DNA from: Owenia fusiformis
Taxonomy: Eukaryota > Annelida > Polychaeta > Sabellida > Oweniidae
Assembly: GCA_903813345.2 (NCBI GenBank)
Contig: CAIIXF020000001.1
Coordinates: 31,722,556 to 31,786,555 of the forward strand
Reading direction: 5' to 3'
Length of the DNA stretch: 64,000 nt
Shown here: positions 1 to 64,000 of the stretch, piece by piece
Numbering within the stretch: the stretch's first letter is position 1
Layout: every line of letters begins with the position of its first letter
Made by a program: the position numbers and the translations under genes
The notes under the pieces: generated by a model
Databases searched by the model: none
Seen by the model: only the letters and a program-made list of their open reading frames with translations
Told to the model about the DNA's origin: nothing

Positions 1-243
1 TTGAGTGTGTTATGTAGTGACTCCCCTAATGCAAGAGAGCTTTAAATGTTAGTTGAAAATCAATGCTGAATGAATGATAGATTTTGCCTTATTCATTTAT
101 GAAATATGATTCATTCAACATTGGTTTTTATTAGCGATTTCCAGCAATAAGACCATCCAGCTATAACACCACAAGAGCATCTTCTTAACAAAGGACTTTT
201 CAATTTGCTGGAAATTCCCAGTATGTGTACTACTACCCCCTAC
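1..243 (-). other. Sema5: Start of the intron after Sema5 exon 18
   Basis: Non-coding in all frames on the minus strand beyond short runs. It is the 5' part of the intron leading to the transmembrane exons. Confidence 0.8.
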
Positions 244-396
244 CTATGACATTATATTCACACGGCCTGATCTCCTCATCTTCTCCCTTGCACTGTGTAC
301 GAGTGGGGAATGGTGGAAGACACTTCCTAACTCGCTTTTGTAGGTTCTTAGGTGAGCAGACAGACCAAAGGGTCCATTTACCCCAACCATCATTCA
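244..396 (-). CDS. Sema5: Sema5 exon 18: TSR 7, last exon inside the window
   Basis: 153 bases, phase 1 at both ends, acceptor TTGACAG, donor GTAGGG. Encodes NDGWGKWTLWSVCSPKNLQ, KRVRKCLPPFPTRTQCKGE and DEEIRPCEYNVI. It matches the last SEMA5A TSR (WSEWSDWSECEAS, CILLFPMGSQCSG, SRPCVF). The following exons, for the membrane span and tail, lie to the left of position 1. Confidence 0.95.
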
Positions 397-3300
397 CTGT
401 CAAGTTTAAAATAATATTAGATTTAGACATTTGAAGAAAGCAAGCATGTAAGAAAAGGATAAAGATATCATTGATGATGCATATATCAATTTACATTATG
501 TTCGTTACTAAAGTGTATTCATGTCATATACCTCAAATGTATATTTTATAAATTGAAGATTTTAATTGACATTAAGTAGATGTTATTAAAATCCACATGG
601 TGAAATGGGAAAATTATTAACAATGTCCTCAATGCATAGACAATATTAAACACATACCCCCACCCTGATTATGCACAACCCTACATACCCCCCCCCACCC
701 TTCCCATTCTGATGATGCACAACCCTACTTACACCCCACCCTTCCCATTATGATGATGCACAACCCTACTTACACCCCACTCTTCCCATTCTGATGATGC
801 ACAACCCTACTTACCATCACATGCTGCCATTTCACACTCAAGTTCCTGCTCAGAATCACCATCACATCCCCTAGTGTACACTCTGCCATCTTTTATCTTG
901 TCACAGACACGTGTACGTTTCTTGGTGCCTATGCCACAACTGACAGAGCATGCACTGTAGTCAGACCAGCAGGACCATTCAGCTGCACATGAAAGCAAGC
1001 ATGCAGTTATTAATAGACTGATCACCTATTATTCCATAAGGTGAATGGTGGCTAAGAATTTGTTTATTTAGTACTACAATATAAAGTTTGTCTTATCTTG
1101 TTATCAAGTCATGTTTTTCAAGATGCAGCTTGCATACAAACTAATGAAAACTAATGTAGAACATCTGAAATATAGAAACTTATCTCGATAGATCTTATGC
1201 ATTTGTTCTAATAAGAAATAAAGAAAAGAAATTTCATGTACTGGTCATGAACTTCAACAATTCCCCAAGATGCTACTGTATTGCTCCTCTACTCATTGGA
1301 ACACATATATTTCAAAAATGCAAAGCTGAGCTGATGGCCAACTACTTACCATTACAGCTATGTGTGTTACATTCACGTTTCTCCATGCTGTGTCCATCAC
1401 AATCCTTGCCACTACCACTGGGCTCTGGGTCTGTACACTCCCTGCTGCGCCACTGGACTCCTCCATTACATGGTGCAGAGCATTGGTTCCATGACGTCCA
1501 CTTGGTCCAGCCACCATCAGTATCCAGTCTGCTAGCACCTGCAGGAGGAATTATATTTACATTAACTCAATTTCGAATTTTAACTGGATTTGCATAGCAT
1601 AAGCAACTGTGTATTTCTCAAATGTGAATATCTCCACAGTTTTATCAAATCTACGTGTTTTATTGCATCCAAGAGTTTGAATCTGTAATCATATTGCACT
1701 TTTTGACTTCATGCATTGAAAATCTTGTTATTAAAAACCAATGGGTTGCATCAGGCAAGATGGCCATTAGGTTCATATCTTAGTTGTAACAAATACTGCA
1801 TATGCATATAACATTCAGATAACAAGTATAGTACACAATTGTTGTCAAGATCATTGATGTGGAAATAAACAAAACAAATACAGAAACTTTTTTCCAATAT
1901 ACTGTTCAAAGTTCAAAACATGAAGTTAATTTTGACTCCCAACATGGAAATATAATTCTTGTTATATTAAATTATCTCTGCAGTATTCTTATGTTTAACC
2001 ATGCCACACATTTTGCAAACAACAAGCAAACAAATCAAAAAACATCTGAAACTAAAATCTGTGATGCAAGATGCAAAAACACCAGGTGGATTTGGGAGGT
2101 AGAAGGGTAAACTATTCAGAGCAAACCAAAAAATTTAAATCAACAGCTCATTGGATCATCATAATGAAAATAAGTACATGTTAGGAAAATAGAGTCTATT
2201 GTGTATGTAGAGGGGTGTAAGTTAGTATATAGGTAGGGAGGGGGTTAATATGAACACCATGCTTAGTGTAACACCACTGCTTACCTTATAGAAGAAGGGA
2301 GAAAAACAGATTTTCAGCCATTACCAGAAGGAGGTGTAACTCACGGGGACACATTATCCCCGGGACACATTATCCTGGGAACACACGACACATGGTGCAT
2401 GGGATACCTAGTTAAGAGGCTTAACTAGGAAATGTTTAGAAATGAATTGATTAATTAAATAAGAGTCTCAGTTAATATTTTTCAAATGAGGTAATTTGAA
2501 TTTTTTTCTTTTGGAAGTTGACTTAGGACAAGCATAGTGATAGCTATGAATAAAAGAAGCTGTTAGAAGCTACAATTCTCTAGAGATTCATAAATATTGT
2601 TCAAAATCAAAGGAGCAATATCATTAGAATTTGGGATTCTCATAATTTTATTATCTGTACAAAAGAGTACATAGAATAATAGTGTTAAAATGTAATTTCA
2701 TAAAAATGGGACATACACATATAAATAATTTACATGACGCTACAAGTATGACCCCTTGAAAAAATAAACTCTTCCATGTTCAATCAACCATTATATACTT
2801 CATTGGAATAGTTTATGTTTACAAGGGGTGCCTAATGTCTGTTAGTCTACAGGCTTGCACAGCAGTGGGCACACACAGGGACCAGCTACTAATAAAAGTT
2901 AGTAAAAGCAAGGATGTTGAATACAACATTGAACACCATTGATTTGACATATACAAGTGGACATGAATATGATAAAAGACTGCTATGCAAAATCTGTAAA
3001 ATAGCAGCCATTTACAAAAATTCTCTAAATTACTAAAACATATCACGATATATAAATTGAGATCACAATATTCAAAAACCAGTCATTGCATCGTAATACT
3101 GCTTGATAATGCTGAACCTGCTACGTACAGTAAGGCATATAACTCCAAACTCAAGGGCAGGCTATCCAGGGACTTGGTATAATATCAGGATTGCACAACA
3201 CCTAATGAATGCCCCCTTAACACTCAAAATGTCCACTCAATGTTTTCAGAGTCACCAAACATGCCACAGTAGCAGTGCCAACAACATTTATAGCTAGCAG

Positions 3301-6300
3301 TGCACCAGCCTCAAATAAATAAATAAATAGTCCTCTAAGCTATATACAGTACAATCAAGAGTATACTGGGGCTGAATAAATACTACACTGCAAATGTCAT
3401 AATTGTCATCCTCGAGTCCTATGATGACGTCGACGCCTCAACCGAGCCTCTTTGGCTGGGTCACATCGCTGACACGTTCTAAAGAATCCTAGATCTTTAC
3501 AGGAGCAGTACCCATAGAAGGGATGAAACTGTTGCAGATGCCACTTTCTACAGTGTTCCTGGAAGAGGGGATCACTGGACTCAAACAGATCAATAGAGTT
3601 ATCAAGCTCACCTTTATTGTCACAATCAACTCCTTTAGGATCACAAAAACGGATCTCTGTTTTAGGATTGCTTGCTCTGAGGTCACTTGGGTCTGAGACT
3701 CTGGCCCGACAAATGTAGCGATGGCGTTGTTCAAAGTAGCCATCGTTGGTGATGTTGGATCGTAACCATGGAGTCCATTGTGTTGGTTTTCTTACTTCTG
3801 CAACATAAATATAAAAAGCAAATTATGATTTGGAAATAATAATCATATAATCATAATTCATAAATATCAATAATGTCATATCTTACAAAAATTTGTAATT
3901 GTATAACATTGCAATTAAAATGATTCCTCATCCTAACTTACCATTACACTCATGTTGATTGCACATCTGCCAGTCATCAAGATTTCCAGCGCACGGTTTG
4001 CCATCATTCTGTGGCCGAGGACTGTTGCACTCTCTATTGCGTGTTCTTATGCCCCCACCACACTTGGCAGAGCAGCGGCCCCAGTCACTCCAGTCTGACC
4101 AGCCTCCATCTATTGGTGGAGGGGTAGGTGCTGAAATTAATTGAGGCTTTGAATTATATAGCAGTAATTTAAGAAATCCTAGAAACAGTACACATACATT
4201 TTCTTATTCTAAAGGTGACACATGTTTTCTGAGCTTATTGGAGAACCACACCTGAGGTTGTTTTCAAGGTTTTTATTTGCAAATGCAGAAGCATTGTTAG
4301 AACAGATATTCCCATATTTCCTGATATTGATAGAATTAATTTACTTCATATTTTGTCATAAAAAGCAGCCTTACGTGGACACGCTGCTTTCCTACAGTCC
4401 TGTACATCCAGATCTGACCCCACACATAATCTGCCACCATATTTGGGCTTAGGATTCCCACACTCCCTTCGTCTGGTCCTCTCGGAGCTTCCACAAGTAG
4501 AACTACAGCTGGACCAATCAGACCACTTCGTCCAGGCTCCATGGACTGAAGAAATAACATGTTTTGATTGGTTAACCAAGCTGCTATTTGGAAACTCAAA
4601 CTGTTAATCCTAGATTATGTACTAGTAACTGTCGAATATATTATAAAGTTCTGATCATGAGGTTTGAAAATAGCAAATCTTTTTGAAAGTTCAAATTTCT
4701 TTACACTGAGTTATTTTCACTCTTAATCAAAACAAAATTCCATCTTCATATTTTTGTCCACTCATGATCAGCCAGTCTAAAAGTGTGAATAGTCAGAATG
4801 TTCTATGTAACAACTCAGATCAAGGTGAATGATATGTACAATGTGCAGCAGCGGCATTTGTCCTACAATATGTACATCTATGTACAGTTTCTAATGCATG
4901 CAACTAATAGAAGACTAAACGTACTATTTGCACTACATACAAAGCAGATGTACAAGGAATGATGAGCAATGAAAGCAATGTACAACAGCATGCTCTTTTA
5001 ATTCAACAGCTTCAGATTTATTCATATTTCTATCAATCAAATCTCAAGAAAATTAATCTTTTCCACAAAATAAATATACACACAATAATACACACAATAA
5101 AGTGTATGTACTTGATACTTCATGCACAATGAACATTTCTTGAGAAATCATGGTGATGGTGGATACAAAGGAATCTATTGAAGGGAAGAATGAATGCTAC
5201 AATTCAATGGTCTAACAAAATGAAATGCTAGCAATTAAACTGAACAGATAACAACATGTAAATGCTAACAATGCAAAAAGCAAACACAATGGCAAACAAT
5301 GAGGCAAAGTAAAACAACATTATGACAATGAGACCTGCAAACTTACAATGTAGCACTTTAGTTTTGTATCTAGTGTGCTTTATCATTCCTTTGAGAGTGC
5401 ATTAAAAACAAACAGGAAATACAAGATGTTTCTTGCTCTTAATCAAATATATGGATTGTCAAATAGGATGTTAAACTTGTAGTCTTTATCAATGTATCAG
5501 TCATTTTCCATGTTTTTGTTTAATAAATGGACAATTCAGGTAAAACATCTGCACATTTGTAAAATCAAAACATGCTTAAGTTGATATTACTTTTCTCTTT
5601 TAACATGCATGCACTGTGTATCAACTATCAAGGTGGATCAACAAACGAGTTCCATTTAACAAAACTGAATCCCTAATTTCTCAGACATTATCAGTAGGTT
5701 TGAGCTCTGTATTAAGAGCTTGGGCCATCCCCTGCATATATGCTATTTCCATATAATGCCATGTTTTTCACCTACTGTATTTCCTGTTCTACTCACCAGT
5801 ACAGTTAGTGACTTCCACAATGGAACCAGAACAGGGTCTGCCACCATTGAAGGGACCCTCACATGCTCTGTAGCGACAACGACACATGTCTGGGCTGTTA
5901 GGATCACTGATATGGCTACATCTTGTCCAATTGGACCACATCTCCCATTTACCATCAACTGAAATGGTAGATTATTCAAGCTTACATTAAAGACATGGAG
6001 ATAAAATAATATTATTGCGTGGAAATATATTCTGTACATTGATTCCACCTTTTCACTTCTTCCACTTACAATTCTTTTACATTTCTTTACATGAAAGGAA
6101 TTCAGTTGCTTGGACAATTTCATACTGTAGTTGTATTAACATAATACCAGATTTAATACTGTATCACCCTGTGTCTTTCCTACCTGGAGCATCCATGATG
6201 GGGCAACTCTTGACATCCTGATGCCAGTTGTGAGTATGTATATTCCCTCTTGGAGGAGTAGTACAGCGCCCAGCAGGATCATGCCAGCCACAGTATGGAT

Positions 6301-9300
6301 CTTGAGCATTCATACATTCACTGAAAAAATTAAAAATATGAGGATTGTTTATCTGTTGATGTCATTTATTTTAAATAAGTGATAATGCAAAATTCTATGA
6401 TTTGGTCTTTGTATAGGTGAAGCAAACACTAACTTTCCTATTGAAAAGTAAACTTCAAAAGTTTTTCCTGATATTTCAACAATTATTTCCAAATCATGAT
6501 ACAATTTCTCCATTTACTGTAAAGAACATAGCAAAAAGGAAGTCAACTAGAAGTTTAAGAGCTTACGTTTTAGTGAGGAACCTGCCACATCTTTGAGTAG
6601 GAATTTTCAGCAGTTTAGAGTCAGTTGCTATGATGATATGCGATTCATGACCAGCTTTGTGCAAATGCATAGATTTGATTGGCTGGGTCTTATCCTTGGA
6701 CATAATTGTGATCTCCTCAACTAAACATGAGGTTTTGCTGTCCTTAAGATGAACTATTTTCTTCATTTGGCCCTTTTGGTCAACCAGAAACATGACAGTA
6801 AATGAACGATGATGCTTTGCTGGAACAGTGTCGACTGCAATGTGGCTCCACCTGAAATCATTCATTTTTGAGATCTTTAGTGAAATTCAGATGTTTGACT
6901 TTATTCTAATTATAATTTTGCAGACACTTTAAAACTTAAACGCTGGCATTAAGTTGCTTAATTATATAGCTTACCTTTCATGTTCAGAGCTGTACATAGG
7001 CATGATACTGGTTGGCTGTACAGCTTTGTCCATCATCAGATACTTCTGGGAGTTGATCATTCTAGGTGCCTGCTGCCTCATGGCTCTGCCTGCTGATAGT
7101 ACGGAGGGGGAGCCAGCACACTACAGAACAGAAAATGTATTACAAAAGTGCACATCTTATTTTTGCTATTTTTAAATAGGTTTAATACATATTTTACTAT
7201 TATAAATTATAATGTATGGGAGAAAATGCATCCACACATTTCGATTTAAACTTCTCCTGAAAACTGATTGCAGTAAAATATCCTTTCTTACATTATATGA
7301 AACTGACATATTGGTAATATGGGGAACATACCTGATACATTGGTGATGGGTTTGAAAATTTCTGCCAGGCTGCTTGAGAATGTTCCTGGTGCTTAAAGTC
7401 TGAGCTAAATGCATTATTGAGTGACGTCATGTTGTAAACACAGACAGCAGAGCCAGCAATGCTGTTCCTGTAGGAAGAATAGATATGAATGAATCCTTGA
7501 ATAAGATTTGTATTATCTATGAATTGGTTAACCAAAATCTATATTAAAAAAAACAAAGAACCTTAAATAAATGAATAATCACAATCCTGATTTACACCTG
7601 ATTTACTATCAATAATTAATTATATTCCAAAAACACTGGGGAAAATGGAAAGTGATTAACTTACGTGGATGTAGAGAATGTAGCATAGATAAGACCCTCA
7701 CTCTCATTGTAATATGTATGCTGTAGCTCATTGTAGTAAAATGGATATTCGCCTGGTAAACTACAGTTTAATCGGGCCTTTGTAAATGATGTCCACCTAT
7801 CTTTCATTAAGAATTGACCACCAGGGTCGTTCTTGCACATTCTAGCCACTCTTGAATAAACATTCTGAAATAAGAAAAGTTATTATCAGCAATCATTCAT
7901 GTAAGTCTAGTGCAATGCTCAAAAATACAAATATGAAATTAGAGCACAATAACCTTAATGTGAGGTAATTATTGAACTGTACATTGGACTGTTATTTGAA
8001 GTGTATACGGATTTGTGTTTTCTCTGAAGGATATTGCAATTTTAGACTTCATTGATTTTTAGATTAGATTATAACTAAAGGAAATTAAATCAGTTGTAAT
8101 TTGTCAGTTGTGCAATATAGCATAACGATGGCAAAGATTTTATTAATAGCATCAGTGATAATGTTAAGTGTTTACGTTACAACTTGGTCTCTCAGAAAAA
8201 TTGGAATTCAATTGGTAACTCAGAACATGTCTTTCCACAACTGTAAATTCTTGTGTCAGAATAGCTTACTATTTCAATGAATACTTACCTTTCCACAATT
8301 AATATATTCCACTGCAGTTTCTCGGAAAAAGAAATAAACAAAGTCTCCAATCTCGTATGAGGACACAAAGTTGGCCCCTAAAAATATAATGAATATATTT
8401 TCATTAGAGAATGATATAATATTTCAAAGTGAGCAGCAATCATGTTACAATGCATTTAAGATTATACACTTGCAATATCTGATACTGATATCACTGAAAA
8501 AACATTAGCTAGGCAAGAAATACTCTTAAGATTATAGTGCAAAGATAACATTCTGGGTCACATTGACTCCACTTTATGGTACAATGCCCATTAAACATGG
8601 CCCCATCTCAATCAAGCTGTGATAACGTCATCTTCCATGGGTTTAAGTTAACCCATCATCTCCTTGGTTTAGGTTAACCTTAACCAATATGCAAAAATCT
8701 GATAACCATCTGCTAGTATATACATTTTTATCACTTCTCATAAATTTGAACTCTGTAGCCCTGACAACTCGACAAACTAACAGTTTTAACAAAAAGATAG
8801 ACAAATGTAACAGATGGAAGTTTTTGTGCCTTGAATGTAATTTAGAAATAAATATCCCCGGACTTGATCTTGAATTCCAGTCATGTTCACAGCAGACAAG
8901 TGGAAATCTACATAATTTTAAATCCTGAATTAGGAGCTTCTTTAAGAATAGGAATTCAGAATGAAAGTCAAAACAATTAATGAAACAACTGATTATTTTT
9001 CAACTCTTGTTTATTATGACTGGCCGGGTGAAAGATCCAATGAAACTGTACTCTTATAAACTATTATAAACATTAAAGTTTACCATACAGTGCAGAAACA
9101 TAATATATTTCCTCAGCTTATTTACTTTAGAATATTCAGTAAAATATGTTAAATTAACACATGTAACTTTCCTATCAATAAATTTTACATTTTCAGCCAA
9201 ACATCTGGCAAAAGATATTGTTGTTTAAAGCAAGGGTCATCAAATATTATGTAAAACAGTTGACAGTTGGCTCTAATAAGCATTCTTGTAATGTGTTTGT

Positions 9301-12300
9301 TATGATGGATTACTATTACAAACAAATACAGTATGCCAATGAATAATGTGAATGAACTAGTGAAAAGGAGTAGGATGTTCTGAATCTGAAGCCAATTCAA
9401 GTTGTTTTTGTCTGTTTTTTCTGATCAATTTAACATTGGAATGTTTATCTTATGAAAGCTAACAGGTTTTAATATCTGAATTTACAAAGGAAAATGAAAA
9501 TATATGGATCGTGGTGTCTTCTGTGGTCCTTTTTAAAAATTCTGGAATCACATCACTATTTTAGTCCTTACCGTTGAGCCACTTCGAATCCCTCTCAGTG
9601 CGAAGTGTTCCAAGACTGGATATACCCGCACTCTCACTGAGACCAGGGGGAGGGGATGGCCAGATTCTATGGATGAGAGAATTCCCCCCAGCAGAGTCAA
9701 TCACAGTCCCACTGAACAGGTTCCCATCCTGGCTGATAAAGGCAGTACTGTTTTGTTGGAGGCTGAATGGACATTTTCCAAGCCCTTTCACCCATCCTCT
9801 TACAGTCCCTAGGTTTGTTGCCTGAAATATTAGAAATGTAGATTCATTCTATCTGTAGGAAAAATTATTCACTCATTATTGGTTTAGCCAAGACAACAGA
9901 GCTAATATTTGTAAAGAAGAACAAAAATGAGTATAGTCAGAGAGGAGTTACCACAGTAGCTACTGATTACATTATAGTAAAAGTAACTGACATCCCCCTC
10001 CCCCTCATATTCATAAATATACATTCTTAACGCTGCTATATGCTAGCGGATCTCTTTAGCAACAATTGTGTAATGTAATAATTGTGGTTTATGTTTGTTA
10101 TTCTAACAGGAAGTTAAAGTTAGAATGTAGAGTGAAACCAAGTGCAGATCCTGCTATATATTATCAGCATCCTAAAGTTGGACCTTTCATAAAACATCCA
10201 TGCACCATACATTATCATGTTATATACAAGTCAAGTAGAGGATAGATAATGTAATTGCTTACTTAAATAGTGATTTTTTTACAAAAGTACACGGATATGG
10301 ATCCTTGTTTTACTCAATTTGATCTTTATTCATTGAAAAATCTGATAATGAATATTACATTAAAAAAATAAAATGTGCACATCTTTGAATATACTACTAA
10401 TTTGTATTCATGTAACTAGAAAGACTAGAAGAGAGAATAAAAAGTTGAAATAAAACAGACATTGGACAGATGTATGTTAAGTCACTTGAGAGCTCAGTTT
10501 ATATTGAAGGTGATATAACAACAAGACAAAACCACAATTATCTCAAACATTCTCTACAAGTTCCACACATTCATCAAGCTTTGAAAACAGGTTGTAATAT
10601 GCAAAAAGTAGATTTAAGATAATACTTGAGTAAGTAGGAAAAAACAAATAGGATCTCCTCTTTACTTCAGAGTCTGGCATTTCAATGACGTCTATATCTC
10701 TTAGAGATAGAATCTTACATACGCAAATGATTTAGTGGATTACCAGGATTTACCTTAGTGAAAATACAAAGCTTAAGCTGATTGTACGGGCAACACTTCT
10801 TTAGTTTCAAGTCTGTTTTTTGTTTGTTGTTTTTCAAGGGCACTTGGATGTTTTGCCATGAGGGACTTGTTATACTGCATTTTGCATTTTCAATTTAAGC
10901 TCTGATAGAAATGGTATGGACTTTGCCATGCAAAATACAAATCACAATGTTCTTTACATGCTGATCTTGCTTGCAATAGAAATAATGTTCAATGCTGACA
11001 TCATGGGAAAACTTCAAGTTCAATGCTGACATCATGGGAAAGCTTCCCTTTTCTCATCACTGTTGTCTTAAACATTATGCAGTAATAGCTTATTGGCAAT
11101 AAAACCAAAAACTAAACATTGCAGACATGAAAACATTGCCAATAACATGTGACAAAACTCACGCTTATCCTAGAATGTCATTGTAAAATTCACACACTGT
11201 TTGCATAATTCAGGTTAAAAGTACAAGTGACTGTTATAATCTGTATAGATATCATGTCGTATCTCATGGCCGTGTTATTTCAGTAATATTAGCATTACCT
11301 TTTAAGATATCCCTTACTTGACTTTCACAACATATGAACTTCAAGTTCAACCCGCATACATGTGTTTTTAGTAAAATAAAACTACTTCCTCATAATTGAG
11401 AAATCTGAGCTCACATGCAACAAATAATATGATAAGAAGTTGAGATAAAAACTGTGATATTATGTTTTTGTAAGTTAAAGAGCTATCAACTCAGTGTGAG
11501 GGTGTTTAAACTCAAGTTTCTTGTGTAGATCTCATGTAGCGCCTTGACTGATGTTCAATTTTACTGTTAGAACTTTGAGAAATGTCCTTTTTACGACATC
11601 TGATTTCAGCTATTTCAGTGTAAAGTAGAAAAGTCTTGAAATGTGCTTGAAATAAGCTTTAGTTAATTCGTATTTTAAGGCTGTCTCAGTTTCATAATAC
11701 AATGAAATGAGAAAAATTCATCTCACGTTGTTGCTACAGTATTATCATCCATCATCATTATTAAGTCTAGGGAGGAGCTGGGAATGACAAAAAGATAGAA
11801 CAATGTTTAAAATGATGACCACAGACCTGAGGTAATATGTGGCAACTTGTCAGGTCATACACCATCTGTTCAACACACCTGGATGCTTTTATAGCAACTG
11901 GGGACACTTCATGGAGATTTCAAACAGTTTTATCTATAGAACTTTATACATGGAATTATATAAAGATAAATAAAAGTTCAGATATGTGGAAGAGTATTAT
12001 ATAGCACTATCATTCATTAAATTTATTCATCAATATCGCATTCATATGAAGTACATTCATATAATGTAACATATGGATATTCGAGACCAGAATAACACCA
12101 TCTTTCCATTCAAAGCACTCCTGTTCAATTTTATAAACAGTTTATTAGAAGTGAAAAGGACCCCTAATTACATCATTAAATTAACAACTGGTTATGACAT
12201 ATTACATCAAAGTAGTAATTAGTGCACCTGTTAATCAAAACACATGCTGTACTCCTACTTTTAGAAGTTATAAAAACTTCAAAGTGTTTTATATTATTTA

Positions 12301-15300
12301 AAAAGCTATAATTTTATATGCCAAAAATATAGGGGTAACTGTCCTTGGAAGATATAGTAGCAAAATAAACCGAAAATGATTCATAATTATAAGCATATAA
12401 ATGATTTTGTTTGTTTACCCAAGAAGTTAAAATAAGTTTTATAATCTTGAGTTGATTTACAAAAGACATGTTTATGATATAAAACTACTTGAGTTTATGC
12501 AAAATGCAACACTTCTGATAAATGATGCAAAGTGCCTACTGTTGTCACATCTGACCTGGTGCCTTGATTCCAAACAAAGCAAAGGGCAATATATAATTCA
12601 GCTGAAGTTTGAGTTGTAAAATAATAAAATTGCTTGACAGTGACGTAGGTGGTTTTGTAACAAATCAATACACATGCATTGCCTAATTTTGAATGATGAT
12701 GTATCGCCACTTGTATTGTTTTTGATGAGATCCAGGTGTTAGTTATGATTTGACCTATTTAGTAATGTGCATGTGCCTGGACTAAGATAACAATATTGCA
12801 GCAACCCATAGGCAAGAACAATAATCTAATCTTATGTGTTATTCCACATTAGCCCATCAACAGTTTAGCATTCCCTTTCCTTAAGCCATATGTGATAACT
12901 TGCAATTGAGTTATGTCAGTATGTACTACACAAACCCTCCCCCCCCCCCCGCCAAACCATTGCATCAAGTCAGCTCCCATTTAATCCCTGATGCGTGATT
13001 ATTCTTACTCCTCCCTTTCAATATTCTAATTTTCAGACAGTGTAGTCTATGGGCTAATAATAGATTAGCGTTTTTATTAGATGGCTTCAAACATAAACAT
13101 CTTTCAGTATACAGGCTTTATTTATGTTCTCTAAGACAAGCATGTGAAAGATATCAGGGAAACATGAAAGGCCTTACACCTGTAATTAGCATGGCACATA
13201 TCCAGGTTGTGCAAATTACAACCAGTCTCTGAGCTATATCTGCTGTTTTTACAAATGAATATCAAAACTGGACTGATAATTAGGATAAGAGGAAAGAAGT
13301 AACCTATACAGGTTGGACCAGCCATTATATGTCCATTGAGCATTCACACATTTCCATTCAACCATTCACAAGATGTACCTACATTCACATATGGCTCCCA
13401 TACCTCTAGAGCAATTTCAACATCAGTTATGCATTGTGAACTACATTTGGACATTGCGTTTTAAGCAGACACTTCCAATATACTGACCTCCCTCCATGAG
13501 CACTTAGGTTCAAATGCATTGGTCCCACAGGCAAACACTCCTCCTTCATTGTTGGTCAGTAGAACTTTAACAAAGTTTTCACAGCCAGTCTAAAATGACA
13601 TAAAAATTGGTCCATTTTCACAGGTCTGAGTATGATTTTTACAAATCTCATCTTATTCATTTATTTGAAATTAAGAAATCGTATCACTTTTTCACCTTGT
13701 AACACGCTATATTATATTTCTTGATGAGGTTAATTTTCTAATATTTATCAACTTACAGATCCTGGTCTTTTCTTGAGGCACATCTCCCTTTCAGTGTCAC
13801 TAATGGGCCATTCTACCTTCTCCAGTTGACTCAGGTCATCTATCGCTAATCTTAATAAATAATTTCTGAAAGCAAACATTTAAGATACATAGGATTGTTT
13901 TTAAAGATTTGTATATAGCTTCGTGTGCATTGCTTTCATTTTTTCATCAGCTTTTTTAAAACTGAAATTTTTACATAATAATTAGAAAACTCTACAATTT
14001 GACATTGTTTCTTTTTTAAAACTCACCTAGCACCAACTAAAAGTTGGTTATTTGGAATGTCGAGGGTTAATTGTGCAATGTCTGTGACATCTCTGCTATG
14101 GTAAGTCTGCACGGATCCTTCTTTCAGAGATTTTCTGAAGTCTGTAAGTACACAAAACAACAATCAAGATTAATCTCAAATGAATAGATGGTTGATATAA
14201 TGTAATTTCAAGATCAAAAAGAAACTTTATTAAAACTATTTCTACTGGAAAAACATTCTTAGGGGTTCCATTATAGTGTAACTAGTAATTACTGCCAACT
14301 TTCTAGACACTTTAATTAAATTTTTATTTTGCAATAAATTCTGATATTCGTGGTACTTCTTTATAAATGTATATAGCATGAATCAAGTTCATGTAATTAT
14401 AGATCTCGGTGTCCCCGTATGTTGTAATTATAAACTTCAAATGTGATTCAAGCCAGTTACCCTCAAACAACATCTCACTTAGTGTGATTAAACATGAACT
14501 GGGGAATGGTTCATAAGGGAGATGAAAGAATGTAGTATGTGATATTGTAAAGTGATCACCTGTATTATCTACAATAAGCCATCTTCAAAGACAATGTATA
14601 TTCATAAATCTCATAATCCTAGATAATCTCAAGGATTTTTTCAAGTGTCATTGATACATATTCAAGGGCTATACTATACATGTACAACAGTGTTTAGAAA
14701 TATCAAAAGCAACCTTATAGTAATAGTATATGACATATTTTGATGAATCAAGCAAAAAAGAACTTCAATTCATTTCTGGCCAGGGCCCAGTATGAAATAT
14801 GAAAACCAATGATAACTTTACTTACTTAATTACAAAGAGATGTTATTGCCTACTAAGATAATCAAGGGGTATTGAAGGAATCCACATGTTGAAGGTTTTT
14901 AAAGGGTTATTAATACTTATCCACCTATGTTAAGACAAATTACTCATCAGCAAAAAAACATCTGAAATACTCAAATGATGAAACATACTCCAAAGCATAT
15001 TGTAAATTATTCATCTGATCTGGCTCATCTGGCAACTTAGAGAATTTGTTTGACTGTATCATAATTGTATCGATTTAATCTGACTTTTGACGCAAGTGGA
15101 ATCAATGTCCCTCATAATTTTTGTCCTAAATTGGATGTACTTCAATCAGCTAATAGAAAGGTGCCTTCAGAACTACTCATGATAAGCACCTTTCATACTA
15201 ACTTACTAACTTAACTATAAATGAATTAAATAGAAAACCAAGTTAGGGAAGATCTGGAACAATTTTGCCTTATACTGGTTTGGCTAGACATTATATTCAT

Positions 15301-18300
15301 GGTTGAGTTTACTGACACTGTAAGGAGCGCAAAAAAAATCTATTTTTCTCAATTTGTTAGTAATGAAGCTTGACAACACAAAAGCGAATAGCTAACTAGT
15401 GATTTATCAAGATGATGTAAAATGCTTCAATATCTTGGCACTTTTGTAAGAGGTAACTAATTGCCTGATATACCTAGTCAATTCATCATACTTGTACAAC
15501 TGTGATCTCTTGAAAGACCCTTATCTTATATTGTAGAATATATATGCTCGATTTTACTTCTTCTGTGTTTATAAATTGACCACTTGTGATATTTTCTAAA
15601 TGTTATATATTATTATCAAACAAAACATCTCAAATTCAGGGTTTAGCATCTTCAACGGCTTCAACTGCTGAGATTCGACAAATAAAGCTAATATTTTCAA
15701 AGATAAGTAAATTCTTAAAATACTGACCTACTTATATAAGTGAACAGTGAGTAAGAGAATATAAGGGGTTTAGGTATCATAGAATATCCACTTAAAGCTG
15801 CAATATAATATATGATATATATCACTATCATATATTGAAAGTGAAAACAGAAAAGTTATTCTTGGTACTAAAAACAAAAAGCTTTGTTGTTTTCCAGGGT
15901 GTAACTTATAGAAATGAAGCATTTCTCAAATTCTCTTGTATAGTGACAATAGGCTGGAAACAGAGTGAATCTCATACAACAATGTCAGATACCTCTGTGA
16001 ACCAATTAGGTTAATCAATCCCAAAATGAAAAAATAGAAGACAAGATATTAGGTCTCTTCCCAAAACAGTGGTATAATACAGCAATTTATAATTTCATGA
16101 GCTTTAGTTTCATTGAGCTCATAAAGATGGAGCTGAATAAATGTTATATATGAACCACATAATTGACAACATAAATTCGACCTGGACTCATTTCTATTCT
16201 TGATATTTTGAATAATACTATCTGACACCTGTAAAAAAAACTAATTAAATGTTCCAGGATCATTCTTGAATTTCTAGCTATAGAGTCTATTCAAACTGGG
16301 TTGAATTACCCTTTGCTTGCTCTGGTGATAACCTTTACCCTAAAAAAACATATCTATCATGATAAACTTCAACTGAGATAAACTCATTTTTGGATAATCT
16401 ATAACTCCCGCAACTAGCAAATGCATTTAGGCAATTTGTGACTAAAAATCCTCAGTGAAATTAAATATTCCCTCAGTAAAACCAAATACACCTCCAGTAA
16501 AATCTTATATATTTACAATAAGCAAAGCCATGTTAAGTTCAATGTTAGTATAATATCCATCCTAACTTATCACATCATTAATATCATTAATCTAGTGCTT
16601 GCAGTCAATTAAATGTTTAATTGACTCCAAACACTTAGGAAGCCTGTGTTTTAACACTTCATAATTAACATTAGGGCATGTGTTCCCCTGTCTAGCATTA
16701 CCATGTCATGCCAAGAAGTTCTTGTAGAGTTGTGGTCAGCTGTGAACCCATGTGAAGCACTTTTTGAAATGCTCTTGTCTTTTGGGGTAAACATTTATTT
16801 TATAAAGAAAAGAAAAATACCTGACACTTGGTATATTATTTCTACCAAAACAACTTTTTATTAAAGATAAATAAAAAAACTAAAAAATTTGAGCTACTGA
16901 TACTACAAATGAGTTCTGAGCATGCAAACATTTAATACATTCAGTAATGACAAGATATAATAGACTACCTGATATATATCACAAACTCTTCAAATAGAGA
17001 GGTTAAAGAATGAAACATATAAAGATCAAGTTTTTCAGAATTTCATACTTTCTTCTTCCAGGCAACAAGTATATCAGAACATCTAAAAGCTTCATCAATC
17101 TTGGTCTATGATGACATCTTACAGAAGCATTCTCCATTGATGTTCATGACTTGTTATGATTTTATCTGGTTTTATCTACCCATAAAGACTACATGAGTAG
17201 AATATAAAATCCAAATAACTAGTTGATAAAATCTCAGACTGCAAACACATGCTATAAACCCCTGGATGAGCTTAACATATTTACTTCTAATCAAAATATT
17301 CATTTTAAACCATAAACTTTGCTTTACCAAAAGTGCAACCATTTACTATATGAATCGTTTAAAGGAAACTTCTAAAAAGTAATACAAAAGTCTGAGAAGA
17401 GAGGTGTATTAAAGTAGAAAGGTACTTATGAGGGAAAGCTTAACAAGCTAAAGCTTACTCCAACATTCTGCCAGAATAAACCAACTTCTATAATGATATA
17501 AGAGACAACTTAAAATTCTTGCTTCAAATCTGGCCTAGAAACTTCCCTGAACTATACAGTATACTCATACTCAAGAAAATGAGTTTGAATTATACATATG
17601 AGTCAATGTATTTTTTAATGCACTTTCTGATGTGAATGCACTTATTTGATGATACTGGTGCCTCACAATTTTTCAAATTAAACAGTGCCTAATTGGTTAT
17701 CACTGGCTGATATATCAAATGGCTGCAAGACAAAGTTCTGCATGTCAGAAAGAAATTAGTGAACATAAGATCTAGCATTTACATGCAATGATCTAATGTT
17801 ATGAGAAGATAAGTAAATCTTGTTTCCAATCCAGTTGCCACTTGCCAGATTCCTTCAATTTACATGGTGATTTGAAATATAATATCAAATGTTCTAATTG
17901 AACAAGCTACTATATTTTAAGGTTCCTCAACACAAAATACTCAACATTAAATTCTTATGGTCTTAAGCGTGGCATCAGTCTGAGTCTTGAATAATATCAC
18001 AGTAACCTTTTCCAAGAGCAACTTGAAATGTTCTGTTAATACTAGGATTCATCTGACATATCACCTTTATAATAAACATGTTCAATTTACTATGATCAGT
18101 CTTCTTTGAAAGAAAATGATAGGCAGGTGAGTATATTTGTAAATCACAATGTACTTGCAAGGTCAGCTTCTATTCCATTGTATATGTCTGAAGCTATAGA
18201 AATTGGAACATATGCAAGAAACAGAAGAAAGTGACAGAAAACAGATGTTGTATTTGTTTTTTAAATAAAAGTAACATATTTGAATATTGATTAATGCTAC

Positions 18301-21300
18301 TATATTCCTGCATTAGACATTCAAAGAATGAGAGACTTGTCTTAGACCACTGAATAATTAACTAATTCCACTGTACTGTGTATATTTTCAACAAATAAGC
18401 AAACTTCCATACAACTTTAGGCCAGACAAATTCATAACAAACATTTGCTAAACTCTAAATATTAAGACCCGGAACAGTCCAATAAATAAACAAAGAATTG
18501 ACCTAAATTATAATTTTATCAGCAAATCCCACTTTAATGCTCTTGTAATGATTTGTATTTCAGAAGTTCCTTTGTGGTTTTGGTTTTCTGAAAGATAATC
18601 AGTGTGCATGGCAAAGGTAAAGCATCAGAGACTGTGGTTCTTATGGCTACTCTGTGGTTACTGTAGTGACCAACATGCTGGTAACCATGGCTACAAAATA
18701 TAGGATGTGGTCATGTCAACCAAAACCAGACACATCTGGACCTATTCATAACACTTTGTAAAACACATCTTTTTATCTTAAATAGCCATTTAATGTCATC
18801 CCCATTAGAGAAGCAACCCCAAAATAACACTGGCATTTAAGTGTTTTTCATTTTGGGAAATACATATTTGACTGCAATGACCAAAATGGAAAAATGTGGC
18901 ATCTATATAACTAATTGTGTTAACAAACACTCAAGAACGTGTTTTAACATAAAAATATTTTATTACATCTCAAAACCTGCAAATGATATATAATCATTTC
19001 TATAAAAACTCAAGTACAAAATTTATTTGTGGTTTTCACCAGTTTTATGATTGGGAATATAGTACTTTGGGACAGCTGCAACAACTAAACCAAAATCTGA
19101 ACTCCAACCCCTCTGGGTCTTTCACTAAATGAAAATAGCTGTCTAAGATATATAATGAGGTTTAATTGATATTAATTAGAACTAATTAGTATATGTAATC
19201 ATCAAATGCATGACCTCTTTAGTTAACATAAAGCTCAGTTTGTCATTTTGTAATGTTGTCACTGACAGTTTGGCCCCTCTTCCTGGGGTATAGGTCTGAC
19301 AGGTGATAGATGTCTATTATATAATAGGAACAGAGCAACAAGTCCCAATACTCAGGGACCCAAGTTCTGAGAAACAGCTAGAAAGTGAAAATGGATATTG
19401 GAAAGTATTACGCGAGATTTTTTCAGTTCTTGTTGGAAAATAAGTTACTTTTATGATGTGGGGTGATATCTAGAGTTTGAGACTTGCGAAAATAAGATAT
19501 CTTCATCTTTATACCCCCCGCCCTATAATTTTAGGGGGGTCAGAAGAAAATAGACTTTAATTCATAACTTTGAAAGTATATGAGATACAAACTTAATTTT
19601 TTCACCAAAATTTATGAAATAACATCAGTAATGAAGAAAAAAATATTTTGAATGAAAAAAGCTAATTTGCATAATTTAACCCTTAAACTGCCATAAAAAC
19701 TAGTAAATGACGAAATGATGTTATATCACATTTACTGTTATTGCCTTCATATGAAGTTATAACTTATGAAATAATTCCTAAAAATGCATCTATATATGTA
19801 TAATAAATGTGCAAAATATTAGAAGTGTATCTTAGATAAAGACTGTGAAAAAAATTCTCCCCCTACCCAGATTTTTGAGGGGAGGGGGTCAAATAAAAAT
19901 GGACTTTAATTCATAATTTTAAAAGTATATGAGGTACAAACTTAATTTTTTCACCAAAGTTTATGTAATAACATCAGTAATTCAGAAAAAATATTTTTGA
20001 TACGCAAATAAGTTAATTTGCATAATTTAACCCTTATACAGTCATAAAAACTGTTAAATTACGATGCGATAAAATACGACATTTACTCTTATTGACCTCT
20101 CATGAAGTTTTAACAAATAAAGTAATTCCTAAAAATGCATCTATATATGTATAACAGATGTGCAAAATATTAAAAGTGTATCTTACATAACGACGCTGAA
20201 AAAAATTTGTCCCCCTACCCAGATATTTGAGGGGGGTCAAATGGAAATGGACTTTAATTCATAACTTTGGAAGTATATGAGGTACAAACTTAATTCTTTC
20301 ACCAAAATTTATGTTATAACGTCAGTAATTCGGAAAAATATCTTGATATGAAAATAAGCTAATTTGCATAATTTAACCCTTATACAGTCATAAAAAACGT
20401 TAAATGACAAAGTGATGAAATACGACTTCTATGAAGTTATAACTTGTGAAATAATTCCTAGAAATACATTTACAACAGGTATGCACAATATAAAAAGGGT
20501 ATTGTATATAATGAGTGTGAAAAAAATCTCACACCCTACCCTAATATTTTAGGGTTGGGGGAAGTTAATAAACTTTGATTCATAACTTTGAAATCGTATA
20601 AGAAAGAGCTTATACATGTATTTCTTCGCCAGAATATTGAGAAATCACATCAAGAATGAAACAAATATTACATGGAAACAATATTATACTAGTAGTAGTA
20701 GTAAATTTATTAATTAAAGTCTAACGCACTAAAGATGTTACATTAAGATACATACATGAATTAAAACAATTCCTGGTTGATGCCGACCTATTAGAGACCA
20801 TCGCATGTAACTATTTCACGACTTTTGACTAACATATTTATCATACATTTTCCAAGTGTCCTTTGAACAGTTTTTTTTCATTCATTATTATGCAATATTT
20901 TCCTAGACTTGTATACATGTAAAAGTCACTATGGATATCAGTCATTTAGGCAAACAGACTTAATCGTTCATTTTCAAACATATGACATTCTACTTTAAAG
21001 TGAGTTTCTGTCTCCATTGACTGTCCACATGGGCACGATCTCTGGTCTAGGGGAGTTGCGTTATTTTTGTTTATATTTCAATATAAAAACAAACCATCAT
21101 TGGATGTATTACACTTGTTTGCAGCATCCAAAATGATATTAGAGCATTACCACTTATTATGGATGCATTTTTGGTTTATAACAATTATATATTTCAATGA
21201 ATGCTGAAAAACCACTTTTTGAGATTCCAGAGCCAGGGAATGGATTTGGATGTCAAGTGGTTCATATTACTCTTGAGACCATTAAAATGACCAAAAAACC

Positions 21301-24300
21301 GAAACTTGATATAACAAAAATCCCAAAGTCATTTTGCACATGCAAACAATACAAGGACAAAGCAATATGTTAAACCACTTGCTCATGTGCCACTGCAGGT
21401 ACAGAATGTTTTGCTGCATGTTCATGCGGCTCAAAGGAAAGTGAGTGTGGACGGGAATAAGTGGATTAACCCAAATATATATGATGACATTTTCACTGCA
21501 TCAGGTACCTACAACCTAGAATATGACACCAGTCCTCACAGTGACTCTGATTATGGTTCAATAAACTTTAGAATTGTTATGGTTACCTTTTTAAGGGTTA
21601 TTCTGAAACATTGCAAGTTCAATTCAACTCAATTTATTCATACATTTAATCATTATGTGTACACATATTATTAAGAATAGGTGGCACCACAGGTGATGCT
21701 TAAATACCCGTACATATAGTAGTTAAATCATGAAGTACATGTATATCATTATGTTGTCAACGAATCAAACCGGAATGTAATCACAAAAGTTAGATTATAA
21801 TAAATAAAGGTATGGGGGATCCATGATGCTCGTTTCATTTGAAGCCAAGAAGGTGCCATATGCCATGGGGAAATTTTATGAATGTGTAGCTTCATTAATT
21901 ATTATTTAAAGATGCCAGGCTACCGCATTGACGCAAATAATCTTTAAAAGTGTGATTCTTATAAAATATTAGTTATTATTTTACCTTCCCCAAGGTTGGT
22001 ATGGTCAGAATTATTATTTTAGATCTTAAGTAGTTTGGAGCAGCCCCAAGGTTGGCCCATGTACCTCCCTTGAGAGCCTACCCTTCTTACTGAAGAAAGA
22101 AGAAATGATATAGTCAACTAATGATTAATAAGCTAAGAGAATATGCTTCTTCAGTTTTGATTTCAGAAAAGAAGTGGAATTTGACTTTTTTATTTCTTCT
22201 GGGAGATTGTTCCATATGGAGTAACCACTAAAGGCTATTGTTCTTTTGCCATAATTTTCAGTTTTGCTTTAGGAAGGGTGAAGTTTGATTTGCCTCTAGT
22301 ATTATATCTATGAAAATCTCCATGGGTATTGAAATAGTTGGGAAAAATAGCTTCATAATTGTTGATATCATTTTTCCATTTAAATGCTAGTATTAAGAAA
22401 GGATATATTGTCACAGTCCTTACTTCATGTGAAGTCAATTTCAGTATAGAACCACTTTGCCTTATAATGATTCTCATGACTGTTTGAAGCTTAAATTATG
22501 CAAATTAGTTGAAATATAGTATTGTCCCCATGTAATATTCGTTTCATTATTGATGTGATTTCTCAATTTTCAGCGAAGAAATATAAGCTCTTTCTTAAAT
22601 TATTTCAAAGTTATGAGTTAAAGTCTATTATTTTCTTTAACCCCCCCCCCCCGAGCCCTCAAAATTATTAAGGTAGGGTGTAAGATTCTTTTCACACTCA
22701 TTATATAAAATAACCTCTTTATATTGTGCATATCTGTTGTACATTTTTTCTCAAAGTTATAACTTCATAAGAAGTCAATTAAAGTAAATGCCATATTTTA
22801 TCACTTCGTCATTTAACGGTTTTTATTACTTTATAAGGGTTAAATTATGCAAATTAGCTTATTTGCATATCAAAAAATATTTTTTCTGAATTACTGATGT
22901 TATAACATAAATTTTGGTGAAAAATTAAGTTTGTACCTCATATACTTCCAAAGTTATGAATTAAAGTCCATTTTCATTTTGACCCCCCCTCAAATATCTG
23001 GGTAGAGGGAGAATTTTTTTCACAGTCGTTATGTAAGATACACTTTTAATATTTTGCACATCTGTTATACATATATAAATGCAACTATATGAATTATTTC
23101 ATAAGTTATAAATTCATGAGAGGTCGATTAAAATAAATGTCGTATTTTATCGTTTTGTCATTTAACGGTTTTTATGACTGTATAAGGGTTAAATTATGCA
23201 AATTAGCTTATTTGCATATCAAAAATGTTTTTTCTTATTTACTGATGTTATTACATAAATTTTGGTGAACAAATAGGTTTATACCTCATATACTTCCAAA
23301 GTTATAAATTAAAGTCCATTTTCAGTTGACCCCCCTGAAATATCTGGGTAGGGGGAGAAATTTTTTCACAATCTATATATAAGATGCACTTTTAATATTT
23401 TTCACATCTATTATACATATATAGATGCATTTTTAGGAATTATTTCATCAGTTATAACTTCATATGAAGGTAATTACAGTAAATGTTGTATATTATCATT
23501 TTGTCATTTAATAGTTTTTATGGCGGTTTAAGGGTTAAATTATGCAAATTAGCTTATTTTTGTTCAAAATATTTTTTTCTCCATTACTGATATTATTTTG
23601 TAAATTTTGGTGAAAAAATTAAGTTTGTATCTTATATACTTCCAAAGTTATGAATTAAAGTTTATTTTCTTTTGACCCCCTCCCTTCAATTTTAGGGTGA
23701 GGGGAGAAATATTTTTCACAGTCGTTATGTAAGATACACTTTTAATATTTTGCACATCTAATATACATATATAGATGCATTTTTAGGAATTATTTCATAA
23801 GTTATAACTTCATATGAAGGCAATTACAGTAAAAGTTGTTTATTATCATTCCGTTATTTAATAGTTTTTATGGCGGTTTAAGGGTTAAATTATGCAAATT
23901 AGCTTATTTTCGTTTGAAATATTTTTTCTGCATTACTGATGTCATTCTATAAATTATGGTGAAAAAATTAAGTTTGTATCTCATTTACTTCCAAAGTTAT
24001 GAATTAAAGTTTATTTTCTTCTGACCCCCCTGAAATTATAGGGTGGGGGGTATAAAGATGAGGATACCTTATTTTCGCAAGCCTCAAACTCTAGATATCA
24101 CCCCACATCATAAAATAAATATATTTTCCAACAAGAAAATGAAAAAATCTCGCGTAATACTCTCCAATATTCAAAAACAAAAATATTCAGGCTGGGTCCC
24201 TAAGTACAATGTAGCAAGTAGTTAGTGAACTGAGTATTTTAGCTCAAGATGAAACATAAAAACTTGACTATGAGTCTTTCTTGCTATGTAAGTTTAAACC

Positions 24301-27300
24301 AAGCATAAAATTAGCTCAAGAGATATGTTTCTAAGAGGCTATCATCTCCTAGCCTTTTACTAGATAGCATTTATCCTTTATGGAGCCTCTCTGGTCATGA
24401 ATGTAAAACCCTACATGAGACAAACAGCAATACTTTCAATGTAAATCTTTACAAGAATACTATAGTGTTTATTGTTGATGAAGGTCTAGTGGTACATTTT
24501 GTTGCTCATGGAAACTAAGACCACTCAAACATTGTTCCTTTAAATGTAAAACAGCATATGGAAAAGTCAATAGAACATCTTTTCTTTGCTCCTTTTGTTC
24601 CACCAGAAAGTCCATCTCTAATAATGAAATATCAACTGAAACATGTTGCATTGAGCTGCATCAGTTGGCACTGGGCCATCACTCTAAATTCAACAAGACT
24701 CTAAGTTGAAAGGTTGCGTGTTCTCCCATACATCAGAGAAGTCAAAACAATAAAATACTTATTAGTGAGTAGGCCATTATAGAAGAAACTGGCACAGAAT
24801 ATCATACAGAAGTACATTCACTTCATAAGAGCACATAGATGGTTTATCTTAATTTCCCCATAATAAAAAACTGATCTAATAGACAAAAATAATTGAAGAT
24901 TCAAAGGGAAATGTATTATTGTTAGTAAAGAAAGTTAGACCATCAATCCCAGAATGCATTAAGCAATGATCAGATTGAGTGTGGGATACATACTCTTCTT
25001 GCAAATGGTACAATGAGTTGAACTAAAACAGGAATTTGAGGCAAGTATTCACCTGAGCTTTCAGGTAGAGTAGAGTTTTCTACACATTCAATCATCAAGA
25101 CATATGCTACTGAGTGAACAATCAGGAATTGCTGAAAGTTTCTAGTTGTGGAAGAGAATTGTTTTTTTATTCTATGAATACAAACCATTTCCACATTTCA
25201 TTCAGTAAAAGAAAGAAAATTAACCTGAATCATTTCCTCAGATTTGTATACTAACATATTAGATTGTTGAAAAGTACAAAGATTTAATAGACAAATTTAC
25301 AGAGATAAATAGCACCTGATCCTTGTAGACTTATCTGACCCTATAAATACATCAAATGATTTTCACTTAGCCCAAATGCACACTTATGTAGCCCCCAAAC
25401 ATACTTGACCACTTGAGACTACCCACACAAACAACACAGCCGGTCCATCCAGGGGCAATCCTTGCTGAGAATAGCTACCAATAAAGCACAGAGGGAGGTA
25501 GTCTTGCATCAAGTTGTTAGACTGCCCCCCCCCCCCCATCTGCTTCACCTTTTGTGGAGGCAGGTAAAAAATAAAAAATAATAGAACTACTGTAATTAAG
25601 CGCTGTAAATGATTTCGACGGATCTTTCCAGACCGTATAATTGTGTTTTAGCACCTAAATGAAATTGACTCCAATTTTTGTAGCAATGGAACCTGAGAAC
25701 ATGTCCTTGGTATTCAACTTCCCAGATAAGTCAAAATTGATTTCTTGAGTTTGACAGAAATATACGCAAATATTATCTAATGTCCCAAAAGTGAGCTAAG
25801 ACGAGATAATATGACATATTGACTCAAAGTAAACCTTCTCTAGGTTCACATATAGTCACAGAAATCTTACTTCTTCAATTCAAGAGAATTCTGTACTTGA
25901 CAGCTAAGATGGATATCTATTCTAAATGATCCTTGACTCAGGGTACCAATTAGAATAGAAAATGAACAGAGGCTAAAATTTATACCTGCCATTTGCACCC
26001 CTTGACATGTTAGCGTAGTAAACTGGCTTGAAAATGCTTCTAAATGCCAAAGTCATTAATATTTTCTGTTTTTACAGTCTACATCTGTATTATATAGGGC
26101 TTGAATATAATGGTTAATAAATCAAAAGTTTTAGAGTTTTGTATTTGTTGTTTTTATTTACCCCAACAGGAAAGTAAAACAAGTTTACATATTCATTCTA
26201 AATCAAATCAAATCAATATTCTTCATTGACAGCATCAGAAAAAAAATCTTTCCATCCGTGAAGAAATGGGTTTATCCTTATAAAGCTTGTCTATAATCTG
26301 GATGTAAAATACAAGGCCTCACATGGTCATAATCAGAATCAGAGCAGAATCATCCTTGGATGTAGGATGCTGAGATACCTCTCTATCATGTCTAAAGGAA
26401 CATCTTTAAGGCAGTTTTTGTGAAAGATGTCTATAAAGGAGAATCTGAAGTAGCAAGAGGTAGACAGAAGGGAATTCTAACATAATGAGGTTACCATCAC
26501 AGAATAGTTCATGTCCCTTAGACCATCTAATGAAAGACACTGACATCCCTTTGATGCCAAATGTATTCACTTCAAACCCATCTTAGAGAATGCAATCATT
26601 ACTAACATACGGTTTTCAGTTGAATATACAAATATATCATATGTATATCTGGCAGGTCTGACTACCATGTCAAGAGAGACTGAACATTGTTGGGTAGTGA
26701 ATAAAATTAGGTTAATAGACCCTTTTAGGAGCCCCTTACCCTAAGTTCATATTCTTGTACTCCTTGCTATATTTATTCATAATTTCAGTTTACAATTAGG
26801 ATTGCAGGCTCTACAAAGAGAGGTCGTGGTAATATAGTTTAAGAAATAAACTGAATAAGAACCACCTGAATTTCAACAAGAAAGAAGTTCCTTGTTCATT
26901 CTCAAGTGAATTTTCCAAGTGGTGATTTATCATTGATGTTGATAACAAATGTACATGAAATGTGCTTTTTCTTATATTATAATATTTGTAAAGGTATATA
27001 CATAAAGATGGATATTATTGTACAGTAATATTCTAAAAGCAGCATTTCTCACAATGTTTCTTTATGTTTTTGTTTTTTCAAACATGATTTTGTGATTCAA
27101 AAGAGTTTTGTCAATTCTATTAAAAACATGAACAAAACAGAAACATTGATATTGTATTAATTCTAAGTGAAGAATTTGTTCCTTTATTGTTACAAAACCC
27201 CTTGATGAAAACCGACAATACACATTTGACATTTGAAAACTGACTACTAAAAATGAGCATTTATACAAACGTGATTTGAAAAATGTGGAACTCTCTTCCT

Positions 27301-30300
27301 GCATGCTGATATTTTTACAGTTGATTAAACCATTGAAATACTAATAACGGTTTTAACGATCAATCTCTACATGTCCAATGGATGCAATTTTGGCAAAAAA
27401 ACAATATAACATATTTTTTAAACAGATAAATCAAAAACATCATGCTCAGTTCTCTCTGCTTGGCAAGACAAATATATCTTTCAAGGCAACATGTTATAGG
27501 ACCCAGAAAGTATATGAAACAAAAAGTAGTTTTATAAATGTTCTTGTACACTTGCCAAATCATGCCATGTTCAAAATTGTTCATGGGTCGAATTGGTCAT
27601 CAATGATGGGAACACATACTGATTTTGTTTTCAACAATTTGAGAAAAAACATGTCATAAGAAACATCAACAATTTTTGAGCTGTCAAGCTCTTACTTTTA
27701 ATAAGTGAAAATCCTACATCAACTATAACAGATCGATATTTCCAAGTGATCTTATAACAATGACATTTTGAAAATGATCCAGTAGACTAAAACACTTGAA
27801 AGGGAGGTTCAATTTGTCAATGACTCCAATAGCAATCAACAAACCTATGATATCTTCAAATTGTTGATTTCTCAAGAACTTTTATGTGAAATTCAAACTT
27901 TAGTTGCTATAGAAACCATCTTTCAACATGGCTGCCATGTTCACTAATTTCAATTAGCGAAGGGAACCTCTCAAAATAAACAAGATTAATTGCATTATTG
28001 ACCATAATGTAAACTCCTGAAAGTGGAAAGAAAAAACCCTAAATCCAATTGTAAATAACATACATGAGTGGACTTCAGAGCAGATATTTATATCACATGC
28101 AGTTATCAGAGTTCTAAGAAAAACCTTCAGAAGGAAGGTAAAATGCTGTTAGACAGACTCCATGGGGAAGAACATGGCTAAAATCATGTAGTGGATTAGC
28201 TGTGAATGTAAAAACCATAGTGGGAGAAGATGTTATGACATATGGAAGACATGATCAACTAATCTCCAATGCCCTAATCCTAAAGCCAGCTCAATAAGAC
28301 AGCAAAACAAACATGAAAATCAAATCACTTTCACCACAGGGTCTGATTTTTCAGAATTAAACCATCATTAGTCCAGTGAGATCTAGGGACTAGGGATAGT
28401 TTAACCTCTAGCCAGAGGTCATACACATGCATTTCAGAGATCTCTTAGAAAAATATTGCCCAGATAACTTTAGTTTGATTCCTATTAAGGTTACTATGGT
28501 AACCCCAAAGGGCAACAGGTCATCATGATGATGTCTCTCAGGAGTCTACTATGGTCACTTGGGACTAATTACAGTCTTGTACCAGCCAGATGGCTAGAAA
28601 GCTGGTCAACAAATGTTTTTGGCATTTGATAGCATCCTTTTATTGCAAACTCAATAAAGACCAATAGATATCAATATATCCATGTGGCTAGTAAAGGATC
28701 TTTTTGAAGATGAGAAACCAAACTCTTGAAAGGTGCATGATAACACAAAAATAAAATGATTGTGACCGATAAAACTTTTAGCACTACCATAGGGACTTCA
28801 TGAAAATGTTTTATGAATGCAAAAGTTTTCAATCTATGATTCATCAATATTCTATCACATTATACCACATCCTCTGATGCAGGACATAATTGATATATAT
28901 TCCATAGTGAGTTGATGGTAAAGGAACTGATTGGAGGATGTATTCATTTCAAGTAGACACTTGTAGCACATTTGACTATCTCCAGGGCAAAGTCAAGCAC
29001 TCATGCATATCTAGGAATTATGTTCCACCTAATACACAGATTCACTCATAGAGTATAGTATAGCTTGATAGTCTGCTTAGTCTATAATGCATAAAATGTA
29101 CTATTTTTACATTTTAGAAGGCCAAAGAACATGGATCAGTGTTGGAGGCTATACCAAAGGATGTGGCAATTCACCTGGATGTTCTGCAAAGAGATAAAGA
29201 CAGTTTGTGGACGAAGCAAGGCACTGTAGAAAAAGAAATATAGGTAATAAAGATAAAATGGCACACACTGCTTGATTGTGAAATTTAAGATAGTTCTTAG
29301 AGTATCAACTATAGAATATCTACAGACTGAATTAATATCTAACAAACAATTAGCAAAATTTACCAAAATGATGATTCAAAAAGCAATATAGAAAATAACA
29401 AAAGTTTCTATTTCTCATCCCTAAATGCTCTATTCTGAATTGCCAGTTCTTAATTGTAGTGTTGAGAAGACTGAATCCCTGTGGCCCTGTGGTCATCATT
29501 TCTGCAAGAGTTTGCTTATCTTTGGCTGGTGTCAGGCACACTTTCTGGTCTTCTATTGGACTGTACACAACATAGTGTAGGTGATCAAATCTGCAATTCT
29601 TGAACCTTCAGGTTATATACCAGAACAGCAGAGGCTTGATGCAACAAAAAAATCCAAATTTCTAAAGCCCATGGAATATAACTAGGACCACAAGTAATAT
29701 CATATTTTATAAATAAAGTTGAAGTAAACATTTATTGAGGGAAATGCTGCATAGATGAGGAAAGTAAGCTTAGAATCTGCTTAGCTCTGATCAGCAACTC
29801 CCAGGACCTTTGAAACACATGTTTATCAATTCATCATGTCATTAACACTGCAACTGTCATTGCTCTGTCTTTTGGTCATCTTCTTTTGGTCAAAGGTCAA
29901 TAGTTAAAACCTCTGAATAAGTACTGTAAGTATCTTCCTATAATGTAATTTCCAATACTTTTTTCATCAAATCACATCATATAAACAATGAAGGCCAATA
30001 TGTTTAGTATAATTGGTATTTCCCCCAAATTGAAGCTGCATAAATCATCATGACATTAATAGTTCTTAGTATTAAGTGAAATTGAACTTTGGTTTAGAAT
30101 TTCAAGTTGAAGTTAGATTATCAGAATCATATCAGATAACCTTACTATGATTATAATTTTACAAGTATTTGTACATGCATGTGATCATGTTTTAAAATGG
30201 CGTCATTGGCAACCATGGCAATGATGATAATATCACAAATGATGAGCTCAACAATAAGACAAAGAAAAGCAATATACCAAATGTCAATAAATATAACTCT

Positions 30301-33300
30301 AGGTCAACTGAAGAAAATATATACAACATGGTGAAAAATAAATAGAGTACATTTTGTATATTTGGGGAAGACATAAAGCAACCAGACAGAAAACAAACAG
30401 TTCATTGAGAAGTTAACAACATTCCCTAACTGAATTTGAATTTGTCCACTGACAGTATGAACTAAAGATGACACCTAGATCTCATCTAGAGAATAAAAAA
30501 TAAAACTGAAAAAAAAACGGTATAATTATTTCTGTTTTAATTTCAAAGGGCAAGATTGTAGTTGACCTGAACAACTGGAGAATAATGTTATTTTTCTGTT
30601 ACATGGCCCCAGGCCTAGTGTCAGTTGTATTGAGCTGAGGGATCCTGACCTTTAGCCATTATTTTTACATCTTTCAATCAACACTAGTCCAGCTTGTAGT
30701 CTGCTATACCAGTTCTGGTATCTAAATGATGAAACAAACCAAGTAGACTAAATAAGTTTTATAGTGTTGGCAGATCTTTTGCACCTTTCTGGCCATGGGC
30801 AGTTTCAATTTCTACAGAGTCAATTTCAAACCTGTCAACTGCTTCATTTGACAAACTTTGACAGTTCCCCAGGTGAGAGAGGTAAAAGCCTCTAGAATTG
30901 GCTACTGAAACCCTGGATATATATATGTACAATAATTACCTATAGAAATGCAATTTTTTCTGTATAGACTAACCCATATGGAAGCATTCAGGATAATATA
31001 TTAAACATGACATTTTCACTTTAGGTTCAAACAATACAACATGATGCTTGAACTCAAGGGAACAAAATTGAGAATTCACAGAGAACTTTGAAACTCAATA
31101 GAGTTTAAATGAAGATAAACCTCAATCAGGCAATATAAATTGTTGACCTTCTCTGAAGTTGGGCCTGTATGTATACAGGTGTAGAGTATTAACTTTTCAT
31201 GATTAGAACATTGAAAATATCACTCCACATAGTAAATTTGATGAGACTAAAAAGATCAAGTAAAATGTGGTAATTTAAAAAGAACAACACTGTACAGTAC
31301 TCCAGAATGGCAGGTCAGATGATTTCATTGACCAATATTGACATTTCAAAGTTATCCACATAATGTTTCATTTTTTACATACTTTGGTAATATGTTTTAT
31401 TAGAAATAAGAGTAAAAGTCTACAAACTGTACAATGTGCAACCTGATACTAATTTCAACAGTTGAGCCCTGGACAAAAATCACCTTTATAAGTAAAGTAA
31501 ACATGCGACGTGTAACAACATTTCAGTTATGTTGTAAATGCAAATTGAAGAATTATGTTTTGTAACCATTTTGAAGAATATGCTGTTTACGCCTAGTTTA
31601 TAATGAAAAAATAATAGTGAAATAACATACAACATGGGTGAAGGGTGAATAGCTAACTAAATCTTTCAAATAATGTATAACAAATGGCAGTTTCATGAAA
31701 AGCTTCAACCCTGGGAGAGATCAGAGGTTTACTGCTAATAAACAAAAACCAGTCAAAATTAAAAGACTTTTTACATGGTGTGTTTGAAATGGGGCATTCC
31801 ACAAAAATTCTTTAGTAATACCTCAATTGAACTACAAAACAGCACTACTAAAAGCATACCCCATCTTTCTCTGAAATCCAATTGCATCTTTTAAGTTTCC
31901 CTCATTAAAAAAACTTACCTAAAATATGGTAGTTATGTTTCCATTCATCAATTCCATCAACAGCATCATAAAGGAGCAGCATAATGAAAAACAAAGAAAA
32001 AATGCATTTAATAAACATGGAATTAGCATAGATAGATAGAAAAGGCATACTTGTAACATTAACAAGAGAAAGTGAAAAGTGGATGTTGTATAAATAGAAA
32101 GGACTATAATGTTTGGACTAATTTGATAATCACTTGGGTAATATTTTCAATAATGATGCCAAGGCCACAAGATAAGGATGATTTAATTAACAGTTAAGTT
32201 TGTGAACCTGGACATCTAATTATCCTATAGTTTGCTCTTTGCAGCATCCAGCCTAGATTATTAGATATTTCAGAGAATGAATGTTCCCAAAGCACATACA
32301 TATACATGATATCACTGGGAAACTAAGGTCAACAATAATAAACTAACTATTCTTGGAACATGACTTCAATGAGGATATACATGAACATAACATGAAAATA
32401 ACTTGCCCATCCATCAACACAGTTTTATATGATATATTGACATACTGGAGTACTTGCCTCCAAAAAGGAAGGCACAACTTCAGTCTACTTCAGGAAACAT
32501 ATTTGAAGAATGAAACATTTTATTTTGTCTGAGATGCCATGTGCACTGATACTATATCGAAATATTATCTAAAATACTCTGGTGAAGGTGAAGTTTTAAA
32601 TAATAATTTCCTTTTACTCAGTTTTAGTACACAACTTCATATCAAAAGTATTTTAAATTAATTTCTTTTAGTTAGTTTCCCCATATGACTTCTATCAAAA
32701 ACATTTTAAATTAATTTTGTATTAAATTCACCATAAGCAGAATATATTTATCCCCAGGGACTGTCTGGGACACAAATTTAATATTCCAGTTTTATTCAAT
32801 GTCTTGAAACTAACTGTGGTTTGAACAGGCGGGACCACAAACATATAGAATGTCAATCAACCATAGACAGGCTATTATAATAGATATAAAACCCCAGATC
32901 TTTATATTAATTCACTATAGCAACCATAAACCACAGCCAAAAATTATATTTGTAAAGATCTTCAATTTTTTATAACTTTGACCTTTATGTTAATCAATAA
33001 AACTTCTGAAATGAATACCCATGTTAATATTCCCATCACATTCACCTTCTTTGATATCCAACTCAGATTTGGTTTAAACTCAAATAAGTGTCTCTCTTTT
33101 CAACAAGTACCCCTTATCCTATGACTACCTAAAATTGTGCTTAGTTTAGATAGCTATATATTTACCCTTTGCATTCGTTTCAGACTTCACTTCTTAAAAG
33201 AGAGCTTCGTCTTCACTCTTTCAAACTAAAATAAACCTGTGAACTCACCGCGCCAATCAGTGTTCGTCGGCCAAATTTGACCGACGTTCTTTATATGGTC

Positions 33301-36300
33301 ATTCCTTCTGACGTCATCGTTGTGCCCGAAATTGACCAATGACATGCGCATATTTAATTAGAACGCATTTGGCGCATGTTTCTTCAAGCTCGCTGATTGG
33401 TGGAAGGTCAGCGCGTAGGTCAAAAGTGATTTACCCAAACTGCCACCGGTACCCGTCGTGGGGGCGGGGCTACTAAACTGTAATATGGTCTCTACTAGGC
33501 AGAGTGTAGTTTAACTAGACTCTGCACGCAGGGTACTATATATTGGATATGAGGGGACAAATATAGTTGACACCATTCATTAATCACATGTTTGTGACAT
33601 TGATGGCACTTGATCAGCTATTGAAGAGTCAATGTCTAGTAACATATGGTAAGTTGGGCCAAGTGTGAGATTATAAGAGGCAATTGGCCCCTGGAACACA
33701 GAACCCACCTGATGTACATTTGAAATCCTTGCTAACCAACACCACGTATCAATAAACCAAACAAACAAAATGACATTGTGATTTACCTATTCAATAAGGT
33801 AGCATAACTTTAAAAAACAATGTTTTCAATTTACAACAGTTGCAGAGGAGATGTTAATGTTGTATGTGTTAATGAACTGATTGTGGCAATGTCACTCAGC
33901 AAACATGAGCTCCTACAAAATGTCAATCCATTTCGGACATTAAGTTCATAATTGGTCACCCAGACCCAAATTTGATGGCACTTGTTGATAATTCAGAGTC
34001 ACAGACAAAATAAGATGAATATGTAAACAATATCTGTTTCTAATAATATAATCAAAGTCATTTAATGATGGTCGCAACATTGATGGTCTCCAATGTCCAT
34101 ATGATAAAGTTCTTATCACTAGACACACATCAAACCGACTCCAGTTATAGCAAAAATAATCTCTTTTGGCATTGACCATTTCACTACATGTGTCTGATAA
34201 GGATCTATATTCAAATCAACATATATTTTGATCATTTTTCATAGGGATCTGTCAGTATTTTATGTATCTGGGATCATAAAATGATAAATGTTTAATTAAA
34301 TAGGCTGTTTTACCTCAATGTTGTATTCATTTTCACTAAAATACTTTTACATCATCACGTTCAAAGTGTCATAAATGCACACTCAACAAAAACATGTGAA
34401 TATAAACCTTGTGTTGAAGTAAATTATGTGCCGGTGTGTTTTCCTATTTCTCAGGTGTTCATTTCTACTTTAATTACAAGGTATTTTCGTGTACTTGTCT
34501 GGATTAACAAAGATGTAGATGATAATAATGATGGTGGCGATTACATCCAGTTAACTGCACCTTTTATATATATCACAACCCAGGGCACCTCATATAAAAT
34601 TTCAATAAAAAATAACGTACAAAATTTAATTCTATACAGAGAATTGAAATTCTATGTGAACTCCTGTAATGAATATATTTAGATGGATGGGTAATTTGTT
34701 CTCAAAGCGGTCTTTGTGAACTCTTCAAAAAACCATCAAAAAGCAGTCATCAAATCTTTTCTCAACCCAAGATGCTTGAACAGTCAAAGAGAATACCAAT
34801 TGTCTATATCAAAAGACCAATTTTGATCTTTTGTTCCCCTTTGAGAGCATGCTCAAGGGGTAGGTTATAAAAAATCAAAATTAAGATTTGGGTTTTTAAA
34901 AGGAAGGTAAATACTGTCTGAGCTGGTTTCTTGTTAAATCAGTTGTTGTCATTTGTAGTAAGATCTTCAGTTGGATGTTCACCATGTGGCCTTGAGTTTG
35001 AATCAATATTTTACTATTTGATTTAGATTATTCTCTATATTCATAGTAAGTTGTTCAATGAATGCAAATGCATGTTTCTACATTGGTGTAACATAACACA
35101 TCTGGGATAGCCTAGCAAGATTGCAAGATGGAAGACTTATGAGGAGCTGTGTCAACATGAGCTGACTCCCTCAAAGGCCTTGGCACACATAACATTAAAT
35201 GCCCTGGTGCAATTGCATCACCTTCCATGCTGTAGCATCCTCATCAACCAACCAGGTGCAGGCTGAGCTGATTCTACAAACAACAAACCAAAGAAAATTT
35301 ATTCCAAGGCCTATCATACTATTGACTTTTTGAGAACCAACAATATCTAGCATATCAAATGGTATCCTACACTAATCTGACAAGTAAAATATAAAAATAA
35401 ACCACTTGAATAATATAGAATGCCCATCCTAAGCAAAGAAGTCCAAATTAAATAAATATGCCCTGAGAAAGAGCACTGAAATATAATATGAATTACAAGT
35501 ACAATTTAACAAAACTGCACAGTAATCTAATCTAAATCATATACTTGTAATGAACAAAAACAATAATGTGCTGAATTTCAAACTTTCAACTATATGATAC
35601 ATTTTTGAACCTGTTGATGTATTTAGACATTTTATGTTCATGCAGTGAGCCCATCAATATGAAGGAACTGATCCAAGAGATGTTGAAAGTGACTGATGCG
35701 AAACCATTGATCTAATAATGAATATCTTTATTAACACATATCAACCAGTCGGTCTAACAAACGAGATTTGTATGAACCAAATATAACCTATGAAATAAAG
35801 GGTTGCAATCAAGATTCAGAATTAGCCTTACAGACCATAATATTATCACTGGTTTGCAAATACTCAAGGAGAACTGGCTGACTAATTGTGAGTGCTGAGG
35901 TTTGCTCCTGGGGTCCGTTTCAATTATAATGCCCATTCAGGTCAGGGCGCAACTTGTAATAAATTACCTTCAAAAAGTAACAAGCTGAAATATCAGGAAC
36001 CTCAGATTATTGGGCATGTAGTTTATGAAACTCATAAACATACTCAAGTCTATATTTATGGAACTGCTGTAATTATAGTCTTTGTTTAAGAGGTAGTGAT
36101 TATCTACAGAGGCTAATAAATGAATATAATATAGCATACCCAGATATTGCATGCAGAATTTCTCCACACCTTTATGAGGCAGTTGTATAAGATATCACAA
36201 AAGCCAACACATCAACTGAACATGAAACAAATGCATTTGATGAATAAGTGAATGCTGCTATTAAATGGTTGCATGCTGTTAACATTAATGAAAACCCAAA

Positions 36301-39300
36301 GGCGTTATTGCTAAATTTGTTGATGTTTTTTTATTCTATTATTCTAAGGTATTTCTTTACACATATAATTTCACTATTTACGTATATGCTCGGGTATATT
36401 GGTTCAAACTAAGTTACCAACACAGGTGCAGTTTGGTCAGAACATCCTGAATGTCTACCAAGCCTTGATGATATAATCCACCTACCCACCCACAGATCAT
36501 TAATAACATATTAATTCAGGTGTTATTTACAAAAAGAACCAAATAAAACTCCTCCCTGAAGATATTCTAAATCCATTCAAGACACCTCTGTCAACATTTT
36601 TACCAGAGTTCTATTTTGTTCATTTCTTTTAATATTTGTGATGGAGTTAGACAAGTGAGAAAAGTAGAAATCACCTCAGGTTTAAATTCCTTGAGATTTA
36701 GTAGAAATTGTTTTGAGATTGTACCTAATCCCAGGGCTAATATTGCCCCATTCAATGCCTACTCTGCCACTTTCTACTTGCGCTGTGGTGGCTGTGGGAT
36801 TAACATGTCACACTACATTCAGTCACTCAAACTGACAATATTAATTGAAGTTTCAGTTAGACTACTGGACCTGATCAATTGAAAATCAGTTCAGTTTTTT
36901 AAGTTCATTCGAGCTACAAAATAAAATTGACCAACATGGAACTATGCTATCTTTGATCTTATCGAAACAATAAAAGCAAAAGATTTCAGTTTCAAGAAAA
37001 TGTATCATTTTCTGTTATGGCTACTGTTGTCAGAAGCCCCATTTACTAAACTAAGGGGTTATAAACCATGTTTAAAATATTTACATACACATGAATTACC
37101 AGATTTATATCTATAGAAAACATATAGAAACCCTGAACTGAAAGCGGAATTCAACAAAGTCGAATTATTACAACATTGAGGCACTTGAAATCCTAGAGAT
37201 CAAAGTTATTTTGTTCCCAATCCATCAGTATTCTTATGTTTAAGGTACTTCATCGATTCTGTGGATTACGAAAATGAAGTCAAAGGCAATTGATCTGTTA
37301 GTAAAATACTACATATAACAAATTGGAAGACATCATTTAACTTTATTTCAAACTTTCAAAGGTAATCTTTTTGACAGAATAATTGAGATAGAATTTTATT
37401 TCTAGAAAACACAGTCTCTAGTTTTTCACAGAACATTGAAAAGAGGTTCAAATAATCATAAATGACCCTGTGTATGTTTCACTCGATGATGAATGTTCTT
37501 AAGGTTGAGTTAACATCAAGAGGGATGAGACCTGTTTGAAAGGATTTTATTTGAAAATGTAACTGTACGAGACTTGATAGATATTCAGTGAATGGTAACA
37601 CAGATGTGTGTGCCCCTGTGTAACCTTGTACAATATGTCATATACCTTGTGATTTAATAAACCGCTTCCTTGTTCATATGTCTTACAAATCATTGTGAGT
37701 TTTGCTCCTGCTTTTCAGCCATGATTATTGCCATATTGTATTCAACACAAAGCTACGTGTCACCCTAGGCTGGTTGGCTTTCACAGAATCACAGAATGAT
37801 GAGTGGCCTATATATCCTAAGGTGATAAGGAGTCACATCTATCAATGGTATAATAGCAGAAAGTATTACTATTATATACTATTGTACAACCATCAAGAGC
37901 AGGGCTTAATTATTTTCTGGTAACATCAGAATAATGTTAGATGCAAGAGAAGTGCTGTCGGGCAGGGTCATCCATCTTCCCTTGAATATATATATGTACA
38001 AACCAAATTCTTGAATTTATATTTTAGACGCATTGACCTGAACTTGGGGCTTTAAGAATTCATAAAATATTTGAAGGAGTAATACTATTAGTTTATTTTG
38101 ATTTTATGAATACCAATCATCGCTTTATTAAACCTAATCTTCAAATTCTTTTACAATGAATACAAGTGTAACTATATCTCTATATATCCCAAAACAATTC
38201 TTCATAAGTATGCCATATCCGCCAAAATTCCTTTTCTGTTCATTAAACACTTACAAGACAGAGAAAGAGATATAATATTTATGAAGTAACCGGACAATTG
38301 TTGTTTACCATTATACTCCACCATTTTCCAATTTTACTATATCGGTCAGTAGCACTTCCAGCTAAAATTGAAGAGAATCTACTGGTAGACTGGAAAAGTT
38401 AGATAACAATTTTGACTCATACTCGTTTCCCAGTTTGATTTTCAATGAACACATCATACCTTGGAAATCCAAGATGATTTTGACTAACATTCATGTATAA
38501 ATCAACCAGCAGTAATGGAAACTCAAAATAGGCATCCACCCATATATCCAACTTACTATATAGATGAATACAATATAATGTATATACGTATTTAAATATC
38601 CGTTGGTTAAATTATAGTGTACCAGTAAAGCGCTCACTGAGCATGCTCTGTAAAAATCTGAAGTCACGTTTGATATTAAAGTTAATGTTTGATTCACTTA
38701 TGAACTTGATTTCAACTTTATAAATCCATTATAGTTTGCTCATTGCAACAGAAACATAATCATTTCATTTGAAGTATTATTTAAAGAAACTTATATTCTG
38801 AAGATATGAACCAGAAAATACAAATTAAATATTTACAAACTGTATATATATTTGATAAGAAAGATCAAACCAAATAAACAATTAACCTCAATGACAAGTT
38901 TTCCAAATTGTATCATTTTCTAATTTTGATAACATTTTCCAATTAATAGGCTGAAATAATTAATCATTCAGTATATAGTTACCCCAGGAGATTGCGACAT
39001 AAATGCGATACAGGTGCTTTTGAGGATGTGCCAAATTTAGTTAAAAAACTAATAAAATCATGTCATCTGCATCTTTATTCCCATAAAGATTGAAAGATAA
39101 AACATACGAGTTAACAGGTTAATATCTGTACAGTGTTAATGTCTTGAGCTCTCTCAATGAAATGGCCTCAAATCTTTAAAAAACATCAAAATCATTGATT
39201 GGGGTGCAATAAAGTATGTTCTGAAACATTAACTTTTATACTGAAATCAAATTAGGGACATTTTGTTAAATTCTCTGATAGACTTTTGAAGGTTTTGAAG

Positions 39301-42300
39301 AGCTGAGGAAATATTAACATAACATATTGAAAATCCAAATAATAACAATAAATACAGAGAAACCTGTGAAAATGGAACACATAAATAGTTCTATTGGAAA
39401 TTGGTCTTGGGAGGCATTCTATTTATAGAAGTTATATTAAAAATTAAGTCAATTGGCCATGGGGCTTTGAAAGCTTGTTCCACACTTGGGAGGCTTTCTA
39501 TTTTCATAGGTTCAACTAACACTAAGTCAATTACTGGAGCTTTGAGAAATTGTTCCACTCACGAGGTGCTCTACTTATATGCTTTTACTAAAACCCTTAT
39601 CAAGAACAAAAATTCAAAAAATTTAATTTATTTTTTAAAGATCATGTTAAATGTCAATTGACTATTCTTCAGATCCAGGGGCAGGAAAACTACTATTTGT
39701 CTGGCACCTCCCCAAAGAGCACACTATACTCCTTTCTTTATGATTTTTTTCAATATCTTACATTCCATTTACTTGTAACTTTCAGTGATATTTACTCAGT
39801 AGTTCTCAATAAGTTTGAATAAACTGTTCAAGAGAACCAGGGCTTACAAGTGGGCAAATAAAATTGACTGCAGATAAAGAAAGTGGTGGAGGTCGTGAAG
39901 AATGTCACAATATTACATCAACACACACCCGCTATTCCAATAAGACTCCAGAAAACATGCACGCAAGATTTGTCCTGACCAATAAAACAACAATGCATCA
40001 AATGAGACCAAACAATAATTTAATTATTTAGAGCACCTCCTAGGAAAACAAAATCAAATCTATTCTGATACTTTTAATACCTCTGAATTAAAGTGAATAC
40101 ATTTCATTTCAATTTTAACACAAGATATGGCAGGTGTGCAGAGCATGTAATACACCCTTCTATTTAGATAAATTGATTCACTGATCACTTTCCCAGGGTC
40201 TAGATTGATATTGGATATTCAGTGACGATTTCAAGTCTATTAAATCAAAGATCATTTATAAAGCCATGATTTTGAATAAAAATTCTGACAAGGGATCACA
40301 TGGTGAACTCATGAAGTAAGAGAATTAAAGAGTGTTATAGTGATAAACACAGACACAATTGTATGACAGCCTGAGAAAATATGCCATTACATGCATTGTC
40401 ACCTCCGTATTTATAACTTACACTTTTCATTATGCAATTAGCTTTGGGATACAATGGATTGCATGACAAAAAGGGAAGTTCATAAAACATTTCAACTTAA
40501 TCAAAGGTGACAATTTAGCTTATTTTGCTAGCAAGTAATTGATGCTGAATATGAGACTTGAATCCTATGATGGATGTACTGACAGATGCTGCTATGCACA
40601 ATGTCATTCCTTGTTGTGGCATTTCTATTTAGACATTGCATGACAATATATCAATGTCTAGCAAAATTAACAAAACTTATCATCAGAGGTGAAATGACAG
40701 CATCTAGTCGCATCTCTGCTTCTGATTGTCCATTTTTCTCATATATGTTCACCTGAGTAATTTGTGTTGGTTTCCCCTGTGAAATTATGGAGGATTCAAA
40801 GTATGGAAACTTCTATTATGAAAAAATAATACATAAATTGTAAAAATCTTTAGGTTTCCTGAAATTTGGGGATTTTTAGAAAATAGACTTGACAATGAAA
40901 AATATGGGCCAAAAATATTCTCAAATTGAAACAATCTTTGCCATTAGCTTGATTGTTAGATCTCATTCTCCTTTGAATGTTCAAATTGACTTAAAAAGGG
41001 ACAACGAAATGTTAAAAGCTAATTCTATGAAGTGGTCAAAACATTTTGTGGTGCCCGGGTAATGCCCACAGCAAAGGCTCCACGAGTGACCACAAGGAAC
41101 TAAAGCTTAGCCCATAAGTGAATAATAACAGTAATTAGTAGAAAAAAACATCAGACAAAATTGTAAATCAGACCTGAGAACTGAGTGTCAGCAAAACATT
41201 AAATTTTAATTTTAATAGAAATTGACAGGTAATTCATGGTTGCATTTACAATATGAAAGGAGGCACAAAGGAGATGGAAAGTGTGTCACATATAAAAAGA
41301 GAATTTAATAAAACAAGCTGTTTATGAACTGAAATCACCTTTTTAAGGATCCAGACTTGTATTTCAACATCCCCAAAACATGTATCCTATTTTCAACATC
41401 TAAATTAGCCTGTCTCCATAAAATGTATCCTGGATATGGGGTCATTAGATTTTTTGAAAATGTAGCCAGTTTTCTACTGTTTGTACCAGATACCCTTAAG
41501 GCCCAGCCCTTCATTTTGGTGTATACAAACTTCTCTGCTATCTTCTTTTATTTAGACTCCGCTGCTACATATATTTACTATATTCCACTTATCTGGATAA
41601 TGTAAACATCTCTTGATAATATTTATCAACATTGTGCTTGAGGTTTTATATTTTAAAACCCCAAATAAGAGGCAAGTACACACAAGTGAGGACACGGCAA
41701 CAACACAACCATACTTAACTCATAACTATAATAAAGACTAATCATTATAACATGAAATGACATTCATATCTACTTCTCACAACAGAACTTATCTTTAACA
41801 GTGATTTCAATTCACTTATTATGTAACTTTGATGTTATATCAATTCATAACAGGAATACATTTAAATTGAGATATGAATACAAACCTGATTCACAAAATG
41901 AAACATGGATTTTGCAATAAATATTTGTTATTGGATGTTTTTGACAGATAACCTTACTTTAAAGATAGTGTGTACGTCAATTGATTAAATTTCTGACTTG
42001 TAAACACAACTTTATAAAAAGGATGTAACAAAATACATCTTAAAAATTCATTGAAATTATTATTAAAATTAAAATACATATATCAGATTTAGAATTTAAA
42101 TCAAAAATTGAATTATATTTTGTATGTATTCAAAGGTATTACTTTTTAAAATCAATCAATCTGGTTTCATATTTAAACCACCATGTCACATACATCCGAC
42201 TTAAACAATAAATTGTTGACATCTGAAAGTATGAGTAAACCATCCCTTTTCAAGTGTTTGTCTTTTTGTCGCTATAAGACATGTATATGGTTTTAAACAT

Positions 42301-45300
42301 CCCTGAGTCAGGCTTGAATACAATGTAAAAATTACAGTATGTCGTCATAAGCAGACTTTTATAGGTGACTGTCAAAGTCACTATAATCATAAAATTAATC
42401 TATTTATCTCTGAGTTTTCCAACCTTAAAAAATAAAGTTAAAGAAGAGGTGTCCAGAGGAGTTCTTGTATCATAAAGTTGCCTGCATATATTTCTTTGAC
42501 TAAAAGGCTTCAATAAATCATATGATAACTCACATATATCACTTCTGAAAAGGAATAAAAAGGAAATAGTACAAAAAGACCAATTATGATCCAAGGCAAC
42601 AAAATGATAATTTACAGTAGAGAACCTTCATATATAAAGCTTAATTACAACAAAAAGCTGTATTTCTCCTGATTATTGCCATTGAGCCATTCTGCAAAGC
42701 TGATTGTCTCAATGAATTGACATTGAAGTATGAGGAGGTCTGGTTTTATGAATTGGATCAAGGCTGACTCATTCCCCAAGTTGATAATTAAGCAATTGTT
42801 TTAGTCAAGATTAGACAATATTACATCTGCTACAAGACCTAATATAACAAAGAATTAATATAACTTCTGATCCAATAGTCACTTGAAAATAAATGCTCAT
42901 TAATCTCCCTTGATGCTCAATAACGAACTTATATATCATAGAGTCATAAAATGGCTTTCTTTCAGGAACTCTTTCAATTGATCTTTGGGAATTCACTTCG
43001 TCCATATTGTCTTTATTGGTGATTTCATTTGAAATCCAGAAAATTAAATATTGGTTGATTGGATTGTAGAATGAATCTTTGAGGCCACCAGAATCTCTTT
43101 ATTTTAGGTTCATTTAGTTGTTATGAAGGTTGGTATTACATGTTCATAGAAATTCCATATAAGTTCCGAACGTGACTTGCAAAGAGCTGCAGTATTCGTC
43201 ATACATTATTTTACATACAACTCCATTGTAGTATTCTTATATCTTACACTAATATTTGTATCCTAGATTTTCCTTTCTCTGAGTTAGATTATACTTCAAA
43301 TTCTTATTCAAGGAGATCCAAGGATTTGAACTTGAACTGGTAAACATAAACAAAACTTGTGACCAGGACCTCCTGTAACTTGAACATTATTTCAGGAACA
43401 AAAAACATGATGTTGGAAAGTCAAATATCAATTAATCAGTTCACTTTACTTTCTACCTGAGCCAATACGGATGTTATTTCACATGATAAAACTGCTATTC
43501 TCTAATCTTCATGTATTGGTTTTGAATGTTCAAAAAATTTCTTTATTTAGTAATAACATATTGTAAGAAAACAAGACTTTTGGCTTCACTTTATGAGAAT
43601 TTATGACTGTTATAGAAACTATTTCCTTTTTAGCTTGAAAAGGTAATTTTGACATAACAATAATGAGAGCTGTAAGGTAATTCAAGCTGTAAATGGGAAA
43701 TAAATGTCACCAAGTTTACATGGGTTATTCCTTTACTCTACAAGTCAATGGTAAATATTGACCTGACCAAGGCATAATCACAAGAGAAAATAGCAACTAC
43801 CAATGCAGTTTCTATTTGGACAAAAAAGTTCAATATTAACCTTTTTATGCTTTCTATTAAGGACAAAACTTAAACACACTTCTTTGAATTATTGCATTTT
43901 CAGTTTGCCTTTTTGAGAAATGAATCAAGAATCGTGAGTTTATGAATTGTGGCAAAATATATTTGATTTTCTAGATCTGTGAATATTTTTATTCTCAATT
44001 AAACAGCCAGAGAGTATTTTACATTTCCAAATGGTATCACATGAGCTTTATTTACAAACATCCAGTTTTTTATGATCATGGTCCATTATGTTCTTTCACA
44101 TTTTATCTAGCATCACCTTAATTTTCAATAATTTACCATGGGAACACAGTATAAAGCAAGCCCACTGAAGCAATTAGAATAAAGATGCCTTGTTGAAGCC
44201 TACATTAACTGACCCTAGTGACTGAATTAGGACAAAGGTAGAGTTTCTGCTCAATACTCCCAATTGTGCCATGATTGAACCACTTTTGTCCTATGTCCAG
44301 GGTCTTCTACTCCAAGGAAAGCAAATAACACCTGTTGATCTACTACGGCCCTTTTTCCCAGGCTTGTAGTAGAGCCATACCCGCCAAAATATCACTCAAT
44401 ATAATTACTTGGTGAACAGTTATTAGACTATAGGCACTACTTAACATCTTTCCATGATGATTGTGGCTCCATTGAAAAAGGAGGAGTTTTGAAAGCGTGT
44501 GACCCACAGTTGACAGATGTGGCAGTGTGCCAAGCATGGACGTGTGGACTATGGGGCGTGTGGGAAACCTCATCGGGAATATGACCCCACTGCCCAACAA
44601 ACACATAGATGTAACTGGTAGAAATAAAACACCTTGATAAAGCAGCCATAGTTCAAATCAAACACAAGAATATTTATTATGCCTTTATACTTCTGTAATT
44701 TCATATCATAATGACCCGCCACTGAACTGATCAGTATGTGTTTCTCTTATATAATATACATGTATATTAAATGCACTAAATAATTGCACAGTCTAATCAA
44801 GGTTTGATTGTTAAGTGTAAAACAATGGTCTCTTGCAGTGGTCAGTAGGTCATTGCCTGACTCCAGGGGTATATAGGCTATCACTTTAATGAGTATTTGG
44901 CAGTTGATCTATCAACTATTTGACCATTGTAGACTACTTATCTATAATAGGTAAATAAATGATTGAACTAGCAACTACAATACATCATATAGACTTAACA
45001 TGCTAACAGGATTCAATAGAGCATGGCCATAAAATGATGTTTCACTAGTTGCAGTTAAAATACCAGGTTAAATGTCTTCTAAATTGAAAGCAAAGTTCAT
45101 GAAATCACAATCTACCATCAAGCTATACGTATATTATCCATGGTCATGAAACTCTGAACTCTGATGTAGCAGAGATGAGTGTCAGTTGTGAATCATGTAT
45201 TATCAGTTAAGATGATTATTCATGAGTGAAAGCTTGTTGTCTGTCTGAGTCAGGAAGAAAACCAATTTATAAGTGAATGTATCATAAAACATATCCCCAG

Positions 45301-48300
45301 AGTGGAGAGTGAAATCACTGCTTATTCCAGTAGGCTTTAGTCACCTGAATCAAATTCGATAACAAACTTCTAGTATACACTTCAAATTGATTACTGCTAG
45401 ATCTATAAGAAATTAATTGCTGCTTTTATAATTCTTTATTATGGAAGCCATTTCTCTTTATAAATTATTCTTTAATATTTCACTCTTTGCATCTCATTTA
45501 CAAAAACAAACTTTACTGAGCTCATGGAAACTTATTTCAGGCTTAAATATATGGTTCTTTGATAGCAGTTCATTACATGTTCTGGATCTTATTCCCCAGG
45601 GTAATTGAAGTTTATTTTGACTAAAAGTTTCACATTTCGGTATTCTATCTACTAAAAGTCAACATCAATTCCTTAAATTCCCTCTATAATTCTCAAGCTC
45701 CAACTCAGTTCCTACGATTCCTGAAGTCAATTTAGAAAAGGTTTGATGATAATATTTCATAACATTTTTAAATAATTGAGCTGATACTATATTCCTTGTA
45801 ACATTAAGCATGCATTCTTGGTGATTATTGCATGAAAGATGATATTGTTTTATGACTGAAATGGAAAATATTTGCTGACAGGCTTAGGGAAATAGCTGAG
45901 GATTTCCAGTTGCATCCTAATTTGATACAATATTACATCAGCTTATGAGCAGTAATTAGGGACACTTGGTGGTTTATAGATTATGGACAATTTAGCCTGG
46001 TATTTCTGGTATAATTTCCCTTCAAATATACAAGAGAATATTTTCTATTTAACACACACAGGAGAGTTAAATGGAATGGCATATTGTTCATAGAATATCC
46101 AGTATGCTGAACACCCATGTAGATCAAGATTTTCATCTGCCGCATGGATTAACATATATGTATTAATTAATACCTATTACTGACATCTTATACAGGATGA
46201 TAATATACCTGTCAAGGTCACTGAAAACTGTTATTACTGACACATCCTAATGCCAAAGATAATCCCAAGGTCAATTCACAAAATTCTTGAACAAGTTTTG
46301 AGCGAAAAACAAGAAAACAAACGTCATGGCAATTAACCAAAGAGAGTAAGGATTCTTCTTTCTTTTTCGATGAGTATGTCTGGAGCAATAATTTCATCTA
46401 AAAGGATGCTGGAAACCATATGTGGGATACCACATCTTCCTCTATTTTTATCCTAATGCTAAAAGACGTCTGCTGGTAAGTCCATGGAGGGCATTATGGG
46501 AGCATTATGGAGAAGATTAGAACCAGAACATTTTACCTGCAGTTTTACCTAGCCTTTCGTGGCTTCTCAAAATTTAACCAGATGAGGGAATTTGGGAAAT
46601 AGGAGTTGAATGTGTGACCCCTTAGAAAGCTTAAACTTAAAATCTTAAAGCTTGATGTAAACCAAAGGGACAATACACACCAAAATCCACATTCTAATAC
46701 CTAGATACCTGAGGATATAGTCAGAATATTTCAAGTCTAAATTGTTTTAGATAAATGTACATTGTAAGATGTAGTTTACTTGGAGTGTTTATCCAATAAG
46801 GAAAAAGTGCAAGCTCATTTACTGTCAAGTGGCAATTTGTGTAGAAGTGAATGTAAATTATTTATGTAAGTTAATATGATGCTGTCAGATAGTTAATCTC
46901 CTATATACAACATAAGATAATGCACAAATGCTTTATATCTTTCACTGTAGCATTCACATGTACAATTGCATGTACATTCAGAAACAACTGAAAAAATGAT
47001 TCATCTTTTTCACTAAATGCATGTTGAAAAGCACTTTTTCTTTGGACTCACTAGGATTATAAAACAGATATAATCTGTTTAGACTCTCCTAAAATACTGG
47101 ACAGCTTACATTTGACTACAAGAATGGATCCCATCATTTTGTAAAGAACACAGAAAATGCCAAAACAATCTGTTAAATAGTCTCATATAGGTAGAGATTA
47201 AGAAATCATGTGTAGCAATAGGTTTAAGGTGAACCCAGGTAGCATGAGCCTGCCTATCTGACTGACATAGCACAGAACATAAAGCACATAATTGTTCAGT
47301 AGTCCCCTGCTACAACCTTAATGAGATATGGGTATCTGATTCACATTATACAAGATATCTCAGTATAACAATCTCATATTCTGTCTAAAGCCTTTTATCA
47401 TCTATATTCTTCTTTTAGCATTTTCAGACAACAGGGCCTGTATTCAAGTTCTGACACTGAGAAGGGAACAATGATGTGGGATACAAAAATAAGAACGGAA
47501 ACCTTGCTTTGTATGTACACATGAAGATAACTCCAGTCAGAACACAATCTACATCTAAACAAGACCAGATATCCTGCACATATAGTCAAATAGATCTTTT
47601 ACGAAAGCAGAAAGCTATTTTTACAAAAGGGTTGTACAATGAGCTTAAGGAACAGTGAGATAAGTTAATCCACACAACTGATTTCCTCTAACAAGAGGTC
47701 ATTCTGGCCCCCTTAATATGCCACATACTGACATCATTGGATAACACTACACTAACAAAAGTTGCCATTATGCTATATCAGAATGCGAAAAGTAGCCCAC
47801 TTAAAAACACAATCTTAGAACAACCCTGGATTGTGCCACACCATGTATCAGATGTACTTACAATAACAATTACACTGTGCTTATACTATTACTTACAAGA
47901 TGCTTTTAATTTTCTTAAGAGGAGTACATAATCTGAAATCTCATTATAAGGTGCTAGACGTACACACAAGATTAGATAGGACAAATCTGGAGATTCAACT
48001 CTTATGCTCAGTTGGGATGATCATGTTCCCAAAGCCAGCTTCACTTGAAACAAAATCTAGTCAAATACTATATTATTGACAGAGAAACATGTAAAAAATA
48101 CAAGAATGACTGAGACCTCACATTATGAGTAAGTTTGATACTGTCAAACATGTGCAATCTGTTATATTTGTTGTTTCATGATGATTGATCTCCCACTTAT
48201 CACACAGGGGAAAACATAAGTGGATCCTAGGTGACACAAGTGTATCTTACTATTTATGGGAATCAGGGATATTTTTTAAAGATAGGCATCAGCTACTGCT

Positions 48301-51300
48301 GTTACATCCTTTTATATAATGGCACACTTTGTGGCGATTAATTGGATATATACAGCAAATATAAAGGCTTCTTTAAAAACTTTGGGCAAAATGTTTAATA
48401 TGCATTGAATCTTGGGTGGGAGTCATAGGGCATAAAAAGTGATGAGAACTGACACAATAACAGAACATGACATCTTAAAAAGGGATGCCTCTCATTTGTG
48501 TTTTATAATAGGTCATTTCGATCATTAATGTCACTTTGATTGAATTTGTAAAGGTGACGATACAACAAGGTGGTTTGGGCCCTATATGTCACTCAGCGAG
48601 CCACTGAATTTTAAATTCAAGCATAACATCTAAAAAACGAAAAGTTGTCAAACAAAAGAATTAACTACGAGAAATGGTAAAAAACAAGCAGGGGTTTTCT
48701 AGTGTCTTTTCTGGTGCAGCAACTTGGAATAATTTGCCAATTTACTGTCATTAAATTCAAATTAACGCTACAGAAATCTCATGTTTGATGCATCTACCGC
48801 ACTAACACCTGAATTTAATAAAAGCTATTTAAAAATTATTTCGGATGTGAGTATTCAAAATTGAAATCATCATTGAATCATACATGACAATGATGAGCAA
48901 AGTAGGATCCGGCTACAAGTTCCGAAACTGTGGTGTGAGGGATGTAATTACCATGCCACTGTGGTGACAAGCCCCAGCGCCAGGTCTGATACAGGATACG
49001 TGCCTGGAAATCCCCTGCTATGGTACCCCTCAACCAAACACTTTAGAATCCCTATGGTAGACTTGGCACACTAAAGTTATAATTTCATATGATTACCATC
49101 CACCGTTATAAAAATTTTCACTTGACTGATTTTTTTACCTTCAAATTGTTGTTTGCTGCATTTGGCAATAATATCCCTGTAGTTAGGTATGGACTTATGA
49201 ATTTATAACTGAGATCTGGACTCCTACACATGAGCTCCATGGAGGAAAGTTAAGATGATTTGGCACGGGTGTAAGTGTTGGTGTGGAAACCTTATCCATC
49301 ATAAGGTTAATGTATGGTTTGAAAACTGAAAACTGACCACGTCTCCGTTAATATGCTGGCCTGGACTAAACTCGACTGATGTCATAGCAATTTCTATCAA
49401 ATCCTAATACTTTAATTTAGCATGTAATATGGATATTGAAAAGAAAATTCACATTGAAAATTTGGAAAGTCAAAAATGCATAGTTATATAAATTTAAATA
49501 AAACATAGTTATATAATCAGGACAAATTGAATCTGGCTCAAATAGGAAAGACGTCATAAAGATGTCATTGGTTTTGTTCTGCTTATTGTCAACAAAATTT
49601 GATTTTCATAGAATTAGGTCACTAAATTCAAAATAAAAATGTTGCAAAGTAGGTTTTGTGAGAACATATCTTAAGAAACTAAATCATTCTGAATAAATAA
49701 AAATTCACCCCCTCCCCCTTCAGCCTTCATCCAAGAAAAATCTATATTTGACATCTACATCAGATATATAGCTATAAGAACACAATTGTTTGGAACCTAG
49801 ACCATCTAGACTGTTATACACAAATCACAATGATTATTGTTAGAGGTGTGGAGAGATTTTCACACTTTATATTTGATGAACATGTAGTGCACTTTCTTGT
49901 GTTTACCTTCTTATTAACGCTAGGAAATAAAACACTTCACAGTTGAGCAAATGAATAGATACACACAGTATATAAATACTGATTGTTCCAAACACATAAC
50001 ATTGTTTGTTAGATGTCTAATTTCAAAGGTATGTGCTGTGTATAATTACAGATAAATGGACCTTATTAATCTATTAATAATTATTAGTCTGTTTAATTCG
50101 GATAGCCAGCAGGTGACACCAGTACATGTAAATTATAACATGGTCGCCTTTATATGAACTCATAAATAACATCTATATCATTTTTATCTTAGCAATATGA
50201 TAAATAAATACAATATCATTCCCCGAACTGACCTCAAATGCATTTGGGTTTACAAAACAGGTTACTACTTTCTAAAATAAGATTTTGCGCTTTCAATAAT
50301 TAATATGTTGAAAAAATAAGATGAACTAAGGGGATGCCTCGGGATATTGGAACTATTACCAACTTTTCAATGTCTGATTTACTCTTTACTTTTCATCGAT
50401 AGATAGCAGCGACTTTTTTCAAACTCACGCTATACTTGTGTAAAAATGTCATTTCGGTAAACATAAAAATTAAAGGGACTCTGATTTATATATGACGCTG
50501 TGTAACAAACTTTGAATAAAAAAGATTAAATCTAATATACTAAGTTATCATCTGAGTTGTATCTAGAAAAATAAATTAGATTTTATTTTTTATTGGTTTT
50601 GCTTTTATCTGTATTTATATCTACCTTGTATGCTATAAGCAGAGTTTGCCTGCCTGCCCAGGGTATGACATTGGGTTGTTAAAAATATCTACACAACTGA
50701 CATTAATGTGGAAGGTTTACTATATTGAGGACCTGGGGGTTAAGACTTTACTACTTGAGTAAATGAAAGATATATTGGTAGATAGTGGATGAAATAGATG
50801 AATAGGGCAAATAATAATACACTGTTCATCTCTTTATTATACTATACTGGTGGCTTTAACATGGCATTAAGAAAGGTATGAACTCCCGAAAATAATAAGT
50901 TGCAGAGGGTGGAGATTAAATCCAATGAGATTAGATCCATTTTTACGAATGTCTCAGACTTAAACCTGTAAATGTTCATTACTCCAGAAGGATATGGATC
51001 AAATGTATCAACTTCTTGTTTGAAGGAGATATATATATTTTTGAAAAGTTTGAACTTTGCTAAAAAAAGATTTAATAATGCTTGTGTTTTGAATAAATCT
51101 TGGGTAATTATATATGTAAATATCAAATCAATAATAATATTATTTTTGGGGTCATATTTTTATACTAATTAAACTAAGATAATATTGAAAAAACAGATTT
51201 ATTTTTAAACAAGGATATTCATTAAAGAGATCATCTACTTTCCAAGGATGCCATTATGAGAGGTAGTTAGATTTATCTGATATGTGAATAGGCTAATGGC

Positions 51301-51982
51301 CCATGAACAGTTAGGGTTAGAGCCATTCAGAAATAATATTCATTTCATAAATGGACATTGGGTTACAACTGTGGTGAACATGCTGAATCGCTGATGCTCT
51401 ACCTTGCCCATGTATTGAAAACTTAAACCATATTGAAAAGGACTCAAAAGCATCATGTTTGCAAATGATTATTGAAACATTCATTGAGGTAAAGATGTTA
51501 TCTACTGTCCTAGTTCCAACAAAAACCATGTTTCACTTGAATTAAGACATATACAATTAGAATTTGTTAGATTATGATTTACAAAGCCTTGTGACTGAGA
51601 TACATGATAACTGTAGTTGCTTGGGGTCCAGGGACATTCAGTGCAAACAAACCACTTTTCACTATCTTTGCTATACATAGTATAATGTGAATATATATCC
51701 ACAGCTGGCTTAGCCTTGACGTATTGAGTAAAACTGTACTCTGTCTTAATAAATGAGCTAATAAGATCTGAAGGTTTGTTAGAAATAAAAAGATAAATAG
51801 ATAAGCAGAAATGGTGATGCATGATTTTGCATTTAGAAAACATACTCACCATCGAAAGTAACTATCCTAAAATCTTTAGGTCCATTTACGCTGGAATGAG
51901 TATCATCTTTTGATCCATGGAGAAATCCCAAAAGACACGATAATCCATGTAAAACAAACAGTGCTGCTCCGTTTTTGTACAT
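244..51982 (-). CDS. Sema5: Semaphorin class 5 (Sema5), 18 exons, 3' end off the window
   Basis: Class-5 semaphorins are axon-guidance ligands/receptors, normally single-pass membrane proteins that act through plexins and bind glycosaminoglycans through their TSRs. Read on the minus strand, 18 exons give 2920 coding bases with compatible phases at every join: signal peptide (residues 1-24), Sema domain (about 40-515), PSI (about 515-560) and seven TSRs (568-973). Recognisable blocks shared with SEMA5A include LLVGARNYLLRL, CGTNAFEP, SKWLNG, FVSSYEIGDF, CKNDPGGQF, KARLNCSLPGE, PFYYNELQ, NAQDPYCGW and WSCWSDYSAC. SEMA5A has about 1074 residues, so roughly 100 (juxtamembrane, membrane span, cytoplasmic tail) are missing to the left. 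Whether it is closer to 5A or 5B cannot be said; invertebrates usually carry a single Sema5. A shorter form ending in exon 15 is listed separately. The 5' end is set by the ATG at 51982, which begins a good signal peptide. Confidence 0.96.
397..814 (-). other. Sema5: Sema5 intron 17
   Basis: 418 bases, AT-rich except for the tandem repeat next to the donor of exon 17. Nothing else seen. Confidence 0.9.
661..814 (-). repeat. 40-44 bp minisatellite that duplicates a 5' splice site
   Basis: Four copies of a unit containing GCACAACCCTAC on the plus strand start at 673, 717, 759 and 799 (spacings 44, 42 and 40). The copy nearest the exon includes the true donor of exon 17. Two further copies carry a perfect GTAAGT on the minus strand (732-727 and 773-768) and the outermost has GTATGT. 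The array therefore lines up three decoy donors behind the real one. Confidence 0.9.
815..982 (-). CDS. Sema5: Sema5 exon 17: TSR 6
   Basis: 168 bases, phase 1 at both ends. Encodes AEWSCWSDYSACSVSCGIG, TKKRTRVCDKIKDGR and SEQELECEMAACD. It matches VWSCWSPWTKCSATCGGG of SEMA5A. This is the only TSR here with an intact CxxSCxxG O-fucosylation motif. The donor (GTAAGT at 814) is the first of a repeated series; see the minisatellite. Confidence 0.97.
983..1349 (-). other. Sema5: Sema5 intron 16
   Basis: 367 bases of AT-rich sequence between exons 17 and 16; nothing recognisable. Confidence 0.85.
1350..1538 (-). CDS. Sema5: Sema5 exon 16: TSR 5
   Basis: 189 bases, phase 1 at both ends, acceptor CTGCAG, donor GTAAGT. 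Encodes ASRLDTDGGWTKWTSWNQC, SAPCNGGVQWRSRECTDP and KDCDGHSMEKRECNTHSCN. The frame was fixed by the Cys/Trp pattern; another frame is also open here but meaningless. Confidence 0.96.
2647..2652 (-). terminator. Candidate poly(A) signal for the short Sema5 form
   Basis: Nearest AATAAA on the minus strand after the alternative stop, about 755 bases downstream. One hexamer in AT-rich DNA is weak evidence. Confidence 0.25.
3312..3330 (-). promoter_or_regulatory. AU-rich element in putative short-isoform 3' UTR
   Basis: On the minus strand the sequence reads TATTTATTTATTTATTTG, overlapping AUUUA pentamers. It lies 76-94 bases after the TGA of the extended exon 15. Such elements destabilise mRNAs when in a 3' UTR; in an intron it would mean nothing. 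Confidence 0.4.
3406..3797 (-). CDS. Sema5: Sema5 exon 15 (extended form): alternative 3'-terminal exon
   Basis: The frame of exon 15 stays open through its own donor for 68 more codons and ends in TGA at 3408-3406. The tail begins GELDNSIDLFESSDPLF, has five Cys (C21, GYCSC, then CQRC) and closes with a basic run, RLRRRRHHRTRG. The local base composition is exon-like (clearly richer in G+C than the flanking intron), and so long an open stretch is unlikely by chance in such AT-rich DNA. If polyadenylated here, the product is about 871 residues: signal peptide, Sema, PSI and TSRs 1-4, with no membrane span. It would therefore be secreted. I recognise no family for the tail. It could also be an unspliced relic with no product, or a clade-specific exon end with a minor donor. 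Confidence 0.5.
3612..3797 (-). CDS. Sema5: Sema5 exon 15 (spliced form): divergent TSR 4
   Basis: 186 bases, phase 1 at both ends, donor GTGAGC. Encodes VRKPTQWTPWLRSNITNDG, YFEQRHRYICRARVSDP and TEIRFCDPKGVDCDNK. It aligns with the atypical SEMA5A repeat TTPWTPWTPVNISDNGG / YEQRFRYTCKARLADP / IEMRYC, which lacks the usual CxxC. It joins exon 16 as DNK-G-ASRLDTDGGW. Confidence 0.95.
3942..4130 (-). CDS. Sema5: Sema5 exon 14: TSR 3
   Basis: 189 bases, phase 1 at both ends. A Pro-rich linker (PTPPPIDGG) leads into WSDWSDWGRCSAKCGGG, IRTRNRECNSPRP and KPCAGNLDDWQMCNQHECN. Lys stands at the O-fucose position, as Gln does in SEMA5A TSR 3. Confidence 0.97.
4375..4545 (-). CDS. Sema5: Sema5 exon 13: TSR 2
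   Basis: 171 bases, phase 1 at both ends. Encodes HGAWTKWSDWSSCSSTCG, SSERTRRRECGNPKPKYGG and RLCVGSDLDVQDCRKAACP, a canonical TSR with six Cys. The O-fucose motif is broken: CSSTCGSS has Ser where Gly is expected. Confidence 0.97.
4546..5796 (-). other. Sema5: Sema5 intron 12
   Basis: 1251 bases of AT-rich intron. No open frame or repeat of note. Confidence 0.85.
5797..5958 (-). CDS. Sema5: Sema5 exon 12: TSR 1
   Basis: 162 bases, phase 1 at both ends. Encodes DGKWEMWSNWTRCSHISD then PNSPDMCRCRYRACEG and RPCSGSIVEVTNCT. Like the first SEMA5A TSR (FGVWSPWTPCTHTDG, SCLCRTRSC), it has the divergent CxCR centre and an insert after the first Cys. WxxW C-mannosylation motifs are present. Confidence 0.95.
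6184..6320 (-). CDS. Sema5: Sema5 exon 11: PSI domain
   Basis: 137 bases. Encodes ECMNAQDPYCGWHDPAGRC then TTPPRGNIHTHNWHQDVK and SCPIMDAP. C..A.DPYCGW is the PSI signature and the Cys spacing fits the plexin-semaphorin-integrin cystine knot. Leaves in phase 1, which starts the phase-1 series of the TSR exons. Confidence 0.97.
6567..6851 (-). CDS. Sema5: Sema5 exon 10: last propeller blades and start of PSI
   Basis: 285 bases, the longest exon seen. Begins WSHIAVDTVPAKHHRSFTVM, then LVDQKGQMKKIVHL, SCLVEEITIM and KIPTQRCGRFLTK-T. SEMA5A has FSHVAVDVVQG, GTIKKVRVPL, SCLLEEIELF and KIPLKRCQFYRTRSTC. The Cys of QRC opens the PSI domain. Confidence 0.97.
6975..7120 (-). CDS. Sema5: Sema5 exon 9: Sema domain
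   Basis: 146 bases. Encodes CAGSPSVLSAGRAMRQQAPR then MINSQKYLMMDKAVQPTSIM and PMYSSEHE-R, corresponding to the SEMA5A section DAQKFILMHEVVQPVTTVPSF. Acceptor CTGTAG, donor GTAAGC. Confidence 0.93.
7332..7467 (-). CDS. Sema5: Sema5 exon 8: Sema domain
   Basis: 136 bases. Encodes NSIAGSAVCVYNMTSLNNAF then SSDFKHQEHSQAAWQKF and SNPSPMYQ, aligning with NSIAASAVCVFNLSAISQAFSGPFKYQ of SEMA5A. Leaves in phase 0 just before the next Cys. Confidence 0.96.
7665..7864 (-). CDS. Sema5: Sema5 exon 7: Sema domain
   Basis: 200 bases. Encodes NVYSRVARMCKNDPGGQF, WTSFTKARLNCSLPGE, PFYYNELQHTYYNESEG and IYATFSTS-T. This is the most conserved semaphorin block (R.CKND.GG and the KARLNC loop). Potential N-glycosylation at NCS and NES. 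Confidence 0.97.
7865..8288 (-). other. Sema5: Sema5 intron 6
   Basis: 424 bases, AT-rich, nothing recognisable. Confidence 0.85.
8289..8377 (-). CDS. Sema5: Sema5 exon 6: Sema domain
   Basis: 89 bases. Encodes ANFVSSYEIGDFVYFFFRE then TAVEYINCGK, equal to NFVSSYDIGNFTYFFFRENAVEHDCGK of SEMA5A. Acceptor TTTTAG, donor GTAAGT. Leaves in phase 0. Confidence 0.96.
8378..9571 (-). other. Sema5: Sema5 intron 5
   Basis: 1194 bases, AT-rich. Short open frames lack coding character. Confidence 0.85.
9572..9821 (-). CDS. Sema5: Sema5 exon 5: Sema domain
   Basis: 250 bases. Begins ATNLGTVRGWVKGLGKCPFS, then QQNSTAFISQDGNLFSGTVID, and ends RTERDSKWLN with a split Gly codon. SEMA5A has GMARCPYSPQHNSTALL and AQYNSKWLNEPNF at the same places. 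It carries a potential N-glycosylation site (NST). The Pro-rich loop WPSPPPGLSESAG is longer than in SEMA5A. Confidence 0.95.
10987..11047. repeat. 31-bp tandem duplication
   Basis: Two nearly identical copies of a unit starting GTTCAATGCTGACATCATGG begin at 10987 and 11018. They differ near the end (AAACTT versus AAGCTT). Confidence 0.9.
12939..12950. repeat. Poly(C) tract
   Basis: Twelve consecutive C residues in AT-rich intron. Similar tracts occur at 22641-22652 and 25525-25537. Confidence 0.95.
13488..13589 (-). CDS. Sema5: Sema5 exon 4: Sema domain
   Basis: 102 bases, 34 codons, both ends phase 0. Encodes TGCENFVKVLLTNNEGGVF then ACGTNAFEPKCSWRE. The motif CGTNAF is diagnostic of semaphorins. 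The donor is GTCAGT, weaker than the others in the gene. Confidence 0.94.
13757..13865 (-). CDS. Sema5: Sema5 exon 3: Sema domain
   Basis: 109 bases, acceptor TTTCAG, donor GTAAGT. Encodes NYLLRLAIDDLSQLEKVEW then PISDTEREMCLKKRPGS, aligning with NYLFRLQLEDLSLIQAVEWE of SEMA5A. Leaves in phase 0. Confidence 0.95.
14027..14141 (-). CDS. Sema5: Sema5 exon 2: Sema domain N-terminus
   Basis: Acceptor TTACAG, donor GTGAGT, 115 bases, entering after one base of a codon and leaving after two. It encodes FRKSLKEGSVQTYHSRDVTDIAQLTLD and IPNNQLLVGA-R, matching the SEMA5A stretch ending ELVVGARNYLFRL. This is the first blade of the beta-propeller. Confidence 0.95.
14142..19350 (-). other. Sema5: Sema5 intron 1, 3' third
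   Basis: 5.2 kb of AT-rich intron between the exon 2 acceptor and the foldback element. Short open frames have no coding character. One RFX X-box-like word (GGTAACCATGGCTAC, 18680-18694) is present. Confidence 0.8.
19554..20690 (+). repeat. Left-arm array of ~346 bp units
   Basis: The marker ACTTTAATTCATAA, or close variants, recurs at 19554, 19903, 20251 and 20572 (spacings 349, 348, 321). Each unit has a G-rich tract before the marker, TTTTTTCACCAAA, TAATTTGCATAATTTAACCC and CCTAAAAATGCATCTATA. The last copy is partial and is cut off by the LINE end at about 20690. Confidence 0.9.
20690..21070 (-). mobile_element. LINE 3' end A (non-LTR retrotransposon, truncated)
   Basis: The minus strand encodes SCPCGQSMETETHFKVECHM and then FENERLSLFA followed by a stop. 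This is the Cys/His C-terminal motif (CxCG...ETe.HF...C) of Jockey/CR1-like LINE ORF2 proteins. About 250 bases of 3' UTR follow, ending AATAAATTTACTACTACTAC, a short TAC-repeat tail. Everything upstream in the element is missing (5' truncation). It lies inside the foldback element. Confidence 0.75.
21197..21455 (+). pseudogene. Broken Cys-rich (CXC-like) protein fragment
   Basis: From an ATG at 21197 the plus strand reads MNAEKPLFEIPEPGNGFGCQ, VVHITLETIKMTKKPKLDI and TKIPKSFCTCKQYKDKAIC. After one interruption comes TTCSCATAGTECFAACSCGS then KESECGRE. The CxC...C...CxC...C...CxC spacing recalls tesmin/MSL2-type CXC zinc modules, which also occur near the C-termini of mobile-element proteins. 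It sits between the two LINE ends inside the foldback element, so it may be the relic of an element protein or a captured host exon. I cannot assign it. Confidence 0.5.
21613..22492 (-). mobile_element. LINE 3' end B (non-LTR retrotransposon, truncated)
   Basis: The minus strand reads RIIIRQSGSILKLTSHEVRT, then HRYNTRGKSNFTLPKAKLKI and, after a frameshift near 22240, RTIAFSGYSIWNNLPEEIKK, SNSTSFLKSKLKKHILLAY and a stop near 22115. The YNTR...LP...FSG..IWN.LP..IK...SF...K pattern is the classic C-terminus of CR1/L2-like reverse transcriptases. A 3' UTR of about 500 bases follows. It ends in AATAAATTGAGTTGAATTGA, an AATTG-type tail like that of the fragment at 54.04 kb. It is 5'-truncated and inside the foldback element. 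Confidence 0.8.
22495..24060 (-). repeat. Right-arm array of ~346 bp units
   Basis: The inverted marker TTATGAATTAAAGT (with variants) recurs at 22611, 22956, 23302, 23648 and 23997 (spacings 345, 346, 346, 349). It is the reverse complement of the left array and one unit longer. The first two full copies have paired octamers, ATGCAAAT then ATTTGCAT, six bases apart. A 12-C tract sits at 22641-22652. Confidence 0.9.
24205..33234 (-). other. Sema5: Sema5 intron 1, middle part
   Basis: 9 kb of AT-rich intron. It contains a 13-C tract (25525-25537). There are RFX X-box-like words at 27903-27916 (GTTGCTATAGAAAC), 28489-28504 (GGTTACTATGGTAACC) and 30208-30221 (GGCAACCATGGCAA). An open, exon-like minus-strand frame at about 29352-29611 is described in the findings. 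No gene can be supported. Confidence 0.75.
33235..33545. promoter_or_regulatory. CpG-rich promoter-like island inside Sema5 intron 1
   Basis: About 300 bases rich in CpG within AT-rich intron. Visible sites are CCAAT boxes at 33253-33257 and 33336-33340, an inverted one (ATTGG) at 33396-33400, a full CRE (TGACGTCA, 33309-33316), an E2F-type TTTGGCGC (33368-33375) and a GC box (GGGGGCGGGGC, 33460-33470). On the minus strand TATAAAG (33295-33289) is followed by a GTGAGT donor at 33248, which could end a very short first exon. On the plus strand TATATAT lies near 33537. NF-Y, CREB, E2F and Sp1 sites together are typical of a bidirectional housekeeping promoter. The transcript is unknown; no ATG before the donor gives an open frame into exon 2. 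Confidence 0.55.
33499..33525. other. Hairpin next to the CpG island
   Basis: GCAGAGT and GACTCTGC form inverted arms around a 12-base loop at the edge of the island. Confidence 0.5.
33546..51849 (-). other. Sema5: Sema5 intron 1, 5' half
   Basis: 18.3 kb of AT-rich intron. Two short exon-like frames (about 35108-35266 plus strand, 44410-44560 plus strand) and a GC-richer stretch at 48.9-49.05 kb stand out, but none matches a family I know. No transposon ends were recognised. Confidence 0.7.
51850..51982 (-). CDS. Sema5: Sema5 exon 1: start codon and signal peptide
   Basis: The ATG at 51982 opens MYKNGAALFVLHGLSCLLGF, a short basic n-region followed by a hydrophobic core, then FLHGSKDDTHSSVNG and KDFRIVTFD, the start of the Sema domain. 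The exon ends at a GTGAGT donor with one base of a split codon, which exon 2 completes as Asp (VTFD-D-FRKS). This fits 'FRIVTFDDFRKSL', the expected lead-in to strand one of the propeller. No other ATG in frame lies upstream before a stop. Confidence 0.88.
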
Positions 51983-51986
51983 TTTT

Positions 51987-52026
51987 CTAACTTTCACTTG
52001 TGTTCATAACTTGTTTAGTAGTCCAT
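51987..52026 (-). promoter_or_regulatory. Two upstream ORFs in the Sema5 leader
   Basis: On the minus strand an ATG at 52026-52024 opens MDY-stop (to 52015) and another at 52007-52005 opens MNTSES-stop (to 51987). The second ends five bases before the main ATG at 51982. If the leader begins upstream of them, they should lower translation of Sema5 or make it conditional. Confidence 0.5.
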
Positions 52027-52063
52027 GTCACACTCCTTGTTAACTGGTCCCTGTTAAAACACA

Positions 52064-52072
52064 CTTTATATA
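52064..52072 (-). promoter_or_regulatory. TATA-like box upstream of Sema5
   Basis: TATATAAAG on the minus strand, 82-90 bases before the start codon, would place a start site near 52035-52045. Between them GTTTTAACAG also resembles a splice acceptor, so a more distant non-coding first exon remains possible. Confidence 0.4.
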
Positions 52073-54035
52073 GTGATTTTGTAATAATCGGGTAGACTGA
52101 ATCAAATGTGCGTATTCACCGTCCTAAAGATATAACTGAACTACTTCATGGGCCAACTCAAATGCCAAACATGGGGGTCGACTCAAAAACAGCTGCTGTA
52201 CTGTTACCTTTATCTATACTATACTGCCATCTATATTTACGTTGGATTTCTTTTATACTAAAAAATGTACAGCGTACCTTACATATGAGCGATTTTAAAA
52301 TGAAACCTATGCTTTTAATAAAGAAACCACTTCATAGAAACCACAATCTTATCTGTGCAAAAAATAACACCGAGTAAAGATAACATTTAACATATGATTT
52401 AACATTAACCCTTATTAAGCCATCCCTTCGAGGCTTTTTAAATTGATTACAGTTTGAAGGAATCGGGAAATCTGCAGTAAATCCAAGCATGAAGAAAACG
52501 TCCTTTAGAGAAATCCTAGGTAGAATTCAGACTTCAATCAAATCAATTTGTTTGATTGCGGAACAAAACCAACAAAATTAATCCTAATTTAATCCTTTGA
52601 AAATGTATTAGTACAAAATTACAGACTTCTGCTCTCTTTAATATAACAGAGATCCCTGGAATAACAGACTTCTAGCCAAATTAATAGAGTTCTATGTTAC
52701 GACATATGGAATATATGCATATTAGTTAACCATTGCATCATTTGGAAGCATAAATGGATTTCTTTAATTGATATGTGTGTAATTTACATTGAGTGCACCT
52801 GATACTTTTCTGACCCGAGATTTATAATTATGAATCATATTTCTAAATGGAACATAATTATTAGATAATGGAGCTCTGTATCACTAATACGCTGAAAGTG
52901 TTACTTTAAGCAATAAATGTGATAACGTACCATCAATGAGATCCAGTTACAGGATTTTATTCTGACTTTGCTTGACTTTATATAATTACTGTTCGTCAGA
53001 AACAATGAATCATAATCTTGCAGGTTTTATTCAGCAGCCAGTGTTTGAATTTACATACACCAAGGGGCAAATTCCCTTTCTACAAGCTGGCAAATATGCT
53101 GTATATTAGATTCGCTACACAGCTATTAAGGAAAGTATTGTTATGAACTATTAAAACAACATATAATATGATTCGGTACTAAATAAATAGAAATGAAAAT
53201 CTCAATAGGCTTGCTACCTGCCTTCGTTTAAATCACTTTATCATTTTGGCAAATATTATTGTGTACATTCAATAAAGCTTATAGTACACCTGTGTATGGA
53301 AAATGCAACTGAATCATATGTTACTTATTGCAAAAATTGACAAAATACCAGCTGAATCAAGATTTACGAATTTAATTTGTGTATGTAATTAAACATTCAA
53401 TATGAATCTAGAAAGAATGAAAGTGATGTGTCATTTGAGCTGGTCCCTCTTTATATTTGGTCATATACTTATGAAGTTAAAGTGGATCTTAAACTGTCAG
53501 ATAACAGTGCACTAAATCAGCCTTTATACCACTAGAATACAGGTCTAGTTCTCTATGACGTAAAATAGTACTATCTTGAAATATACACCTAGTCTCCTAT
53601 CTATAAATTGTAACACCAAAACACATGCAAGCATTTCGGCAAACGTAAAAGAACAAGCCGTAGAATTTGGTTTATGTAGAATTTGGACTATTCTGTCTGT
53701 GCAATTTGATCAGATCACATGACATCTATTGCTTATTATTATTGGTCGATCCAGGTATGAGGTACGTACGCAAAGGTCCCGGCTATAATCTTTAGGTACA
53801 CCTTTCCAGTTTACACAACATGCACACTAAAGCACCATAGAGTTGACAAGTATAAAGAAATAGTAAATAATTTACCCAACTAGTAATCACGTTGAATATA
53901 AGAATGTTGAGACAAGACCAACGTAGATGCCTTTAGGCTAACCTTCTTAGGAAATTTGAAAATACGAAACGTCATTATATTAAATAATAATAAATAATTC
54001 ATAATAAATATAATTCCCAAAAACCAAGTTATATG
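52073..54035. other. Intergenic region upstream of Sema5
   Basis: AT-rich, no coding frame of note. Presumed 5' regulatory region of Sema5. Confidence 0.7.
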
Positions 54036-54130
54036 GAATACAATTCAATTCAATTTATTTATTCCTTGATTATCATAATTATACAATGAACATAAATACC
54101 TTTTTACATTTAGATTTTGGGACCATTTCC
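54036..54130 (-). mobile_element. LINE 3' tail fragment
   Basis: On the minus strand the sequence ends GGAATAAATAAATTGAATTG followed by AATTG, a pentamer-tailed non-LTR retrotransposon 3' end of the same type as LINE B in the foldback element. No coding part was recognised, so the 5' limit is uncertain. Confidence 0.5.
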
Positions 54131-56376
54131 ATGAAACTAGATGTAACTCCGCTACTCATCAATCAAGAGATCAAATTCAATTATGAGATAATCCCTAAAC
54201 ACAATTGTTGGTCAACAATTCAAAATTAAATTGTGTAAACTTTTCACTCCCATGAAACTATGGTCACGTGACAGGTATTTGACGTATACTTCCCACATAT
54301 TTTGTAGAAAAAGACCGACATGTATAATTGATTATTACAGACTACCCTCTTTGTTCGTCAAACAATTCATTTTATTGAAATAGATAAAATACTTGATATT
54401 TGGTTTATTAGCTATAAATGTTTTCTAAACATTTATGTTTAGATGAAAGATTGAAATTCGAGGACAGTATTTAGTCGTCAACAAAGTAAATAAAAAGAAC
54501 TCCTGCACTGTCACGATTTAAGCTATACAATCCACTTTTGAACAATTGAGAAAATTCCTTATTGACTACCATTCAATCTGGAGGTTACAACCTAGAAGTG
54601 ACAATTAGTGAGATAAACGGCATCTATCGGTTCCTGGTTGGATGTAATCTTGGACCACGTCTTAATTTGATTATCTCAATTATATCCTTTAACATGTACT
54701 CTCTCGATAATACACAATGATTTCCTCTTGAAAACCACTATCGACATAAATGTTTTGCTGCACGTTGCAATACTTAGAACTTCTTTATTAACACATAGAT
54801 CTTCTTCTTGACAACTGTTTTATGAGTATTACGTGTGACAAATCATTAAAGTACGTGTGTCACATCATTAAGCCATATTAATCAACCAAAAAGAACTCTT
54901 CAATCAAGGGGTCAGAAAAAGTAGCTCATAGCCAATTTTATTCTCTATACCATAAATGGTCCTTTTCCCATTTAGCTTTGAAATCTCGTTAAAGTCTCGT
55001 TTTTAATGAGATTTTAGGAGATCTGCATTTTTAACCATTAAAGACTAAAAGTTTCTTCCATTTGATGGCATATTCGAATTCCCTGTGTAATTTTCTATCA
55101 AAACAACTTTGATTTGCACTGTTATTCACCTTTATTCAAATTCTAATGCTTTTCTAGATATGTAAAAAAGGTCGGGCTAAATCCCCATTGACACAATGCT
55201 GAAAAACCTTTAAATGTTCATTTACTCCTAGAAGGATCACAATTTTAATGTGAAATCACAATCCACATGTCAATAAGATCATAAAGTTACATTCCAATGG
55301 TATTTTATGTTTATCCAAATGGAATTACTTCTTAAATCAAGAATTAATTAAGTGACTCTGGCAATGGCATTTACATGTATTCTAGCCCTACCATAGCCCT
55401 ACCAATACCCATCTTGCCATCTATTTTCCATATGGAATGTCAATCGGGAGAAGAGGAATAAATAAATCTAAAATTTAAATTTAATGGATAATAACCGTAT
55501 CATCAATAACAGACACTTTTCAGAGACATTACAATTATTACCATTTCGCAAAAGAACGTCAAAAAGATATGCCAACCTGGTAAGGTGATGTTTGGAAGCA
55601 TGTTATTGTAAAACCAGCTAGATTTTATGAATTTCAGAAATTGGTGGCATACCTAAAGACTACTGAGACTAATACATTATCAACTGAATATGTATTTGAG
55701 AAAACATACATCCAGCAGATATACTCAATAGTCTTGCTTCAATCTGGACCCAACTGTACTGTTAGGTACAAGCTCAGTATTGCCAAATTTCAAATCAAAA
55801 CTGCTTGACGTTTCCATGGTCAGACCAAATATTTTGTTTTTATAATAAAAAAACATATGATGGCAACTACATTTTATTGTGCAGATCGTATCGTTAACAA
55901 ATTACCCTGAGGCGACGATGTTAGCAGTAATTACTTTTGTAGATGTATCTCTCTTCTAAAGCAGAGACTCCTGGGCAGCGACATATAAAACTGTTTTATA
56001 TGTTTCTGTTTAAAAAGCAAAACTATAGTGAAAGGGGCAGAACAGTATAGGTGAGATTATTCGAAAGTGAAAGAAAGTATTGAGGTAATTTGAGATGTTT
56101 CATCGAAATTGGGAGTCGGAATCAAAATAATGGATTTGTGTCCTAAAACTTATATTTGAGATATAGGCTATTTGAAGCAAACAATGCTGCCATCTTTCAA
56201 AGATTACGATTAATGACAAAAGCAGATGGTAAATATATTCAATCGATCAAGATGAAACATAACAACAATGAGTCATCATGATACACCATGACATCTCATT
56301 TCTTCTCAGGTGAAACAGAAAGATGCTATGAGTATCAGAATGACAATGAGTGCACATTATATACTCCTAAAAAAAG
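54131..56376. other. Intergenic
   Basis: AT-rich. It has an isolated 10-bp E-box palindrome, GTCACGTGAC (54263-54272). A 22-bp word AGATGCTATGAGTATCAGAA plus TG at 56321-56342 is repeated at 61754-61775. Confidence 0.7.
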
Positions 56377-57027
56377 TTAAGGACCAGTATTTTTCCTCAT
56401 AGGTTTACATGTTAAACCTTATGTATCTTTAAACTTTATTTTCTAAGCCCGAAACGAAAGAAAAACTGATAATGTAAATGTATATGTACATTGGCGGCTC
56501 TGTTCACTGTATTTCAGGACATTTTCAATTTAATTTCTCTATTACAATAGGTCAAAAATTGATGTCAAAGTTGAGGAATTTTAAAGAAAATTGCAGAACC
56601 CATGTTAACCAATGGGAAATAGAGGGTTAGGGGCAAATCAGATTTTTGGATATGTATTCGGTAAAACATTTATCAAAACAAGACAAGTAGACAAGTTAGC
56701 AAATTCAATTGTCTATTTACATTCCATTTTTGAGAGCAGTTGAATTGATGGATATTTTCTCATATGACTTTTGGCAACCCAACCATTTCCCATTGGATTA
56801 CATGGGCTCTGCCATTTTTTTAAAATTTTCCTCAAATTTGACATCAATTTTTGACATATTGTAACGAAGATATTGAATTGAAAATTTTCTGAAATATAGA
56901 GAATAGAGTCAAGGTACATATCCATTTACATTATCAGTTTTTCTTTCGTTTCAGGCTTTGGAAATAGGAGTTCAAAAAGACATGGGGTTTAACATGTAAA
57001 CCCATGAGGAAAAATACTGGTCCTTAA
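56377..57027. mobile_element. Inverted-repeat MITE flanked by TTAA
   Basis: Both ends read TTAAGGACCAGTATTTTTCC inwards, and the arms (about 56381-56640 and 56760-57023) are imperfect inverted copies, including GGTTTACATGTTAAACC and CCAATGGGAAAT. TTAA at 56377-56380 and 57024-57027 could be the target duplication, as in piggyBac- or Kolobok-like elements. About 643 bp with no coding capacity. A different boundary is possible because AG before TTAA is also shared. Confidence 0.75.
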
Positions 57028-58477
57028 CTGTGCAACTATTCCCCATAAAATTCTACTTAATCTACCAGAAACTTGTTTTCATAACTAATTTGTTTCACAA
57101 TAACCAAGTTGCTCTCAAGAACATGGTAATCTAGGAAAATGCGAGACATGGGGTAACATACACATAAATAAGGATACACAAACGTATATTTGTACCAGAG
57201 ATTTAACAGTTCCTAGATTTAAAGTAGATTTACTTCAGGATATTATGGCGATTCCATTGTGAGTTCTACCCACGTATTCTTTTGATACGCACGTCATAGT
57301 TTTTATCTACTAGATTGATATCTAATCAATCTAAAAACTCGTGTTTATGGGTGCAGCTATTGGGTCGTTGGCCAAAGAACGATAAAGTAAAATATTATAT
57401 ATTTATTTATAAGCAGGCCCATAGGCCAGTTTTGTGTGAACTACATCACTTCAGCAAGAATTCTACATGTAAAGAAACTCTACACTTACACATTTCCTTG
57501 TAGAAATGAACACCTAGAAATACTGAGCATACACCAATTTTGCATACACCAAATTGTCCAATATATGATTATTTGACGATCCCATCAATTTTAGAAAATC
57601 CAGTCGATACTCTAGCAGATCCACAAAGCCAGGCCCTCCCCGTACCGACATATGTCGGTACTCCAGGCGATGCCTTTTAAAGAATACTAGAATAGTAGGG
57701 TACTTGCCAAAAATATATGTTTTTGCCATTTTACATTTTATTTTAAATTGTTCAATTTTTGGGCCCATGGGAGGGGTAAAATTAGGTTAAAAATTTACAT
57801 GCCCTTTTTACCTTTTAGGAACGTTTTACCTTGGAAGCATACCTTTTCAAAAAGTGTTATTTTAGACCACATGTCAATAGGATTTTTAAAGTTATACATC
57901 AAAAATAAGAAATTTTAGAAATGTGCCTGTTTAGCTTTTTTAAGTCATATAAACCGTAGGACTCTTTGACAAAAGGACACTTAAGTAAAGCCATATTGAT
58001 AGCGGTTTACAATTGCACCCAATGGGGATTTTCCAAAATTCAAACGCCAACATCTTTAGAACTAGAGAAAAGAAAAATATTACCTTCTTATTCTGAAGAT
58101 CATTTAATGCTGCATGTGACAAACTCCAGTACTCGGTACTAGAAATATGGGGTTCATTACTTTAGGAATGTTCTGTAAGGGTCCATTGAAAATTGATTAA
58201 ATAACACGGGGTTCAATAAAAACGTGCAACATTTTCGAAGTCTGCTTTTATCCACTGAGGCCACTTTCCAATACGATTTTGGTAGATATCAAAAATATAT
58301 GTGTTAAGTGATACTTTGGTGCTTTATATAGCATTTGCAACTCTAGGGTTTTACATTTCCAGATGTAATTTTACATTTAGATTTCAAATATGATATCACT
58401 TTGATTGGATTTCGAGTTTTTAATAACGTAAATCAATATTATTTTTACTTGCATCTACTTAAACACAAAATGACATA
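57028..58477. other. Intergenic
   Basis: AT-rich. It contains a perfect 20-bp palindrome (57642-57661) and a hairpin, AGATTGAT/ATCAATCT, at about 57313-57333. No gene supported. Confidence 0.7.
57642..57661. repeat. Perfect 20-bp palindrome
   Basis: GTACCGACATATGTCGGTAC reads the same on both strands and contains two CpG dinucleotides in AT-rich DNA. Confidence 0.95.
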
Positions 58478-59523
58478 CGAGGGTTGTCCCAGAAGTAATG
58501 CACTATATGCTCTAACTTTATCAATAATTGATATTTTTCCATGAAATTTTCAGTAAATGTTCCTTAGAGACATTTCTTTTATACTAGAAATTTTCATGTT
58601 GACTGATAAAACTATATTGATGTTATAATAAAATCAAGTTGGTGAGTTTGGGTAGGGCGGGGCAGGTTATACAGTCACGTCAAAAGGAATAAAAATTGAA
58701 AATCTGAAATAATTAATCAACAAATACCATTTGGTGTAGCTATGAGAAGTATGCTCAAAAATACATTTAAAGATACTAAATTACTATGAGCACATCTTAG
58801 ATTTAATGGATGTATATTGCACAGTGTCCCATTTCACATTTTCTCAAAATATTGCCCTTTGCATGTTATGTACTTTTGATGCCTGTCAGGTCAAACACTC
58901 TAGGCACTCTTCCACTGTGCCTCCCATGTTTGGAGTTGTCATACAGGGTCAAATCGTCTCTTTTAAATCTCTCCTGTCACCCCATAATTGTAGTTCTATC
59001 TGGAATATACTCCTTATATACTTTCATCATGGTAGCATTGTTTTGCGTGGCTGTGAGTCCAAGTGAAGTATGAAATTAGGCCACCAAACGCAAGGCCTTC
59101 TGTTATCAGGTGAGAATTGCAGCCATTTTGCAATTTCTTGACTGTGACTGTATTTGAATTCGTGACTATTGAAATGTGGTATTATGACATCACAGTGCTA
59201 AATGTCATTATTCGTACTTGATTAACATCATGCTGAATGAATTTAACAATTTCCCAAACATTTTGACCATTTAAAGGAAAGAAATATTAATAAAATAACA
59301 CTTTAGATATTTTCATAATTAGAAAAATTGGTACCTGCCCCACCCACCCCTACCCCCATGTTGTTATAGCAACCATATTAAGACTTAATATTAATGTTGG
59401 ATGCTGGAACTTCAGGATATAATAGATAAAACTTCAATTGTTATATACACAAAATTTCAGCTGAATTGAAGAATATTAAAGAAAGTTAGAGCATATAGTG
59501 CATTACTTCTGGGACAACCCTCG
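58478..59523 (-). mobile_element. Mariner-like element, non-autonomous (1046 bp)
   Basis: Both ends begin CGAGGGTTGTCCCAGAAGTA and are identical inverted repeats for 42 bp, flanked by TA on each side (58476-58477, 59524-59525), the Tc1/mariner target. The minus strand keeps a decayed piece of a mariner transposase N-terminus between about 58870 and 59110: VYKEYIPDRTTIM, one in-frame stop, then QERFKRDDLTLYDNSKHGRH and SGRVPRV. It resembles the RTT..W..RF..GR..L.D..R.GRPS pattern of the helix-turn-helix region. The DDE part is not recognisable and the total length is below the usual 1.3 kb. Identical termini around a ruined transposase point to recent mobilisation in trans. Confidence 0.85.
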
Positions 59524-59525
59524 TA

Positions 59526-61797
59526 GTTGTCATAAATTAAATCATCGCAACTTATTTACAATATTATGTCACAAAAGGTGTTTGTGTAGAATCCAGATAT
59601 GCATGCAAAAGAACAGCCAGTCCGTTATATTACCAATATATGTTACTTTGACGACTTACGTCAATGTAACAAAAGCGATGGTCTAAATGCATGAATCAAA
59701 GCTTTACTAATGTTTACTAATATTTACAAATCAAATTCCAAACCGAGAGCATTTCTAAAAGCTTGACTGTATTGTCTAACTTTGTGCTAAATTATAAACC
59801 GCAACAGTGGCACAGTCATACTTTTTTCGTCAAAAATTATTTCGGAGCCACCTAACGGTGAATTTGGTGAAAACTTCAAATTTGCTTAAATTTTGCCAAA
59901 TTTGCTTAATTTCTGTCTATTTATTAATTTTTGCCAATTTGCTAAAAATTAAAAGTTTTACCTTTGTCAAACAATTGCAAGAGCAAAAGACAAGTGAAAT
60001 ATCCCAATTTTTGACCAATTTTGTTCATTTGGAACATTTATGGGCAAAAACCTCGAACTTTTTTCAACAAAGGCCTCTTAAAATCCCTTTAAATTTTATG
60101 TTTTTACCACTTTCTGGATATGTCAGAAAAATAAATCCAAAATAAATAGCTCAAGGACATTATCAGACATAGCAAAGTTGTATAATTCAATTGTCTATTT
60201 TCCATTACTTGCACAATGTGCTCTTCAAATAAATTAGCAAAAATGTGAGTTCTAGTGAAGAAAATTTTGAAAGTGACTCCTGACCAAAAAAGAGTTTTCT
60301 AGCATTCAGAACTTTGGTGTATCACGTACATTGCATCACTGAACTTTCACATGTTCAAAATTCTCTGATTTATATCATAGGAGTTTAGCCTTGCTAAATA
60401 GTTGAAAATACTCTATAAACAGCCAATAGATGTCTAGCCCATTTTCAGGAAAAGAATCTTAGGCCTAAAGCAGTTCCCCATTGAACCAACATGTAAAACA
60501 TAACATTTACACTATGATTTTAACATCATAATGCTACCATTTCTGTTTCCTCATTCATTCAGAAAATCATCAGATCTTTAGGTAAGATCTTATATATCAT
60601 TGGTATGAAGTTTTTTAGTCTTTTAAAACAACATAAATAATGGAAAATAAAGATGAATATTGGCTATTTTGTCTAAAATATTTGGCTTGATGTTGGTCAG
60701 CTTAAATCACCAAAATGATCAATAAGTTTATATAGCCACCAGTAAGATACTGCTTGTTTTAAGTGCAGCTTGAATTACAATGTTTACTATTGTCCACATA
60801 CTGATACATGATAAAAGGTTAACTAGATAGTTAGAGACTATTCAGATATTTGATGCAGGATTTGAGAGTTTACATTCAGACATAATTTATAATCCCAAAT
60901 AATTATTCGCAGACTCAGAAACTGATCCAACTTACACTTATATTTGACATCATTGAAAATGTTTCCAAAGTTTTTTCTCCAGACATTTTTATTAACGAAT
61001 ACTACAAAATGTAATTATAGATGTTAGATATCTTGTACTTTCAGAAGAAATACTAAGAAGAAAGTAGATGTAATGTATGGCCCTGTAGTGACCCTTGACC
61101 AATTAGTCATTTTCCAGTTATATAACAGTTGGAAAAGATATGTCTTTGATGTCTTTAAATAGATAACAATCTTATCATGACATATGGCCCAAGAATTTTT
61201 TAAAATAAAAATATTTTTTTCAAAGAATCAAAGAAAAGGGTGAAAAATCTAGAGAATCCCCATACCTTCTATGTTATCATTTCCTGAATTTTTATCACAT
61301 GACTGCCATCTATAAATGGAATTAGCTTAGGCTAAAAGGGCTTATTAGGGACCATTTTGACCTAACATCACAATCAGACAGTTTATACTCGGTTAGTATG
61401 TTTTTTTGTACAATTGAATTCCTTTTGATGGTATTAGAACAGTATTTGAGGCCTGAATGCAAAGTGCAAACCTATCATCTCTATAAAAAGAAAAATATTT
61501 ATTGGTTGTGTTGTAATGATTGTGCTAGCGCAACCCAGTCTGTTATTTCAGCACAATGCAAAATTATATACAATGGCCCAAATTGGGAGTTTAACATTGG
61601 TTTCCTCGTATGCCATGAAGGTGCTTCACTACCAAAATTGGTTCCTAATAATACCTGTTAGTATGCTTGGTGGTGCTCTAATAAGTTAGGGTTATAGCCA
61701 TCGTGGTAAGCCACGCCCTCTCCATCTCTATCCTTCTGCGATGCAACAGAGAGAGATGCTATGAGTATCAGAATGGGTTATAGCTAGATGGAACACT
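59526..61797. other. Intergenic
   Basis: AT-rich with no convincing gene. Open frames at 59.8-60.1 and 61.4-61.7 kb have no coding character. A second copy of the 22-bp word seen at 56321 lies at 61754-61775, just before the next MITE. Confidence 0.7.
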
Positions 61798-61800
61798 TTA

Positions 61801-62330
61801 CCCCCCTATCACACCAAACTAGTTCTTACCCGTTCTTGCCAGTCCTACGAAAATGTCGTAAAACGGGATCAATCTGATAATTAGCTACTTCGTTCATAAA
61901 CAATACGCCCATCTCATTCGCAGTTCGTTCAGGTCGCACCACGTCGGTGTGCAACATAGTATAAACTGTCCCTTAGCCTAGAAGGTCATCATGACCTGAT
62001 TACAGAACGGTATGGTCACCATCGAATTTTGAATCGATTCAAAATTCTAAATCACATACCCCGTCCGGGAAAGTCCATGAAGTTCGTAAACAGACCGTAG
62101 AACATTGTAGCTACGTTCATTCAGTTCGCACACAGTTTAAACCAGAAAATTTTGAGCATGCTCTAAGTGCTGGAGGTGGAGGACCTACTCGTTCTAGTAG
62201 TTTCATGAAGTTTGTAAACAGATCCCAAACGGTTCTTAGTGGGTTCTTCTTAGTACGTCAAATCCGTTCGTGCACAGTTTAAGCCCGTTTTCGAGAACGT
62301 AGTGAGAACTAGTTTGGTGCGATAGTAGGG
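61801..62330. mobile_element. PIF/Harbinger-like MITE (530 bp)
   Basis: The ends are inverted repeats: left CCCCCCTATCACACCAAACT, right complement CCCTACTATCGCACCAAACT, both continuing AGTTCT. Each end is flanked by TTA (61798-61800, 62331-62333), the three-base TWA-type target duplication of PIF/Harbinger. Base composition is clearly richer in G+C than the surroundings. Near the centre is a perfect 24-bp palindrome (62024-62047). Inside, motifs such as CATGAAGTTCGTAAACAGA recur in variant form. There is no coding capacity. Confidence 0.75.
62024..62047. repeat. Perfect 24-bp palindrome in the MITE
   Basis: Arms GAATTTTGAATC and GATTCAAAATTC are exact reverse complements, close to the midpoint of the element. 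This would be the tip of a hairpin if the MITE folds. Confidence 0.9.
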
Positions 62331-62854
62331 TTAGTAGTTATGCAAAAAATTGTACAGTTCGGGCTCAGCCAAACGTAGTAGTAATAGCTGAATAGTGTAC
62401 AAACAAGTACTGTAAATAAATTCAATTTTCATATAGATATTTATTTACAATTTCAATTTTATACACACAAATATGTACACATTTCAAGAGTGGAATTCAA
62501 TAATGTGCCCCCAGAGATGTCTAAGACTATGATTGGGTCAAAATTCAACAATGCTGTCCTAAAGTGATGAAATTAAGGTGCCTACTGATTTACAATTTTA
62601 CCAAAAATTAATCACAGATTATTTTTTTAAATCAAGTGGCTTTCCTCTGAAAAACTTTGCTATATCTGTAGATAACTCCTAAAATCTTGAAAATTTATTG
62701 GCCAAAATTTATCCTTAACCTTTTACCAATTTGTAAGCAAATCACACAATGTTTGTTTCCTATTTTTAATAAATCTGAGTCCTGCAATATCTCAATACAA
62801 CTCCAATGATGGACTTTCATACACCATCTCTAGTAGTGGTAATATCTAAACAGT
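62331..62854 (-). other. Likely 3' UTR and downstream flank of the WD40 gene
   Basis: Follows the stop codon of the WD40 exon. AATAAA on the minus strand at 62445-62440 is about 410 bases after the stop and would end the mRNA near 62420. The MITE begins just beyond. Confidence 0.5.
62440..62445 (-). terminator. Candidate poly(A) signal of the WD40 gene
   Basis: AATAAA on the minus strand, first strong hexamer after the stop at 62855. Confidence 0.4.
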
Positions 62855-62965
62855 CTATGACCAAATCCTCACTGTACAGTCACTACCCCCAGATACAAGG
62901 AATTCTCCATTTCTGTCAAATATTGTGGATTGTGCTGCATCTTCGTGTCCTACCAGAGATGTCAC
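62855..62965 (-). CDS. Last coding exon of a WD40-repeat gene
   Basis: After an acceptor (CATATTTTCAG) the minus strand reads VTSLVGHEDAAQSTIFDRNG then EFLVSGGSDCTVRIWS and stops with TAG. This is one complete WD40 blade: the GH dipeptide, the strand b/c pattern and the structural Asp in SGGSDCTVRIW. It ends at the protein's C-terminus. The exon is 111 bases and enters in phase 0. Its upstream exons must lie to the right of 62965, probably beyond the window, because nothing between 63.0 and 64.0 kb reads as WD40. WD40 proteins are beta-propeller scaffolds with many roles; one blade is not enough to name the family. The gene is transcribed in the same direction as Sema5 and its 3' end lies about 10 kb upstream of the Sema5 start. 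Confidence 0.75.
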   Translation of the reverse strand: MTSLVGHEDAAQSTIFDRNGEFLVSGGSDCTVRIWS

Positions 62966-63634
62966 CTGAAAATATGCAAATATTACATTACAGCAAAGCT
63001 TCCCAGAGATTTTGAAAACAAAGTCGTTGGCTTCTCATTTCTCAAATATTCAAATTTCCCACCATTTTTCAATTTTTTAATCATCAAATATTCCACTCTA
63101 TACAGTGCAAAAAAACTTTTTTTAAATCCAATGCAAAGATTGAACAAAGGACACACTCTTACAATAACAAACAAGGTATTAACATGACAAAATGTAACCA
63201 CCTAGTTGCTCACATTATTAATAGTTCAATCTTAAGTCAGTTTTGAATTTCTGAGAACTTGTTGATGATTTAAGGAATAAATAATGATAGGCCATTCAAT
63301 ATGGTGAAATTCAGCACGAGTTGGACAGAATGTTGTACAAAGCACGAACCGAAGATTCAAACATAAAAATAAAAGCCGTGTCTGTGGAACGGGCATGAAG
63401 GAAGAATACGCATGCTGTCAAGATTCTGAAGTCGTTCAGTATTTATCTGTCCCCGGACAGAGCCCCAGATGTGCAGCTGAGATGTGACGTCACTCAAAAC
63501 AATGCAAATTGCAGATTGAATAGAGCATGGTCGTGCATCTATGGAGAATTAGAGAACGTTCTATATTGGCTATGCTGCATTCTGATTGGTTGAGAAATTC
63601 GAATAGAGCACGGTCATGTTTGAATTTGAAATAA
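62966..63634 (-). other. Intron (probable) of the WD40 gene
   Basis: It contains two copies of a GAATAGAGCAYGGTCRTG word (about 63519 and 63601) and a GC-richer block at 63375-63500 with TGACGTCA. It also has an early, diverged copy of the satellite unit at about 63250. No further exon was recognised. Confidence 0.5.
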
Positions 63635-64000
63635 TAAATTGGTCAATTTGAAAAAAAGACCTTTTTGACCTTGAGAAGGTCATTAAAGGTCAAATCTTTT
63701 TTGACCTTTGGAGTATCACTGAAGGTCAAATCTATGATCAGATTTGAACTTTTGAGAACTTGTAGATGATTTTGAAAAAGATTGGTCAATTTGAAGTTGA
63801 AAAAATACCTTTTGACCTTTTTTGACATTAAAAAGGGTCACTGAAGGTCAAATCTCAAATATAAAGTCAAATTAGAATTTCTGATAATTTGTAAATGATT
63901 TTGAAAAAAAATCGGTCAATTTGAAGCAAGTTGAAAAAATACCTTTTTGACCTTTGTTAACCTTTTTTGACCTTCAAAAGGTCATCGAAGGTCAAATCTT
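63635..64000. repeat. ~145-158 bp tandem repeat rich in AGGTCA half sites
   Basis: At least two and a half units run into the right edge. They share GGTCAATTTGAA, ATGATTTTGAAAAA and TTTTTGACCTT. Each unit carries an AGGTCA-type direct repeat with a four-base spacer: 63677-63692, 63835-63850 (first half GGGTCA) and 63979-63994. Inverted TGACCT half sites lie close by. Confidence 0.85.

Follow-up and report, generated by a model that had tools for sequence, protein, structure and literature searches.

The literature describes class-5 semaphorins as TSR-bearing transmembrane proteins (PMC10978931, PMC6374515), and they are treated as membrane cues whose diffusible forms are known from proteolysis; soluble Sema5B fragments arise in this way and are reported to be bioactive (PMC2696441). 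The TSR4 of mammalian Sema5A builds a domain-swapped dimer that is disulfide-linked via C733, and it is reported to be the only effective glycosaminoglycan site, heparin binding being abolished by R747E/R749E (PMC10978931). Loss of a membrane segment through intronic polyadenylation can mimic shedding, and the composite terminal exon, in which a donor goes unrecognised and the transcript ends within the intron, is a standard class of such events, accounting for 1648 of the 2675 classified human intronic-polyadenylation isoforms in the data set of PMC5928244.

Here we describe a gene of the annelid Owenia fusiformis, found on the minus strand of a window of 64,000 nucleotides (the whole stretch of DNA analysed), in which the reading frame of one exon continues far past its donor. 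A sequence-only reading of this DNA had proposed that read-through of exon 15 of a Sema5 gene yields a secreted semaphorin with a novel Cys- and Arg-rich tail. On balance we lean towards this proposal, in which the extension would be a composite alternative 3'-terminal exon used through intronic polyadenylation, with a secreted form of Sema5 as its product. Open frames, splice sites and domain searches were combined into a 19-exon class-5 semaphorin model with a proposed start at 51982 and a stop near -651, in an adjoining locus (L008) beyond the window. The membrane form comprises 1111 residues by this splice model of ours and the read-through form 871, the latter being the same number that the sequence-only reading had predicted. 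The features of the gene, in the order of transcription, are the following.

51850 to 51982, minus strand: proposed exon 1, which would supply the start codon and a hydrophobic N-terminus; no exon of the model is less certain
3942 to 14141, minus strand: exons 2-14 and their introns, encoding the Sema domain, PSI-like region and TSR1-3 (splice model, Pfam, PDB)
3612 to 3797, minus strand: exon 15, encoding TSR4 and preceded by TTGCAG (PF23260, 8ckg match, splice model)
3606 to 3611, minus strand: donor GTGAGC (AAAG/GTGAGC, 3612/3611), left unused in read-through; 10.43 bits leave-one-out
3409 to 3612, minus strand: 68-codon open extension of exon 15 (sequence, splice model, codon statistics)
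3406 to 3408, minus strand: TGA stop of the read-through frame (sequence)
1539 to 3611, minus strand: intron 15 of 2073 bp, containing the extension and a putative 3' UTR (splice model)
3313 to 3329, minus strand: AU-rich element with overlapping ATTTA units (sequence, motif count in introns)
2647 to 2652, minus strand: AATAAA with two TGTA in the 60 nt upstream, a candidate poly(A) signal within the intron, for which cleavage would be expected at about 2630-2640
1350 to 1538, minus strand: exon 16, encoding TSR5, with a phase-1 junction to exon 15 in the membrane form (splice model)
815 to 982, minus strand: exon 17, encoding TSR6 (splice model)
244 to 396, minus strand: exon 18, encoding TSR7 (splice model)
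-235 to the stop at about -651, minus strand: exon 19, transmembrane and cytoplasmic, outside the window in L008 (splice model)

Judged from its predicted domains, the gene is a class-5 semaphorin, combining a Sema domain, a TSR4 match, seven TSR-like exons and a membrane exon. The Sema domain matched Pfam Sema with an E of 1.1e-31 and, when compared with solved semaphorins, found its best PDB match in Semaphorin-1A (E 7.7e-87, residues 74-544). A Pfam search at E <= 0.001 gave no PSI family after the Sema domain; after that domain lies a Cys-containing segment, ECMNAQDPYCGWHDPAGRC, that we read by eye as a PSI-like region. The TSR array that follows occupies exons 12-18, seven TSR-like exons as against seven TSRs in Sema5A, with Pfam backing from four TSP_1 stretches and one TSP1_2, the other two TSRs being read by eye. 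The transmembrane anchor of the full form (1111 residues in the model) is marked at residue 996 by a KD19 of 3.11. The open frame of exon 15 matched PF23260 (TSP1_2, 'SEMA5B-like') at E 2.3e-21, as the sole match to this family genome-wide at E <= 0.001, and aligned with the Semaphorin-5A structure 8ckg in PDB (E 4.7e-14). The rebuilt model and the domain matches thus agreed with the sequence-only reading both on the identity of the gene and on the number of the exon.

Matches to the Sema domain were located at four places in the assembly, two on C10, one on C5 and the Sema5 gene on C1, a set in which semaphorins and plexins count alike because the search cannot tell them apart. Three semaphorins each have been reported for an annelid and a mollusc (PMC6374515). 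A genome search for thrombospondin type-1 repeats gave at least 150 matches, with 150 of 1006 candidates scored, and included long clusters at C1:22.895-22.911 Mb, C1:24.229-24.268 Mb and C7:30.98-31.07 Mb. Within the gene model, exon 1 was picked by eye for continuing the Sema5 N-terminus, from a screen that gave three rows at two places, and the proposed intron 1 (14142-51849, minus strand) spans 37.7 kb, the remaining 17 introns measuring 0.12-3.7 kb. The exon 17 donor stands at the beginning of a 41-bp tandem repeat (665-814; 3.6 copies, 91% matches), in which a GTAAGTAGGG-like donor sequence is repeated down the intron and could provide duplicate splice sites. At 62858-63034 on the minus strand, an open frame resembling WD40 repeats by eye (GGSDCTVRIWS) perhaps belongs to a neighbouring gene. 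Intron 15 is the third longest of the model's 18 introns and is long for the 3' part of the gene, where, from exon 11 to exon 19, the remaining introns measure 144-1251 bp.

Our independent gene model recovered exon 15 and its donor GTGAGC (3611-3606, minus strand) base for base as they had been described, and the claimed run of 68 open codons beyond this donor was found in full, from the split codon GGT (3612-3610) to GGA, followed by TGA at 3408-3406. The five Cys and basic end attributed to the tail were likewise present in the translated extension, which holds 5 Cys, 13 Lys+Arg and 5 His, contains RLRRRR and RRRRHH, and has a pI of 9.0, or 12.0 for the last 20 residues. The 871-residue form has no predicted transmembrane segment, there being no strongly hydrophobic stretch past residue 40; the KD19 maximum of the read-through product beyond that point is 0.93, against 3.11 at the membrane segment of the full form.

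The principal alternative is that intron 15 opens by accident with a GC-richer stretch that lacks stops in the frame of the exon and is always spliced out, so that the isoform does not exist, a reading that we consider possible but rather doubtful. Open runs of the kind do occur by chance. A survey of 49.5 kb of mostly noncoding sequence, covering both strands and all phases, gave 5226 combinations of donor-like GT site and phase, of which 39 stayed open for at least 67 codons; by this measure about 0.13 such runs would be expected among 18 donors. Dinucleotide shuffles of the extension itself stayed open in 376 and 424 of 20000 cases in two runs, or about 2%. At the gene's other 17 donors the frame remains open for 1-12 codons. 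Shuffles that were both open and equally frame-biased numbered 4 and 9 of 20000 in the two runs; as this joint measure was also 0/1000 for five of the 44 intronic frames, which had been chosen because they were open, the figure alone does not separate coding from noncoding. The donor of exon 15 also speaks for routine splicing, since its 10.43 bits lie somewhat above the average of all 18 donors in the gene (about 9.2), on a matrix made from those 18 donors only (their own scores being 3.6-12.6). With so strong a donor, read-through would need to be a regulated or minor choice.

Codon use stands against the chance reading. A codon model trained on 53 unique loci (60 domain-encoding loci minus five with stops, the window's own L057 and one duplicate) scored the extension at 0.281 bits per codon, above all 92 of the mostly noncoding open frames of at least 60 codons used as a null (mean -0.168, maximum 0.166). 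When training was restricted to kinase exons, the in-frame score again exceeded all 92 null frames, also on synonymous codon choice alone. The extension's own frame was the best of its six, and in windows of 90 nt the in-frame score was positive along the extension and dropped at the stop codon, being mostly negative beyond it; after the stop, two windows were positive, one at 3317 (0.10) and one at 1577 (0.04) that extends into exon 16. Part of the codon score is base composition, as the GC-richness of the extension (0.49, against a null-frame mean of 0.34) lifts all of its frames. The signal is also unevenly spread, with 0.101 bits per codon in the first half, where the own frame is not the best one, and 0.461 in the second, which carries most of it. 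The 90-nt window from 3557 has an in-frame score of only 0.03, and the first half of the extension, not clearly coding, is what the chance reading would lead one to expect.

The frame-specific advantage of the extension, based on the 53-locus training, exceeded that of 91 of the 92 null frames. At 0.110 it also lay above all 44 sense-strand intronic frames (maximum 0.077) and within the range of the gene's real TSR exons (0.046-0.308), in a test whose power is limited, given that four real exons (1, 8, 9 and 19) have a negative advantage. Under kinase-exon-only training it exceeded only 84 of the 92 null frames, the remaining eight equalling it in line with the chance reading, and when split it showed a synonymous part matched by 19 of 92 null frames and an amino-acid part matched by 24 of 92. 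The frame-specific evidence for coding is therefore moderate, and weaker with the second training set. We concluded that the extension is probably coding sequence and that the open frame is not well explained by chance.

The AU-rich element and the more distant AATAAA that had been noted downstream of the stop were both found, at 3329-3313 and 2652-2647, and their presence there is a further point against chance. The motif ATTTATTTATTTA, 78 nt past the stop, does not occur in the 43.8 kb of sense introns 1, 4, 5 and 12, and the shorter TATTTATTTAT occurs there once. The setting of the AATAAA, with its two upstream TGTA, is shared by seven of the 53 AATAAA in the same four introns. Introns 1, 4 and 5 contain 1.2 AATAAA per kb, and the hexamer alone is weak evidence and uninformative. 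That AATAAA is so frequent in the gene's introns would suit a second alternative, in which occasional intron retention or cryptic polyadenylation generates a rare, functionless transcript that is open by accident, and intronic polyadenylation is indeed widespread in human cells, with 4927 events reported in one atlas (PMC5928244). Such noise would, however, leave the coding-like codon use across the extension unexplained, and we regard it as improbable.

Within the extension, no GT scored at least 3 bits as a donor on the 18-donor matrix, so that the likely options are to splice at 3612 or to run on, and a longer internal exon is unlikely. A different product, whether with a TSR4-TSR5 linker extended by an alternative 5' splice site or from a skipped terminal exon beginning at an acceptor-like CCCCTCTTCCAG/G before 3558 (3558-3570, minus strand; 5.47 bits, the gene's own acceptors scoring 5.6-14.0), would fit the concentration of coding signal in the second half but is highly improbable, in that the extension lacks such a donor, joining phase-1 exon 15 to 3558 brings a TAG after three codons (by eye), and the frame would be kept only with a phase-0 donor whereas each of exons 11-18 ends in phase 1. 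Taken together, the coding statistics and the absence of any good donor inside the extension favour a composite terminal exon over both a chance open intron and an alternative 5' splice site. The proposed read-through isoform has the gene, the frame, these statistics and the missing internal donor on its side, with the strong exon-15 donor counting against it; the secreted-isoform interpretation is plausible and somewhat strengthened, although unproven.

With a composite terminal exon of this kind, the exon-15 donor would be left unspliced, the transcript would be cleaved at the intronic poly(A) site near 2640, and translation would run 68 codons past the donor before reaching TGA. Counting the signal peptide, the predicted product has 871 residues; it would be a secreted Sema5 made instead of the 1111-residue membrane form. 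It would retain the Sema domain, the PSI-like region and TSR1-4, followed by the Cys- and Arg-rich tail, and would drop TSR5-7, the membrane anchor and the cytoplasmic tail, keeping the module that in mammals dimerises Sema5A covalently and binds glycosaminoglycans.

To compare this module with its mammalian counterpart, we used Sema5A numbering anchored on C733. TSR4 of the annelid gene keeps the dimer cysteine C733 as well as C755, R728, R730 and R753, and its third Cys falls one residue short of the position of C763, giving Cys spacings of 22 and 7 against 22 and 8 in 8ckg. The substitutions relative to Sema5A are K734 to Arg, R749 to Lys, R747 to Asn and T732 to Ile, of which the last two count against the proposal, R747 being one of the two residues reversed in charge in the Sema5A mutant that lost heparin binding. 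By its PF23260 match and its three Cys, the repeat is of the atypical class-5 type and may dimerise. Given the residues that are kept, the read-through form would break off directly behind the dimer unit and a sugar site that is conserved in part. The earlier suggestion that the basic tail might hold the ligand on matrix sugars is better founded on TSR4, the only effective glycosaminoglycan site in mammals (PMC10978931), than on the tail itself, and the isoform, if made, would be secreted, dimeric and held on matrix sugars. The R-X-R/K-R motifs of the tail are possible convertase sites at which the basic end might be removed, and with an odd number of Cys the tail could form one more bond between molecules.

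Searches of Pfam, PDB and the assembly gave neither a recognisable relative of the tail nor a known domain in it. The assembly search returned its own locus only, with no paralogue or other copy (next match E 1.85), and none of 17 pattern matches in prokaryote contigs and neither of two in viral contigs were confirmed as relatives. An origin from a transposon or repeat was rejected, the 1052-bp stretch at 2560-3611 having matched only itself in the 498-Mb assembly. Resemblances below threshold to EGF_laminin (E 0.13), the Ada N-domain (E 0.35-0.68) and G-alpha chimeras (E 0.78 and 1) were taken as chance. The Cys spacing of the tail, C-x-C-x8-C-x2-C, resembles half of a laminin EGF repeat, at the same non-significant Pfam E of 0.13. 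Alignment-free structure prediction of TSR4 plus tail was uninformative, with a mean pLDDT of 35 that was low even over the known TSR4 fold.

More tentatively, and with rather less conviction than we attach to the composite terminal exon itself, the locus may encode a switch in intron 15 between splicing and polyadenylation, setting membrane Sema5 against a diffusible, covalently dimeric, matrix-binding Sema5 that ends after TSR4 and carries a dedicated Cys/Arg tail selected in the lineage. If true, a dedicated mRNA would exist for a secreted form ending at the dimer and sugar-binding unit, one gene would supply both contact and diffusible guidance cues, and a directly testable case would be available outside vertebrates. 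The open-access literature, judged mostly from titles and the starts of abstracts, yielded no Sema5 isoform of this kind that we recognised; the 'secreted isoform' in PMC10568673 belongs to FLT4, and what PMC2696441 calls an 'isoform' is the chick version of Sema5B. The mechanism appears to be of a known kind and, as a Sema5 isoform, undescribed within that literature.

The gene shares with other class-5 semaphorins, vertebrate Sema5A and Sema5B and invertebrate Sema5C, the Sema domain, a TSR array with an unusual TSR4 and, in the full form, a single membrane segment; what would set it apart is a read-through 3' end giving a secreted, Cys/Arg-tailed form. Class-3 semaphorins are secreted proteins with an Ig domain, basic C-terminal tails and convertase-type R-X-R/K-R sites. 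The form predicted here would share with them secretion, a basic tail and sites of that type (RLRRRR and RRRRHH), a likeness of the tails that is compositional only, and it differs in having TSRs and no Ig domain. Another parallel for a composite terminal exon is reportedly sFlt-1, a soluble receptor made by intronic polyadenylation. With IgM and the soluble growth-factor receptors, the proposed isoform would have in common that an intronic poly(A) site is used, that the membrane segment is lost and that the product is soluble (PMC5928244), whereas the candidate product in the annelid would be neither a receptor nor an antibody but a guidance ligand. The proteolytic fragments of Sema5B are likewise diffusible, Sema-containing Sema5 products, but those are cut from the full-length protein, while for the form described here we propose a separate mRNA.
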